Shown here: one piece after another, positions 1 through 64,000 of the stretch
How positions within the stretch are numbered: position 1 is the stretch's first letter
How the letters are laid out: every line of letters begins with the position of its first letter
Program-made: the position numbers and the translations under genes
Notes under the pieces: generated by a model
Seen by the model: the letters and a program-made list of their open reading frames with translations, nothing else
The model's database searches: none
What the model was told of the DNA's origin: nothing
DNA from: an uncultured Hyphomicrobiales bacterium
Lineage (GTDB): Bacteria > Pseudomonadota > Alphaproteobacteria > Rhizobiales > Beijerinckiaceae
Assembly (NCBI GenBank): GCA_903847605.1
Contig: CAINED010000024.1
Location: 62,001 to 126,000, forward strand
Direction: 5' to 3'
DNA: 64,000 bases

Positions 1-835
1 ACTTCGCGGGATCGGACATCGAGTGGCCGCGATAGCGGTAGGTCTGCATCTCGAGAATGTAGGGACCATTGCCGGCGCGGCACCAGGCAATGGCCTTGTC
101 GGCGGCGGCTTTCACAGCGCGCACGTCCATCCCATCAACCTGCTCGCCGGGAATGTTGAAGGATATGCCACGACGCGAGAAATCCGTCTGCGCCGAGGCG
201 CGCGTGACCGCCGTGCCCATGGCATAGCGATTGTTCTCGATGACATAGACGACGGGGAGCTTCCAGAGCTCCGCCATGTTGAAGCTCTCGTAGACCTGGC
301 CCTGGTTCGAGGCGCCGTCGCCAAAATAGGTCAGCGAGACATTGTCGTTGCCGCGATATTTGTGCGCGAAGGCGAGGCCTGTACCGAGCGAGACTTGCGC
401 GCCCACGATTCCATGGCCGCCGTAAAAATGTTTCTCTTTCGAGAACATGTGCATCGAACCGCCTTTGCCTTTCGACAACCCGCCGCGGCGTCCCGTGAGT
501 TCGGCGAGAACGCCCTTGGCGGCCATGCCGCAGGCCAGCATGTGGCCGTGGTCGCGATAGCCGGTGATCACGGCGTCGCCCTCTTTCGAGGCCATCTGCA
601 TGCCGGTCACAACAGCTTCCTGTCCGATGTAGAGATGGCAAAAGCCGCCAATCAGGCCCATGCCGTACATCTGGCCGGACTTTTCCTCGAACCGGCGGAT
701 CAGCAGCATGATCCGGTAGGCCTCGAGTTCCTGCTCCTTCGTAAAGGTCGCCGGCGGCGTCACCGGAAGATTGGTCTTGGCGGCGGCGGGTTTGCGCGCG
801 GCCTTTGTGGCCGGCGCGGCTCGAGTGGCTGGCAT
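1..835 (-). CDS. pdhA: Pyruvate dehydrogenase E1 component alpha subunit (3' end outside window)
   Basis: Reverse-strand translation MPATRAAPATKAARKPAAAKTNLPV..EAYRIMLLIRRFEEKSGQMYGMGLIGGFCHLYIGQEAVVTGMQ..GYRDHGHMLACG..GKGGSMHMFSKEKHFYGGHGIVGAQV..YFGDGASNQGQVYE..; TPP-binding GDGA..N motif; ftsB lies upstream as in many alphaproteobacteria. Confidence 0.95.
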   Translation of the reverse strand, partial: MPATRAAPATKAARKPAAAKTNLPVTPPATFTKEQELEAYRIMLLIRRFEEKSGQMYGMGLIGGFCHLYIGQEAVVTGMQMASKEGDAVITGYRDHGHMLACGMAAKGVLAELTGRRGGLSKGKGGSMHMFSKEKHFYGGHGIVGAQVSLGTGLAFAHKYRGNDNVSLTYFGDGASNQGQVYESFNMAELWKLPVVYVIENNRYAMGTAVTRASAQTDFSRRGISFNIPGEQVDGMDVRAVKAAADKAIAWCRAGNGPYILEMQTYRYRGHSMSDPAK

Positions 836-1034
836 CAGCGCTCCTTGGATCCTCTAGACGCCGAAGCTTGCAACAGAAGCCGGCGAAGCGGAAGGTAGCT
901 GAGGACGCGAAAGAAAGCGAGAGCCGGCGCTCGATCGGAAAACGACTACAAATATTTGAATTAACAATGAAAAAATAAATGAACTAAATACTGGTTATTC
1001 AATCCGTTTAACCGCATTTCAGTTACTGACAGGC

Positions 1035-1358
1035 CTACCAGTTGCCCTTGCCCTCGAAAATCACGACGTCGTTGCGGTGCACCCGGCCCAGAACGACGCG
1101 TGCTTCCTCTTCCAGAAGCTCGCGGTCGACCGATTCCCGACGCATCATGGCGATGCGCCGCTCCAGAGCCATATTTTCTTTCGTCAGGGCGATGCGCTCG
1201 GCGTTCAACACTTCCATCTGCGCAAGATAATCTTCCTTGGCCTTCATGCCGCGCTCGCCATTGATGGCGTGCCACACGAAATAGCTCGCCACGGCGCAGG
1301 AGACCGTGAAGAGCGCAAGGGGAAATAGAATAGCGCGGAGTCGGCGGCGAATGACCAT
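1035..1358 (-). CDS. ftsB: Septum formation initiator family protein (FtsB/DivIC-like)
   Basis: 107 aa from [17 protein letters not shown].. : one N-terminal TM, short coiled coil, located directly upstream of pdhA. Confidence 0.85.
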
Positions 1359-1518
1359 GGCGCATGCTTGTCGCCGCAGGGTTACTTTTTTCTTAATGGT
1401 CATAGCTCCCTCTTCCCTTTGCCTGCCGAACGTGATCAGTTTCCATATCCGGCGTTGGGGAGAACGGCCGGTCCATCCAAGTTTCTTGAATTTTCCAAAG
1501 TGGGGAGGAGACCGCGTC

Positions 1519-1980
1519 ATGGCGATCACGCTGACGATCAACAATACGTCGCACACCGTCGACGTCGAACCGGAAACGCCGTTGCTCTGGGTCTTGCGGG
1601 ACACCATCGGATTGACGGGCACGAAATACGGTTGCGGTGTCGCCGCCTGCGGCGCCTGCACGATTCATGTCGACGGCCAGCCGGTGCGCTCGTGCCAGAC
1701 GCCTGCGGCTTCCGCCGTTGGCAAGAAGGTCACGACGATCGAAGGGCTTTCGCCCAACAAGAACCATCCCGTGCAACAGGCATGGATGGAAGTCGGCGTC
1801 CCCCAATGCGGCTATTGCCAGTCCGGCCAGATCATGTCGGCCGCCGCTCTGCTCGCCCGCCGGCGCGAACCGACGGACCTTGAGATCGATGCAGCCATGG
1901 CGGGCAACATCTGCCGCTGCGGCACTTATCAGCGTATCCGGCAGGCGGTTCATATCGCCGCCAAAAAAGCCAACCTTTGA
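1519..1980 (+). CDS. iorA: (2Fe-2S)-binding protein, isoquinoline 1-oxidoreductase alpha-subunit-like
   Basis: [81 protein letters not shown]; both 2Fe-2S cysteine motifs present. Confidence 0.88.
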
Positions 1981-1997
1981 GAGCGGGAGCACGGACG

Positions 1998-4184
1998 ATG
2001 ACCACAATGAACCTGTCCCGCCGCCGTTTCATCCAGAACGCCGCAGCCGCTGGCGGCGGGCTGATGCTCGGCTTCCATGTTCCTGTCAGCCGCGCTGCGA
2101 ACTCGCTCGCCCGGCCGATAACTGCCATGCCCGAAGGCGTCGAGATCAACGCCTGGCTCTCCATCGATCCGAGCGGCCTTGTGACGATCCGCGTCCCGCA
2201 CACGGAGATGGGCCAGGGCGGCATTACATCGGTCGCTATGCTGATCGCCGAAGAACTGGATGTCGAATGGTCGAAGATTCAATGCGTCTTCGCCGACGCC
2301 AACAGGCACATTCGCAATAACCGGGAATACAAGGTCATGAGCACGCACGGCTCGCAGCTCGTGCGTCTGCAGCATCCCCATCTCATGCAGGCCGGCGCGT
2401 CCGCGCGCGAGCGGCTTAAAGAGGCAGCCGCGCGCCAATGGGGCGTCGAACGCTCCGCGGTCGAGGCGCGCCTCGGCGAGCTGATATCGGGCAACCGCAA
2501 GGGTACGTACGGCGAATTCGCCTCGGCCGCCGCGCAGATCAAGCTCGACAAGGAACCGGCAATCAAGACGCCGGGGCAATGGCGGCTGCTTGGAAAGCCC
2601 ATGCAGCGCATAGACATTCCCCACAAGGTCGATGGAAGCGCCCATTACGCGATCGATACGCGCATTCCCGGCATGGTCTATGCCGCGGTCAAGGCGAGCC
2701 CCGTGCCCTGGGGCACGCTGAAGAGCTACAATTTCGACGCCATCAGAAACCGTCCGGGCGTCATCGCCGCCGTCGAACTGAAAGCCGTTCCCGGCAAGCG
2801 CGGCCAACCCGATCTGCAGAACGCGATCGCCGTCGTCGCGGATTCGTGGTGGCGCGCCAAAACGGCGCTCGATCTGATGCCGGTGGAATGGGATGGTGGC
2901 GAGTCCGCCAAGGCCAGCAACGCGTCCTATTACAGGGAGGGGCGCGCGGCCCTGAACGTGAAGGGCACGCCAACCAAGGACGATCTCAAGGCGATCGAGG
3001 CGGTGCAAACTGGAAAGAAAGTCGTGACGGCCGATTATGAACGGCCGTTCGAAACCCATGCCCGCATGGAGCCGATCAACGCGACGGTTCATGTTCAGAA
3101 AGACCGCGTCGATGTCTGGTCGCCGACGCAAGATCAGTCTGCCGCGGTGCTGCTTGTCGCCGATCAGCTCAAGGTCGATCCCAAGATCGTCTTCGCGCAC
3201 ACGATGTATCTGGGCGGCGGTTTCGGCGGCAACGGCGGCGGCGGCACAGGCGTCACGCGGCAGGCTGCGGAAATTTCAAAGCAGGTCGGCCGGCCGGTGA
3301 AAGTGCTGTGGTCGCGCGAGGAGGATATCGCGCAGGACAAGCAGCGCCCGATGGGACTGGCGCGGCTGAGCGCGTCGCTCGGCGACAATGGACTTCCCAC
3401 CGCCGTCGTCACGCGCGGTGTCTGGTTCTCGCAGGACCGCATCAATCAGGTGGGACCGGCAACGGCCGACTATCCGCTGTTCGAGATGCCCTACAGTTTC
3501 CCGCTGCGGCATCACGACCGGCACAATCTCAATACCCACATTCCCAGTTCGACGCACAGAGCTCCCGGCGCCAATCAGATGGGCTTCATGCAGGAGAGCT
3601 TCATCGACGAACTCGCCATCGCCGGCGGCTGGAACCCGCTCGACTGGCGCATTGAAATGACGAAGGACAAGCCGGACTGGCAGCTCGTATTGAAAACGCT
3701 GAAGGAGAAGGCGAATTTCCGTACCGATCTGCCGCGCGGCCAGGGCATGGGCGTGGCGGCGGTCGAATGCCACGGTACGATCGCTGCGGCCTGCGCGACG
3801 GTCGGCGTCAGTCGCCGCGGCGAACTCTCCATCGAGAAGATCGTGATCGTCCTCGACGCCGGGCATGTCATCAATCCCCATGCCGCGACCGAACAGGCGG
3901 AAGGCTCCGTGATCTGGGAACTGTCGCACGCCTGGCTCGGCGGTCTCGAACTCGAGAACGGCGCTTTCGCCAACACCAATTTCGACACCTACAATCTCAT
4001 GCGCATCAATCAGGCGCCTGTGGTCGAAACCTATTTCGCCTCCTCCGGCGGCAAGAAATGGGGCGGACTTGGCGAACCGGCGGGTCCTCCGGTGCCGCCC
4101 GCGGTCGCCAACGCGATCTGGTATGCAACGGGCAAGCGCGTCCGCTCGACGCCCTTTGTCAGCCACGATCTGCGCTGGACCTGA
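1998..4184 (+). CDS. iorB: Molybdopterin-binding aldehyde/xanthine dehydrogenase family subunit (isoquinoline 1-oxidoreductase beta-subunit-like), Tat signal
   Basis: SRRRFIQNAAAAGGG twin-arginine signal; THGSQLVRLQHP, GGGFGGNGGGG and HRAPGANQMGFMQESFIDELA molybdopterin-family motifs; directly follows iorA. Confidence 0.88.
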   Translation: MTTMNLSRRRFIQNAAAAGGGLMLGFHVPVSRAANSLARPITAMPEGVEINAWLSIDPSGLVTIRVPHTEMGQGGITSVAMLIAEELDVEWSKIQCVFADANRHIRNNREYKVMSTHGSQLVRLQHPHLMQAGASARERLKEAAARQWGVERSAVEARLGELISGNRKGTYGEFASAAAQIKLDKEPAIKTPGQWRLLGKPMQRIDIPHKVDGSAHYAIDTRIPGMVYAAVKASPVPWGTLKSYNFDAIRNRPGVIAAVELKAVPGKRGQPDLQNAIAVVADSWWRAKTALDLMPVEWDGGESAKASNASYYREGRAALNVKGTPTKDDLKAIEAVQTGKKVVTADYERPFETHARMEPINATVHVQKDRVDVWSPTQDQSAAVLLVADQLKVDPKIVFAHTMYLGGGFGGNGGGGTGVTRQAAEISKQVGRPVKVLWSREEDIAQDKQRPMGLARLSASLGDNGLPTAVVTRGVWFSQDRINQVGPATADYPLFEMPYSFPLRHHDRHNLNTHIPSSTHRAPGANQMGFMQESFIDELAIAGGWNPLDWRIEMTKDKPDWQLVLKTLKEKANFRTDLPRGQGMGVAAVECHGTIAAACATVGVSRRGELSIEKIVIVLDAGHVINPHAATEQAEGSVIWELSHAWLGGLELENGAFANTNFDTYNLMRINQAPVVETYFASSGGKKWGGLGEPAGPPVPPAVANAIWYATGKRVRSTPFVSHDLRWT

Positions 4185-4324
4185 GCAAAGCAACGCAACA
4201 TGGCGGGATCATTTGCCGATCCCGGCATGCAGTTTGAGACAGCCGCCATGTCCTGACGGGCCTTGTGCGCCGTCAGGGCCTGGCGCATTTTGCGTCGAGC
4301 GTTCTGCAGATTCCGAAGGCGCCC

Positions 4325-5554
4325 ATGAACCGCGACAGCCAGCACGTCCTTCTTCTCAATGTCGGGCATTTTCTCGATCACCTGACGACACTCATCTTCG
4401 CAACGGTCGCCGCCGTCGCGCTGGTGAAGGAATGGGGCATGAGCTACGGGCAGATCGCTGCTTACGCGACGCCGGGCTTCGTCGCCTTCGCCGTATTCTC
4501 ATGGCCGGCCGGCTGGATCGCCGACCGCTGGAGCCGCGAAGGCATGATGGCCGTCTATTTCGCCGGCCTCGGCCTCTCCTGCATCGTCACGGCGCTTGCG
4601 CAGTCGCCTGTCCAGATCGCCGCCGGCCTGTTTCTGCTGGGCATATTTGCGGCCATCTATCACCCGGTCGGGCTTGCCTTGCTCGTGCAGGGACGCGGCC
4701 CCAAGACCGGCATGACCATCGCCGTCAACGGCGTCTTCGGAAATATCGGCGTCGGCAGCGCCGCGCTGGTCGCCGGCTATTTCATCGACCATGGCGGCTG
4801 GCGTTACGCCTTCGTCGTGCCGGGCGTCATCACTGTGTTCATCGGCCTCTATTACGCCTGGTTCATGCGCGCTGAAATCGCCGAGCGCAATGCACATGCG
4901 GTACGCAAGGACGCCGCCGCTGCTTCGGCTGGCGGCGCCCAGATCGACCGGGCACTGCTGATGCGCCTGTCCGCCATCATCTTCTTCACGGCGGCTGTAT
5001 CGAGCTTCATCTTCCAGGCAACGACCTTCTCGCTGCCGAAAGTTTTGGACGAACGCCTGCAATCCATTCTCGGCTCGGCGACACAACTCGGCTGGATCGC
5101 CTTTCTCGTCTTCTCGGTCTCCTCTCTCGCCCAACTCGTGACGGGCGCTTCGCTCGATCGGTTCGGACCACGCAATGTCTTCGTGGTCGCGGCGCTCGTG
5201 CAGACGGTTTTCTTTGGCCTCATGCCCGGCCTTTTCGGCTGGCCGGCGCTGATCGTCGCCTTCGCCTTCATGCTCGGTGCGTTCGGTCAGGTGCCGATCA
5301 CCGACTATCTCATCGGACGCATGGCCAAGAGCGAATTGCGCGCGCAAGTCTATGGCGCGCGTTACGTGCTGAGTTTCGCCGTGATGTCGGCGTCGATCCC
5401 CATTATTGCCTGGGTCTATTTGAACTGGGGCTTCGACCGTCTCTTCGTCATACTCTCGGCCTGCGCCGCGGCAATCCTGCTGTCAGTCACGCTGCTGCCG
5501 CGCAAGATGCCGGACGAAGCGAACGCGCCGGTTGCGCAGCCGGCGCGCGCCTGA
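4325..5554 (+). CDS. MFS transporter (fosmidomycin-resistance-like)
   Basis: 410 aa, multiple TM segments, MNRDSQHVLLLNVGHFLDHLTTLIFATVAAVALVKEW..AGWIADRWSREGMMAVYF. Confidence 0.8.
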   Translation: MNRDSQHVLLLNVGHFLDHLTTLIFATVAAVALVKEWGMSYGQIAAYATPGFVAFAVFSWPAGWIADRWSREGMMAVYFAGLGLSCIVTALAQSPVQIAAGLFLLGIFAAIYHPVGLALLVQGRGPKTGMTIAVNGVFGNIGVGSAALVAGYFIDHGGWRYAFVVPGVITVFIGLYYAWFMRAEIAERNAHAVRKDAAAASAGGAQIDRALLMRLSAIIFFTAAVSSFIFQATTFSLPKVLDERLQSILGSATQLGWIAFLVFSVSSLAQLVTGASLDRFGPRNVFVVAALVQTVFFGLMPGLFGWPALIVAFAFMLGAFGQVPITDYLIGRMAKSELRAQVYGARYVLSFAVMSASIPIIAWVYLNWGFDRLFVILSACAAAILLSVTLLPRKMPDEANAPVAQPARA

Positions 5555-5663
5555 ACCAGCATCCGTCAGGTTTGCTCATGATGCCGCATTGAAGGCGGGG
5601 CATATCGCCTGTAAGTCGACATCCCAAGCCATGACGCATCGCGACAAAAAAACGGGAGGAAAC

Positions 5664-6707
5664 ATGAAAGTCGGCCTTTTCGATCACGTCGACAAATCGG
5701 ATCGCAGCTTTGCGACCCAACTCGACGAGCGACTTCAATTGGTGCAGCTCGCCGACGAAGCCGGCTTTTATTGCTACCATGTCGCCGAACATCATGCCTC
5801 GCCGTTGAACATGGTGCCCGCTCCCGCCGCCTATATGGGCGCTGTCGCGCGTCTCACGAAACGCATCCACATCGGACCGCTCGTCTATCTGCTGCCGCTC
5901 TATTCGCCGCTACGCCTCGCAGAAGAAATCTGCATTCTCGATCACCTGAGCAAGGGACGTTTCGAAATCGGCGTCGGCCGCGGCGTGTCGCCATTCGAAC
6001 TGGGCTATCACAAGATCGATCATTCGAAGTCGCGCGAGATTTTCATCGATGCGTGGAATTGTCTCGACACGGCCCTGCGCAACGATCAGTTCAGCTACGA
6101 AGGTCCGTATTATAACTACAAGGACGTGCCGATGCCGCTGCGTCCGCTGCAGCAACCGACGCCCGCCTATTGGTATGGATCGTCCAACACCGAGGGCGCG
6201 ACCTGGGCGGGCCAGCACGGCATGCACTTTTCATCCAATGGTCCGACGGCGCAGGCCAAGGGTAACATCGCCGCTTTCCGCGAAGCTCTCGCAAAGCGCG
6301 GCGGCCCCGCACATCCAAAAGCCGAATTTTCAGGCGATACGGCCATCGGGATATCCCGGCAAGTGATCGTCGCCGACACCGATGAAATGGCGCGCGAGAT
6401 CGCCCGCCCTGCCGTCGCGCATTATCACGCCAACCTCACCTATCTCCTGCGCGTTCACGCCAACAACGATTTCGTGAAGCGGTTGAACATTCCCGCTTCG
6501 CCCGATCTCGACGAGAACATTCGCAGCGGCACGGTCATCGCCGGCCGGCCGGAAACTGTGCTGAACATGATCGGCGAACAGCAGCAGTCCCTCGGCATCA
6601 ACTATCTCATCGCCTACATGATGTTCGGCACGATGAGCCTGCCGCAGGCGATGCGCTCGATGGAACTGTTTTCGAGCGAGGTGATGCCGAAGGTGGAAGC
6701 GCTTTGA
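5664..6707 (+). CDS. LLM class flavin-dependent oxidoreductase
   Basis: MKVGLFDHVDKSDRSF..YHVAEHHASPLNMVPAPAAYMGAVARLTKRIHIGPLVYLLPLYSPLRLAEEICILDHLSKGRFEIGVGRGVSPFE; luciferase-like monooxygenase signature; RBS gggagg. Confidence 0.88.
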   Translation: MKVGLFDHVDKSDRSFATQLDERLQLVQLADEAGFYCYHVAEHHASPLNMVPAPAAYMGAVARLTKRIHIGPLVYLLPLYSPLRLAEEICILDHLSKGRFEIGVGRGVSPFELGYHKIDHSKSREIFIDAWNCLDTALRNDQFSYEGPYYNYKDVPMPLRPLQQPTPAYWYGSSNTEGATWAGQHGMHFSSNGPTAQAKGNIAAFREALAKRGGPAHPKAEFSGDTAIGISRQVIVADTDEMAREIARPAVAHYHANLTYLLRVHANNDFVKRLNIPASPDLDENIRSGTVIAGRPETVLNMIGEQQQSLGINYLIAYMMFGTMSLPQAMRSMELFSSEVMPKVEAL

Positions 6708-6714
6708 CAGTTCT

Positions 6715-6840
6715 GCCTCGTCCTTCGAGACGCGCTTTTGGCGGCTCCTCAGGATAACGTCTTGGTGGCTCAACTCACGGAAACTTTCATGGTGAGGAGC
6801 AGCGCGTAGCGTAGCGTAGCGTTGCGTACCGAACCACGAG
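6715..6840. repeat. REP-like intergenic repeat (CTCGTCCTTCGAGACGC / GGCTCCTCAGGAT / ATGGTGAGGAGC / CCACGAGG) with internal tandem TAGCG units
   Basis: Arms recur in inverted form near 62750-62865; tandem gcgtagcgtagcgtagcgttgcg at ~6804-6825. Confidence 0.6.
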
Positions 6841-6990
6841 GGCAAGCGACGATCGGCGTATATTCAAACGACATCGAACAAAACGCTTCCGCTTGCAAAG
6901 CAACAATCCGGAGCACAGGCTATGCCCAGTTATGTCGGCGCGCAGACATCCCTTGCGCCTCCGCGCTCATGAGTGTTGACAAGCCTGCAT

Positions 6991-7032
6991 TTGACAAACC
7001 CGACCGCCATCCCGTATGTTCTCTTTTTGTTC
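6991..7032 (+). promoter_or_regulatory. Predicted SOS promoter: TTGACA-N18-TATGTT overlapped by a GTTC-N7-GTTC LexA box (7018-7032)
   Basis: TTGACA 6991-6996, TATGTT 7015-7020, GTTCTCTTTTTGTTC 7018-7032; ATG at 7051. Confidence 0.75.
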
Positions 7033-7050
7033 ACGTCAAAACGAGAGCAC

Positions 7051-7716
7051 ATGGACCTTTCCGGCATGATAGACGACGACAGGAAAGCCCTCGCGCGGAT
7101 CGTCGCCGGGCTGTTCGCGCTTATCGGTTTGGGCAACGGTCATGCGTCCCAACGCATCGCACGAGCCGTCCATAGCGCCATCGTTACTGTGCTGCGTCCG
7201 GCAGAATCTGCCGTGCGGCGGCTGATCTATCTCGTGTCCCTGACCATCCGCGCGAAACCCACACTGACCAGGCCCATGCCTTCAGGGATCATTCGTACCG
7301 GCGCAGCAAACGCCCGTCCTGCTTTCCGGCTTTTCGATCCGCGCCTGCGTCTCGTCCGCAGAGCGAAAACGGCCCGCGCGACTCCCCGCATATCTTTTTT
7401 CGGCGCAGACGCAGTCCGCAGTAATGACCTCATCCGCGCAAACAAAGACGCGCCAAAAGACGGCGAGATCGAAGCCGCCAACCTCCTGCGCCGGCTCGAA
7501 GCCATAAAATATGCGCTCGACGATCTGCCGCGTCAGGCGCGCCGTCTCAGACGAGCCCTGCAAAGGCGCAGCAAAATCCCGCGCCTGAAATTGCAGGGGG
7601 CGCTCAGACCCGGCTATCCGCCGGGACATCGCATCAGGCGTCGACATGAAATCGACGACGTCCTGCAACGATGCCACAGCTTCGCGCGCGAGGCCCTGCC
7701 GCCGGATACGTCGTGA
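7051..7716 (+). CDS. Hypothetical protein, predicted LexA-regulated
   Basis: MDLSGMIDDDRKALARIVAGLFALIGLGNGHASQRIARAVHSAIVTVLRPAESAVRRLIYL..; Arg-rich C-terminal half; starts 18 nt after the LexA box. Confidence 0.65.
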   Translation: MDLSGMIDDDRKALARIVAGLFALIGLGNGHASQRIARAVHSAIVTVLRPAESAVRRLIYLVSLTIRAKPTLTRPMPSGIIRTGAANARPAFRLFDPRLRLVRRAKTARATPRISFFGADAVRSNDLIRANKDAPKDGEIEAANLLRRLEAIKYALDDLPRQARRLRRALQRRSKIPRLKLQGALRPGYPPGHRIRRRHEIDDVLQRCHSFAREALPPDTS

Positions 7717-7841
7717 CGCCATCGAGTAGTGAGTGGCGAATAGTGAATAGCGAAGTCGCGACATCGGCGCGCGCATACGCATGTTCGCATTCCAGCCACT
7801 TGCAAAGCGCGAAGCTGGATGCCGGGTTCCGCCAAAGCCCG

Positions 7842-7863
7842 TCGAAAGACAGGCGTCTTTCGA
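7842..7863. repeat. 9-bp perfect inverted repeat TCGAAAGAC-AGGC-GTCTTTCGA in convergent intergenic region
   Basis: Direct reading; located between convergent genes ending at 7716 (+) and 7968 (-). Confidence 0.6.
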
Positions 7864-7967
7864 TGCCCTATGTCCGCCCCGGCAATGTGGAGAGATTGCG
7901 CCGGCCCCGTGCTAAGCCGCGCCTCGAAGGACGAGGTTTTGTCAGCTTCGATCTTTGCTCTCGCCAC

Positions 7968-8510
7968 TCACGAACTGTTCTTGATCGCGAGTTCCTTGAG
8001 TTCGCCGACTTGCGTGCCGTCGTCCATCGAGAAGCGGTCGCCGAAGTCGAACATGTCCTCGTGCTGGAAGCCGGCGACGTTCTGCACTTCCCACCAGTTA
8101 TGGTCGAGATCTTCGAGATAGAACGAATAGACGCCGTGCTGCGATACCGGCTTCAGCACCTGCCTGATCTTGTATTCGTCCTTGTACTTCAGCGCATTTT
8201 CGTAAGCTTCATCGACCTTCTCGCGCGACTCCACATCGACGCCCCAGTGATTGAGGACGTTCAGCGGATGCACATTGTCGCCGACTTCGACGCAGACGAT
8301 GTGGAACTTGAGGCCGCAACGGATGACCATCGCGGGTATCGCGTGGCGCGCGCATTCGAGGCCCAGAAACTCCTCGTAGAAACGCCGCGAGTCCTTCAGA
8401 TTGCGGCACTCGAGCGTGCCATGCGACATCACATAGGGCTTGATGATCGACTTGCGATCCGGCGCCGGATCGACAATGCCGTCGACGATCATTTCGCGCG
8501 TATGGCTCAT
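7968..8510 (-). CDS. VOC family (glyoxalase/extradiol dioxygenase-like) protein
   Basis: VMSHGTLECRNLKDSRRFYEEFLGLECARHAIPAMVIRCG..HIVCVEVGD..VYSFYLEDLDHNWWEVQN. Confidence 0.8.
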   Translation of the reverse strand: MSHTREMIVDGIVDPAPDRKSIIKPYVMSHGTLECRNLKDSRRFYEEFLGLECARHAIPAMVIRCGLKFHIVCVEVGDNVHPLNVLNHWGVDVESREKVDEAYENALKYKDEYKIRQVLKPVSQHGVYSFYLEDLDHNWWEVQNVAGFQHEDMFDFGDRFSMDDGTQVGELKELAIKNSS

Positions 8511-8552
8511 GCGGCTTCTCCCTCTTCTGGCCCGGCTTGCGGGCACTACACA

Positions 8553-9590
8553 TCAGGCGGCCGTATCGGCTGCCGTCAGAAACGCGTCGGCGTAAAAAGC
8601 ATCCTCGGCGAGGCTGCGTTGCTCGATGAAACTCGAACGCGCGGCTTCGACCATGACGGACGGACCGCAGACATAGGCTTCCATGGCGCTCATGTCGGGA
8701 ATGTCGGAAAACGCAGCTTCATGCACGAGGCCGGTGCGGCCGCTCCAGTTGCACGCGGGCGTCGGTTCGGACAGCACGGGCACGAAGCGGAAGTTCTTCT
8801 GCGAGAGCGCCCATTCCTCCGCGATATCCAGCATGTAAAGGCCTTCACGCGTGCGCGCGCCCCAGTACAGCGTCACCGGGCGGGTCTCGTTGAGGCCGCG
8901 TTCGAAAATTTGCTCGCACATCGATTTCAGCGGCGCAAAGCCGGTGCTGCCGCCAACCATCAAAACAGGCTTTTGCGAATCCGTGCGCAGATAAAAACTG
9001 CCGAGCGGCCCCTCGAAGCGCATGAGGTCGCGCGCCTTCATCTTCGACAGCACATTCTCGGTAAAATAGCCGCCGGGAATGTGGCGGATATGCAGCTCGA
9101 TCTGCGTAACGCCCTCGATCGAAGGCTTGCTCGCGATCGAATAGTTGCGGCGCTTTTCGTCGGGCAGCAAAAATTCGATATGCTGTCCCGCCGCGAACAT
9201 CATGTTCTCATTCAGCGGCAGACGCAGTTTCACGATGCTGACATCGGGAGCCGCCTTCGTGATTTCGGCGACCCTGCAGGGTATCTTGGCGACACGCACG
9301 CCAGCGAGACCTTCAAGCTCGCGGACCTGCAGTGTGACATCGCTCAAGGGCTTGGCCTGGCACAGATGCACAGCGCCCTTCGCTCGATCCGCTTCGCTGA
9401 GATAGGCGGGATGTACCTCGCCGTAATCGATCTCGCCTTCGAGCAAAGTCCCGCGGCAGGAACGGCACACGCCCTGCCGGCAACTGAACGGCAAGGCAAA
9501 GCCCGCTTCCAGCCCTGCTGCAAGAATGGAAACGCCGTCCGCCACTTCAAAGGTGTGGCCGCTGGGTTCAAGTCTGACCGTGTGAGACAT
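8553..9590 (-). CDS. 2Fe-2S / FAD-NAD(P)H oxidoreductase (phenol hydroxylase / CDP-glucoseen reductase P5-type)
   Basis: CRQGVCRSCRGTLLEGEIDY..HLCQAKP ferredoxin motif followed by RRNYSIASKP and GGSTGFAPLKSMCEQ FAD/NAD motifs. Confidence 0.85.
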   Translation of the reverse strand: MSHTVRLEPSGHTFEVADGVSILAAGLEAGFALPFSCRQGVCRSCRGTLLEGEIDYGEVHPAYLSEADRAKGAVHLCQAKPLSDVTLQVRELEGLAGVRVAKIPCRVAEITKAAPDVSIVKLRLPLNENMMFAAGQHIEFLLPDEKRRNYSIASKPSIEGVTQIELHIRHIPGGYFTENVLSKMKARDLMRFEGPLGSFYLRTDSQKPVLMVGGSTGFAPLKSMCEQIFERGLNETRPVTLYWGARTREGLYMLDIAEEWALSQKNFRFVPVLSEPTPACNWSGRTGLVHEAAFSDIPDMSAMEAYVCGPSVMVEAARSSFIEQRSLAEDAFYADAFLTAADTAA

Positions 9591-9621
9591 CCGCTCCATC
9601 CATCCCTGCAAAAACATTGCA

Positions 9622-9654
9622 TTCGCACTCTTTCGCGTCAATACAATGTGCGAA
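9622..9654. promoter_or_regulatory. Inverted repeat TTCGCAC-N19-GTGCGAA in divergent intergenic region (candidate operator)
   Basis: Direct reading; lies between starts of 8553..9590(-) and 9677..10621(+). Confidence 0.4.
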
Positions 9655-9676
9655 CCGCGGAGTAGGGAGAAACGGA

Positions 9677-10621
9677 ATGCGTCTGGCCACATTGGTTGTC
9701 GATGGCGTCCTGCACCTTGCTGTGATCGCGGGCGACGACGCCTTCATACCCGCCCTTGCGACAAAGATTTTGCCCGAATGCGCGGAATTGCGCCGCTCGG
9801 TTCTCGGCACGATCCGGGGCGGCGATGCCGCGCTCGAGGCTCTGCGCCGCGCCTGTACGGCAGCATCGGGCTTGCGCGACAAATTGAAGGAGACAGGCGC
9901 GATCGTATCCGCTTCCTCCGCAACCTATGCAGCGCCCGTGCCGGAGCCGGGCATGGTCCTCGCGGCCGGCGCGAACTATCACGAACATCTCAAGGAGATG
10001 AACACGCCGCCGCCCGCGACGCCCATGGGATTTTACAAGAGCGTTGCAAGCATCATCGGCCATAAGGGCGAAATCATAGCGCCGGCATCGAATCCGGACA
10101 TGCTCGACTGGGAAGGCGAATTCAGCATCGTCATCGGCAAGACCTGTCACGACGTCAGCGAGGAGGACGCGCTTGATTACGTCTTCGGCTACACGGTCGT
10201 GAACGATGTCTCCGCACGCGACTGGGTTGCGCCCGCCTTTGCGGCACAAGGCATGATCGGCACCGTCGTCGCCTGGGAGCACAACATTCTCGGCAAACTC
10301 TTTCCGACCTTTTGCCCGATGGGTCCGGTCATCGCGACGAGCGACGAAATCCGCGATCCCGCCAGCCTCAAGCTTGAGACGCGCCTGAATGGCGCCGTCG
10401 TGCAATCCGCCAACACCGCCGATCTCGTCTTCGGCGCCCGGCAGCTGATCTCCTATTATTCGCGCTTCCTCACCTTCCGGCCCGGCGATGTCATCACCAC
10501 GGGTTCGCCGAGCGGCGTCGGCTATGGCCGCAACCCCAAACTCTTCATGAAGCCGGGCGACGTTATCGAAGTCGAGGTCGAAGGCATCGGCGTTTTGCGC
10601 AACACGGTGAAGCAGCTTTGA
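9677..10621 (+). CDS. Fumarylacetoacetate hydrolase family protein
   Basis: VLAAGANYHEHLKEMN..PDMLDWEGEFSIVIGKTCHDVSEEDALDYVFGYTVVNDVSARD..GDVITTGSPSGVGYGRNPKLFMKPGDVIEVEVEGIG. Confidence 0.92.
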   Translation: MRLATLVVDGVLHLAVIAGDDAFIPALATKILPECAELRRSVLGTIRGGDAALEALRRACTAASGLRDKLKETGAIVSASSATYAAPVPEPGMVLAAGANYHEHLKEMNTPPPATPMGFYKSVASIIGHKGEIIAPASNPDMLDWEGEFSIVIGKTCHDVSEEDALDYVFGYTVVNDVSARDWVAPAFAAQGMIGTVVAWEHNILGKLFPTFCPMGPVIATSDEIRDPASLKLETRLNGAVVQSANTADLVFGARQLISYYSRFLTFRPGDVITTGSPSGVGYGRNPKLFMKPGDVIEVEVEGIGVLRNTVKQL

Positions 10622-11590
10622 TTACTGTATCTTCAGCCCGATCGCATTGACTCGCGTCGTCCAGAACTTGATCTCGTTCTGAAAGAAATTGCCGGTCGCC
10701 GCGAGGTCGTTGGCCATCAGTTCGAGGCCGAGCTTTTCCAGCCGCGCGCGCACATCCGGCGTTGCGATCGCCTTGTTGATCTCCGCATTCAACTTGGCGC
10801 TGACGGCGGCCGGTGTGGCCGACGGCACGAAGAAACCGCCCCATGAGGCTGCGTAATAATCGGGGTAGCCAGCTTCGCCGAGCGTCGGCACGTCGGGTAT
10901 CGCGGGGTGGCGTTTCGCGCTCATCACGGCGAGGCCGCGCAGCTTGCCGGCGCGCACATGTTCGGTAATGGCGAGCATGGTCACGACGATGGAATTCAAC
11001 TGGTTCGCGAGCGCATTCGAAATCGCAGGCGCGCCGCCGGCGAATGGCACATGTTGCGATTGCGCCTTGGCGACGTTGCGGAAGAAATATTCGGCGGCGA
11101 TATGGGAGCCCGTTCCATTGCCGGCCGTGCCGTATTGTACGGATAATCCATCGGCGGGTTTGAGGAACTGCGCCAGCGTTTTCGCTGCATTGTCGGGATG
11201 AACCGCGATCATTTCCGGCGCGGAGCCGACAATGGCGACCGGCGTAATTTCCTTCGTCGCATAGCCGGGATTGGCGTAGAGCGCTTCGTTGATCGCCATG
11301 GCCGTCGTCGCCGCGAGAATCGTATAGCCGTCCGGCTCCCCGCGCGCGACCGCACGCGCGGCGATGTTGCCGCCGGCCCCTGCCCTGTTCTCGACAATGA
11401 TGGGCTGGCCCAGCGATGCCGACAATCGCTCGGAGACGATGCGCGCGATGGCGTCGATGAAGCCGCCGGCGCCTGCGGATACAAGCACGGTGATGCGCTT
11501 CGATGGATAGGCGTCTTGCGCGGCTGCGCTGCCCGCGGCGGCCGTGCATGCTGCCAATGCGAGCGCGAGTGATCTTGCCGAATGTAGCAT
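10622..11590 (-). CDS. Tripartite tricarboxylate transporter substrate-binding protein (Bug/TctC)
   Basis: Signal peptide; YPSKRITVLVSAGAGGFIDAIARIVSERLSASLGQPIIVENRAGAGGNIAARAVARGEPDGYTIL. Confidence 0.9.
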   Translation of the reverse strand: MLHSARSLALALAACTAAAGSAAAQDAYPSKRITVLVSAGAGGFIDAIARIVSERLSASLGQPIIVENRAGAGGNIAARAVARGEPDGYTILAATTAMAINEALYANPGYATKEITPVAIVGSAPEMIAVHPDNAAKTLAQFLKPADGLSVQYGTAGNGTGSHIAAEYFFRNVAKAQSQHVPFAGGAPAISNALANQLNSIVVTMLAITEHVRAGKLRGLAVMSAKRHPAIPDVPTLGEAGYPDYYAASWGGFFVPSATPAAVSAKLNAEINKAIATPDVRARLEKLGLELMANDLAATGNFFQNEIKFWTTRVNAIGLKIQ

Positions 11591-11667
11591 ATGTCTTCCC
11601 TCCCCGAAAAACATGAGCAGGCTTTCATGTTTCGTTGCAGGCTTCAAGTGCCCTGCGGGGTGAGAGG

Positions 11668-12933
11668 TCAGATCGGAACTTCCCCGGCGCTTTTATGACC
11701 GCGCAATCCAAAATGCAGGATGAAAAGATAGGCCGGAATACAGATGATAGCGAATGCCGGCTGAAATCCGATGTGCGTCTTCAACACCGCATAAAGATAG
11801 GGCAGCGCCGCGCCGCCCGCGATGGCCATGATCAGCAGCGCCGAGCCCGCTTCCGTATGGCGGCCAAGGCTGTGGATCGCCAGCGGAAAGATCGCAGGCC
11901 ACATCATCGCATTGGCGAAACCGAGCGCCGCAACAAAGCCGACGGACACATAGCCCCCGGTTATCAAGGCGCCTAACGACAGCAACACGCCCAGGAATGC
12001 CGACAAGGCCAGATAGGCCTGCTGCGAAATGAAGCGCGGGATCACGGCGAGCCCAGTAAAGTAACCCGCGAGCATCGCAAACAAGGTGATCGACGTGAAA
12101 TAGGCCGTTTCGCTCAAGGGCAGCCCGAACCCCGCGCCATAGATCACGATGGCGTCGCCCGCCATCACCTCGACACCGACATAAAGAAATAGTGCGATGA
12201 CGCCGAGCCGCAATTGCGGAAATTTGAGCGGCGAAGCGAAATCGCTGTTTTCAGCGCGATTACTTTGCGACGCCACAATGTCAGGCAGGCTCGAACGTGC
12301 GAACCAGAACGCCAGCGCCACCATCAGCAGCGCCATCGCCAGATAAGGCCAGTAAACCAGCGCTGCAAATTCCCCGAGAATTTTTTCACGATCATCCGCG
12401 GATGCGTCGCGCACCCGCTCTTCGAGATTTCCCATGCCGCGCAACACCAGCGCGCCGAAGACGAGCGGCGCGAGAAAGCCTGCGAACTTGTTGCAGATGC
12501 CCATGAAGGCTATTCGCTGCGCCGCACTCTCTATGGGGCCGAGAATGGAGATATAGGGATTGGACGCAGTCTGCAGCAGCGACAATCCCGCGCCAGTGAC
12601 AAACAAGCCCGTCAACGCGCCGGGATAATAACGCCGCAAGGCACATTCGCCGAACAGGACCGTGCCACAAGCGGCGACCAGAAAGCCGAGCGCGATGCCC
12701 TTTTTCATGCCTGTCAGGCGCAACAGCGCCGAAGCCGGCAGCGCGAAGACGAGATAGGAGAGGTAGAACACCATCGGCACGAGAAAGGCGTTCACGTCGT
12801 CGAGATCGAAGGCGAGTTTGACGAAGCCGATCAACGGTCCGTTCAACCAGGTAACGAAACCAAAAATGAAGAAGACAAGGCCGATGGCGAGCATGGGCCC
12901 GAAACTGCCGTTGTCCGCGCCCGTTGCCTTCAC
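11668..12933 (-). CDS. Sugar MFS transporter (FucP/GluP-like)
   Basis: FFIFGFVTWLNGPLIGFVKLAFDLDDVNAFLVPMVFYLSYLVFALPASALLRLTGMKKGIALGF..LLQTASNPYISILGP. Confidence 0.85.
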   Translation of the reverse strand: MKATGADNGSFGPMLAIGLVFFIFGFVTWLNGPLIGFVKLAFDLDDVNAFLVPMVFYLSYLVFALPASALLRLTGMKKGIALGFLVAACGTVLFGECALRRYYPGALTGLFVTGAGLSLLQTASNPYISILGPIESAAQRIAFMGICNKFAGFLAPLVFGALVLRGMGNLEERVRDASADDREKILGEFAALVYWPYLAMALLMVALAFWFARSSLPDIVASQSNRAENSDFASPLKFPQLRLGVIALFLYVGVEVMAGDAIVIYGAGFGLPLSETAYFTSITLFAMLAGYFTGLAVIPRFISQQAYLALSAFLGVLLSLGALITGGYVSVGFVAALGFANAMMWPAIFPLAIHSLGRHTEAGSALLIMAIAGGAALPYLYAVLKTHIGFQPAFAIICIPAYLFILHFGLRGHKSAGEVPI

Positions 12934-12966
12934 ATCAGCGATCCATCGCTTCGCGTGTCGCTTGAC

Positions 12967-13188
12967 TCAATACGACCGGCGCTTTTTCTTGGGGCTCTTT
13001 CGCGCGACGCTCGGCCCCGCGACAGCGCCGGCAACGCCGCCGACCGCCGCGCCAATGGGACCGGCGATGACCGCGCCCGCAGCAGCCCCCGCCCCTGCGC
13101 CGGCGAGGCGCGTTTCCGTCGTCGTGCAACCCGCAACGAAGATCGCTGCGAGCGCTGCGGCGAAAGTAATCTTGAGCCCTGTGTTCAT
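12967..13188 (-). CDS. Small glycine-zipper lipoprotein
   Basis: MNTGLKITFAAALAAIFVAGCTTTETRLAGAGAGAAAGAVIAGPIGAAVGGVAGAVAGP: lipobox FVAGC and Gly/Ala zipper. Confidence 0.7.
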   Translation of the reverse strand: MNTGLKITFAAALAAIFVAGCTTTETRLAGAGAGAAAGAVIAGPIGAAVGGVAGAVAGPSVARKSPKKKRRSY

Positions 13189-13240
13189 GGCAGTCCTCCG
13201 GAGCCCCACCCCGTTTGGATTCGCATGCGAGCGTAACCGA

Positions 13241-14293
13241 TCAGGACACGGAAGGATAATCCACATAGCCCTGCTCGCCGCCCCAGTAGATGGTCTTGGG
13301 ATCGGCCTCGGCGAGTGCGATGCCCTCGCGATAGCGGTGTACGAGATCGGGATTGGCGAGATAGGGCTTGCCGAAGACGATAGCGTCGGCCGCGCCCGAC
13401 TGGATCATCTCGTTGCCGGTGGCGGCGTTGAATCCGGCGCCGGCCGCGTAGATGCCCTTGTAACGCTCGCGAAACGGCGCGTGGATATCATAGCCGCCCT
13501 GCTTGGCCCCGTGGACATAGGCGAGGCCACGGCCGTTCAGCGCCTTCGCAATATAGGGATACATCTCCTCCGCGTCCGGCTCCTGCACTTCGTTGAATTT
13601 GATGCGCGGCGAGAGCTTGATGCCGGTACGGTTCGCGCCCACCGCGGCGCTGACCTGATCGACAACGTCGAGGAGGAAACGCGCGCGGTTCTCGATGCTG
13701 CCGCCGTAGCGGTCGGTACGCTGGTTGATCGTCGGGTCGAGAAACTGCTGGATGAGGTAGCCGGACGCCGCATGAATTTCCACGCCGTCGAACCCCGCTT
13801 CCAGCGCGCGCTTCGCAGCCGACGCGTATTCCCCGGCTACGCCGGATACTTCGTCGGTTTCCAGAGCGCGCGGCGTCACATGATCTTTCGGCCCCTCGTC
13901 GGTCTTGTTCTGGCCATTCAGCTTGATCGCCGAAGGCGCGACAGGCAGAGCGCCGCCGGGAAGCCATTGCGGCAACGCCACGCGTCCCGTGTGATAAAGT
14001 TGCGCATAGATGCGGCCGTGCTTTTCGTGAACCGCTTCCGTGATTGTGCGCCATGCCGAGACATGTTCCGGCGTCACGAGGCCCGGCGTGCGCACATAAC
14101 CCTTGGCCATGTGCGAGACATAAATGGCTTCCGAAAGGATCAGGCCCGCGCTGGCGCGCTGTGCGTAATAGTCGGCGACATAGGGCAGCGGCACGCCATC
14201 GGCCTGCGCGCGCGAACGCGTCATCGGCGCCATGATGACGCGGTTCGGCAGTTCGAGCGCGCCGATGCGGATGGGATCGTAGAGAGTCGGCAT
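13241..14293 (-). CDS. Alkene reductase / NADH:flavin oxidoreductase (Old Yellow Enzyme, NemA-like)
   Basis: MPTLYDPIRIGALELPNRVIMAPMTRSRA..FDGVEIHAASGYLIQQFLDPTINQRTDRYGGSIENRARFLLDVVD. Confidence 0.92.
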   Translation of the reverse strand: MPTLYDPIRIGALELPNRVIMAPMTRSRAQADGVPLPYVADYYAQRASAGLILSEAIYVSHMAKGYVRTPGLVTPEHVSAWRTITEAVHEKHGRIYAQLYHTGRVALPQWLPGGALPVAPSAIKLNGQNKTDEGPKDHVTPRALETDEVSGVAGEYASAAKRALEAGFDGVEIHAASGYLIQQFLDPTINQRTDRYGGSIENRARFLLDVVDQVSAAVGANRTGIKLSPRIKFNEVQEPDAEEMYPYIAKALNGRGLAYVHGAKQGGYDIHAPFRERYKGIYAAGAGFNAATGNEMIQSGAADAIVFGKPYLANPDLVHRYREGIALAEADPKTIYWGGEQGYVDYPSVS

Positions 14294-14449
14294 TTTCTTG
14301 TTTCCTCGCCTGAAGCTTCGCCACCTGTTTAGGCAACAAGCCACCGCTTGCGCAAATCCAAAGTCGCACCGTGTCCGGGAACAACAAATGCGCGCAGCAT
14401 TGCCGCGAAATGGCGGAGCATGGCGCGGCGGCTGCCGCGCCGGGCTAAG

Positions 14450-15838
<1,389 letters not shown>

Positions 15839-15945
15839 TCACTCAGGCTGTCGCCGCTGCATGGCCATCACAGTGGCCGGCAAAAAACGGATTGCAGGGC
15901 AAGTGCATTCGTAGGAATTTCCGTTCGACTGGGAGGAAACCGTGC

Positions 15946-17124
15946 ATGGAATGCTGGTATTTCACAGAGATGCCCTACCCCTTTCTGCCGCCGGCTTCAG
16001 AGATGACGACGCATTGGGTTTCGCTTTCCAACCGACTTTTCGATCCGAAGGTCGGGGCAGACCTCTACAATCGCTATCTCGACGAATACATGATGGCGGA
16101 CGAAGCGGGCCTTAACCTGATGGTCAACGAGCACCATCAGACCGCGACCTGCATCAACTCGACAGCGCCCCTGACGCTCGCCATTCTCGCGCGCCAGACC
16201 AGCAAGGGGAAACTGCTCATCCTCGGCAATCCCGTGGCCAACCGCAGCGATCCCATTCGCATCGCCGAGGAGATGGCGATGGCCGACTGCATCTCGCGCG
16301 GACGCGTATCGTCCGGCTTCGTGCGCGGCGTGGCGCAAGAGTCCTTCGCGGCAAATTCCAATCCGACGCAAACCGTCGAGCGCCTGTGGGAAGGCATCGA
16401 CCTCGTGCAGAAGGCCTGGACGACCACCGATGGCCCCTTCAACTTCGAAGGAAAATTCACCCACAAGCGCGCCATCAATCTCTGGCCGCGTCCCTATCAG
16501 ACGCCGCACCCGCCGATCTGGATCACCGGTTCGAGCGACGTTCCCGCGATCAGGCGCGCTGCATCGCGCGGCTTCGTATTTGCGACATTTCTCCAGCCCT
16601 ATATGAAAGTGCGCGCATTATTCGAAGCCTACCGGTCGGCCTACGCGCTGAACGGCCAGCCAGGCGAAGGCGGATGCGCGTTCATGCCGCTCGTCTATGT
16701 CGCCGATACGGAATCGGAAGCAGAAGCCGGGATGAGGGAACTTGTCTGGTACCTGCACGCCAAGTCGGAACCGCAACTGGGCAATCCGCCCGGTTATATA
16801 CCCATCGAGACGAATGTGCTGGCCTTGAAGGGCGCCTATGCCGGCCGCACCGCGGCCATGCGGGCGGAGACGCTCGAAGTCCAGCGCGAGCAAGGCGTCG
16901 TCATGTACGGCACGCCCGATCAGGTCGTCGCGCAGATCAGGCGCTTTTACGAGCGCGTCGGCGGCTTCGATCACCTGTTGATGATGATGCAGGCAGGCTT
17001 TCTCGATCACGAGCGGACCTGCAGAAACATTCGCCTGTTCGCGAAAGAATGTTATCCGCTGATCAAGGATCTCGCACGCACGCAGCCGTTCGGAGGCAAC
17101 GCCGTCAAAGCTGCAAGCGGGTGA
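15946..17124 (+). CDS. LLM class flavin-dependent oxidoreductase
   Basis: MECWYFTEMPYPFLP..NLMVNEHHQTATCINSTAPLTLAILARQTSKGKLLILGNPVANRSDPIRIAEEMAMADCISRGRVSSGFVRGV. Confidence 0.88.
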   Translation: MECWYFTEMPYPFLPPASEMTTHWVSLSNRLFDPKVGADLYNRYLDEYMMADEAGLNLMVNEHHQTATCINSTAPLTLAILARQTSKGKLLILGNPVANRSDPIRIAEEMAMADCISRGRVSSGFVRGVAQESFAANSNPTQTVERLWEGIDLVQKAWTTTDGPFNFEGKFTHKRAINLWPRPYQTPHPPIWITGSSDVPAIRRAASRGFVFATFLQPYMKVRALFEAYRSAYALNGQPGEGGCAFMPLVYVADTESEAEAGMRELVWYLHAKSEPQLGNPPGYIPIETNVLALKGAYAGRTAAMRAETLEVQREQGVVMYGTPDQVVAQIRRFYERVGGFDHLLMMMQAGFLDHERTCRNIRLFAKECYPLIKDLARTQPFGGNAVKAASG

Positions 17125-17221
17125 AGCGGATAGTGCAGCGAGACTTCCGTGAACTGGAACTTACTGCGGCGTCATTCTCGCGATGCGCACATTGGCGTAC
17201 GCTCGTCCAACCGGGCCTGCG

Positions 17222-18463
17222 TCACGCCGGCGAAGGCGCTGGCGTGGCTAGCACCTTTTCGCGCTTGCGCGGCGGGCCGCCGAAAAACATCTGAACAAGT
17301 CCGGCGGTGATGCCGATCACCGAACCTATCTGCCACGCCGGATCGTAGGAGCCGGTGAGGTCGAAGATCAATCCGCCGCCCCACGTGCCGAGCGACGATC
17401 CCACCTGATGCACCACGAAGGCCATGCCGAGCAGCGTCGCCATGTAACGCGTGCCGAATACGTCGGCGATGATGCCGCCCGTGAGCGGCGCAAGGCCCGG
17501 CCACCACAAAAGGCCCATGGCCGCCGCAAAGAGCAGCGTGCTCGCCGGCGTCGGCGGCATGGCGAAATAGGCGGCGATCATGATCGAGCGCAGCACATAA
17601 ACGCTGCCGAGAATGATGTGCTTGGGATAGCGCCCGCCGAGCCAGCCCGTGACCAGCGAACCCACGGCGCTGACGCCGCCGATCGTCGCCAGCGTCCAGG
17701 CGCTCAGCATCGGATCCTGACCGCATAAAGCCAGATAGGCCGGCAGATGCGTCGTCAGGAACATCAGATTAAGGCCGCAGACGAAATAGGCGCCGGACAT
17801 CACCAGAAACTGCCGGTTGCGGATGGCGTCGCCCAAGACCTCGCTCATCGAAGCGCGCGTCGTCGTTGCGGTTTGCGGGAGCTTGTCAACACCGCCCGCG
17901 AGAAACGCCGCAGGGATCATCGCGACCGATAGCGCCAGGAAAAACAGGATACCGATCTGCCACGTGCTGCGCCCAAGGATAGCCTGCGTGATGAGCGGCC
18001 CTGCCAGCGTGCCGAGCGAACCGATCGCGGAGACAATGCCAAGCGTCATACTGCGCTGGGCGGGCGACACTGCGCGCGCGGTGGCCGACATCGTCAGAGA
18101 CGTCGCTGTGCAGGCGAGCGCCGTGCCGATGAGAGCGCCGGAAATCAGCAGCGCAGTAACGCCCTTCGCGCCCGCCATCACCGCGAGGCCCGCGACATAG
18201 ATGGAAGCGCCGACGACCATCGTCTTGCGGGAACCATAGCGGTCGGCGAAAGCGCCGACGAAGGCCTGGGTCAGACCCCAGACGACGTTCTGAATCGCGA
18301 GCATGAGCGTGAAGTCGGACGCGGTGATCGCGAGGTCCTTCGTCACCGGCGGCAGGAAAAGCCCAAAGCTCTGGCGGATTCCCATGCCGATGGTCAGCAG
18401 CGTCGCCGCCCCGATCAGGATCAGATAGCTCTGGCGGTCTATCGCGCCGAACGCTTTTTTCAT
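17222..18463 (-). CDS. MFS transporter
   Basis: MKKAFGAIDRQSYLILIGAATLLTIGMGIRQSFGLFLPPVTKDLAIT..AFADRYGSRKTMVVGA; multiple TM segments. Confidence 0.85.
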   Translation of the reverse strand: MKKAFGAIDRQSYLILIGAATLLTIGMGIRQSFGLFLPPVTKDLAITASDFTLMLAIQNVVWGLTQAFVGAFADRYGSRKTMVVGASIYVAGLAVMAGAKGVTALLISGALIGTALACTATSLTMSATARAVSPAQRSMTLGIVSAIGSLGTLAGPLITQAILGRSTWQIGILFFLALSVAMIPAAFLAGGVDKLPQTATTTRASMSEVLGDAIRNRQFLVMSGAYFVCGLNLMFLTTHLPAYLALCGQDPMLSAWTLATIGGVSAVGSLVTGWLGGRYPKHIILGSVYVLRSIMIAAYFAMPPTPASTLLFAAAMGLLWWPGLAPLTGGIIADVFGTRYMATLLGMAFVVHQVGSSLGTWGGGLIFDLTGSYDPAWQIGSVIGITAGLVQMFFGGPPRKREKVLATPAPSPA

Positions 18464-18491
18464 GGAATTGCCGATCCCTGGATGCGTCGCG

Positions 18492-18510
18492 GCCGGGATT
18501 GAGTCCCGGC
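18492..18510. repeat. Inverted repeat GCCGGGA-TTGAG-TCCCGGC between divergent MFS and queF
   Basis: 7-bp perfect stem, 5-nt loop, read directly. Confidence 0.5.
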
Positions 18511-18610
18511 TTCTGCCCATTGATTGCACAAAGTGCGCGACTTCCTTGCTTTCGGCAAGCGTCAGGTCTGCCTTTGTGGAACTGTTTGATCGCGCGGTTT
18601 CACGGCGCAA

Positions 18611-18635
18611 TCCTCTCCGGCAACCGGGGAGAGGA
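18611..18635 (+). repeat. Stem-loop TCCTCTCCGG-CAA-CCGGGGAGAGGA upstream of queF
   Basis: 8 bp + 2 bp stem with 2-nt bulge, read directly. Confidence 0.45.
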
Positions 18636-18736
18636 GCAGGAAGCATGGCTCGCACTTGCGGTTCGAACACGCTTCGGGCATCTGCTTCGCTCGAGACTCG
18701 CGCTGCCGTGAAACGCAGAAAAGAATTTTGGCTCCC

Positions 18737-19201
18737 ATGCCCACCAGAAAACACACAGGCGCCACCCTTCTTGGCCAGCATGCCGCTCTGCCCGCCTCGC
18801 CCGAAGAGGCGACGCTGGAGCGCGTGCCCAATCCGCACACCGACACCAACTACGTTGCGCGCTTCACCGCGCCGGAATTCACCTCGCTCTGCCCGGTAAC
18901 GGGACAGCCGGATTTCGCGCATATCGTCATCGATTACGTGCCGGGCAAGTGGCTTGTGGAGTCGAAGTCGCTCAAACTCTATATGGGCTCTTTCCGCAAT
19001 CACGGCGCGTTTCACGAGGATTGTACGGTCCGCATCGGCAAGGATTTGGCGGCTCTCCTCGCGCCGAAGTGGCTGCGCATCGGCGGCTACTGGTATCCGC
19101 GTGGCGGCATGCCGATCGACGTTTTCTGGCAGACCGGAAAGTTGCCAGCGGGTGTATGGGCCCCCGATCAGGGCGTCGCGCCCTATCGCGGCCGGGGCTA
19201 A
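18737..19201 (+). CDS. queF: NADPH-dependent 7-cyano-7-deazaguanine reductase (preQ1 synthase)
   Basis: [57 protein letters not shown]; catalytic Cys and QueF motif. Confidence 0.95.
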
Positions 19202-19348
19202 AAACCGGGAAATTTACGAATTATGAGCCGTGTCCAAGCAGCGTTTACCTGCGTAAGACGCGGTTTAAGGCTTCCATAACCCGGTCAGCCGTCTCCTGTG
19301 CCTGACGAATAGCCGCGCTGGCGTTCAACAGCGGGCAAGGGGGCAGGC

Positions 19349-21082
19349 ATGGAACCCGTCAGTTTCGGAAATTGCTTCGGCTGGCTGCACAATGGGCAGG
19401 CGTCGCGCGGCGTCGTCCTGATGAGCCCGTTCGGCTTCGAGGAATTGTGCGCGCGCAAGACCTTCGCCCTGCTCGGCCAGGCGCTGGCGGCTCGCGGCAT
19501 ACCCGTCCTGCGCTTCGACTGGAGCGGAACCGGCGACAGTCTCGGCGGTCCCAACGACATCAGACAGTTCGATCACTGGCGCAATGATGCGCGCGACGCG
19601 GTCGCGACTCTCAAAGCCCTGACCGGCGTGAAGGAGATCGTCGTCGTCGGTCTCCGCCTCGGCGCGTTGCTCGCTGCCGACGCCGCCTGCGCCCGCGACG
19701 ATGTCTCCCGCCTCGTCCTGCTGGCCCCGCCCGCAAGCGGAAAAGCCTGGCTCCGGGAAGCGGCGACCTTTGCGCGTGTCATGTCCGTGCCCGGCGCTGC
19801 CTCGACCGCAGCCGATGGGCTCGAAGTAGCCGGTTTCCGCATCGGCGCGGACAGCGTCGAAGCCATCCGCACGACCGAATGGGGCGCTCTGACCGCCTGC
19901 CCTGCGCCGCAAGTCGACATCTTCGTCCAGCAGGCGGGCGGCGGCGAACGCATCGAGCACTACATGAATCTGCTCGGCGCCCATACGGCCTGCCACACAT
20001 TCCAGGGATACAACGCCCTGATGTGCGATCCGACGGCGTCGCAGGCTCCAATGGCCTTGATCGAAAAACTCGCGGAAGACATGGCTGCAAAGGCCCCGGC
20101 GGCGACTCGCGCCGTACCCCGCCCCGCCTTCGCGCCGCTCACGGGCCATGGATTTTCCGAAACACCTGCGCGCCTCGGCGTTGACCAGAACATGGCCGGC
20201 ATCCTGTGCCACCCGATCGAGCGAACCTCGCGCAGCGAGGCCGTCATTTTCCTGAACGCCGGCGCCATTCATCATGCCGGCTGGGCGCGCATGTATGTCG
20301 ACATGTCTCGCCGCCTCGCACGCCATGGCGTCGCCAGCCTGCGACTCGATCTGCCGGGCATCGGCGACAGCGCAATGCTGGGGGACCCGCCCGTCGCCTC
20401 GTTGTATGCGCGGCGCATGTCGGGCGAGGTCACGCAGGCCATCGACTGGCTCAAGGGCCGCGGCTATCGCCGCATCACGCTCGCAGGCGCCTGCAGCGGA
20501 GCCTATCAGGCTTTTCACGCCGCGCTGGACGACGAGCGCGTCGACGGGTTCGTACTTCTCAACCAGCTTTGCTTCGTATGGGGCGCCAGCTATGCGATGC
20601 AATTCAACGCGTGGCAGGCAACGAAGTCGCGCAGTCTCAACGCGCAACTTTCTTCCGCTTCCGCCGACGAAACGCTCGATGCGGCGCGCACCCTGGCGCG
20701 CCTGATGCCGATCGCCAAAAAAGTTGCAAAGGGCGGATTGTCAGCGCTGATGTCGCTGCAAACCTATGCCTCGCAAGCCTTTGCACGCGAAAAGTCAGTC
20801 GAAGCCGCCTTCATCAAACTCTCCTCGCGTGGCGCGAGGATCATGCTCGCCTATAGCGCAGGCGATGCGGGGCTAGCCGAACTCGAGCGTCATCTCGGCC
20901 ACGAAGGCATCCATGCGACCTCGCTCCCCGGCGTCTGCAAGCGCATCATCGAAAACGCCGATCACATGCTGACGCCAGCGAAGGCGCGCGCGGAATTCGC
21001 CGAAGAATTCGTAGCCTTTCTGGACGCGAACGTCGCCGAAGAGGAAACACCGCAGCGCGACCGCGCGTTGGCCAGCGCCTGA
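19349..21082 (+). CDS. Tandem two-domain alpha/beta hydrolase (exosortase-system hydrolase-like)
   Basis: N-domain VVLMSPFGFEELCARKTFALLGQALAARGIPVLRFDWSGTGDSLG..VGLRLGALLA; C-domain VIFLNAGAIHHAGWARMYVDMSRRLARHGVASLRLDLPGIGDS..LAGACSGAYQA..ENADHMLTP. Confidence 0.75.
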   Translation: MEPVSFGNCFGWLHNGQASRGVVLMSPFGFEELCARKTFALLGQALAARGIPVLRFDWSGTGDSLGGPNDIRQFDHWRNDARDAVATLKALTGVKEIVVVGLRLGALLAADAACARDDVSRLVLLAPPASGKAWLREAATFARVMSVPGAASTAADGLEVAGFRIGADSVEAIRTTEWGALTACPAPQVDIFVQQAGGGERIEHYMNLLGAHTACHTFQGYNALMCDPTASQAPMALIEKLAEDMAAKAPAATRAVPRPAFAPLTGHGFSETPARLGVDQNMAGILCHPIERTSRSEAVIFLNAGAIHHAGWARMYVDMSRRLARHGVASLRLDLPGIGDSAMLGDPPVASLYARRMSGEVTQAIDWLKGRGYRRITLAGACSGAYQAFHAALDDERVDGFVLLNQLCFVWGASYAMQFNAWQATKSRSLNAQLSSASADETLDAARTLARLMPIAKKVAKGGLSALMSLQTYASQAFAREKSVEAAFIKLSSRGARIMLAYSAGDAGLAELERHLGHEGIHATSLPGVCKRIIENADHMLTPAKARAEFAEEFVAFLDANVAEEETPQRDRALASA

Positions 21083-21139
21083 GCGGAAGCACTCCTTAAC
21101 TTCGCCGCTGTATAGCCGAATGCGTCTGTTGCGTGGAGT

Positions 21140-21346
21140 GTGCCCGTGCGTTTCGTCGTCCCCATTTCCGCTTTCGCCATCGGCGTCGCTACCTTGGCGT
21201 CGACGGCCTATGCCGGCTCTGCCGCCCCCGTGCCGCTCGCAGGCGCAGGACTGCTCCCCTTTGTGGTTGGCGGCGCCGGTGCTGTTGCCTGGATCGCCGC
21301 GCGCGCCCTCGGCAAGCGGTTGAGAGACCGCACGCCGCGCGACTGA
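21140..21346 (+). CDS. Small secreted/anchored protein, putative exosortase substrate
   Basis: MPVRFVVPISAFAIGVATLASTAYA|GSAAPVPLAGAGLLPFVVGGAGAVAWIAARALGKRLRDRTPRD: signal peptide, then V-P-L-A-G motif, TM and basic tail; 9 nt before the exosortase ORF. Confidence 0.5.
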   Translation: MPVRFVVPISAFAIGVATLASTAYAGSAAPVPLAGAGLLPFVVGGAGAVAWIAARALGKRLRDRTPRD

Positions 21347-21355
21347 TCTGCCGTC

Positions 21356-22222
21356 TTGCAGATCGCTTCGGTCATACATCTACATCAACGCTCATTGGCG
21401 CGTACGCAGATCGCCGCGCTCGTTGCAATGGGCGTTGCAGCCAGCTTGATCGTTGAAAGATTTCTTCTGGCCGCACGGAGCAGCGGAGGGACTCTCGATC
21501 GCATCCTGCACGCAGTCGCCGAAGCAAACATCATTCAGCTCTTCGCGTGGTATGCGGCGTTTGTGCTTTTGTACGAGGGTTCGGCGAAGCTCGCGACAAG
21601 GCGGGACATGGCCGCCGCATTTTGTCTCGCAGCGGCGCTACTCGCGGCGAATATCCTGAACGCGCCGGTCTTGTTTGCAGTAATTGCAACCGCCGGAGGG
21701 ATTTATCTTTTCGCAACGAGCGCCGACGATCATCATACGCGCGCGGCAGCAACCGTATTCATCGCCCTGACGCTCAATGCAATCTGGGGGCCGCACTTCT
21801 TCTCGCTCTGCGCAGATGCATTTTTATGGGCCGATACGAATGTCGTGGTGGCCGCCCTGAAATTCCTGGAACCGGGCATCGCTATATCCGAATTCGCGAT
21901 CTCCGCGCCCGACGGACACCGGATCGTCATCCTCGATCAGTGTTCGGCCTTTCACAATATGACCCTGGCGATTCTGGCATGCGCGGCCATGGCCATGCTG
22001 ACGCGTCAGCGCTGGCGCGCGCGCGATACGCTCATTCTCGCCGCCGCATGCGTCCTTATGTTTATACTGAACGCCGCACGGATTTTCCTGATGGCGCTCG
22101 GCCGCGAAAGCTATGTCTATTGGCACGACGGACAGGGCGCGACGCTCTTCGGCCTCATGGTGACGGTGGCGATTGTTGCGCTCTGTTATTTCGGAATGCG
22201 TGAGACGGAGCGCACAGCATGA
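21356..22222 (+). CDS. Exosortase/archaeosortase family protein (divergent)
   Basis: Multi-TM; Cys in ILDQCSAFHNMTLAI, Arg in LNAARIFLMAL, His in YVYWHDGQGATLFG match the Cys-Arg-His exosortase arrangement; start codon uncertain (TTG 21356 or later ATG). Confidence 0.72.
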   Translation: MQIASVIHLHQRSLARTQIAALVAMGVAASLIVERFLLAARSSGGTLDRILHAVAEANIIQLFAWYAAFVLLYEGSAKLATRRDMAAAFCLAAALLAANILNAPVLFAVIATAGGIYLFATSADDHHTRAAATVFIALTLNAIWGPHFFSLCADAFLWADTNVVVAALKFLEPGIAISEFAISAPDGHRIVILDQCSAFHNMTLAILACAAMAMLTRQRWRARDTLILAAACVLMFILNAARIFLMALGRESYVYWHDGQGATLFGLMVTVAIVALCYFGMRETERTA

Positions 22223-22731
22223 AATTATACGCGACGTTTCCGCTTGCCGCCCTGCTGCTGGCTTCGGCCGCCGTACGGCAGCCAGCAGTATCCGACCTGA
22301 CACCCGCGCAACGCGATGCGCTTCCACAGCAGATCGAAGCGATCATACGCAATGCCGGCTATCCGGTCGTCGACATTGCGCCGGCAAACGCAATCTCCGC
22401 CCTGCACCAGCGGGCCTTCAGGATCAACGGATGCGCGAGCGATGCGATCGCCGTTGTCCTTCATTTCCGGGAAATCGCGCTCCTTCACGCCGCATGGGCT
22501 CGCTTTGCAAGCACTTTGCCGTCCTACAAACTCTCGCTGCATTATGGCAACGGCCAATGGACCGAAATTAATCGGCCCGCCATCATCAGGGAACAGATCA
22601 GGCTGCAGTTCGCCGGCTATTCCGGCGCGGCCCAGTTTTCCGCTCAAACCGCCATTCTCGTTGCGAGTCCTACGCAATGCGAAGCCCCTGCAGTGGATTG
22701 GCGCGCGGTGTGGAGGCCGAACAAGTCATGA
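22219..22731 (+). CDS. Hypothetical secreted protein, coupled to exosortase
   Basis: MKLYATFPLAALLLASAAVRQPAVSDLTPAQRDALPQQIEAIIRNAGYPVVDIAPANAISALHQ..; ATGA overlap with upstream and downstream genes. Confidence 0.65.
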   Translation: MKLYATFPLAALLLASAAVRQPAVSDLTPAQRDALPQQIEAIIRNAGYPVVDIAPANAISALHQRAFRINGCASDAIAVVLHFREIALLHAAWARFASTLPSYKLSLHYGNGQWTEINRPAIIREQIRLQFAGYSGAAQFSAQTAILVASPTQCEAPAVDWRAVWRPNKS

Positions 22732-23516
22732 TGGCGTGGCAGCAAAGCTGGCTGTTCGCGACGGCCATAGTGATTTGCATCGCTGGCCTCGGCATGTGGG
22801 AAACCCTGCGTCCTGCACGTTCGCAGGCGGAGACCCGGACGCCGCGGCGCTTCGTGAATTTCGCACTGGCCGCGTTGCATCTATCGCTCGTACTCGCGCT
22901 GCCGCTCACGCAAATTTCTGCGGCCGCCTCTGCGAAAGCTCATGGCTTCGGCCTGCTCAACTTTCTGGCGGCGCCGTCCGTGGCGACATTTGCCGTCACC
23001 GTTGTTCTTGCAAGCCTCATCGCCTACCTGACACATATTATCCTGCATAGAGCGCCGCTGTTCTGGCGCTTTCACGCCATCCACCACAACGATGATGAGA
23101 TCGACGCATCGACCGCGCTACGTCATCATCCCGGCGAGATCCTGTTGATCGCAGCGATACAGATACCCGTCATCGTTCTGCTTGGTCTTGATCCGACAAC
23201 CCTTGCATTTCTCTACGTCTGCGAATGGCTGCACGGATTGTTCGCCCACGCCAATGCGCGCCTGCCGCAACGGGTCGACAAAGCGCTGGGCTACGTCCTC
23301 GTGACGCCTGCCATGCACGCCGTCCATCATTCCGCATATCCCAAGGAATCGGACAGCAATTACGGGACGATGTTTTCAGGGTGGGATCGCCTGTTCGGGA
23401 CGTTTCACAAGGCATCGGACGAGGCCCCGAAGTTTGGTCTCGGCGCGGCGGCCGATTCTCAAGACGCAGGGCCGATTCAAGTGTTGCGAACACCGTTTCT
23501 CGCGCCCCTGCGCTGA
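22728..23516 (+). CDS. Sterol desaturase / fatty acid hydroxylase superfamily membrane protein
   Basis: His boxes HIILHRAPLFWRFHAIHHNDDEIDASTALRHHP and HAVHHS; multiple TM. Confidence 0.85.
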   Translation: MMAWQQSWLFATAIVICIAGLGMWETLRPARSQAETRTPRRFVNFALAALHLSLVLALPLTQISAAASAKAHGFGLLNFLAAPSVATFAVTVVLASLIAYLTHIILHRAPLFWRFHAIHHNDDEIDASTALRHHPGEILLIAAIQIPVIVLLGLDPTTLAFLYVCEWLHGLFAHANARLPQRVDKALGYVLVTPAMHAVHHSAYPKESDSNYGTMFSGWDRLFGTFHKASDEAPKFGLGAAADSQDAGPIQVLRTPFLAPLR

Positions 23517-23579
23517 AATCTGCGCTTGCCAGACATCGTGCCTTCATGTGAGCCTGCGGGTATTCCGAGGGAGGCTCCG

Positions 23580-24680
23580 ATGCAACGCACTCAACCGCCA
23601 TTTCGCGCCGATCATGTCGGCTCGTTCCTGCGTCCTGCGGACCTCAAGGCGGCGCGCGACAAGCGTGCGCGCGAGGAAATCACGGCCTTCGAATTGAAAT
23701 CCGTCGAAGATCACGAAATCGAAAAACTCATCCGCAAGCAGGAAGAGATCGGACTCAAGGCGGTGACGGACGGCGAGTTCCGCCGCTCCTGGTGGCATCT
23801 CGATTTTCTCGAAGGCCTCGACGGGATCGAAGGCTACGAGATGGATCAGGGCGTCGCTTTCGCCGGCATGAACACGCGTGCACGCGGCGTTCGCACTATC
23901 GGCCCCATCGGCTTCACCGATCATCCCATGATCGAACACTACCGTTTCGTGCAATCGCATGCGCGCGCCATACCGAAAATGTGCATCCCCTCGCCATCGG
24001 CATTATTCGGACGCACGGGACGCGCGGCCGTGCCGGAAAAAGTCTATCCGAACCTCGACACGTTCTTTGCTGACCTCGGCGCGGCCTATGCGAAGGCTGT
24101 TCGCGCCTTCGCGGACGCAGGCTGCCGCTACCTGCAGCTCGATGAAGTCTTCATCGCCATGCTTTGCGATCCGCAATACCGCGCGCAATGGAAGGAGCGC
24201 GGCTTCGAACCCGATGCACTCGGGCGCATCTATGGCGATCTCATAAATGCGGCGATGTCAGACATACCCGCCGATATGACGATCACCATGCATTTGTGCC
24301 GCGGCAATTATCGTTCGACCTTCATGGGCTCGGGCGGCTACGAGCCGGTGGCCGACGTGCTGTTCAACCGCATCAAGGTGCATGGCTACTTCATGGAATA
24401 CGATTCCGATCGCGCCGGCGGTTTCGAGCCGCTCAAACTCGTACCGAAAGACCGGACCGTTGTGTTGGGCCTCGTCACATCGAAGACCGGCAAGCTCGAG
24501 GGCAAGGACGAAATCAGACGCCGGATCGAGGAGGCCGCCAAATACGTCCCGCTGGATCAGCTTTGCCTTTCGACGCAATGCGGCTTCGCCTCGACCGAGG
24601 ACGGCAATACGCTCACAGAAGACGAGCAATGGGCGAAACTGGCGATGATCGCGGAGGTGGCGCAGGAGCTGTGGGGGTGA
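23580..24680 (+). CDS. MetE-like 5-methyltetrahydropteroyltriglutamate-homocysteine S-methyltransferase family (C-terminal domain type)
   Basis: MQRTQPPFRADHVGSFLRPADLKAARDKRAREEIT..VTDGEFRRSWWHLDFLEGL..DMTITMHLCRGNYRS..LSTQCGFAST. Confidence 0.85.
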   Translation: MQRTQPPFRADHVGSFLRPADLKAARDKRAREEITAFELKSVEDHEIEKLIRKQEEIGLKAVTDGEFRRSWWHLDFLEGLDGIEGYEMDQGVAFAGMNTRARGVRTIGPIGFTDHPMIEHYRFVQSHARAIPKMCIPSPSALFGRTGRAAVPEKVYPNLDTFFADLGAAYAKAVRAFADAGCRYLQLDEVFIAMLCDPQYRAQWKERGFEPDALGRIYGDLINAAMSDIPADMTITMHLCRGNYRSTFMGSGGYEPVADVLFNRIKVHGYFMEYDSDRAGGFEPLKLVPKDRTVVLGLVTSKTGKLEGKDEIRRRIEEAAKYVPLDQLCLSTQCGFASTEDGNTLTEDEQWAKLAMIAEVAQELWG

Positions 24681-25406
24681 TCAATCCGCGACGGAAAAGC
24701 CGCGCAAATTGCCCACCTGAACAAGCCGCGCAATTGTCCCGTCGGCTTTCGCTTGCTGGACGATCTCGCTCAGAAATTCCAGCAATGTTTCCCGTCCCTT
24801 GCGGATCGCGATGCCGACGCGGTTGACGCCAAAAGCATCATCGAGCACACGCGAACCCGGCAGCTTTTCCGCATAATCGAGAAGGACATCGCGTGGCGAA
24901 GCGAAGACATCGGCCTTCCCGCTGCGCAGCAGTCCGAAGGCTTCTTCGGGCAGTTCGGCGCTGACGATGGTTGCGTGTTTGATGATGAGTTTCAGAGCGA
25001 GCGCCGAGGCATGGCTGTCCATGATGGCGATGCGCGTGCCAGCCCTGTCCGCATCCGCAATCTTCACGACGGGCGATCCTGCGGGAACGAGATAAGTGTA
25101 GTCGAACTGGAACAAAGGCGGGGTGAAATCAGCCTTGGCCTGTCTACCCGGCTCGATGCCGAAAAAAGCCATGTCAATCGTGCCGGCCAGCAACGCATCC
25201 ATCACCGCTGGCGGCGACGGCAGGCCCTTTACTTCGCTTTCTATGCCAAGCCGGTCCGCAATCAGCCGCGTCATGGCGATGCCAATGTAGCCCGTGCCAT
25301 GGCCGAGCATCTCGCCGCGGGCGTCGATCGAATATTGCGGCAGGAACAGCGCGGAGCGCACGCCGCCCGTCTTAAAGAACTGCTCCGCCGATGACGTCAC
25401 ACTCAC
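24681..25406 (-). CDS. Family-3-like solute-binding-fold protein lacking an obvious signal peptide
   Basis: [98 protein letters not shown]; start GTGA overlaps kdsA stop by 4 bp. Confidence 0.7.
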
Positions 25407-26248
25407 AGCCCCTTCGCCAGCGCGTCAAATTTCATCAACTGGCGCAGCAAGCCCTCGAACTCGTTCAGCGGCACCTGGTTCGGTCCATCCGAAAAAGCAT
25501 TGGCGGGATCGTCATGCGTCTCGATGAAGACACCGGCGACGCCCACGGCGACCGCCGCGCGCGCCAGCACCGGAACGAACTTGCGCTCGCCGCCCGATGA
25601 CGTGCCCTGCCCGCCCGGCTGCTGCACCGAATGCGTCGCGTCGAAGATGACAGGCGCGCCGGTCTCTTCGGCCATGATCGGCAGCGCGCGCATGTCGGAT
25701 ACGAGCGTGTTGTAGCCGAAGCTCGCGCCGCGCTCGGTGAGCATGACGTTGGCGTTGCCGGAGCCTGTCACCTTGGTCGCGACATTCTTCATGTCCCAGG
25801 GCGCGAGGAACTGGCCTTTCTTCACGTTGACAACGCGCCCGGTTTTCGCGGCCGCGATCAGGAGATCGGTCTGGCGGCAGAGAAAGGCCGGGATCTGCAG
25901 GATGTCGATCACGCCAGCGACAGCCGCGCAGTGCTGGTTTTCATGCACATCAGTGAGTACAGGGAGGCCAAATTTCTCCTTGATCTCGGCGAAGACGGGC
26001 ATCGCCTCTTCCAGCCCCATGCCGCGTTTGCCGGTCAGCGATGTACGGTTCGCCTTGTCGAAGGAGGATTTGTAAACGAGGCCAATGCCGAGGCGCGCGG
26101 AAATATCCTTCAATGCCGCAGCCATCTTCAGCGCGTGCTCGCGGCTTTCCATTGCGCACGGCCCGGCGATGATGGAGAGCGGCAGCTTGTTGCCGAACTG
26201 CACGCGCGATGCGCCTTCGCCGACGCTGACAACAGAATTGGCTTGCAT
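25403..26248 (-). CDS. kdsA: 2-dehydro-3-deoxyphosphooctonate aldolase (KDO-8-P synthase)
   Basis: [107 protein letters not shown]. Confidence 0.97.
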
Positions 26249-26261
26249 AGTCTTGAAAATC

Positions 26262-26606
26262 CTATTGGCGGCGGTTGTTGTAGTGCGGTTCGATGGTCGC
26301 TGGCGCGGCATCGGCGCCGCGCGCGAGACACCAGTGCGAGGGACGCGGACCGAAGCCGAACGGCTCGCGCCGGTCGCACACCGGCCAGTTCTCCCGGCAT
26401 TCGGCCTCGCTCGTATAGACTGCCCCGGAGCGCGCCGCCACTGCGGCGGTGCGGGCAAAGGCCGTGCGGCAGAAACCATCGGTAAAATACTCGCGACAGT
26501 CGGCCTCGTTCGCCACGACCTTGCCGCCTGAACATACCGGCTGCAGCCAGAGCCAGCCGAGCGTCAGCGCGACCGCGCCGATGATGCCGATGACGAGGGC
26601 GCGCAT
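26262..26606 (-). CDS. Small membrane-anchored Cys-rich protein, partly DUF1190/YgiB-like
   Basis: [80 protein letters not shown]. Confidence 0.55.
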
Positions 26607-26619
26607 GGGAAACTGCGTC

Positions 26620-27780
26620 TCAGCCGACGATGGCGTGCGGCAGGAAGCGCGAGCGGTCGGTTGTGATCAGACCGGAATCCTCGCGCAGGCCCATCCCGCA
26701 GGGCTCATCGCCGACGATCCAGATTCCGACCACAGGATAGCGCCCCTCGAATTCCGGCAGATGCACCAGCGCCTGACGAACGTAGCCCTCTTCGCCATAA
26801 TTGCCGCCGGAGCGACCGACGACATTCTCGCCATCGACGAGGAGAATGTTCGCGCCCTCGCGCGAATAGATTGGCTTCTTCGCGAAACGCGTTCCGAGGA
26901 CGGATTTGGCGGGGTCGTCTTCGAAAAAGGCCGGCAGCAAATTCGGATGGTTGGGCGCCATCTCCCAGAGATAGGGCAATAGCCCCTTGTTGGAGAGCAC
27001 GGCCTTCCAAGGCGGCTCGACGAAGCGCGTATGGGTCATCGCGGGCGATTGGCCGAACTGGTCGGCGAATACCCATTCCCAGGGATAGAGCTTGAACATC
27101 CAGGCGATCTGACGATCGTTCATGTCGACGAAATAGCCGTCGCTGCGCAGGCCGATCTCCTCGACCGTGAGCATGTTCGTGCCGTGCCCAGCCTGCATCG
27201 CGCAGTCCGCAATGTAGGCTATGGTCCCCTTGTCCTCCTCGGATCCGGCCATGCAGGCGAGATGCAGAAAGGCCTTCTGTCCCATGCCCTTCAGGCGCGC
27301 GATCAGCTTTTCGTGGATGGAATTATACTGGTCGGCCTTGTCGGGCAGCCGCTTCTGCGCGATGGAATCTTCCAGCCACACCCATTGAAAGACGGCGGCT
27401 TCGTAAAGCGATGTCGGCGTATCCGCATTGTATTCCAGTAGCTTTGCCGGGCCCTTGCCGTCATAGGCGAAGTCGAAACGGCCATAGAGCGTGGGATCGC
27501 CGCGCTTCCAGCTGTCGCGCACCAAATTCCAATGTTGTTCCGGGATCAGCAGGCGCTCGAGAATCTCGGCGTCGTTGACGGCCTTACCGGCGAAATCAAG
27601 ACAAAGCTCCTGCAATTCCGCGCTCGGCGCTTCGATATCTTCCTCGATCTCGCGCAGGGTGAATTCGTAATAGGCGGTTTCATCCCAGTAGGGCTCGCCA
27701 TCGATCGAATGAAACTTGAAGCCCAGCTCTTCCGCACGGTCTGCAAAATTCGGCCGCTGGTCGCATTTCACCCGATGCAT
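26620..27780 (-). CDS. Glutathionylspermidine synthase family protein (ATP-grasp, YjfC/YgiC-like)
   Basis: YWDETAYYEFTLREIEEDIEAPSAELQELCLDF..RFDFAYDGKGPAKLLEYNADTPTSLYEAAVFQWVWLED..NKGLLPYLWEMAPNHPNLLPAFFEDD. Confidence 0.9.
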   Translation of the reverse strand: MHRVKCDQRPNFADRAEELGFKFHSIDGEPYWDETAYYEFTLREIEEDIEAPSAELQELCLDFAGKAVNDAEILERLLIPEQHWNLVRDSWKRGDPTLYGRFDFAYDGKGPAKLLEYNADTPTSLYEAAVFQWVWLEDSIAQKRLPDKADQYNSIHEKLIARLKGMGQKAFLHLACMAGSEEDKGTIAYIADCAMQAGHGTNMLTVEEIGLRSDGYFVDMNDRQIAWMFKLYPWEWVFADQFGQSPAMTHTRFVEPPWKAVLSNKGLLPYLWEMAPNHPNLLPAFFEDDPAKSVLGTRFAKKPIYSREGANILLVDGENVVGRSGGNYGEEGYVRQALVHLPEFEGRYPVVGIWIVGDEPCGMGLREDSGLITTDRSRFLPHAIVG

Positions 27781-27885
27781 GATTGGCTCCCGCGAGAGCG
27801 GCCGGCTGCGCAATGTCAAATGATTAGCGATGGCGCGGGATTCGCGCCACCTCGTCATTTTTCTTGGGCTGAAATTTGAAGACGA

Positions 27886-28779
27886 TCAGCCGCCGCTGCC
27901 GCCTGCGCTTGCCGAGCGGGCTGCGCTGCCGAGACCGCCGCGCGATGTCGTGGTCGCCGCCGGCTTCGTCGCAGCGGCCGGGTTGCCCATCTGCGCGCGA
28001 GGAGCCGTATTGGCGGGAGTGGCGGCAGGAGACGTCGGCGAAGCGGGCATCGCGCCAGGCCGGGCCGCGTTCGCGGGAGCTGCGGCGGCGGCCGGAGCCG
28101 CCGCAGGCCCGGTCGCGCCGATAGCGAGGCCGGGGATAAAAAGCAGCGTGCGACTCGTGCCGCCCTGTCCGCCTTCGCCGTTTCCGGCAGTCTTGCTCTT
28201 CTCGAGCGAATTGACCGGATCGACCGGTTCCTTCGGGCGAATTTCGGCGACCCTATAACGCTCCGCGCCGTCGCTCAGTATCGAATAGAGCGGCACGCCC
28301 TGAAACGTGCCCTGCGGCGCTTTGCCGAAGAAGTAACCGGACATGATGGGAATGTAGCGCGAGGCGCGCTCGGCATCTTCAGGCGTCGCCGGCTTCACGC
28401 ACTTGCCCGCGCCATGCTGTTTCTCGCAGACTTCCATCGAGGCGTAGTCCGGAGCCCCCTTCTGATGCACGAGATTGGCGGCATTCCATTGCTGCTCGCA
28501 AGCGCCGGCAGGTTGAATGCGCGCGCTCACGCAGTCCGCTACGCTCTTGTAAACACGGGGCGTATCCGCAGTCGGGCCGCCGCTGTTGGCAAAAAAATAG
28601 AGCCCGGCGGAACCGGCGCCCAGAGCGACGAGCGTGAGCACCATGGTGCGCTTCATATTGTCGGCTTCGCGCTTGGCCGCTTCGCCGCCAAGCCCCCTGG
28701 CCAGGGCCGGTACAGCCGATCCGTCATGGCCACGTAGGCCGAAGTTTGCGCGAGGCGCGGGCGAACTGCCGTAAGACAT
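27886..28779 (-). CDS. DUF1190 (YgiB-like) protein
   Basis: KRTMVLTLVALGAGSAGLYFFANSG..PRVYKSVADCVSARIQPAGACEQQWNAANLVHQKGAPDYASMEVCEKQHGAGKCVKP; Ala/Pro-rich C-terminal tail. Confidence 0.75.
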   Translation of the reverse strand: MSYGSSPAPRANFGLRGHDGSAVPALARGLGGEAAKREADNMKRTMVLTLVALGAGSAGLYFFANSGGPTADTPRVYKSVADCVSARIQPAGACEQQWNAANLVHQKGAPDYASMEVCEKQHGAGKCVKPATPEDAERASRYIPIMSGYFFGKAPQGTFQGVPLYSILSDGAERYRVAEIRPKEPVDPVNSLEKSKTAGNGEGGQGGTSRTLLFIPGLAIGATGPAAAPAAAAAPANAARPGAMPASPTSPAATPANTAPRAQMGNPAAATKPAATTTSRGGLGSAARSASAGGSGG

Positions 28780-28927
28780 ATCAAATCCCATCGGAAACAG
28801 CAGGAAATCCGACAAGACGTTAGCCGTTCGCAGTTAACAGCAGGCCAACGGCAACCCTGCAAAAGGATTGCCGGCAGTTCTCTTTCTGAAGATCGCGGAT
28901 TTGGTTAGCGGTTTATGACCGGCGCAG

Positions 28928-29599
28928 TCACGAACTCGACGATCCCCGCGCGCTGGAGCCAAAGCCGCCGCGCGACGTGCTGGTGATACCCGATGAGGGC
29001 GAGGACGTCGTCGAGCGCGACGAACTCGTCGACGATGATCCAAAGGACGAGCCCGACCTGAAATTCGACGAAGACGAGGACGACGAGCTCGAAGACGGCG
29101 TCGTGATCGGGAACGGGAACGCCGCGCTTTGACGGAATTCGTTTGCGGGATCGCCGGGTCGGCGGTACAGCGGCGCGGCCTGATACCCACCCGAAGCACG
29201 CTGCGCCAACAGGTAGCCGGCCATCAGCGGGATGAACATCGAGGCGCGGCCGGAACTCGCAGACGGATTTGCGCAATTGCCTGCGCCATATTCCTTCTCG
29301 CAGTTTTCCCGGTTTTGAAACGCCGGCGCGGACCGCTCGTGATTGCTGAGAGCTTGCTTGAAATTACTCTCGCACTCGCTTGAAGGTATTAGCTTATCTG
29401 CCTCGCAGCTGGCGACGTCCTTGTATGTCCGCGGCTGTGTGCTGGTACCCGATCCGGAGAACATACCGATCGTCACCGCGCCCGCGCCCAGCGCCAAAAG
29501 CGTGATGGCGATCGTGCGCTTGCGGCCACCTTGTTCCGGCGGATCGGCGTCGGCAGGAGGGGGCGTCGTGCCAGGCCTCTTTTTAGCTGGCGTGTTCAT
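28928..29599 (-). CDS. DUF1190 (YgiB-like) protein with Ser-rich tail
   Basis: RTYKDVASCEADKLIPSSECESNFKQALSNHERSAPAFQNRENCEKEYGAGNCANPS..TTPSSSSSSSSSSNFRSGSSFGSSSTSSSRSTTSS. Confidence 0.75.
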   Translation of the reverse strand: MNTPAKKRPGTTPPPADADPPEQGGRKRTIAITLLALGAGAVTIGMFSGSGTSTQPRTYKDVASCEADKLIPSSECESNFKQALSNHERSAPAFQNRENCEKEYGAGNCANPSASSGRASMFIPLMAGYLLAQRASGGYQAAPLYRRPGDPANEFRQSAAFPFPITTPSSSSSSSSSSNFRSGSSFGSSSTSSSRSTTSSPSSGITSTSRGGFGSSARGSSSS

Positions 29600-29613
29600 G
29601 GCGAACTCCGCGA

Positions 29614-30021
29614 TCAATAAGTCATGGAAGCGGCGCTCAGAAGCCCCGCCGCCAGAGAGATGAATCCGACCCAGAGACCTGCCGAGAGCACATTGTTGCG
29701 AATGGACTCGCCAAGGTTCGGGTGGGAGATATAGGCAAGAAAATAGGCGACAAGCTGGCAGATGAGCGCCACAACGCCCCAGACCACGCAATCCAGAATG
29801 TTCGCCGAATTATAGACGGCGCTCGCCAGCGGCAGGGAAAATCCCAGCAGACTCATGCCAACGGCGACAGTAGCTGTGTGGTTGTGTTCCTTGAAAACAA
29901 GGTCGAATTCCTTGTTCGGCGTGATCGCCGTATAGGCGAGAAGAAACAGGACGCAGAGGCCGACCGAGGCGACGAAATATGTCAGAAAAGCCGGCAATCC
30001 CTGTAGCGAATTCAGAATCAT
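29614..30021 (-). CDS. DUF350 (YjfL-like) inner membrane protein
   Basis: LTYFVASVGLCVLFLLAYTAITPNKEFDLVFKEHNHTATVAVGMSLLGFSLPLASAVYNSANILDCVVWGVVALICQLVAYFLA. Confidence 0.85.
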   Translation of the reverse strand: MILNSLQGLPAFLTYFVASVGLCVLFLLAYTAITPNKEFDLVFKEHNHTATVAVGMSLLGFSLPLASAVYNSANILDCVVWGVVALICQLVAYFLAYISHPNLGESIRNNVLSAGLWVGFISLAAGLLSAASMTY

Positions 30022-30081
30022 GGCATGGCCTCCTCAAGGGTAGAGCCTATGGTAGGGCGTCGCTCGCGACAATCCCCGTGG

Positions 30082-31011
30082 CTACCGGGCGTCATGGAAG
30101 GCAAGCGCAAGGCCAAACGCCGATTGCGGGGCAATCACGCACATTTTCCCGACACGCTCGAAAAGCGTGCGATTGCCCTCAAGCGCCATGGCGAATTTGT
30201 CCAGATCCGCAACACGGATGACGCAGGCAGCGATCCCCGGCGTTGCCGCCTCGCCTGGCAGGGCCGCCGCTCCGAACTGCTGCCGAAAAGCGTGAGGAGT
30301 GAGAACATCGATCCGCTGGACCGGGTCGTTTCCAAGTTCGAAGGAGATGCCGCGGGAGCTCGCTGCATATTCTCTGACGCCCGTCAGGTGCGAGAGAAAC
30401 TCGCCGTGATCGGCGGGATTTTCAGCGACTATGACGATCGCTTCGAGCGCGCTCGCGCCATTGACGTGTTGCCGGAATGCAGGATCCCAAAAGTTCTGCG
30501 GAAAGTGATGATGGCAGGCGAAGAAGCCGATATCCGGCATCAGCGGGGAATGGGCGAAAGCCAGCGTGAAGGCCACTTCGATGGCCGTGCCGTCCGGCTT
30601 CTTGCCACGGCGCTCGAAGTGAAACGGCTCGAAATCGCCGGCGCCCGTCACCTTGAAGGCGCGCGCATCGGCTTCGGCATTGTCCGAGGTCAGGGCGATC
30701 ATGGCGCCGCCTTCACGCGCTCCAAGGAAGCTGCCGATAAAGCCCGAGAAGGAAAAATTGTGCGGATCGTGATCGGGCGCGACGTGAAAGGCAGGATCGA
30801 CACCGATCAATTCGATGAAGGAACCATCGAACTGCACGATATGGTTCTGCGTGCCCCATGGATGTCTGTTGCGTGCGCCGACGACGAAACCGAGATGCCG
30901 GAAGAATTCGGCAAGGGCGCCGAGGTCGCGGGCCGCCAGAACGAGGTGGTCGATGCGGCGCAAGGAATGCACATGCGCCTGTTCCTGCGGCGTGGGATCG
31001 GTCGACGCCAT
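30082..31011 (-). CDS. VOC family / glyoxalase-like domain protein
   Basis: RRIDHLVLAARDLGALAEFFRHLGFVVGARNRHPWGTQNHIVQFDGSFIELIGVDP. Confidence 0.85.
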   Translation of the reverse strand: MASTDPTPQEQAHVHSLRRIDHLVLAARDLGALAEFFRHLGFVVGARNRHPWGTQNHIVQFDGSFIELIGVDPAFHVAPDHDPHNFSFSGFIGSFLGAREGGAMIALTSDNAEADARAFKVTGAGDFEPFHFERRGKKPDGTAIEVAFTLAFAHSPLMPDIGFFACHHHFPQNFWDPAFRQHVNGASALEAIVIVAENPADHGEFLSHLTGVREYAASSRGISFELGNDPVQRIDVLTPHAFRQQFGAAALPGEAATPGIAACVIRVADLDKFAMALEGNRTLFERVGKMCVIAPQSAFGLALAFHDAR

Positions 31012-31086
31012 GAAGCCTCCTGACACGCCTGCTGAATTATCCGCGACATCCTAATCGGAAATAGCGCGCGCCGTCACGGGTTTGCA

Positions 31087-31788
31087 TCAAACCGCGCGTG
31101 TACCATCCCTGCGGTTATTATCCTGCACGACTTCGACGACCGGCGCCGCGGCCGTGTGTCCGGCCGGATGGGGAATAATCCGGGCAAGGTCAGCCAATGG
31201 CAGGGATTCCACGCCCCCTGCTCCTGTCTCCCAGTCGGCATGGTCCATCACCTGGACGTCCGTGACGAACAGGCCGTAACGCTCTTCGCCGATAAGGTCC
31301 ATTACAACGGTCTTCGCGAGGTTCCGGAAGGCGACGTAATCGTTAATTTTCACCTCCCGGGTCAGCAGAAGCACGCCGTATCGGGAAAGAACGGGAACAG
31401 CGTGAAAGCGGGTCGTCGCCAAAGGCAATTCGACGCCATCCTTGCTGACGCAATCGGGAAGTGGCCGGGGGTCTCTCAATGCGCGAATTTTTATGCCCGG
31501 CATCGCCGGCGCTTTCGCGGCCATCTCCCGTGCAAGCTTGAAATGTCGCAATACGCCGCGAGCGCCAAAAATCACTTCGCTGCCGCCGGGAATCTTTGCG
31601 CCTTCCAGCGTCAACTGGGGGGCGATTTCCGAAAGCGCGTTCGAAGCCGTCTCCAGTATCTCCGCTTCCAATGGTCCATCGACGGCGCGCCAGGCCGGTG
31701 CGACGTTCTTCCAGAAACCATCAATCGCCATTGCGTCGAGCAAGTGCGCATTCCCTTCGCATGCGGATTGCACGCTGGGACCATTCAA
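31087..31788 (-). CDS. Hypothetical protein
   Basis: 233-aa ORF on the same strand as neighbours, PLEAEILETASNALSEIAPQLTLEGAKIPGGSEVIFGARGVLRHFKLAREM; no family recognised, start uncertain. Confidence 0.5.
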   Translation of the reverse strand: MNGPSVQSACEGNAHLLDAMAIDGFWKNVAPAWRAVDGPLEAEILETASNALSEIAPQLTLEGAKIPGGSEVIFGARGVLRHFKLAREMAAKAPAMPGIKIRALRDPRPLPDCVSKDGVELPLATTRFHAVPVLSRYGVLLLTREVKINDYVAFRNLAKTVVMDLIGEERYGLFVTDVQVMDHADWETGAGGVESLPLADLARIIPHPAGHTAAAPVVEVVQDNNRRDGTRAV

Positions 31789-31943
31789 TAGGTGGCCTGT
31801 CTGAGGGACTTGTTGGCCGATTGCTTCGAATTTTAAGCAAAATCGCGCAAGTGGCGCCCTGCTGGCGCGCGCTGTGGGCCAAAATCATGCGTTTCCGAAG
31901 GCTTACCGGCGAAACCGTTTGCTAACCGTCATGACTTCCGCTT

Positions 31944-32237
31944 CTAGCCGACGCGCGACCAGGCGGGGTCTCCAAAATCTTCGCGAAAAGCAAAACGCTT
32001 GAGATGATTGATGACCGTGCCTTGCGTGCGCTCGAGTTCTTCATCGCTCGCCGTCTCGACGTGAAGGTCGAGATGTTCAGGCGTCGCGTGGAACTTGCAA
32101 GCGCGTGTATCGTCGAAGGTGACCTTGCCATCCCGCGGGTCGAATTCGACCGTGAGCTTGTGGCTCCAGTGCTTGCAAAGTTGCTGAAGATATTTGCTGG
32201 CGTGTTCCGTTGGTATGCGGGCCGTGAATGCGGGCAT
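31944..32237 (-). CDS. DUF2218 domain-containing protein
   Basis: ARIPTEHASKYLQQLCKHWSHKLTVEFDPRDGKVTFDDTRACKFHATPEHLDLHVE. Confidence 0.8.
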   Translation of the reverse strand: MPAFTARIPTEHASKYLQQLCKHWSHKLTVEFDPRDGKVTFDDTRACKFHATPEHLDLHVETASDEELERTQGTVINHLKRFAFREDFGDPAWSRVG

Positions 32238-32302
32238 GATGTCCTCCGGGGCGTTCGGTGGAGGCATGATAATCGCCACGGGCGATGCCTGAAGTTTTGA
32301 CC

Positions 32303-32518
32303 TCAGTCATCCTTAGTGCGTTTCGCCGCGAGAACGAAACCCGCGATCGCCCCCAGCGCCGCACCGATTGGCCCGGTCACGAAAAAGGCCGTCATGACGG
32401 CTTCGAGCGAACGATCATGCGTGTTGGGCGAAAGGCCCTCCACGGCGATATATCCGAACAGTGCGCCAAGGGCGTAACCAGCCAGGATCGCCAGCGAGAC
32501 CTTGAGCACGCGGCTCAA
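32303..32518 (-). CDS. Small two-TM hypothetical protein at end of ABC operon
   Basis: LKVSLAILAGYALGALFGYIAVEGL..GPIGAALGAIAGFVLAAKRTKDD; TTG start abutting permease TGA. Confidence 0.5.
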   Translation of the reverse strand: MSRVLKVSLAILAGYALGALFGYIAVEGLSPNTHDRSLEAVMTAFFVTGPIGAALGAIAGFVLAAKRTKDD

Positions 32519-33289
32519 TCAGCCCCCAGCGCTGTTCTGAGAACGGAAGGCCCAGCCGGCCATGCGCTGCTCGATCAGGGCGGTCACGGCGTACATCACG
32601 ATGCCCTCGACCGCCAAAGCCATGAGGCCAGCGAAGACGAGCGGCATCTGAAAGTTCGAGCCGGCCTGCGTCATCAGATGGCCAAGCCCCGCATTGGCGC
32701 CGATGGTCTCGGACACGACCGCTCCGACGAAGGCGAGCGTGATGGCAACCTTCAGCGAGCCGAAGAAGTAAGGCATCGAGCGGGGAATGCCGACCTTGCG
32801 CATGACATCGAGCTTGCTCGCGCCGAGCGCGCGCAGCACGTCTTCAAGTTCTGGCTCGATGGTGGCGAGGCCCGTCGCGACGTTCACGACGATGGGAAAG
32901 AAGGAAATGAGGAAGGCTGTCAGGATCGCCGGTATCTCGCCAATGCCGAACCACATGATGAGGATCGGCACGACCGCGACTTTGGGAATCGAGTTGAAGC
33001 CGATCATCACGGGATAGAGCCCGCGATAGATCGCCTTGGACCAGCCGACAACGAGACCCAGGAACAGGCCGAACGCCACCGCCATCAGGAAGCCTGCAAG
33101 CGTCGTCCATAGCGTCACGAAGGAATTGTACAGAAGCGGCTTCCAGTAACGCACCATCGCTACGGCGATTTGCGATGGCGCGGGCAGGATGAAATCGGAC
33201 ACGTTGAAGAGCCGGCAAACCGCTTCCCAGACCACGAAGATGCCGATCGTGAAATACCAGGGCGCCAGGGACTCGTTGTCGATCTTCAT
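32519..33289 (-). CDS. ABC transporter permease (SsuC/TauC type)
   Basis: FILPAPSQIAVAMVRYWKPLLYNSFVTLWTTLAGFLMAVAFGLFLGLVVGW..NSIPKVAVVPILIMWFGIGEIPAILTAFLISFFPIVVNV; 4-bp overlap with ATPase gene. Confidence 0.92.
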   Translation of the reverse strand: MKIDNESLAPWYFTIGIFVVWEAVCRLFNVSDFILPAPSQIAVAMVRYWKPLLYNSFVTLWTTLAGFLMAVAFGLFLGLVVGWSKAIYRGLYPVMIGFNSIPKVAVVPILIMWFGIGEIPAILTAFLISFFPIVVNVATGLATIEPELEDVLRALGASKLDVMRKVGIPRSMPYFFGSLKVAITLAFVGAVVSETIGANAGLGHLMTQAGSNFQMPLVFAGLMALAVEGIVMYAVTALIEQRMAGWAFRSQNSAGG

Positions 33290-34089
33290 GACGCGGCCTC
33301 GACAGGGGCCGGCGTCTGCCTAACCTGCGCGATCTTGTTGCGCAGAACATGAACGATGTCGGCGAATTCCTTTTCGTAACAGATTTCGAGATCGCGCGGC
33401 CGTGCAAAGTCGACACGGCGGCTCTCGATGATGCGGCCGGGCCGTGCGCTCATTACATGAACGGTGTCGGCCAAAAACACGGCTTCGCGCAGATCGTGAG
33501 TGACGAGGACGACCGTGAATTTCAATCGCTGCCACACATCGCGCATGACGCACCAAAGCTCTTCGCGCGTGAAGGCGTCCAGCGCTGCAAATGGCTCGTC
33601 GAGCATGAGCAATTGCGGCTCGTGGATCAGCGACCGGCACAGCGACGCACGCTGCTGCATGCCGCCGGACAATTCCCAGGGGAAGCGGTTGCCGAAACCG
33701 CCGAGACCGACGGTGTCGAGCAATTTCTCCGCGCGCGCCACGAACTCGGCCTTCTTCGAGCGAAATTGCGAACGGTAGGGTTCGACGATTTCGAGCGGTA
33801 GCAGAATGTTGTCGAGCACCGTGCGCCACGGCAGCAGGTTGGCATTCTGGAAAGCCATGCCCGCAACCTTCACCGGCCCGCGCACTGGCGCGCCAGCCAC
33901 CTCGACGCTGCCGCGCGTCGGTTTCACGAGGCCCGTGACCAGTTTCATCAACGTGGACTTGCCGCAGCCGGACGGGCCGACGACGGCGGCGAATTCGCCG
34001 CGCGCCACGTCGATACTCGTTCCGTCCAGCGCAAGCACCGGCCCGGTGCGCCCGGCATAAGCGAGCGCAACATCCTGAAGTTTGATCAC
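33286..34089 (-). CDS. ABC transporter ATP-binding protein (SsuB/TauB type)
   Basis: Walker A GPSGCGKST, signature LSGGMQQR, Walker B LLMLDEP. Confidence 0.95.
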   Translation of the reverse strand: MIKLQDVALAYAGRTGPVLALDGTSIDVARGEFAAVVGPSGCGKSTLMKLVTGLVKPTRGSVEVAGAPVRGPVKVAGMAFQNANLLPWRTVLDNILLPLEIVEPYRSQFRSKKAEFVARAEKLLDTVGLGGFGNRFPWELSGGMQQRASLCRSLIHEPQLLMLDEPFAALDAFTREELWCVMRDVWQRLKFTVVLVTHDLREAVFLADTVHVMSARPGRIIESRRVDFARPRDLEICYEKEFADIVHVLRNKIAQVRQTPAPVEAAS

Positions 34090-34107
34090 GGCCTTGTCCT
34101 GTAAGGA

Positions 34108-35133
34108 TTACATTTTGCGTTCGGAGGCCGGCGGCAAGAATTCGCTGGTGAAGATGTCATCGGGCTTCGGCGGCGCAGCCTTGAAATCATAGGTCTCGCC
34201 GATCTGCACAATGGACTTCGCCATGCGGGCCGGATCGATCCCGCCGAAGCCGTTGGCCTTCGTCCATTCCGTGACGATGTTGTCGCGCAGCGCCATCTTC
34301 AGCCGTTCGAGTTCAAGTTTCTCGTCGCCGATATCGTTGCGCTTCATCACGGACTTGATCGCGCTATCAGGATCTTTCGCCGTGTCGATCACGCCCTTGA
34401 TCGTGGCGCGCACGAAACCGGCGACCACTTTCGGGTTGGCCTTGGCGAAGGCCGGGTTCACCATGATGGCGTTGCCGTACATGACGATGCCCTGATCGGC
34501 CATCAGCATCACGACGATATCGGACGCCTTCACATCCTTTTGCATCAGGTTGAAATAGGACGAGAAGGAAAAACCGGTGATCGCATTCACCTTGCCTGCT
34601 GCCAGCATCGGTTCGCGCACGGGAAAGCCGACGTTCTCGATCTTGACCTTGGACGCGTCGATCTTGTTGGCGTTCACATAGGCCTTCCATTGCGCGAAGG
34701 CCCCGTCCGGCGCGGGCGCGCCTAGAATTTTGCCTTCGAGATCCTTCGGAGAGGAAATGCCCATGCTCTTCAGCGAAATGATCGCGAAGGGCGGCTTGTC
34801 ATAGACCATCATGACGGCCTTCAGCGCCTGCGCGGGATTCTGGTCGTTGAAACGAACCAGCGAATTGATGTCGAAGAAGCCGAGCGGATACGTGCCCGCG
34901 GCGACGCGCGCAATGCCGGCTACCGAACCGGGGCCGCTGTCGATCGTTACGTCCAGCCCTTCGGCCTTGTAATACCCCTTGTCGATGGCGACGAAATAGG
35001 GAGCCGAGGGCCCCTCGAATTTCCAGTCGAGGGCGAACTTCACCGCCGTCTGCGCCTGCGCATTAAGCATTCCGCCCATGAAAACAGCAGCGCCGATCGC
35101 TGCGGCCCGCACAAAACTTGAGCTCATGTCCAT
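34108..35133 (-). CDS. ABC transporter substrate-binding protein (NMT1/SsuA-like)
   Basis: Signal peptide; VKFALDWKFEGPSAPYFVAIDKGYYKAEGLDVTIDSGPGSVAGIARVAAGTYPLGFFD. Confidence 0.92.
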   Translation of the reverse strand: MDMSSSFVRAAAIGAAVFMGGMLNAQAQTAVKFALDWKFEGPSAPYFVAIDKGYYKAEGLDVTIDSGPGSVAGIARVAAGTYPLGFFDINSLVRFNDQNPAQALKAVMMVYDKPPFAIISLKSMGISSPKDLEGKILGAPAPDGAFAQWKAYVNANKIDASKVKIENVGFPVREPMLAAGKVNAITGFSFSSYFNLMQKDVKASDIVVMLMADQGIVMYGNAIMVNPAFAKANPKVVAGFVRATIKGVIDTAKDPDSAIKSVMKRNDIGDEKLELERLKMALRDNIVTEWTKANGFGGIDPARMAKSIVQIGETYDFKAAPPKPDDIFTSEFLPPASERKM

Positions 35134-35296
35134 GTTCCCCTGTTATTTCTGGCCGAAAAGTCCTGGATACATTCCAGAATCCTGCTTCAGTCGCCTGTCG
35201 AAGCAATCCCCATGCCGGAACTTGATCGCTATTTGGGCGGTGGACAAGTGCCACAGCTTTTTGCTGCACAGGTTTTGAACAGCAAAACCGGCCAGC

Positions 35297-35995
35297 TCAC
35301 CAAGGCACATGTTCTCCGCGATAATCGCGAAACGTGCCGGTGTCGGCTGGCGTCAGCGCGTGAAGTACGTTCAGAATTTCAGTCGCTGCAATCGACGCCG
35401 AACGCACCTTCAGCCCGGATTTAGCGAAAGGCGCCGACAACCTGGAATCGACGGTGCCGGGATGGATCGCGACGCAGATGGCATTCGTCCGGGTACGCCG
35501 GAGTTCGACTGCGCCCGTGCGGATGATCTGATTGAGCGCAGCTTTCGAAGCGCGGTAGCTGATCCAGCCGCCCAGTTCGTTATCGCCGATGCTGCCGACC
35601 TTGGCCGAAATCGCGGCAATCACGCAACGGCCTTCACGCGGGACGAGCGGCAGAAAGTGCTTGAGGACCAGTCCGGGCCCGATTGCGTTTACCGCAAAGG
35701 CATGGGCGAGGTGCTCGGCGGAGAGTTGCTTCAGGCTTTTTTCCGGCATGAATTGCTCATCGTGCAGGAAACCGGACGCAATCAGCAGGAGGCGAAGCGG
35801 CCCACACGACCCCGCACGTGCAGCCGCTGCTTGAATGCTTGCTTCATTCAAGAGGTCGATAGCGGGCTCGCTGCCGCGCGAAAGTCGCAGGACAGTTTCA
35901 TAGCGTGGATCACCCTCGAGTTCACCGGCGAGGGCGCTCCCGATGCCGCCGGAGGCGCCGATGATAACTGCGAGGCCGGCTTCCAAAATGGACAT
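35297..35995 (-). CDS. SDR family oxidoreductase
   Basis: VIIGASGGIGSALAGEL Rossmann motif; YRASKAALNQIIRT active-site motif. Confidence 0.88.
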   Translation of the reverse strand: MSILEAGLAVIIGASGGIGSALAGELEGDPRYETVLRLSRGSEPAIDLLNEASIQAAAARAGSCGPLRLLLIASGFLHDEQFMPEKSLKQLSAEHLAHAFAVNAIGPGLVLKHFLPLVPREGRCVIAAISAKVGSIGDNELGGWISYRASKAALNQIIRTGAVELRRTRTNAICVAIHPGTVDSRLSAPFAKSGLKVRSASIAATEILNVLHALTPADTGTFRDYRGEHVPW

Positions 35996-36105
35996 TTTTG
36001 TTTCCCGATGACATCCGGGATACGTTGAAGGAGACCAATCGGCTTACGAGATATTCAATCCTCGCGGGTATTTTGCGTGACCTGCAGGTTTTCAGCAACG
36101 TCCCA

Positions 36106-36699
36106 ATGATTTCTAGACGCCAGCTTTTGACTTCCCTGGCCGGGCTTGGAGCCATCCCCTTTTCGACGGCTCAGGCCAAAGAAGCGGCGCAGGCCGTCGC
36201 CATTGACGCAGCCGGCGTGGCGAATCTGCACAGATTGACCCCGACCCTTTATCGCGGCGCCCAACCGACCCGAGAAGGTTTCGCCTACCTAGCCGAGCGC
36301 CTTGGCGTCAAAACCGTGCTCAGTCTGCGCCACAATCACAGCGACCGCCGGCACGCAGCGGGCACGCCGCTGACCCTGCACCGCGTTCCCATCAACACCT
36401 GGCACATCGGCGACGACCGGGGCGCCAAGATCGTCCGCGCACTGCGCCTGCTCCGGCACGGCGAGCAGCAGGGACCGGTCTTCGTCCATTGCCAGCACGG
36501 ATCGGATCGCACGGGCGCGATCATAGCGCTCTACCGCATTCTCTATCAGGGCGTGGACAAGGAAACGGCCATCGCGGAGATGCAGAAAGGCGGCTTTGGC
36601 TTTCACGCAGTCTGGGCCGCACTGCCGGTCTGGGGCAACATACCCTCCTACATTCGCAGGGTCGACGTCGCTGACCTGAAGCGGCGGATCGAGGCATAA
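36106..36699 (+). CDS. Exported dual-specificity/tyrosine phosphatase family protein
   Basis: MISRRQLLTSLAGLGAIPFSTAQA signal; LYRGAQPTREGFAYLAERLGVKTVLSLR; HCQHGSDRTG (CX5R) catalytic motif. Confidence 0.85.
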   Translation: MISRRQLLTSLAGLGAIPFSTAQAKEAAQAVAIDAAGVANLHRLTPTLYRGAQPTREGFAYLAERLGVKTVLSLRHNHSDRRHAAGTPLTLHRVPINTWHIGDDRGAKIVRALRLLRHGEQQGPVFVHCQHGSDRTGAIIALYRILYQGVDKETAIAEMQKGGFGFHAVWAALPVWGNIPSYIRRVDVADLKRRIEA

Positions 36700-36838
36700 C
36701 GCCCATTTCCCGCCCGCCCCAATCGTGCTAATCGCGCCGGGCGAGCCGGTGCGGCCCGACGGTCCCGAGCGGCCCCGGACCGGCCTATCCCAAACTGACG
36801 CCTCCCCGAGGCGATAATCCTTTTTAGAGAGGAAAATC

Positions 36839-37795
36839 ATGAAGTTCTGCATCAGCGGCAACGGCGCCATGGGCAACGCACACGCCAAGGCCCTGAAGGC
36901 CATTCCCGGCGCCGAGATCACAGTCGTCCAGTCGCGCACACAGGAAGGCGCCGACAAGTTCGCTGAGACCTACGGCATCAAGACCGCCCTCACCGACTAT
37001 GACGCCGCCGTGAAGCGCGACGATGTCGACGCCGTCATCATCACCGGCCCGACGCAGATCCATGCCGACCAGGCGGAAACCGCGATGCGCGCGGGCAAGC
37101 ACGTCCTGATCGAAATCCCCATGTGCGACAGCGTCGCCGACGCCGAGCGCATTGTGCGCGTGCAGAAAGAAACCGGCGTCACCGCCATGGCCGGCCATGT
37201 TCGCCGCTTCAATCCCTCACACCAACTCATGAACCAGAAGCTCCGCAAGGAAGGCGTCGTGCTGCAGCAGATGCAGGCGCATACGCATTTCTTCCGCCGC
37301 ACCAACATGAATGCGCTGGGACAGCCGCGCTCGTGGGTCGACCATCTCCTGTGGCACCATGCCTGCCACACGGTCGACCTGTTCTCGTATCAGACCGGCG
37401 AGAAGATTTCGGAAGCCTATGCCGTGCAGGGCCCCTACCATCCCGAACTCAAGATAGCCATGGACATGGGTATCGTAATGAAGACTCCGAAGGGCTCGAT
37501 CTGCGTGCTCTCGCTCTCTTTCAACGACGAAGGCCCGATCGGCTCGCCCTACCGCTACATGTGTGACAAGGGCACATGGGTTTCCTTCTACGACGACCTC
37601 ACGGACGGTTTCGGCAAGAAGCTCGACCTCGCGGGCGTCGCACCCTCGATGAACGGCTTTGAAAACCAGGATCGCGAATTCATTGCCGCCATCGAGGGCA
37701 AGCGCGCGCCGAACTGCTCGGTCGCCGACGCGCTCGACACGATGAAACTCCTCGGCAAGATCGAGGACATGCTGCTCGCCAACGATCCGAAGTGA
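36839..37795 (+). CDS. Gfo/Idh/MocA family oxidoreductase
   Basis: MKFCISGNGAMGNAHAKALKAIPGAEITVVQSRTQEGADKFAETYGIKTALTDYDAAVKRDDVDAVIITGPTQIHADQAETAMRAGKHVLIEIP. Confidence 0.92.
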   Translation: MKFCISGNGAMGNAHAKALKAIPGAEITVVQSRTQEGADKFAETYGIKTALTDYDAAVKRDDVDAVIITGPTQIHADQAETAMRAGKHVLIEIPMCDSVADAERIVRVQKETGVTAMAGHVRRFNPSHQLMNQKLRKEGVVLQQMQAHTHFFRRTNMNALGQPRSWVDHLLWHHACHTVDLFSYQTGEKISEAYAVQGPYHPELKIAMDMGIVMKTPKGSICVLSLSFNDEGPIGSPYRYMCDKGTWVSFYDDLTDGFGKKLDLAGVAPSMNGFENQDREFIAAIEGKRAPNCSVADALDTMKLLGKIEDMLLANDPK

Positions 37796-37801
37796 TCTGA
37801 A

Positions 37802-38485
37802 GTGGCGGATCAAACGCCACAGCACATCTGCCCCGCCTGCGAAAAGCCGGCGGGGCTTTGCGTTTGCGAGGCAGTTTCGCCTATCGATAATTCAATAGAA
37901 GTGATTGTCCTGCGCCATCCCCAGGAACAGGATCGTGTGCTCGGCACCGCCCGCATCCTCGCGCTGCAGCTGAAAAACTCGTCTGTGAAGACCGGCCTTT
38001 CGTGGCCGAACCTCGCCAAACTTGTCGGCCGTCCCGCCGATCCCAGGCGCTGGGGGATTCTTTATCTCGGCGCCGCGAAGAGCGCTGCGCCAAAGACCGG
38101 TCCGGTGCTAACTGCCGTGACTAAAGACGGCGATCTCCTGCCCGATCAGAACGCCCTGCTTGCAGACCTTGAAGGCATTATCCTGCTCGACGGCAACTGG
38201 GCGCAGGCCAAAGCGCTCTGGTGGCGCAATGCCTGGATGCTGAAATGCCGTCGTCTGGTTCTTAATCCGCCTCACGCATCGCTTTATGGCGACCTGCGCC
38301 GCGAACCACGCCGCGAGAGCATATCGACCATTGAGGCGGCGGCACTGGCCCTATCGGAACTGCAGCACGATCCGGAACTGGTCGAAAAAGTCCTGCCACC
38401 ATTCCGCTTGCTGCTGGAGAAGGCCGGAAAACCTGTGCCGCGCTCATCTCGGGAAAATGACCCGCCAAAGCGCTGGACGACCTGA
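37802..38485 (+). CDS. DTW domain protein (tRNA-uridine aminocarboxypropyltransferase-like)
   Basis: CPACEKPAGLCVCEAVSPIDNSIEVIVLRHPQEQDRVLGTARIL..LLDGNWAQAKALWWRNAWML. Confidence 0.82.
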   Translation: MADQTPQHICPACEKPAGLCVCEAVSPIDNSIEVIVLRHPQEQDRVLGTARILALQLKNSSVKTGLSWPNLAKLVGRPADPRRWGILYLGAAKSAAPKTGPVLTAVTKDGDLLPDQNALLADLEGIILLDGNWAQAKALWWRNAWMLKCRRLVLNPPHASLYGDLRREPRRESISTIEAAALALSELQHDPELVEKVLPPFRLLLEKAGKPVPRSSRENDPPKRWTT

Positions 38486-38487
38486 CT

Positions 38488-38516
38488 TTGACCAATTGGT
38501 CAAGCACAGGTATAAT
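38488..38516 (+). promoter_or_regulatory. Predicted promoter TTGACC-N17-TATAAT with perfect palindrome TTGACCAATTGGTCAA (38488-38503)
   Basis: Read directly; ATG of antitoxin at 38523, 7 nt after the -10 hexamer. Confidence 0.75.
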
Positions 38517-38522
38517 ACCGTG

Positions 38523-38765
38523 ATGAAACGTCAGGTCAGTCTCTACGAAGCCAAGACCCAATTGTCCGCCCTCGTCGAGGAGGCGGCGGAAGGCGAGGAA
38601 ATCGTCATTGCCAAGAACGGCGTTCCAAAAGCCCGCCTCGTGGCGTTGTCGCAGCCGCCGAAAGAGCCACGCAAGCCGGCAAATGCGTTTCAATTCACCT
38701 ATATGGCCCCTGACTGGAACGATCCCGACCCGGAATTTGAAAAGCTGTTTTACGGCGAAGAATGA
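38523..38765 (+). CDS. Type II antitoxin, Phd/YefM family
   Basis: MKRQVSLYEAKTQLSALVEEAAEGEEIVIAKNGVPKARLVAL; 80 aa, ATGA overlap with PIN toxin. Confidence 0.88.
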   Translation: MKRQVSLYEAKTQLSALVEEAAEGEEIVIAKNGVPKARLVALSQPPKEPRKPANAFQFTYMAPDWNDPDPEFEKLFYGEE

Positions 38766-39145
38766 ATCTTCTCATCGACACTCATATTCTTGTCTGGTGG
38801 GACATTCGCAGCCCTGACCTGCGTCCCGACATTTGTGAATGCGTCGCGTCACCTGAAAACCCGGTCTTTGTCAGCGCGGCCTCGGTCTGGGAAATCGCAA
38901 CCAAGCGACGGTCAGGCAAGTTGCAATTTGGAAGATCGATCCGTTCGATCATTCAGCAATGCGGCTTTGCGGAACTCCCGATTTCCGTAGAAGACGCCGA
39001 ACTCGCCGGCGATCTCGACTGGGATCATCACGACCCTTTCGATCGATTACTGGTCGCGCAGGCGCGCAATCACGACCTGACATTGGTGACTGCCGACCGT
39101 GCAATTCGCGGATACGGCGCAGTGGCGCAGATCTGGGCGGGCTGA
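38762..39145 (+). CDS. Type II toxin, PIN domain (VapC-like)
   Basis: MNLLIDTHILVWW..SAASVWEIATKRRSGKL..DHHDPFDRLLVAQARNHDLTLVTADRAI. Confidence 0.9.
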   Translation: MNLLIDTHILVWWDIRSPDLRPDICECVASPENPVFVSAASVWEIATKRRSGKLQFGRSIRSIIQQCGFAELPISVEDAELAGDLDWDHHDPFDRLLVAQARNHDLTLVTADRAIRGYGAVAQIWAG

Positions 39146-39227
39146 TTTCCTGATCTCGCGCACACGTCTTGCTTCTAAACCGCAGGTTTGTCAGCACGCG
39201 CCGCACTTTGCCCCGAAAGGACACGGC

Positions 39228-40523
39228 TTGAACGCAAACGTGTATTTTTCCCGCACGCCAGCGGCGACGACCCGCCGCGCGTTCCTGACTGGCGCATGCG
39301 CTGCCGCGACGGCATCGCTATCTGCGGGGGCCTGGGCGCAACCAGCGCGACTATCTCTGCGCCGAGGAGGCTCCCTCCACTCCATCCTGAACTGGCCGGA
39401 ACTGGAAGCCGGCAGTAAGGACCGGTTCGCTTGGCCGCCGTTCGCTGCGGCGAAATATCAGGTGAACCCGCGCCTTCTGTCCGCATTTCGCCGGGCCGGC
39501 CTCGACTTCATCCGCCTCACTATCGATCCCGGCATCTTTATGGCCACGCAGGGAGCAAGGCGCGACGAACTCGACGCGATCCTACTCTCGCGATGCCGCC
39601 TTCTGATCGACTCCGGCCTCAATGTCATCGTCGATTTCCATCCGATCTCGCAGGTTTCGGCGTGGACGCCGGACCGCATCATCACGAACGAGACGACACA
39701 AAAGGCCTTTTTCGATTTGATCGGGCGAACAGCGAATGTGCTGCGCGCGCTCGATGGCTCGAAGGTCGCTCTGGAATTCATGAACGAACCGCCACATGGC
39801 TACGACGGCGCCACATCAGCGCGCTGGCAGCGCATGCTGGTCGAGATGCACAGGATCGCACGGGCCGCTCATCCAGACCTGACTTTGGTGATGACCGGCG
39901 CTGCAAGCGGCGGCATCAAAGGGTTGATGAATGTCGATGCGCGCGTGTTCAAGGACGACAACATCTACTGGTCGTTCCACTACTATTCTCCGCACCACTT
40001 CACCCATCAGGGTGTCGTGACCTCGCAATCCAACATGCTGCACTTCCGCTATCTCACGGAATTGCCCTACCCTGCCGACGCCGCCAGCCCGGAATTGACA
40101 ATGGAAACCGTGCGCCAGGCGATACGCGCTGATGCTTCCCTGAACGGGTTGCAACGCCTGCAAATCGAAGGCGCCGCAATGGAGTCCATTCGGAAGTACT
40201 TCGCCGAAAACTTCGGACCGAAGAACATCGGTGCGGAATTCGACAAGGTCGTCGAATGGGCAAATCGCAACGGTGTGAAGCCGGAAAAGATTTTGCTCGG
40301 AGAGTTCGGCGCGGCGCGACGCAATACCAGGGGCAACGGCGCACTCAATCGCCACAGGCAAGACTGGATGCGCGATGTACGCATGGCTGCGGAGCAGCGC
40401 GGTTTCGCCTGGGCGCTGTGGGATATCGACGACAATCAGATGGGCATGGTCACACAGCGGGGCAGCGGCATGCTGGATGCGCAAGTGCTGAAGGCGCTCG
40501 GCCTCAACGATATCACCGGCTAG
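39228..40523 (+). CDS. Glycoside hydrolase family 5 (cellulase-like), Tat signal
   Basis: TTRRAFLTGACAAATASLSAGAWA; GLNVIVDFHPIS..VALEFMNEPPHG..ILLGEFGA (acid/base NEP and nucleophile E motifs); TTG start after gaaagga. Confidence 0.85.
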   Translation: MNANVYFSRTPAATTRRAFLTGACAAATASLSAGAWAQPARLSLRRGGSLHSILNWPELEAGSKDRFAWPPFAAAKYQVNPRLLSAFRRAGLDFIRLTIDPGIFMATQGARRDELDAILLSRCRLLIDSGLNVIVDFHPISQVSAWTPDRIITNETTQKAFFDLIGRTANVLRALDGSKVALEFMNEPPHGYDGATSARWQRMLVEMHRIARAAHPDLTLVMTGAASGGIKGLMNVDARVFKDDNIYWSFHYYSPHHFTHQGVVTSQSNMLHFRYLTELPYPADAASPELTMETVRQAIRADASLNGLQRLQIEGAAMESIRKYFAENFGPKNIGAEFDKVVEWANRNGVKPEKILLGEFGAARRNTRGNGALNRHRQDWMRDVRMAAEQRGFAWALWDIDDNQMGMVTQRGSGMLDAQVLKALGLNDITG

Positions 40524-40550
40524 AAACCGATAGCGCTAGGAAAATACGCT

Positions 40551-41681
40551 TCAGCGGCGGCGATATTTCTCATGCGCTCCGCGAATAGCTGCCGCGAATT
40601 TAGAGATTTCAAAACGCTCGCAATAAATCCGGCGCGACTCCTGCTGCATGCGCTGGCGCAATTCCGAATCCTCGACGAGCTGACGCAAGGCATTCTCGAT
40701 CGCGGCGGCATTGCGTTCGACGACCATGCCATTCACGCCGTCGATGGCCACGTCCCGAACAGCGCCCACGTCCGTCGCTACCAGCGCGGCGCCAGCCGAT
40801 GCGCCCTCAATGAGAGCTAGAGGAAGGGCCTCCGCGCGGGACGGCAAAACAACGATATCGGCAGCGCGCATCAATTCATGCACACGCGCAATATCGATCC
40901 ATCCCGTGAAGTCGATGCGGTCTGCGATGCCGTAATCGCGGGCGACCTTCGCCAGCGGCTCCAACTCGCCATTGCCGGCAATCGTACAACGCCAAAGCAC
41001 GGGACTGTCCTTCATCCCCGCAAGGGCTGCGAGGAGAAGATGCGCGCCCTTGCGTTCGGCGAGTTCCCCGGAAAAAACGATGTTGACTGTGTCCTGTCTT
41101 GGACGAGGAATTGAGACGTTTTTCCCGATATCCGGAATGCCATTGTGAACGATGGAAATCAGATCGGGCTTAACGCCCATCCGCTCGAATGGTCCACGAT
41201 AGGCCTCGCCCAGGACGATCACGCCGGCAGCGTTACGAGCCAATGCTCCGAGCGCACGGAACCAGGGTTTGCGCTCGTGCTCGATCTCCTCGCTCATCAT
41301 GCCATGAAACTGGATGACATAGGGCATGCGGAAGAGCCGCGCGACTTTCCCGAATACAACTTTCCGCAGGGCGCTGCCGTTCGTTGAGACGTGTATATGC
41401 GCGATGTCATGCTGGCCGGAGAGACAAGCCCAGGCAAAACGAACAAGCGCGCCAGCGAAGGTAAAAACCCAGAGGGGGTCCGGCCACTCGCCGCGGCTCC
41501 CGATAAACTCGATGTCCGCCGCTGTGCCACGTTGGGACAAATATTCATTGAGATAGAGATTGAGGCGGTCGATGCCGCCGCGGCCCTGAAGGCCGACAGG
41601 CGTGACGACAATGGCCCTCGCCTCGCGCCGCGCCTTGCCTGCAATATCTTGCGCACCCGTTAGGGTATAGGTTTTTTCCAT
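40551..41681 (-). CDS. Glycosyltransferase family 4
   Basis: GGIDRLNLYLNEYL..IVFSGELAERKGAHLLLAAL..VLPSRAEALPLALIEGASAGAALVATDVGAVRDV. Confidence 0.9.
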   Translation of the reverse strand: MEKTYTLTGAQDIAGKARREARAIVVTPVGLQGRGGIDRLNLYLNEYLSQRGTAADIEFIGSRGEWPDPLWVFTFAGALVRFAWACLSGQHDIAHIHVSTNGSALRKVVFGKVARLFRMPYVIQFHGMMSEEIEHERKPWFRALGALARNAAGVIVLGEAYRGPFERMGVKPDLISIVHNGIPDIGKNVSIPRPRQDTVNIVFSGELAERKGAHLLLAALAGMKDSPVLWRCTIAGNGELEPLAKVARDYGIADRIDFTGWIDIARVHELMRAADIVVLPSRAEALPLALIEGASAGAALVATDVGAVRDVAIDGVNGMVVERNAAAIENALRQLVEDSELRQRMQQESRRIYCERFEISKFAAAIRGAHEKYRRR

Positions 41682-41697
41682 GGCCGCATTCCGGAAC

Positions 41698-43665
41698 TCA
41701 GGCCGCGTCTGTGCCGAATTCGATCACAGTGCGCGCCGGTGTCTTCCCAATGAGTCCTGAGAGCAAGATTCTTGCCGTATTGTCGAGCTTGCCGAAGCGC
41801 GGCGAAAACACAGTCTCCTCGACTGTGACTTTGAAAAAATCCGGCGCGATCAATCGGAACAACGCTGCGCCGCCGGGGTCGGCCCGATCATGCAGGGAAA
41901 TGGCGCTCCCCGATATTTCCGCGCGGACATGCGGCGCACAAAGAAATGCAATTTCGACTGCCTTATCTCCATCAATCCCTTCGAGGCTGTCGATTATGGT
42001 GAATCCCGTCGCCGATCCCATGATTTCGCGCCTGTGCGTGACGCCGGCCCTTGCTTGGTAACCATCGTGTTCACCCGCTACGCTCCAGGTTTCGCCTGCC
42101 TTGAAATCAAGCAATCTTGCACGCGCTTTTGACGACCAACTGAAGGCTGCTGAAGGTTCGCTTTGCGAATATCCTGGCAGCGAAAGCGTGTTGTGCGCTG
42201 GCGATGCACGCAACGCGTTACGCCTGCTTTCTCCCGAGTGATAAAGCCATGTTCCCGCATCGATGAAGACAGGCTTCCCGTCGAGTGAAAGCCAGATGGA
42301 CAGAGCATCGGCATGACCGTGCGCGGCAAGAGAGAGATAGCCGAGCGGCCCGTGATCGAACACGAGATGAACGTCATGTACACCGATGTTTTGCCGAAGG
42401 ATCGTGTAGCCACCGTCGGGATAGGCATTGAAAGCGACATTCGCATCGACTTGCATTCGCTGCGCATGCGCGCCGAAAAGAGCTTCCCGGAAGTAGCCGG
42501 GAACAATACCGCGCGATTGCCCCCTTTCGCATAAAGCCGCAACGCAGGCAGCGACGGATGCCGCATAATGGGGCTCGTCGACATGCGGCGCGAGGAGCGC
42601 CCGTCCCTCGTCGTCATCGCCGATGGCAGGGATATTGCCGCTGGAATCCTGCAGAACCGTCAGAAATTCAGCGCCTGCATGCAGACGACCGATCGTCTGC
42701 GAAGAAAACGGCTCGCCCGCAAACTTCCCAAGGAGCGCGCCGAAAGCGATCAACTCCATTGTAAATGCCTGATAGGTCGGAGACTGCTCGCCGCCGACGC
42801 CATCGGGATAAATCTGCAACAGTGTTTCCCTTTCCATGATTTCGCGGCCATATACCCGCCAGCGATGTGCGTGTGAATGACCGGGCAAAAGAAGTCCCGC
42901 GCAATAAAGGCCGATCCCCTCGGCGACGCGATGATTGTTCGCGGAAGAATAAAGAGAAGGCAGCGCTTCCAGCATGTTCGCATGGGCGATGGTGAAGGTT
43001 GCCAGACGCCCGGCATCGTCGCGCTGCAGGCCATCGGGTCCGAGCGCCGCCACCAACAAGGTAATAGACACGAGCCTGAGGGATAGTTCGATGCCAGAAA
43101 CCCAATTCACGCCACTATAAGGCGGGTTGGCTTCCATCCAGGATTGCAAACACGCCAGACACCACTGCCGCGCGGCAGCGGCTTCGTCTCCATCCGACGC
43201 AATGATTGCAGCCAGCGGATGCAGAATTTGTAGCCGGTTCGGCTCCCAAACAAATTTTACATCGCCAAATGGACGGGTCGCAGAGGGAGTCGCGCTTGTC
43301 GAGCGCACATCCACAGCAAATGCTGACACCCCTACCCCCGGCCAATTGCGTCCCGAAACGGGATCGCGATGCCAGAGTTCTGCAATCCGGCGTTCATCCC
43401 GTTCCCGGCTCAATTCGGGATCGACGCCGAGAAAGCGAGCGCCTTTTAAGACTTCATCAACCGTACCGGTCCTCGCCGTTCGCAGCCTGCCCCGGAGATC
43501 GGCAAGATCGGCTAACGCGCCGGCGTTAACGGCGCTAAACGCTTCCCAGCCGCCGCGCATACGCGCGAGCTGCTTCTTCCTCACGAGCTCCTTGAATCGG
43601 TGGAGGATTTCCGCAGGGCTCATCGCAGCGAGGCGCGCAGCATAAAATTTCAGTCTGCCGCCCAT
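41698..43665 (-). CDS. Heparinase II/III family protein
   Basis: GLYCAGLLLPG..DHGPLGYLSLAAHGHADALSIWLSLDGKPVFIDAGTWLYHSGESRRNALRASPAHNTL. Confidence 0.9.
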   Translation of the reverse strand: MGGRLKFYAARLAAMSPAEILHRFKELVRKKQLARMRGGWEAFSAVNAGALADLADLRGRLRTARTGTVDEVLKGARFLGVDPELSRERDERRIAELWHRDPVSGRNWPGVGVSAFAVDVRSTSATPSATRPFGDVKFVWEPNRLQILHPLAAIIASDGDEAAAARQWCLACLQSWMEANPPYSGVNWVSGIELSLRLVSITLLVAALGPDGLQRDDAGRLATFTIAHANMLEALPSLYSSANNHRVAEGIGLYCAGLLLPGHSHAHRWRVYGREIMERETLLQIYPDGVGGEQSPTYQAFTMELIAFGALLGKFAGEPFSSQTIGRLHAGAEFLTVLQDSSGNIPAIGDDDEGRALLAPHVDEPHYAASVAACVAALCERGQSRGIVPGYFREALFGAHAQRMQVDANVAFNAYPDGGYTILRQNIGVHDVHLVFDHGPLGYLSLAAHGHADALSIWLSLDGKPVFIDAGTWLYHSGESRRNALRASPAHNTLSLPGYSQSEPSAAFSWSSKARARLLDFKAGETWSVAGEHDGYQARAGVTHRREIMGSATGFTIIDSLEGIDGDKAVEIAFLCAPHVRAEISGSAISLHDRADPGGAALFRLIAPDFFKVTVEETVFSPRFGKLDNTARILLSGLIGKTPARTVIEFGTDAA

Positions 43666-43940
43666 GCGAATTCAGGCTCCAACTTTCCAGATACGTTAAT
43701 CACAATCCAGCCTCCACACTAAAGCTGCGGCGTAAACAAGCCGTATGAAGCCCGATCTTCAGGTTTGGCTGGCACATGCCTTGAACAATAAACCTCGAGC
43801 CGCACCGGCGTTTCAATCTGGCACATAATGTCAGTCGAAAGCGATGATGCGGCTCTCCGTGCAAGTTCCCGCGTGCGGCGGCGAAAGGGCCGGAACTTCA
43901 AATTCGCCGCCCGGCGCGGCGAACGACACGGGAATGCGGC

Positions 43941-45743
43941 ATGTGTGGAATTGCGGGCCTCGCCCTCAGAAATCTCGACGAAGACCTCCGGCGCCGCTTC
44001 TCGCGCCTTGCCAGCACGCATCTTTCGCGGCGCGGGCCCGATGCGTTTAACAGCGCCACTTTCGTCCAGCCCAACGGAGCGAGCGTCGATCTGCATCATG
44101 CGCGCCTTTCGATCATCGACATTGCAGGTGGCAGCCAGCCGATGTCGTCGAGCGCGGGGACAATCGTATACAACGGCGAAATCTACAATTTTAACGATCT
44201 CCGCGATAACAGGACAAACTACGCCACCCGCTCGGACACGGAAGTGCTGCTGCGGGGTCTTGCGGAAAATCCCTTCGCTTTTCTCAACCGCGCGGAAGGC
44301 ATGTTTGCGTTCGGTTATCTCGACGAGCGCAATCGCCGCCTCATCGTCGCGCGCGACCCCTTCGGGATCAAACCGGCCTACATCTTCAAGTCGGAAAATG
44401 CTTTCGCATTCGCATCGTCGTTGCACCCGCTGATGGCGCTGTCGAAGAAGGAAATCAACGAGCAGGCGCTCGTCGAGTACTATTCTTCACGCGGCATGCG
44501 CGGCTCCAGTACGATATTCAGAGACATCATCGAGGTCGCGCCGGGCTATGCCTTCATTCTCGATCTCGACACATGGCAAGTCACGTCGACCAAATGGGCG
44601 CAAGAGCGTAATGTCGCGCGACGCAAGGGCAACGAAGCAGATCTTGCCGCCGAACTCGACGACATTCTCGACCGCTCCGTCAAAACGCATCTGATCTCGG
44701 ACGTTCCCGTTGCGACTTTGCTTTCGGGTGGCATCGATTCGAGCCTGGTGACGGCGCTTGCGGCCAAGCATGCGCCGCATGTCGCGGCCTTCACGATGGG
44801 CTTCCGGGACAAGCGCTACGACGAAAGCGAATTCGCTGCGGCGCTGGCGCGCAAATATGGACTAAAGCATCACATCGTCTATTGCGAAGACTCCGACTTT
44901 CTTTCGCTGATCGACCAGTGGCCTCTCGTGATGGACGATGCGGTGGCCAACCCCTCTACTGTTCTGCTCTACGCCATCTCCAATTTCGCACGCGAGAACG
45001 GGCATAAGGTTCTTCTTGCCGGAGAGGGTGCGGACGAGATGTTCGCGGGCTATCACCAGCAATGGCGCTTCAATATAGCGCGCAAGCTTTACCCCGTCGG
45101 CAGATTTGCACCCTGCATTCCCGGCTGGATCGAACGCCTGGCTCCCCACAAGACCCGGCTCATTCATGCTGCGCGCATGGCGACGCAGCGTTGCGCCTTT
45201 CATGGCACGAGCACGATCTTCGAGCCGCATACGCTCGAAAAAACCTTTGCCGTTGCGCCGCGCCCTGCTCCGCGCGCACGCACACTGCACGACGCCCTGC
45301 AGCTCGATCAGAAATATCGTCTCCCGGATGACATGCTCACAGCTGCGGATCGCGCAACGATGCATGCTTCGGTTGAAGCGCGCGTGCCTTTCGTGACCCG
45401 TGAGGTCGCCAATTTCGCGGCAAGCCTGCCAGATCACATGCTGATTTCCGGCTTTACGCAGAAGGTGTTGCTGCGCCGCGTCGCGCGCAATCACGTCCCG
45501 GCCACCTGTATCGACAGGCGCAAGGTCGGCTTCGATCTGCCGCTTTCGCGCTGGTTCCGGACGACGCTGCGAGATCGTCTTTTCGGCGCCATGTGGAACA
45601 GCTGGCAGAAGGATTATTTCCGGCCCGGCGCTCTCGAAAAAGTCGTCGACTGGCATATGAGCGGCAAAGCGGATCTGCCGGACAAGCTCTGGGCCTTCAT
45701 GCTGCTTGAAAACAACGTGCGCGCCCTGCGCGCGATCCATTGA
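43941..45743 (+). CDS. asnB: Asparagine synthase (glutamine-hydrolysing)-like amidotransferase
   Basis: MCGIAGLALRN (N-terminal nucleophile Cys), SRRGPDA, IVYNGEIYNF, SGGIDSSLVTALAA. Confidence 0.92.
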   Translation: MCGIAGLALRNLDEDLRRRFSRLASTHLSRRGPDAFNSATFVQPNGASVDLHHARLSIIDIAGGSQPMSSSAGTIVYNGEIYNFNDLRDNRTNYATRSDTEVLLRGLAENPFAFLNRAEGMFAFGYLDERNRRLIVARDPFGIKPAYIFKSENAFAFASSLHPLMALSKKEINEQALVEYYSSRGMRGSSTIFRDIIEVAPGYAFILDLDTWQVTSTKWAQERNVARRKGNEADLAAELDDILDRSVKTHLISDVPVATLLSGGIDSSLVTALAAKHAPHVAAFTMGFRDKRYDESEFAAALARKYGLKHHIVYCEDSDFLSLIDQWPLVMDDAVANPSTVLLYAISNFARENGHKVLLAGEGADEMFAGYHQQWRFNIARKLYPVGRFAPCIPGWIERLAPHKTRLIHAARMATQRCAFHGTSTIFEPHTLEKTFAVAPRPAPRARTLHDALQLDQKYRLPDDMLTAADRATMHASVEARVPFVTREVANFAASLPDHMLISGFTQKVLLRRVARNHVPATCIDRRKVGFDLPLSRWFRTTLRDRLFGAMWNSWQKDYFRPGALEKVVDWHMSGKADLPDKLWAFMLLENNVRALRAIH

Positions 45744-45751
45744 GCGCGGCG

Positions 45752-47092
45752 ATGTTCGAAAAGCTGAAACATATCCCGCTGGCGAATGCGATGCTTCGCC
45801 GCCCGCCCGGATTTTATCGCGCGGCGCGCCGGCTTCTGGCGAATGCTGCAGATATGACGCCAGCAACTCTTGATGCGTGGCGGCGACAAAAGCTGTCGCT
45901 CATTCTGGAGAATGCGCGCAAACTTCCCGGTTATGCGGGCGCACCCAGGACTGACGACCTCTCGGCCTGGCCCGTTCTGGCCAAAGGAGCGATCCTCGGA
46001 CGCGAAGGAGATTTTGCGACCTCTTCGTTTTTGCCTTCCGTGCCCGCAGCAACCGGCGGCACCACGGGACAGCCGATGAAGCTGGCGCGCACATGGCGCT
46101 CGGTCGCGTTCGAGCAGGCTGTCATCGATCATCTCTGTGCAAATTGCGGCATCGAGCCTGCAAAGGCGCGCATAGCCATTTTGCGGGGAGACTCGATCAA
46201 GCCCGCTTCCGACATGACGCCTCCCTACTGGATCGACGAAGGACTGAAGCGGCGAATTTTTTCGGCTCATCATCTCAGTCGCGAAAACATCGCGCACTAT
46301 CGCGCCGCGCTGACCGAATTCGCTCCAGAAATTCTGTTCTGCTATCCGTCTTCGCTGGCAACGCTGGTCAATCTGCTTGACGAAGATTGCAGCGTAAAAA
46401 TTCCGCTGGTATTCGCATCGTCGGAAATGCTGCCGCTCGCGACCCTGCAGAGAGCTCGAAAAGTACTCTCTGCGGATGTCATCGACTTCTACGGCCATGC
46501 CGAGCGCATCGCCTGCGCCTGGTCGCTGAACGGCGAGGGCTATCGCTTTCTTCCTGCTTACGGCTACATGGAATTGCTGCCGGCCGGCGAAGGCCTTGCA
46601 CGGATCGTGGCGACTTCGCTCAACCCCCAAGGCCAGATTTTCGTACGCTACGATACGGGCGATCTTGCCCGCGTGCCCTCGCAGGATCCCTGCATTCTCG
46701 AAGAGATTGCACGGGGAATTCGGACTTTCGAGGGAATCGAAGGTCGAGATAGCGAATTCGTCGATCTGCCGGGCGGTCGCCGCATCATCGGCTTGAACCA
46801 TATTCCGCGTGGCGTCTCGGGCGCCGCCAGCATTCAGGTCCATCATAATGCCGCCGAAGAAGTGACGCTCTACGTCACGCCTTCCGCTTCCCCGGCAAAT
46901 CTTGGGGTGGATCAGCTCATCGCGAACTTCCGGCAGAAATTTCCCGCTCACATCAAGGCCCGGATTGTTTTCGTCGAGCGCCCCGTTCGCGAACGCAATG
47001 GCAAGGCGCCGCTTCTTCTGCGGACGCCCGATGCCGCCTCCATCGCCCTTTCGCCCAAACAACCCCTGTCTCACCTGGAGTACGCCGCATGA
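45752..47092 (+). CDS. CapK/phenylacetate-CoA ligase-like adenylate-forming protein
   Basis: PAATGGTTGQPMKLARTWRS..DVIDFYGHAERIACA..ILVRYDTGD-type motif (IFVRYDTGDLARV); alternative TTG start at 45740 overlaps asnB stop. Confidence 0.82.
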   Translation: MFEKLKHIPLANAMLRRPPGFYRAARRLLANAADMTPATLDAWRRQKLSLILENARKLPGYAGAPRTDDLSAWPVLAKGAILGREGDFATSSFLPSVPAATGGTTGQPMKLARTWRSVAFEQAVIDHLCANCGIEPAKARIAILRGDSIKPASDMTPPYWIDEGLKRRIFSAHHLSRENIAHYRAALTEFAPEILFCYPSSLATLVNLLDEDCSVKIPLVFASSEMLPLATLQRARKVLSADVIDFYGHAERIACAWSLNGEGYRFLPAYGYMELLPAGEGLARIVATSLNPQGQIFVRYDTGDLARVPSQDPCILEEIARGIRTFEGIEGRDSEFVDLPGGRRIIGLNHIPRGVSGAASIQVHHNAAEEVTLYVTPSASPANLGVDQLIANFRQKFPAHIKARIVFVERPVRERNGKAPLLLRTPDAASIALSPKQPLSHLEYAA

Positions 47093-47937
47093 CATCGCTG
47101 TCGAAGAACGAAACTGCATTCACCGCTGCTCAATGGGAGGAGATCGAGCGCGAAGAGCACGACCGCGTCTATGCGCATCTCGATCCCTTCCAGGGTTCGG
47201 ATGTTATCGATCCAGCCCGCGTGATGATCTGGGAAGATTATTGCTACAAGGCCGGCGCGCGTCCCGACCGCGGCCATCGCACGCGGCGTTTGTTCGAGCT
47301 CGTCGATATCGACAATCTCGAGGGCAAGAGAATCCTCGATGTCGGCTGCGGCATCGGCCAGTATTCGGTTTTCTTTGCCATGAAGGGCGCGGATGTCACC
47401 GCATTCGACATATCCCCGGTCGGCGTGGAACGCGGCAAGCAGATCGCCAGGGTTAACGGCGTCGAGGACCGCTGCCGCTTCGAAGTCGCCAATGCCTCGG
47501 ATATGCCCTATGCCGACGAGAGCTTCGACATCGTGATCTATCACGAGGTGCTGCACCACGCGATCAAGTATCCCAACGTACGCGAGGAAACGCTGCGCGT
47601 TCTGAAGCCCAGCGGAAAGGTCGTGATCAGCGAGACGCTGCGCGGCAACAAGCTGCTGTCTTTGGCGCGCCGCATCAGCATGTCCGGGGAAGAAGCGAAA
47701 GGCGACGTCATACTGGAAACTGACGATCTGCGCGGCTTCGCAAACGGCTTTTCGGCCTATCGAATCGAGCCGATGTCACTCTTCTTCATGCTCAAGCGTG
47801 TGTTCCATTCCCGCACACGCAATCCCATGGTCCGCTTCTTGCTGTGGTCCATCAAGAAGACCGACGATGCCTTGCTCGCCGCCTTCCCCTCCATGCGCCA
47901 TTTCTGCGGAGAATGCGTGATGGTGATGCGCAAGTAA
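47089..47937 (+). CDS. Class I SAM-dependent methyltransferase
   Basis: RILDVGCGIGQYSVFFAMKGADVTAFDISPVGVERGKQIA..ESFDIVIYHEVLHHA; ATGA overlap with previous gene. Confidence 0.92.
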   Translation: MTSLSKNETAFTAAQWEEIEREEHDRVYAHLDPFQGSDVIDPARVMIWEDYCYKAGARPDRGHRTRRLFELVDIDNLEGKRILDVGCGIGQYSVFFAMKGADVTAFDISPVGVERGKQIARVNGVEDRCRFEVANASDMPYADESFDIVIYHEVLHHAIKYPNVREETLRVLKPSGKVVISETLRGNKLLSLARRISMSGEEAKGDVILETDDLRGFANGFSAYRIEPMSLFFMLKRVFHSRTRNPMVRFLLWSIKKTDDALLAAFPSMRHFCGECVMVMRK

Positions 47938-47973
47938 GACTTAACTCAGATTCAATGATGCGGCAGGCCACAC

Positions 47974-48744
47974 ATGCGCACACGAATTCTCGATTGCCCG
48001 GTTGACGTACTCAGCCGGGAGGAAACCGTTCAGGCAGCGTTGCGGGCGATGAAAGATCGCTTGCCCTGCATGCATGTCTCACTCAACGTCGCGAAGCTGG
48101 TATCGGCGCGCACGGATGCCGACCTTGCGCGCGACATCGCCAGCGCCGACATCGTCGGCATCGACGGCATGGGCATCACTCTGGCGATGCGGCTCACCGG
48201 CCATCCCTCAGCGCCCCGCCTTGCCGGCGTCGATCTGTTTGAGGAATTGATGGCGCTTTGCGCCCGCGAAGGCTTGCGCCCCTTTCTGCTTGGCGCGAAA
48301 CAGGACGTCCTCGACGAAGCCATGCAACGTCTGCGAGATAGATTTCCGGGTCTCGATTTCGCCGGCGCTCATCACGGTTATTTCGACGGCCGTGACGGCG
48401 AGATCGCCGGCATCGTGCGCGCCTCGAAAGCTGACTGTCTGTTTCTCGCCATGCCTTCGCCCCGCAAGGAGCGTTTCATGGCGCGCTGGCGTAGCGAACT
48501 CGACGTACCCTTCGTCATGGGCATCGGCGGAACTCTCGACGTGATGGCCGGGAAGGTTTCGCGCGCGCCACGCCTGATGCAGCGCCTCGGCCTCGAATGG
48601 TTTTACCGGCTGGCGCAGGAACCGCGCCGCATGTGGAAAAGATATATGGGGACCAACGTTCAATTTGCAGTTCTGCTGGCGCGCGAGATCCTGTTCCGGC
48701 GCAAACCTGCCGGCATCGCCGAAGCCGGCAAGTCCACCAACTGA
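47974..48744 (+). CDS. WecG/TagA/CpsF family glycosyltransferase
   Basis: SLNVAKLVSA..ASADIVGIDGMGITLAMRLTG..LFLAMPSPRKERFMARW..VMGIGGTLDVMAGKVSRAPRLMQRLGLEWFYRLAQEPRRMWKRY. Confidence 0.95.
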   Translation: MRTRILDCPVDVLSREETVQAALRAMKDRLPCMHVSLNVAKLVSARTDADLARDIASADIVGIDGMGITLAMRLTGHPSAPRLAGVDLFEELMALCAREGLRPFLLGAKQDVLDEAMQRLRDRFPGLDFAGAHHGYFDGRDGEIAGIVRASKADCLFLAMPSPRKERFMARWRSELDVPFVMGIGGTLDVMAGKVSRAPRLMQRLGLEWFYRLAQEPRRMWKRYMGTNVQFAVLLAREILFRRKPAGIAEAGKSTN

Positions 48745-48756
48745 GCCGGAATTTTC

Positions 48757-50256
48757 ATGGCGGGCAGCAACGACATCGCCGATATGAAGCCCGCAGCTCC
48801 TGCGGGCTTTGGATATGCGTTCTCAATTGCAGGCACACTCGTGTCGCGCCTCGCCATGCTGGCGATCCTGATCCTGCTTCCCCGCCAGATCGGACTGACC
48901 GATTATGGACTCTTCGCCCTGGTCATCACGCTCGGCGAAATCATTGAGATGACGAGTTCGAACTGGTACCGCCTGTTGCTGGTGCGGCAGAGCGTGAATG
49001 CCGACAATACATCATCGACCGCGGAGCGCTCCGGCTTTCGCCTGATCACGCTCGTCCTGATATCGGCAGGTCTCGCCATAGGCCTCGCCGCTCTGCTCGC
49101 GCCCCTTGTCGTCACACATGATCACTGGTCGTTCGCGGCTGCGACAGCCCTTTACATCCTCTCCTTTGTAGCGTTTCGCCTGCTCGTCACGATCATGCAG
49201 GCGCAGGGTCGTCAGCGCCTGATCGGCTATGTCGAACTCATTCGTGGCGTCCTCACATTTTCAATCGTCATGTCGGCAGTAGCTTTTGGCGCTGCAAGTT
49301 TCCTGTATGCGAGCCTCGGCCTCGTCGTGGCGACGGCCATCACGGCTGCCATCGGCTTCCCGGCCATTCGCGACGGCCTCAGCAAGGTTCTGTTGCAGCG
49401 CCTTGCCAGCGGCAGCTTTCTTGCCATCGGCGTTCCCGTCATCATCGCGACGGTTCTGACCTATCAGATCGGCTGGTTGGACCGCCTCGTGCTGCAGCAC
49501 TGGATGGGTCCGCAGACCGTGGGGCTCTATGTCGCGATCATCGCCATCGCGCGACAGCCGGTCGATCTCGTCCTCAATGCGCTCAACTCGCAAACCTTTC
49601 CGGTTCTCCTCACCCGCGATGGGAAGGGCGGTCATATTGCCGCCGACAAGATCGCCGGTGTTCTCATCAGTCTCTGCATCATGGGCTTTGGCGTCGCCGC
49701 TGCGATCATGGCGCTGGCCGATCCGCTCGTGCGCTTCGCCCTGCCTACCTTCGATCGCGATATCGCGGTTGCGCTCGTGCCCTTCATCGCTGTCGGCGCC
49801 GTCGCCTTGGGAATCAAGCACTTCGTTTTCGACAACATCTTCCATGCCTATGGACAGAACTGGGTCATGCTGCGCTGGTTCGGCTTTGTTGCTGTCGCGA
49901 CCCTCGTGCTGACGATGGCGCTCGTGCCGCGTCTGGGTCCGCAGGGCGCGGCGATTGCCTTCCTATTGGGTTCACTCGGCGGCCTTGCTTCGTCCGTCGC
50001 GCTATCGCGCCGATTCTGTGCGGTGGCTCTGCCCGTCTCCGCCCTTCTGCGCATTGCAACTTCAGCCGCGATTGCCGGGCTCTGCGCGTGGACGGTCGCC
50101 ATGTGGGAAGATACGACCTTCCTGCGTCTGGGCCTCGGCAGCCTCGCCTTCGGCATCGTCTATCTTGCGGCATTGACCATCCTGCTAAATTTCCGCCTCG
50201 GCGCATTTCTGTCTTCACCCTGGAGCACCGAGGGTTTGCGCGGGACGGCATCGTGA
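48757..50256 (+). CDS. Lipopolysaccharide/oligosaccharide flippase (Wzx-like)
   Basis: 499 aa, ~12-14 TM, AFSIAGTLVSRLAMLAILILLPRQIGLTDYGLFALVITLGEIIEM. Confidence 0.85.
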   Translation: MAGSNDIADMKPAAPAGFGYAFSIAGTLVSRLAMLAILILLPRQIGLTDYGLFALVITLGEIIEMTSSNWYRLLLVRQSVNADNTSSTAERSGFRLITLVLISAGLAIGLAALLAPLVVTHDHWSFAAATALYILSFVAFRLLVTIMQAQGRQRLIGYVELIRGVLTFSIVMSAVAFGAASFLYASLGLVVATAITAAIGFPAIRDGLSKVLLQRLASGSFLAIGVPVIIATVLTYQIGWLDRLVLQHWMGPQTVGLYVAIIAIARQPVDLVLNALNSQTFPVLLTRDGKGGHIAADKIAGVLISLCIMGFGVAAAIMALADPLVRFALPTFDRDIAVALVPFIAVGAVALGIKHFVFDNIFHAYGQNWVMLRWFGFVAVATLVLTMALVPRLGPQGAAIAFLLGSLGGLASSVALSRRFCAVALPVSALLRIATSAAIAGLCAWTVAMWEDTTFLRLGLGSLAFGIVYLAALTILLNFRLGAFLSSPWSTEGLRGTAS

Positions 50257-51422
50257 TGGACGATATTCGCGATCGATTCCCCGCTGGCGCGGATGCGCCA
50301 AGCCCTTCGCCCGATCGCCAGATGCGCCCGCTCGTTCTTATCAATCATCTCGTCGAACCCCCGGGCCGCATCACCGGCATCACGCGCTACGCCTTCGGGC
50401 TGATGGAAGCGATGATACGGCGAGGTGATACGCGCCTGCTTCTGGTCACCTCCTGGACGCGCGAACAGCTTCCGCCTGGCATCGCCGCTGGCTTGGAACA
50501 TTTGTTCACCCTGCCGCATATTGAATCGACGCCCGTCAATAATTTGCGGCAGCGCCGCGTACTCGGCGAGATTGCTCGCGGCCATTCTGTCGATGTCGTC
50601 TATGCGATGAATCCCATGTGTCCGCCGGTGCGCGGAATAGCCTCGGTCAACACGCTGCACGATCTCTATTACGAGATCCTGCCGCATCTCTACACACGGC
50701 GTCATCGGTTGTGGTGGAAACTCTTCTTCGGCGATGCGGCGCGGCGCGCCAGCCGCATCGCTTGCGCCTCCGCCAATTCCGCCGCCGACGCCACTCGGCT
50801 GCATCCATCCCTTAGCGGCAAGACATCCGTCGTCGCCGGCGCTGGCGTCCTGCCGAAAGGAAACGCGCCGCTTCCAAAGGAATTGGAAGGCGAACCCTAT
50901 GTGCTGCTTCTCGGCAATGTAACGCCCAACAAGAATATCGGCTTTGCCGTGGGCGCATTAAGACTGCTCGCGCGGCAGGGCCGCCCGGTGCGGGCATTGC
51001 ATGTGGGCCGCGATCTCACCGGCGATCTTGCAAAAGCCCTCTCCGACGATGGCGCAATCCTGCTGCAAACGTTGGGCGGTCTCGACGACAGCGCGCTCGA
51101 TGCAGTCCTGCGAAATGCTTGCGCGCTGGTCCAGCCTTCGCGCTATGAGGGCTTCGGTCTCCCGATCATCGAGGCGCAGGAGCGCGGCGTGCCGGTCGTG
51201 GCCAGCGACATTGCGGTCTTCCGCGAGGTGACTGGCGATGGCGGAGTTCTCGTCAAGCTCGACGATATCGAAGGTTTTGCGGATGCTTTGTATCGCTTGA
51301 CCAACGATCGCCTCCTGCGCGCGGAGCTCTCCACAAAGGCTCTGGCGAACAGCGCGCGCTTTACCTGGGACAAATCCGCCGAAGCGGCCGTCGCCATGAT
51401 CCGTGAGCTCTGCGCCGCCTGA
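50256..51422 (+). CDS. Glycosyltransferase family 4 (group 1)
   Basis: YVLLLGNVTPNKNIGFAVGALRLLARQ..ALVQPSRYEGFGLPIIEAQERGVPVVASDIAVFREVTGDGGVLV; TGATG overlap with flippase. Confidence 0.92.
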   Translation: MDDIRDRFPAGADAPSPSPDRQMRPLVLINHLVEPPGRITGITRYAFGLMEAMIRRGDTRLLLVTSWTREQLPPGIAAGLEHLFTLPHIESTPVNNLRQRRVLGEIARGHSVDVVYAMNPMCPPVRGIASVNTLHDLYYEILPHLYTRRHRLWWKLFFGDAARRASRIACASANSAADATRLHPSLSGKTSVVAGAGVLPKGNAPLPKELEGEPYVLLLGNVTPNKNIGFAVGALRLLARQGRPVRALHVGRDLTGDLAKALSDDGAILLQTLGGLDDSALDAVLRNACALVQPSRYEGFGLPIIEAQERGVPVVASDIAVFREVTGDGGVLVKLDDIEGFADALYRLTNDRLLRAELSTKALANSARFTWDKSAEAAVAMIRELCAA

Positions 51423-51452
51423 TTTTTAGCGGCAACTTGAGCCCACGCATTT

Positions 51453-53219
51453 TCAGCGGGCGTTCAGTTTTTCCAGAAATGTCCTCGCCACAGGCAAAAG
51501 TTTCGCGCGGCTCGCCGCCGTCGAGAAGTTGTGATCGGCGCCGGCGATGACCGCATAATCGAACGCGCCCTTGTTCCTGACGCTTGCGCCCACCGTGCCG
51601 AGATGACCGCGCATTTCATCGATGCCGCCATCGCCCCTGGTGAATTGCATGGAGACGAGAACGCCCCGCGTCAGCATGGCCTCAATGTCCGCCCGTGGCG
51701 AGCGCACGTCCTCTTTTCTCACCTCACCGGTTTCACCGCGCGCTTTGAATTTTCCAATCAAGCCGGCAAAACGGGCCTGCAGCAAACCGGCAACGCGCAC
51801 AATCAGCATTTTCGCGACGCCACGCAGGTTGGCCTCGCCACTGAAGATTCTTTGCCAGGCTGCGCGGCTGAAGAGCTTTTCGAAATAGGAGTTGACGGAT
51901 TTATACAGGACGAGGCTGTCACCTTCCCGCCAATAGAACTTTTGCAGGTTGATCATCAGCGCGCCGCTGATATCAGCGCCTTGCCTTGCGGCATGAAACG
52001 CGGCGTAGGCGCCGCTGCAAATACCGGCGATAGCAGGTCTTTCGAACCCGAGAGATTCGAGATGCCGCACGGCAGCCAAAACGTCTTCGCCGGTTTCTTC
52101 AATATAGACGACGCGCTCCGGGCGCCCCTCAAGCGCCGGGGATTCCCCTATGTCCGCGAGATCGATGCGAAAGGTCGTATAGCCTTCGGAGGCAAGGGCG
52201 CGGGCAAGTTCCGTCGTCTGGCGGCCCCAGCCCGAACGCGGGTTTGCGCCGGTATTGGCGAGAACCAGCGCCGGCCCAGCCGATGCGCCTGTTAAAGGCT
52301 GACACAAGATACCGAAGAGCGCACCGTCTTTCCCGAAGCGCCATGCCGTTTCGACGAATGTATCGCCGCACAGGCGCATTGGATTGGGTAGAAAAGTCGG
52401 TCCCGAAACGTCACCGGCGTTTCCAAACCAGTCGGAAACAGTTTGCAGGAAAGCTTGCGGATGATCGGCGAGCACAGGATCGGTCAGCACATCAGCAAGC
52501 GCACAATGCGGGATGAGTTCCCCGGCCCTGCCCGATGCCTGCCACAAATCCACCAGATCCTGTGCCGCGCCCGGACCGGCTTGCGACATAACCGCAGCTT
52601 TATGCCAATGGCCCGAGGCGGGTTTCCGCACATCGAGCGCACGAAGTTGCGCAAGCGAAGTCTCCGACAGCGAAAAGCCGTTGAATTCGTTTTCTGCCTG
52701 TCCCTCCGCTTCCCCGCCGATCGCGTAGTGAGCCCGCATCTGCTGAAGCTCGCGCAAGTAGCGGCGGCCGGACAGCACGGGCGCGACGAGCAGCAGCCTG
52801 TGCACAGCGAATGCCTCTGCCAAATTTAAGGCGGTAGATGCGCCGAGCCTCACGCCGACGACACTTAGCTTTTCGACGCCGGCAATGTTTCTCAGCCAGT
52901 TCGCGGCCTCAAGTGCCGCCGTCAGCCGGCTGGCCACGACGCCCGCACAGTCTTCCTCGCCCAGCGAGTCCCCCGTGCCGGGAAAATCGATGCGCAACAC
53001 GGGATATCCACGGGATGAAAGCGTTTCCGCCAGAAGCCGCAATGTCTTCGCACTGGACAGCGCCTCATGCCCGAAGGGCGGCAGGATAAGAATGCCCTCG
53101 CTCGCCGGGCCGGGATGAAACATTCCGAAGCAATCGCCGATCGCAACAGCTTGTGCGAGCTGGGTACGCGAAGTTGAGTTTGCATGATCCCGTAGCGGGA
53201 CAGAAAAGAGATCGTCCAC
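51453..53219 (-). CDS. Tandem two-domain alpha/beta hydrolase, paralogue of 19349..21082
   Basis: ILILPPFGHEALSSAKTLRLLAETLSSRGYPVLRIDFPGTGDSLG..VVGVRLGASTA; C-domain TTFRIDLADIGES..IAGICSGAYAAFHAA..IAGADHNFS. Confidence 0.75.
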   Translation of the reverse strand: MDDLFSVPLRDHANSTSRTQLAQAVAIGDCFGMFHPGPASEGILILPPFGHEALSSAKTLRLLAETLSSRGYPVLRIDFPGTGDSLGEEDCAGVVASRLTAALEAANWLRNIAGVEKLSVVGVRLGASTALNLAEAFAVHRLLLVAPVLSGRRYLRELQQMRAHYAIGGEAEGQAENEFNGFSLSETSLAQLRALDVRKPASGHWHKAAVMSQAGPGAAQDLVDLWQASGRAGELIPHCALADVLTDPVLADHPQAFLQTVSDWFGNAGDVSGPTFLPNPMRLCGDTFVETAWRFGKDGALFGILCQPLTGASAGPALVLANTGANPRSGWGRQTTELARALASEGYTTFRIDLADIGESPALEGRPERVVYIEETGEDVLAAVRHLESLGFERPAIAGICSGAYAAFHAARQGADISGALMINLQKFYWREGDSLVLYKSVNSYFEKLFSRAAWQRIFSGEANLRGVAKMLIVRVAGLLQARFAGLIGKFKARGETGEVRKEDVRSPRADIEAMLTRGVLVSMQFTRGDGGIDEMRGHLGTVGASVRNKGAFDYAVIAGADHNFSTAASRAKLLPVARTFLEKLNAR

Positions 53220-53340
53220 GGACTGCCGCCTGTCGTCTGTGCCGTCCCGGGTCGAATTGGCCTCTCGCCCGGCGACTTCGCGCGTCCATCTGCAACAGCC
53301 ATGCCTTCGCCCGGGGCCAAGCGATTTTCGTTCCTCTTAA

Positions 53341-53370
53341 GAATTATTAACCCTGACGAATTATTAATTC
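53341..53370. promoter_or_regulatory. AT-rich direct repeats GAATTATTAA x2 (17-bp phase) in promoter region of the GumC-like gene
   Basis: GAATTATTAA 53341-53350 and 53358-53367; second copy lies within palindrome GAATTA-T-TAATTC 53358-53370. Confidence 0.45.
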
Positions 53371-53423
53371 CGGATGGATTCCCTGCGCACAGGGCTGTGC
53401 GCGAGGCCTGATGGAATGACCTG

Positions 53424-55655
53424 ATGAACAAGGGCGCGACCGGCACGGCAACACCCGCGGAATGGTTCGCGGACCGCGGAAGAGCGTCCGAGGTCCAATC
53501 CACGCGCATTTTCGACGTTGGCGACCTCCTGAACATCCTACGCTCGTCCCGGCGCCTGATCGCAATGACGGTTGCGACAACAACTGTGCTGGCGCTCGCC
53601 GCCGGAATACTCATGCCCAAGCGCTATTCGGCCTCGACACAACTCTTCATCGATTCGCGCGGCATCAAGGTTCTGGCCAACGATGTGTCGCCGCAGGCTG
53701 CCGTAGAGACGGCTATCGCCGATTTCGAAAGCCAGGTGAAAATTCTCGCCTCGGGGACGGTCATGCTGCGAGTCGCCGAGCGGGAGAAACTCGGCTCGGA
53801 CCCGACTTTCATACCGCAGCCGGGCTTGATGTCGCGCCTGCGCGCCCTGCTGCCGGGACCGAAGGAAACCATTGAGGATCGCACGCGGCTCGCGGCGGCG
53901 ATCCTCGAAAAGAGCGTCACGATCCGTCGCGCGGACCGCAGCTTCGTCGTCGATGTCGTGGTCAGCGATCCGGACGCGGCCCGCGCCGCGCGCCTGTCGC
54001 AGGCCGTGGCGGAAGTCTATCTCGAAGGACAACTCAACAATCGCCGCGATCTCGCACGGCGACTGGGCGGCGAAGTATCGGGCCGCTTGCAGGACCTGCG
54101 CGAGCGTGTGGAAGCTGCCGAAAGACGGCTCAACGACTTCAAGACAGCCAACAATCTTGTGTATTCCAGCGGCGGTCTCGTTGCAGAACAGGATCTCACC
54201 GAACTCAACAATCAGTTGAACCAGGCCCGCGCCCGCACGGCCCGCGCCAAGGCTCGTCTCGATCAGTTGACCCGTCTTTCCGGCAATACGGGCACTGCCG
54301 CCACAGCCGAAGTGCTGGATTCCCCGACGATCGTGCAGTTGCGCGTGCGTCTGGCGGAAGCGAACCGGCAGGCGGCGGAACTGCGGCGCAATCTTGGTCC
54401 GCTGCATCCGGAGATTCAGACGGCCGATGCGCGCGTGCGCGAAGCCAATTCGGCGATCGCCGGAGAGGTCGAGCGCCGCCGCTCGTCGGTACGCAACGAC
54501 TACGAACAATCGCTCGCCGCCGAACGCGTGCTGGCGCAGCAGATCAACGAACTCAAGACGAAGTCCACCGATACAAGCCAGGCGCTCATCGGCCTGCGCG
54601 AACTCGAGCGCGCTGTCGAAGCCAACAAGAAAGTTTACGAAGAATTCCTGCTGCGTTCCCGTGAATTGTCGGAACAGCAAAGCATATTCGCCAACGCCTC
54701 CTACATCATCACCCCGGCATCCGTTCCGAGCCAGCCATCCGGCCTCACCCTGCCGCTCTTGCTGGCCATCGGTTTCTTCGCAGGCTTCCCGCTCGGCGGC
54801 GGTTTGGCGATTGCGCGCGCGCAACTTGCCGAGATTGGTCAGAAGAGGCCCGCTCGCGCATCCCCCGCCCGCCCGACTTCATCAGGCGTGCCGGTCATCG
54901 CAAGGATCGCGCGACGAGAGTTCGATTCCTATCTCCAAAGAGGCGCCCTCTCGCGGGTCGCAGTACCTTCCGACGCCATCGTCGAATTCGCGCAGGCCAT
55001 CGAAGACGCCATGCCGGCGGGCGAAGGCGTGGCGCTGCTGATCGCGGGCGCGAATTCGGACTCGGCGAGCGCACAAACCGCGGCGGCGCTTGCGTGCGCA
55101 TGGTCCTACGACGGCTACGATACTTTGCTGATCGATGGCGATGGGCAAACCACACGCATCTCCAAACTCGCAGCCATGCAGGACATGCCCGGTCTCTACG
55201 ACCGGCTGCACCGCAACGTCGCCGAATTCGTGCGCTGGGGCCGCAGCGGCCTGCCGCATATTCTGCCGCTGATGCCGCCGGGACAGCGGCGCGACATATC
55301 CGGCGCACGGCGCATCGTCGGCCACAGGCTGGAGGATGTCGCCGAATCCGTCGAGAATATCGTCATCGATGCCGGCGATTTCATAAACAACGAATTCGCA
55401 GCGGTTCTGGCTCGCGCGGCGTCGGCTGCAATCGTTGTCGGCGACGATGAATCTTCCGCCGTCCGAGTGACAGAGCAATTGCGGCGCGAGGGCGTCCCGG
55501 TGCTTGGGATTGTCTCCGTAATTCCAAATGCGCCGGAACGCGCGGCAGCGGCACAAGAAGAGCAACAAACGGGTTCCCGCCTCTCCTTCTTCAACCGCTG
55601 GCGCAACCCCTTGAAACGTTCAGATCCGGCGGACGCCGCTGTGAAAAGCGCTTAA
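53424..55655 (+). CDS. Polysaccharide chain-length determinant / GumC-ExoP-like protein with degenerate kinase domain
   Basis: Wzz N-terminal region (DVGDLLNILRSSRRLIAMTVATTTVLALAAGILMPKRYSASTQLFID), coiled coil, GNVR-like segment, C-terminal P-loop-like domain with LLIDGD but no GKS/T. Confidence 0.85.
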   Translation: MNKGATGTATPAEWFADRGRASEVQSTRIFDVGDLLNILRSSRRLIAMTVATTTVLALAAGILMPKRYSASTQLFIDSRGIKVLANDVSPQAAVETAIADFESQVKILASGTVMLRVAEREKLGSDPTFIPQPGLMSRLRALLPGPKETIEDRTRLAAAILEKSVTIRRADRSFVVDVVVSDPDAARAARLSQAVAEVYLEGQLNNRRDLARRLGGEVSGRLQDLRERVEAAERRLNDFKTANNLVYSSGGLVAEQDLTELNNQLNQARARTARAKARLDQLTRLSGNTGTAATAEVLDSPTIVQLRVRLAEANRQAAELRRNLGPLHPEIQTADARVREANSAIAGEVERRRSSVRNDYEQSLAAERVLAQQINELKTKSTDTSQALIGLRELERAVEANKKVYEEFLLRSRELSEQQSIFANASYIITPASVPSQPSGLTLPLLLAIGFFAGFPLGGGLAIARAQLAEIGQKRPARASPARPTSSGVPVIARIARREFDSYLQRGALSRVAVPSDAIVEFAQAIEDAMPAGEGVALLIAGANSDSASAQTAAALACAWSYDGYDTLLIDGDGQTTRISKLAAMQDMPGLYDRLHRNVAEFVRWGRSGLPHILPLMPPGQRRDISGARRIVGHRLEDVAESVENIVIDAGDFINNEFAAVLARAASAAIVVGDDESSAVRVTEQLRREGVPVLGIVSVIPNAPERAAAAQEEQQTGSRLSFFNRWRNPLKRSDPADAAVKSA

Positions 55656-56936
55656 GGAAATCGCCAGCGCAAGCGCGGCGAAAGTGCTCGGCACTTTTGT
55701 CGAGAGCGTGTTGTTGGTGAGGGCGAGAAAAAGGAACACAGCCAGACCAATACCTATGACCGGATGCGAATTGCGCCCGATTCGCCAGAGCAGCCAGACG
55801 AAAAGAGATACGAAAAAAAGCGCACAGACTGCGCCGAAATCGAAAACGAAAAAGACGACGGCGCTTTCGATCAACTTGATGCCGAGCATGTCAGTTGCGA
55901 TCTGACGAATGCGCAAGATATCCGTTCCCAGGACGATGTCGCGCCAGCCGACAAACTCGAATACGCGATAGATGTCGATGCGTGTCTGGGCGCTGTCGTC
56001 GACATAGCCGCCCTTGAAGCGGTCCAGAAAACCAAGCTCCGAAAACGCCAGAAGCAGCAACGGCAGGACAGTCGTCGCAAAAACGATCATCGCAATGGCC
56101 TTAACGCCGACACTCGGTCCCGTATTGCCGAGCCTTGCCGTCAACAGAACGGCGATAGGAAGGAAGACGATCGCCATCAACATCGCTGTACGGGAACCGG
56201 AAATGAGCAGTCCGGCCATGAGTATGGCGATCAACGTCGTCTTCCACTTCGCGCCCACGGGCAGCGAGACGAGAAAGATGCAGGCCGTGAGGTTGATGAC
56301 GCCCACATTCAGCGCTGCGCCCAGAAATCCTGTCGGGCGAAACTCGGCCGCTTCCACGGGAATGATGTAACGGCCAGTCGCGAATTCGCCGACTGAGAGC
56401 AGCGAGTTGAACGCGAGGACGCCGATCACGGTCAGGCCGAAAATCTGCCGCCAGCGCGGCGGCATGGCGAGAAGGAACCCGCAGGCCAGGCAAGCCACGA
56501 GATAGGTGTCGATCACATAGCCGGCCGGCCCGTTGCGGCCCTGCATCATGGGAAAAGCTGCCGCGATCACGGATCCGAAGGCAAACACAATGATCGCCCG
56601 CAGCACCGGCAGATCGTGAGCCGCGAACCGATAACCCGGCGAGAGGTAGAGGAGCCCGGCAGCCATCGCCATCAGGTAACTTCCGGGATGAATCTTGCCC
56701 GGAAAAATTCCCCCTTCGTGCGTGTAGGGCCAGGCGAGGTTAACAATGACGTCGGTCAAAAAGATGCGCATCAGCGCGCCGACCAGAAACAGGCCGAAGA
56801 TGAACCGGACCCAGGCGAGACTTTGTTGGCTCAAGGGCACAGAGGAGACCGTTCCGTCCCGTGGGACCGGCTGCGCTGTTCCAAGATCGAGCCGTTCGTA
56901 GGTCATCGTTGAAGCCGGAATGAGGCACCGGACCAT
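55620..56936 (-). CDS. O-antigen polymerase/ligase-like (VpsF-type) membrane protein
   Basis: 438 aa, ~10-12 TM; FRPTGFLGAALNVGVINL..GLLISGSRTAMLMAIVF..GYVDDSAQTRIDIYRVF. Confidence 0.78.
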   Translation of the reverse strand: MVRCLIPASTMTYERLDLGTAQPVPRDGTVSSVPLSQQSLAWVRFIFGLFLVGALMRIFLTDVIVNLAWPYTHEGGIFPGKIHPGSYLMAMAAGLLYLSPGYRFAAHDLPVLRAIIVFAFGSVIAAAFPMMQGRNGPAGYVIDTYLVACLACGFLLAMPPRWRQIFGLTVIGVLAFNSLLSVGEFATGRYIIPVEAAEFRPTGFLGAALNVGVINLTACIFLVSLPVGAKWKTTLIAILMAGLLISGSRTAMLMAIVFLPIAVLLTARLGNTGPSVGVKAIAMIVFATTVLPLLLLAFSELGFLDRFKGGYVDDSAQTRIDIYRVFEFVGWRDIVLGTDILRIRQIATDMLGIKLIESAVVFFVFDFGAVCALFFVSLFVWLLWRIGRNSHPVIGIGLAVFLFLALTNNTLSTKVPSTFAALALAISLSAFHSGVRRI

Positions 56937-57065
56937 AGGGCGCGCCGCCCGATTCGCACAGGCGCGCCGTTTGCAACGCCTTGCTCAAATCGGGAAAGCC
57001 GCGTGAGGCTGGGTCAAATCGGGACCATGGCGCGGCCTTCATTCCGTCTGCTCGAGGAATTTGCA

Positions 57066-58085
57066 ATGCCCGTCCTGAACATTGCCAGCGTCATGGATAT
57101 GTTGCGCTGCCCCTGCTGCGCCTCGAAAATCGAGAAGCGCGGCGAGCAGTTCCAATGCACCGGAACAGACTGCGCCTATGCAAAGGCGCCCTTCGAGACG
57201 ATTGGCGGCCAGCCGGTGCTGGTCGATTTCGGGACAAGCGTCTTCAAGCGGGCCACCTATGCCGGCGGCAAGGTGCCGATCGTGCGCCCCCTTGGCCTAC
57301 TGGGCAATATCCTCGACCGTTTCCGCGAAAATCTTTACGGCGAGAACCGCCCCGCCGAAGCGAAGGCCGCGGAACTCATCGCCCGTCTCAGCAAAATGGC
57401 CTTCCCGCGCGTGCTGGTCATTGGCGGGGGCACGGCCGGCTCCGGCACGCGCGAACTTTACGCCGCCGCCACGCTCGACATCGTTGGGCTCGACGTTTTC
57501 CCGACGGAACTGACCACTCTGGTCGCCGACGGTCACAAGCTACCGTTCGCGCCTGAGAGTTTCGACGCCGTCTGGATTCAAGCTGTGTTAGAACACGTCC
57601 TCGATCCGCACACCTGCGTCGCCGAAATCCATCGCGTCCTGAAGCCCGATGGCATCGTTTATGCGGATACGCCGTTCATGCAGCAGGTGCATGGCGGCGC
57701 CTTCGACTTTCACCGCTTCTCGCTCAACGGCCATCGCTGGCTGTTCCGCAATTTCTCGCAGATCGAGGCCGGCGTGGTCGGCGGCGCGGGCGTCTCCCTG
57801 CTCTGGTCTTTGCGTTATTTCTTCCGCAGCTTCGGCTGGGGCAACAAGCCCTCGACCTTGCTGACGATGCCCTTCTTCTGGCTGCGCTTCTTCGACAGGC
57901 TGACTTCGCGCAACGGCAATGCGGACGCGGCGAACGGCGTCTATTTCCTCGGCATGAAATCGCCCATCGCGATGTCGCCGCAGGAGATCGTCCAATACTA
58001 TCACGACATGCGAGAGGCGCCGCGCAAACGCGCCGCCTCTCCAGCGCCTGCGGGCGAAACCGCGCCGGGTCTGGCGCGGCAGTAA
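57066..58085 (+). CDS. Class I SAM-dependent methyltransferase with N-terminal zinc-ribbon-like segment
   Basis: MLRCPCCASKIEKRGEQFQCTGTDCAY then VLVIGGGTAGSGTRELYAAATLDIVGLDVFP..FDAVWIQAVLEHVLDPHTCVAEIHRVLKPDGIVYADTPFMQQVH. Confidence 0.85.
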   Translation: MPVLNIASVMDMLRCPCCASKIEKRGEQFQCTGTDCAYAKAPFETIGGQPVLVDFGTSVFKRATYAGGKVPIVRPLGLLGNILDRFRENLYGENRPAEAKAAELIARLSKMAFPRVLVIGGGTAGSGTRELYAAATLDIVGLDVFPTELTTLVADGHKLPFAPESFDAVWIQAVLEHVLDPHTCVAEIHRVLKPDGIVYADTPFMQQVHGGAFDFHRFSLNGHRWLFRNFSQIEAGVVGGAGVSLLWSLRYFFRSFGWGNKPSTLLTMPFFWLRFFDRLTSRNGNADAANGVYFLGMKSPIAMSPQEIVQYYHDMREAPRKRAASPAPAGETAPGLARQ

Positions 58086-58088
58086 CTT

Positions 58089-59156
58089 TTATGCATTCCC
58101 GCGCTGTTCGCGCCACAGTCCCAGTTTCTGCTGTGCGACGCGATCGGAATAGCTGAAGAGGCTGACCTCGCTCTCCGCCTCGAAGCGATAGGGCATCCAG
58201 CACGGCACGCAGAAAATATCACGCGGTTTGAAGCCGATAGTGACGGCCTTATCGCCCTCGCCTGCAATCAGCTTGCCCGTGCCCTCGACTGCCGAGAACA
58301 CGATATTTTCCGTTGTGCGCTGGGATTCAGTGCGGAAGCCCTTCGGCAAAACCTGCAGGAAGGCGGAGATGGTCGGCATGGCGCTGCCGCCGCGGGTCGG
58401 GTCGATATATTCGAGCTTGATGCCGTCGAACGGATCCCATTCGGAATTCTTGCGCAACGCATCGAGCGCCGCCCGCGCCTTCGCATAGGGATACCAGAAG
58501 ATCGGCGATTCCGGCCGCGTCCAGCTTTCGTTAACGGGCCGCATGTTCGCCCCGTAACGCGCCTGGCTGTCGCCGGGCGGACGGCTCTGCGGCGCGCGAT
58601 CCTCGGGATAGGCGTCGAAGAACATCGGCCCGAAACAGGCGACCATGGGAATGTCGAGCCCGTCCATCCAGAAGAAGGGCTCGTCGCCATCGTGACCATG
58701 ATCGTGCCAGGTCATCGACGGGGTGATGATGAAATCGCCGGGCTCCATGAAGGACTTTTCGCCGTTCACCGCCGTCCACGCGCCCTTGCCTTCCATAATG
58801 AAGCGAAGGGCCGAGGGCGTGTGACGATGCGCCGGCGCACATTCGCCGGGCATGATCATCTGCAGGCCCGAATAAAGCGACTCGAGTATGCGCGGCGCGC
58901 CACCCTGCAGACCCGGATTTTCCAGCGAGAGTACGCGGCGGTTCGCTTCCTTCGCCGTGATGAGGCCACCCGCCTCGATCAGCAGCGGCTTCAGCACATT
59001 GTCGAAATCCCAAAGATGCGGCTTCGACTTGATGAAGAGTTCGGGACGCGGCTGCACCAGCGTCGTCGTCCACAGCGGCGAAAGATCCTTGGTGGCGACC
59101 TTCTTGTAGAAAGCCTCGCGTTCCGGCGTGAGTGTGGCGGCGACATCGGCTGGCAT
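58089..59156 (-). CDS. Gentisate 1,2-dioxygenase-like cupin protein
   Basis: LYSGLQMIMPGECAPAHRHTPSALRFIMEGKGAWTAVNGEKSFMEPGDFIITPSMTWHDHGHDGDEPFFWMDGLDIP. Confidence 0.88.
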   Translation of the reverse strand: MPADVAATLTPEREAFYKKVATKDLSPLWTTTLVQPRPELFIKSKPHLWDFDNVLKPLLIEAGGLITAKEANRRVLSLENPGLQGGAPRILESLYSGLQMIMPGECAPAHRHTPSALRFIMEGKGAWTAVNGEKSFMEPGDFIITPSMTWHDHGHDGDEPFFWMDGLDIPMVACFGPMFFDAYPEDRAPQSRPPGDSQARYGANMRPVNESWTRPESPIFWYPYAKARAALDALRKNSEWDPFDGIKLEYIDPTRGGSAMPTISAFLQVLPKGFRTESQRTTENIVFSAVEGTGKLIAGEGDKAVTIGFKPRDIFCVPCWMPYRFEAESEVSLFSYSDRVAQQKLGLWREQRGNA

Positions 59157-59337
59157 GGCGTTCCTCCATTTTTGGACATCTTAATACACCGATCCGCCTC
59201 CAGCGCGAAAATCTGCGCCGATGCGGGGCGACCTAAAGCCACAATCGCCCCGCAGCTTGCCAAGAGCCGGGCCTTCCGCCTAGCCTTTGCCAATACAAAA
59301 AACGGAACGGCGCAGAACGTTCCGCCGGGAGGAAGTC

Positions 59338-60384
59338 ATGGCCCTGCTGATCAGGGATACGGAGATCGTCGGCCTCGTCAGCATCGAGGAGGCCATAGCA
59401 GCTATCCGTGAGGGCTATCGCGATCAGGGCGAGATGCCGGCATTCAGCGCGCCGCGCCTGCGCATCCAGCATCAGGATCGGCGGCTCAGCGTCCACACCG
59501 GCGGCTGCCACGGGCTCGGCGTGAGCGGCGCTTTCCTGCATGCGGAGCGGTTCACCTATCTCGGCGGCGCGCAGCAATACACGCATATCGGCAAGCGCGT
59601 TTACGTGACCTACAATTGCGATACGGCGGAACTCCTTGCGCTGATCGTCGGTTCGCCGCCGCTCTTTTCCTTCGAGACGGTGGACGAGGCAATGGGCACC
59701 GAAACGCCATGCACCAGCGCGGTCGGCACCGACCTGATGGCGAGAAAGGACAGCCGTATTCTCGGACTCTATGGGACCGGGCGGCAGGCGCGCCGGCATC
59801 TCATCACCATGGCGGCAATCCGGCCCGACATCGAAGAGGTCAGGCTCTACAGTCGCAGCGCAGAGAACCGCGCGGCCTTTGTCGAGCGAATGCAGCCGCT
59901 GGTGAAGGCCCGCATCAAGCCCGTCGACAATGCCGAAGCGGTCGCCCGCGGCGCCGACATCATCTGCCTCGCGACGGGGAGCAACGTTCCGGTTCTCCGC
60001 GGCGAATGGCTGGAACCCGGACAGCACGTCACCTCCATCGTCGGCAGCAACAAGGCCGTCTTTCAGCAGGGGCTCGTCGCCAAACCGCGCCGCGAATTCG
60101 ACGACGAGACGATCCTGCGCGCCGACCGCATCGTCGCGACGCTGAAGGACCAAGCCATTCAGGACGAACAGGGCGATCTCTTCCAGCCCGTGCACAGAGG
60201 GCTGACCAGTTGGGACGCCATCACCGATCTCAGCCAGCTTGCGAGCGGGCGCGTGAAGGGGCGAGAAAACGACAGGGAAATCACCCTTTTCAAACAGAAC
60301 TCCGATCAGGGCGTCGGCTACATGGCGCTCGCCCTGCTCATCGCGCGCAAGGCGCGTGCGGCCGGCATCGGTACGGAAATCTGA
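59338..60384 (+). CDS. Ornithine cyclodeaminase/mu-crystallin family protein
   Basis: VSIEEAIAAIREGYRDQGEMPAFSAPRLRI..DSRILGLYGTGRQARRHLITMAAIRPDIEEVRLYSRS..ARGADIICLATGS. Confidence 0.9.
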   Translation: MALLIRDTEIVGLVSIEEAIAAIREGYRDQGEMPAFSAPRLRIQHQDRRLSVHTGGCHGLGVSGAFLHAERFTYLGGAQQYTHIGKRVYVTYNCDTAELLALIVGSPPLFSFETVDEAMGTETPCTSAVGTDLMARKDSRILGLYGTGRQARRHLITMAAIRPDIEEVRLYSRSAENRAAFVERMQPLVKARIKPVDNAEAVARGADIICLATGSNVPVLRGEWLEPGQHVTSIVGSNKAVFQQGLVAKPRREFDDETILRADRIVATLKDQAIQDEQGDLFQPVHRGLTSWDAITDLSQLASGRVKGRENDREITLFKQNSDQGVGYMALALLIARKARAAGIGTEI

Positions 60385-60404
60385 CGCGAAACCCGGAGAA
60401 ACAC

Positions 60405-61445
60405 ATGTCCTCTATCCGCAACGCGCTTGCATCTGCCGCCCTGATCGCGACGTCACTCTTCTCGCCCGCGCAGGCCCAGACTTCAGACGACTTCCTGAAG
60501 GGCAGGCAGCTCAGCATCATCGTCGGCTATACGCCGGGCAGCGGCTACGATCTCTATGCGCGTTTGCTGTCGCGCTTCTACGGCAAGCACCTGCCCGGCG
60601 AGCCGCGCGTCATCGTTCAAAACATGCCCGGCGGCGGCAGTCTCACCGCAGCCAACCACATCGCGCAGGTCGCGCCGCGCGACGGCAGCGTCATCGCGAT
60701 GATCAATCGCTCGCTACCCATCGCCGGCCTTCTGCAGACTGTCGAACCCGGCTCAATCAAATACGATCCGTTCACGCTCAACTATATCGGCTCGATGAGC
60801 GAGGAGACGACGCTCGCCTTCGTCTGGGCGGGCACAGGCATCACGAAATTCGAACAACTGCGCGAGCGGCAGATCACGACAGGCACGCAGGGCGCCGCGT
60901 CCGACGGGAACGTGCTCTCCAACATGCTGAACTCGATGTTCGGCACGAAGATCAAGGTGATCTTCGGCTATACCGGCACCGACAAGGTCTATTTCGCGAT
61001 GGAGAACCGCGAACTCGACGCCTACGTCGGCGGTACGCTCGGTTCGCTTCTCGCGACCCATCCCAACTGGATCCGCGACGGCAAGGTGAACGTCCTCGTC
61101 CAGTTGGTCACAAAGCCGTCGAGCCAGTTGCCGGGCATCCCCACCATAATCGATTTAACGACAAACGAAACGCATCGCGCGGCGCTGAGACTTGCACTCG
61201 CGCCGCAGCGCTTCGGCCGTCCTCTCATCGCACCGCCCGAGATTCCCGCAGACCGCCTCGCCGTCCTGCAGAAAGCATTCGACGCCGCGATGAAAGACGC
61301 GGGCCTCCTCGGCGAGGCCGACCGCATGAAGGCCGAGATCGCGCCGATGACGGGGACCGAAATGAAGGCTTTCATCAAGCAATTGCACGACGTACCGCCG
61401 GAGGCGCTGGCGCTGGCGCGTGCAGCCGTGCAGCCGCCGAAATAA
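60405..61445 (+). CDS. Tripartite tricarboxylate transporter substrate-binding protein-like (TctC)
   Basis: Signal peptide; LSIIVGYTPGSGYDLYARLLSRFYGKHLPGEPRVIVQNMPGGGSLTAANHIAQVAPRDGSVIAM. Confidence 0.85.
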   Translation: MSSIRNALASAALIATSLFSPAQAQTSDDFLKGRQLSIIVGYTPGSGYDLYARLLSRFYGKHLPGEPRVIVQNMPGGGSLTAANHIAQVAPRDGSVIAMINRSLPIAGLLQTVEPGSIKYDPFTLNYIGSMSEETTLAFVWAGTGITKFEQLRERQITTGTQGAASDGNVLSNMLNSMFGTKIKVIFGYTGTDKVYFAMENRELDAYVGGTLGSLLATHPNWIRDGKVNVLVQLVTKPSSQLPGIPTIIDLTTNETHRAALRLALAPQRFGRPLIAPPEIPADRLAVLQKAFDAAMKDAGLLGEADRMKAEIAPMTGTEMKAFIKQLHDVPPEALALARAAVQPPK

Positions 61446-61551
61446 GAGCTTGCCGCACGGCGTGGCGTAATGCGCATTGACGCGGCTGGCGGGAGCCCGC
61501 ATCCGTCGTCCGGACAGATGCGCGCAGCAGTTAGATGGAACGGAGCAGGAA

Positions 61552-61854
61552 ATGGATGAGATGAGCGGGCTGGCCGAAGCAGCCGCGGCTTTCGCGCAAG
61601 GCGTCGCGGCGCTCGATGCAGAGGGCAAGGCGGGCGATATTCCCGACGACATCTTGCAAACGATTTTTACAGCGGCCGTAAAAGCCTATGCGGCGCGCGT
61701 CGAGGATACGGGGCGCGAACCTGCCATCGTCGACACGTCGAAAATTACCGCGACGGAAGGCGTGACGGCCGCCTGCGCGCTGATCCGCGCTATCGACCTG
61801 AACATGTTCGACGTGACCATGTGGTACAATCGCAGCGGCAACAACCGGGTCTGA
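61552..61854 (+). CDS. Conserved-looking hypothetical protein
   Basis: MDEMSGLAEAAAAFAQGVAALDAEGKAGDIPDDILQTIFTAAVKAYAARVEDTGREPAIVDTSKITATEGVTAACALIRAIDLNMFDVTMWYNR; RBS ggagcagga. Confidence 0.65.
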   Translation: MDEMSGLAEAAAAFAQGVAALDAEGKAGDIPDDILQTIFTAAVKAYAARVEDTGREPAIVDTSKITATEGVTAACALIRAIDLNMFDVTMWYNRSGNNRV

Positions 61855-61855
61855 C

Positions 61856-62299
61856 ATGCGGCTGGCCTGCGTTGCGATAAGCCTTGCCATGATGACTGCA
61901 AGCGGCGCCCTCGCGCAACCCGCCGCCGTGCGCGAACAGATGCGCGAGGACCGGCTGGACTGCAAACAGACCGGCTACAGCGCGCACACGCAAAAGGGCT
62001 ATCTGCGCAGCGCCGACTTCAACGGCGATGGCAAGCCGGACTACATTCTCGACAATGAAAAGCTGGACTGCGGTACGGTGAAATGCGGCAGCGCGGGCTG
62101 CACGATCGTGATCTTCGTATCAGCGGGTAAAAACCATCGCCTGGCTTTCGACGACAATGTCCGCACATGGAAGATCGTGCGGCGCGGCAAGCGCGACATC
62201 ATCGAAGCCAATTTCCATGGCAGTTATTGCGGCCGCGCAGGCTCCTACGATTGCCGCAAGACGATTTCGTGGAACGGCCTGACGATGACCGCGCAATAG
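61856..62299 (+). CDS. Secreted hypothetical protein with EF-hand/FG-GAP-like DFNGDGKPDYIL motif
   Basis: MRLACVAISLAMMTASGALAQPAAVREQ..SADFNGDGKPDYILDNEKLDCGTVKCGSAGCTIVIFVS; signal peptide, conserved cysteines. Confidence 0.7.
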   Translation: MRLACVAISLAMMTASGALAQPAAVREQMREDRLDCKQTGYSAHTQKGYLRSADFNGDGKPDYILDNEKLDCGTVKCGSAGCTIVIFVSAGKNHRLAFDDNVRTWKIVRRGKRDIIEANFHGSYCGRAGSYDCRKTISWNGLTMTAQ

Positions 62300-62300
62300 T

Positions 62301-62726
62301 TCAGGCCTGCTCCGCCCAGTCCAGCGCCGCGAGCGCCGCCTTCGCGACGATCACGTCTTCTTCCTGCGAGCCTCCGCCTGCGCCAACGCCGCCGATCACT
62401 TGGCCCTTTGCGATGATCGGAAAGCCGCCGCGCACATTGGTGAAGTCGGTGTCCATACGGATCTGCATCGACAGCGCCTTGAGCGGATCGTCGACATAGC
62501 CCGTCGGCTCGCGCTGCGAGGCAGCCGTTGCTGCTTTCTTCGTCGTCGTGCGCCCGGCAAAGTGCTTCGCGCCATCCATGACGAGATAGCCCAGCAACGC
62601 CGTCGACTGGTCGCAGACGGCGAGCGCAATCTTCACGCCGATCTCGTCGGCCTTCTTCACGCCCGCCGCGAGCATCTTCATCGTGGCTTCGTGCGTGAGT
62701 TTGTAGGTGGGAATGTAGTCGGGCAT
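62301..62726 (-). CDS. Heme-binding protein (GlcG/HbpS family)
   Basis: MLAAGVKKADEIGVKIALAVCDQSTALLGYLVMDGAKHFAGRTTTKKAATAA..FPIIAKGQVIGGVGAGGGSQEEDVIVAKAALAAL. Confidence 0.9.
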   Translation of the reverse strand: MPDYIPTYKLTHEATMKMLAAGVKKADEIGVKIALAVCDQSTALLGYLVMDGAKHFAGRTTTKKAATAASQREPTGYVDDPLKALSMQIRMDTDFTNVRGGFPIIAKGQVIGGVGAGGGSQEEDVIVAKAALAALDWAEQA

Positions 62727-62749
62727 GAGGCTCCTGCCTTAACCAACCC

Positions 62750-62865
62750 CTCGTGCTTCGAGACGCGAGCTTCGCTCGCTCCTCAGCATGAGGGGTCCTG
62801 AAGCGCTTTCAAAGCCCTCATCCTGAGGAGCCAGCCGAAGGCTGGCGTCTCGAAGGACGAGGCCG
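62750..62865. repeat. REP-like long imperfect inverted repeat (CTCGT-CTTCGAGACGC..CTCCTCAG / CTGAGGAG..GCGTCTCGAAGGACGAGG)
   Basis: Two ~45-nt arms in opposite orientation between genes 62301..62726 and 62877..63821; same motif at 6715-6840 and a fragment CTCGAAGGACGAGG at 7923-7936. Confidence 0.7.
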
Positions 62866-62876
62866 GCACCGCTCGC

Positions 62877-63821
62877 TCACCCCACCAGATCCAGCGTCTC
62901 CTTCGCGAACAGATCCTCGATCCGTTCGCTGCCAGAGAGAATGCCCTGCGCTTTTGCATGGGCGATGAGGTTTTCCACATTCATGCGATTGGCGGCGATG
63001 CCATAGGGCACAGGGTCTTTGCCGGTGATGTCCATGACGCGCTTGTGCATCTTGGCGTCGCCCTTCAGCTCGACCTTCCCCGCCTTGAGGTTGTCGACAT
63101 AGAGCTTCTTGGCCTCGCTGAAGACATTGAACACATCCGTCGCCAGGCCCGGCTGCGCCGCGATCAGCTCGTCCTTGATGACGATAAGATGGTTGATCGG
63201 GTAATGGCCCGTGCGCTGCAGCGCTGCGAAGCCCGCCTCCTCGGCGTTGGGAATGAGCACTTCGACATCGGGATGATCGACCGATACGCCGATGGCAGCG
63301 GCGAGCTCGCCCGAGATCAGCATGTCCTCCATCTTCTTGCCGGCCTCCATCGGCACGACATTGGCGGGAGCCTTGTACTCCTCGACATGCTCGTCGCCCG
63401 AGAGAACCCAAGTCACCTTGGAGAGATCGAGCCCGTACTCGTCCTGCATAATGCCGCGCGCCCAGACGCCCGTCGTCACGGTATAGCCGCGATTGACGCC
63501 GACCTTCTTGCCCGCGAGATCGGCCGGCGATTTCACGCCCGCCTTCTTGTTGACGAGGATCGCGCCGTGGTGGAAGGCGCGCACGATGAACACGGGCACG
63601 GCGGTGAATTTCTTGCCATAGGCCTTGGCCGCCATATAGGTCGTGATCGCCATTTCCGTGATGTCGAACTCATGCTTGCGCACCATGCGGCGGAAGGCGG
63701 CGATGAGCGGATCGACCTCGATAAATTCCGGCTCGAAGGTTTTGGGCTTCACGGTCCCGTTCTTCAGCGCCTCGTTGGCGACCTGGGTGCGGGTGACGAG
63801 CGTATATTTCGGCAGGGCCAC
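62877..63821 (-). CDS. Substrate-binding-fold protein, 4,5-dihydroxyphthalate decarboxylase-like, no signal peptide
   Basis: IDPLIAAFRRMVRKHEFDITEMAITTYMAAKAYGKKFTAVPVFIVRAFHHGAILVNKKAGVKSPADLAGKKVGVNRGYTVTTGVWARGIMQDEYG. Confidence 0.8.
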   Translation of the reverse strand: MALPKYTLVTRTQVANEALKNGTVKPKTFEPEFIEVDPLIAAFRRMVRKHEFDITEMAITTYMAAKAYGKKFTAVPVFIVRAFHHGAILVNKKAGVKSPADLAGKKVGVNRGYTVTTGVWARGIMQDEYGLDLSKVTWVLSGDEHVEEYKAPANVVPMEAGKKMEDMLISGELAAAIGVSVDHPDVEVLIPNAEEAGFAALQRTGHYPINHLIVIKDELIAAQPGLATDVFNVFSEAKKLYVDNLKAGKVELKGDAKMHKRVMDITGKDPVPYGIAANRMNVENLIAHAKAQGILSGSERIEDLFAKETLDLVG

Positions 63822-63932
63822 GGCAGTTTCCTCCTGATCTTGATTGCTGTTTCGACCACCCTTTTAGGAGGAATGGCCAAGCGTGGGAAGAGGCGCGAAA
63901 ACGTGCCAGACTGGCCAGGAAAGGATACGTCC

Positions 63933-64000
63933 ATGCCGCAACTCCGGTCCGGAATTTGGCTCGCCGCCCTTCTGGGCGCGGCCCTCGCCGCCTCCCCTGC
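63933..64000 (+). CDS. Start of a secreted protein (truncated at window end)
   Basis: MPQLRSGIWLAALLGAALAASP: signal peptide following aagga RBS. Confidence 0.5.
   Translation, partial: MPQLRSGIWLAALLGAALAASP

Follow-up and report, generated by a model that had tools for sequence, protein, structure and literature searches.

The usual view of an SOS regulon is of single-copy repair genes forming a core, with a few extras attached. SOS-linked small toxins of the TisB and DinQ type are membrane peptides, short and hydrophobic, that are paired with RNA antitoxins. Insertion sequences and REP/RAYT are multicopy families whose members are dispersed through a genome. In Alphaproteobacteria, GTTC-N7-GTTC is the published LexA motif (PMC3323433; PMC12700426), and the Caulobacter proteins SidA (29 aa) and DidA are both small inner-membrane proteins (PMC4211646). 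The window, i.e., the whole 64-kb stretch of DNA analyzed here, contains a gene with a box of this type at its promoter. No description of the gene family could be found, and searches of a literature library gave no account of such a multicopy LexA-controlled family. Taken as a whole, the locus is reasonably probable to be one of many dispersed copies of a single-gene cassette that is under LexA control and encodes a putative nucleic-acid-binding SOS effector. Judged from sequence comparison, the cassette is multicopy; the control of its copies and the nature of its product are graded separately below.

Promoter, operator and product of the window copy

The elements of the window copy all lie on the forward strand and are as follows:

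6991 to 6996, forward strand: -35 hexamer TTGACA, at approximately the 5' edge of the amplified unit, where homology to the paralogues of the same genome begins
7015 to 7020, forward strand: -10 hexamer TATGTT, with an 18-nt spacer from the -35 hexamer
7018 to 7032, forward strand: LexA-type operator GTTCTCTTTTTGTTC (GTTC-N7-GTTC), which overlaps the -10 hexamer and is of the box type found at recA, lexA, the ComM-type gene and the radical-SAM gene
7051 to 7716, forward strand: coding sequence of the 221-aa basic helical protein (P0001), with an ATG start, a TGA stop at 7714 to 7716 and a C-terminus ending in PDTS
6989 to 7718, forward strand: inferred cassette of promoter, operator and gene, about 730 bp with approximate edges, a unit that occurs 11 times in the genome at separate places

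The end of the operator GTTCTCTTTTTGTTC is separated from the ATG at 7051 by 18 nt. An earlier reading of this DNA from its letters (the sequence-only reading) had described the promoter, a perfect GTTC-N7-GTTC over its -10 hexamer and a 221-aa open reading frame, and all three are present as it stated. In the other ten copies of the same genome, the spacer between the -35 and -10 hexamers is 16–18 nt in eight and 12–13 nt in two.

The 221-aa product has a pI of 11.7, a net charge of +25 and 37 arginine residues, and had correctly been called Arg-rich. According to AlphaFold2, the protein (mean pLDDT 84.6, pTM 0.79) and a second family member (mean pLDDT 80.7, pTM 0.74) have five helices in common and a middle stretch that is modeled with low confidence, and the first helix bears a short hydrophobic stretch. 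The one hydrophobic segment of the sequence-only reading is present but weakly hydrophobic, as the largest 19-residue Kyte-Doolittle mean is 1.35 and no segment is of transmembrane grade. The membrane association that had been proposed from it finds no support in a helical protein of this charge, nor does anything specifically suggest the division inhibitor that was offered along with it as a possible role. The PDTS tail is conserved in the family, and the invariant residues include E52, R56, R57, D96, R148, R165, and R186.

Neither model has a fold match in the PDB up to an E-value of 10, and no viral match was convincing. Searches by sequence in Pfam, NCBIfam, PHROGs, and PDB returned no relative, which agrees with the earlier statement that the product belongs to no recognized family. 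Weak Pfam, PHROG, and PDB hits were set aside, being single-member, two-member, or above any sensible cut-off. From the charge and the helical fold, the simplest inference is that the product may be a nucleic-acid-binding effector, an assignment that we put forward tentatively.

Copies of the cassette and their probable exchange between sites

A protein search finds 11 dispersed copies of the family on nine contigs of the window's own genome, and these copies are 53–73% identical to the window protein over nearly its full length. Among the congeners, G012 has 32 match places, 18 of which are full length and the others mostly cut by contig ends, G019 has five match places and G010 has three; no family member was found in the other 57 relatives searched. 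In a profile scan of public genomes, 114 stretches encoded the protein, and 79 distinct loci were retained from these. The loci are mostly in Rhizobiales MAGs, with multicopy sets in Rhizobiales besides those above, and with further loci in Neomegalonema, in a few isolates, and in one short match on a contig labeled as Burkholderiales. The occurrence is patchy (4 of the 37 genomes sampled from the same genus and 7 of the 398 searched across the order), although genome-wide counts such as these come from searches, and those of the profile search, which scores a capped number of candidates per genome, are possibly lower bounds with uncertain absences. Sampling of the order and the class places the family in few genomes, and neither phages nor plasmids nor viral contigs gave a homologue.

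The copies of the own genome are homologous approximately from the -35 hexamer to the stop codon, and the flanks beyond are unrelated, indicating that the amplified unit consists of promoter plus gene. In the G264 group, the homology runs a few tens of bases beyond the stop. The 17 tested G012 copies group in a single clade (SH-aLRT 100), and a separate clade unites six of the own-genome copies, so that amplification is lineage-specific. Values of dN/dS among paralogues range from 0.10 to 0.71, with medians of 0.20–0.39, and thus point to purifying selection on the proteins. Some copies are broken or fragmentary (e.g., on C348 of G019, where the match is in two pieces in different frames).

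No transposase or recombinase family was recognized for the product in Pfam, NCBIfam, or PHROGs, nor as a PDB fold match. Terminal repeats and target-site duplications were not seen by eye at the ends of the own-genome and G012 copies. A clean empty site was sought for both the window copy and site A (below), and relatives yielded the flanking genes but never the two flanks joined. No neighbor gene recurs besides large common families, and apparent recurrent neighbors were discarded because they belonged to such families or were the gene itself read in another frame.

Several short repeats were observed around the copies. Apparent interspersed palindromic repeats of the CCTCGTCCTTCGAGACGCG type lie on either side of the window cassette (6716–6845 and 7918–7936), and parts of them recur in many genomes of the genus; as cassette ends they were rejected, since they are probably common interspersed Rhizobiales repeats. 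Short repeats of the GAATAGTGAATAGCGA type lie directly 3' of the window gene (7725–7760), with similar ones 3' of the L005 and L009 copies. The promoter is surrounded by an inverted repeat, TTCCTAT / ATAGGAA, in copies of the G264/Aestuariivirga-type group (L035, L043, L062, L064, and others); the right half overlaps the ribosome-binding site, and the repeat is possibly a second operator. In many copies of this group, including L047, L051, L087, and L098, a palindrome of the CCGTATACGG / ATCCGTATACGGAT type lies 3' of the stop and may be a terminator or the end of the unit. The G012 copies tend to have one of two recurrent downstream types, CCTCGCGTGC...GGCGGGGCTATTGGCGC or AACCCGG...CCGGGA, the groups being L003, L014, L017, and L020 versus L007, L011, L026, and L071.

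Five sites are common to related genomes. At site A (L072 and L082), the flanks are conserved, at 76–90% just 5' of the -35 hexamer and at 88–100% per 60-nt block from about 40 nt past the stop, and the cassette between them is about 63% identical. Each occupant of site A is nearest (84–85%) to copies elsewhere in its own genome, and the site suggests that the entire cassette, including its promoter, was replaced or underwent ectopic gene conversion; it rests on two MAG contigs, one of which has just some 200 nt before the gene, and mis-joins can result from repeats. Among 37 genomes of the site A genus, only two matches run from the downstream flank into the cassette. Non-identical copies likewise occupy the syntenic sites B, C, and D and the L097/L111 site. 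There, the upstream flanks cease to match at a distance of hundreds of bases or more, and for this reason site A alone serves as the main evidence. From these alignments, exchange between sites appears likely.

LexA-type boxes in the family and in the predicted host regulon

A perfect box precedes 63 of the 66 members of the box-carrying clades, and the remaining three have one mismatch. By genome, the box is perfect in 11/11 copies of the own genome, 3/3 of G010, 4/4 of G019, 15/17 of G012, and 11/11 of G264. The sequence-only reading had named conservation of the LexA box upstream of homologues as a check on itself, and in the box clades this conservation is what was found. Box columns carry 1.7–2.0 bits of information and most of the surrounding columns are poorly conserved. 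Because synonymous sites are strongly diverged (median dS among paralogues of 0.5 in G012 and 1.0 in the own genome), conservation of the box does not merely reflect recent descent. Many divergent natural paralogues with conserved operators make up a ready data set on the constraint of the LexA operator. On the other hand, all five Neomegalonema members have one box mismatch, and the box is absent (0/7) upstream of distant homologues that are present in one or two copies in isolates (Oricola, Ahrensia, Zhengella, and Oryzicola); SOS control is therefore not universal in the wider family.

The own genome has one lexA, which encodes LexA_DNA_bind and Peptidase_S24 domains and is preceded by the box GAACACTTGACGAAC. 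The box of its recA, GAACAAAAAAAGAAC, and that of the paralogue at C36:31484 are exact reverse complements. A ComM-type (Mg-chelatase/ChlI) gene has the box GTTCCTGAATTGTTC, and a radical-SAM gene, possibly an additional SOS gene, has an upstream LexA-type box, GTTCCTTATTTGTTC (L143 1501–1515; G000 C50:69454). A gene pair read by eye as imuA-imuB, which Pfam did not confirm at the cut-off used, also carries a box. The SOS promoter proposed in the sequence-only reading is strongly supported by a conserved operator of the same type as that before lexA, recA, and other SOS-type genes, and the box-carrying copies of the gene family are very probably under SOS control, as far as their upstream regions can tell.

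Taken by itself, the bare GTTC-N7-GTTC box is no more than chance would give, and the case rests on comparison. The window has three perfect matches versus 2.03 expected, and the 5.34-Mb genome has 147 versus 104 for the reversed pattern. What makes the box significant is its T-rich core, its position at the promoter, and its conservation. The sequence ATGTTCNNNNTTTGTTC occurs nine times in the own genome and zero times reversed, and 9 of the 14 GTTCN5TTGTTC sites in the own genome (5.3 Mb) are family copies. For the strict pattern ATGTTCN4TTTGTTC, all 17 matches in G012 are at family copies, the reversed control has no match in 19 genomes, and family-free genomes have one to seven matches. 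That the box is a chance match and the open reading frame an ordinary gene without an SOS link would be in keeping with the roughly two perfect boxes expected per 64 kb; a perfect box at the promoter position of 11/11 paralogues, its recurrence in 63/66 members across the box clades, and the empty reversed control of the strict pattern make this highly improbable. The two other perfect GTTC-N7-GTTC matches of the window (16529–16543 and 42358–42372) are without the T-rich core and are probably due to chance. Elsewhere in the genome, no obvious target gene accompanies a strong box of the LexA type that lies close to the end of a contig (L146 1501–1515; G000 C66:42384).

Possible function of the product and comparison with known systems

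As a LexA-controlled cassette, each copy would have its own sigma-70-type promoter, the -10 hexamer of which is overlapped by an alphaproteobacterial LexA operator. In undamaged cells, LexA is predicted to bind and repress all of the copies, and RecA filaments would bring about LexA self-cleavage, upon which the copies would be released from repression at the same time as recA and the rest of the SOS genes. The effector could then act in the damage response on the nucleoid, on repair intermediates, or on the replication or transcription machinery. New copies would arise when, in a given lineage, promoter and gene are duplicated together into an intergenic site, and existing ones could be replaced through ectopic gene conversion, i.e., recombination of one paralogue with another.

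Other functions have been weighed against this one. An SOS-induced division inhibitor that, like Caulobacter SidA, holds the divisome until repair is complete, acting on FtsW/FtsI/FtsN, with many copies supplying a strong dose, would account for the SOS control and for the short hydrophobic stretch in the first helix, and since SOS division inhibitors are, to our knowledge, unrelated between lineages, the missing homology is no obstacle to it. However, a protein of 221 aa with a pI of 11.7 and no transmembrane-grade segment is unlike the Caulobacter examples, and we know of no checkpoint gene that is present in tens of dispersed copies, so that this role seems quite improbable. The same SOS control, together with paralogue diversification and patchy distribution, would also suit an SOS-induced toxin, growth-arrest, or anti-phage protein that is released from repression upon DNA damage or phage attack and whose diversity reflects an arms race. 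This too is a doubtful candidate, as the gene has no antitoxin or recurrent partner gene, PADLOC gives nothing beyond one weak match (E-value 0.018) in one of 42 members, selection is overall purifying and not diversifying, and tens of lethal copies under a single repressor would be costly.

A selfish single-gene element, the protein of which would drive the copying or exchange of its own cassette with its activity tied by LexA to the recombination-rich SOS state, would explain the patchy occurrence, the lineage-specific bursts, the unrelated flanks, the exchange at a fixed site, the want of a partner gene, and the decay of some copies. It is nevertheless unlikely, given that the protein belongs to no recognized nuclease, recombinase, or transposase family, that terminal repeats or a target-site duplication were not seen, that no member was found on a phage, plasmid, or viral contig, and that ordinary RecA-dependent recombination between paralogues would account for the exchange. 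Somewhat speculatively, the family may even stand for a new class, i.e., a self-contained SOS-switched cassette in tens of dispersed copies, exchanged as a unit from one fixed chromosomal site to another and dominating the LexA regulon of its host, with a basic helical protein, lacking any detectable known relative, that possibly promotes its own spread during the SOS response; we regard this as unlikely.

The preferred reading, a LexA-controlled cassette for a nucleic-acid-binding effector, bears on how SOS regulons are composed, in that most of the strongest predicted LexA sites belong to copies encoding one uncharacterized protein (9/14 in the own genome and 17/17 in a relative). If the copies are indeed induced, the damage response in these bacteria would be dominated by an uncharacterized, very basic protein, a new component of the response, and a unit of promoter, operator, and gene would be able to amplify without a recognizable transposase.

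Like TisB and DinQ, the product is a LexA-controlled small protein with a presumed non-repair function, but it exceeds them in length, is very basic and, going by hydropathy, is not a transmembrane protein. With insertion sequences and REP/RAYT, the family shares scattered intergenic copies, lineage-specific bursts, and unrelated flanks; in contrast to them, it has no recognizable transposase or terminal repeats and consists of promoter, operator, and one gene under purifying selection. SidA, which is under LexA, and DidA, which is SOS-independent, are likewise small damage-controlled genes outside the repair core (PMC4211646), whereas the family protein is 221 aa long, basic, helical, multicopy, and without a convincing transmembrane helix. 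A further likeness is to the alphaproteobacterial LexA regulon (e.g., that of Caulobacter; PMC12700426), with which the family shares the type of operator overlapping a sigma-70-type promoter, in a host genome where lexA, recA, and other genes have the same box. It departs from that regulon in being multicopy, with 11 to at least 18 dispersed copies per genome and with 17/17 of the strict-pattern matches in G012.
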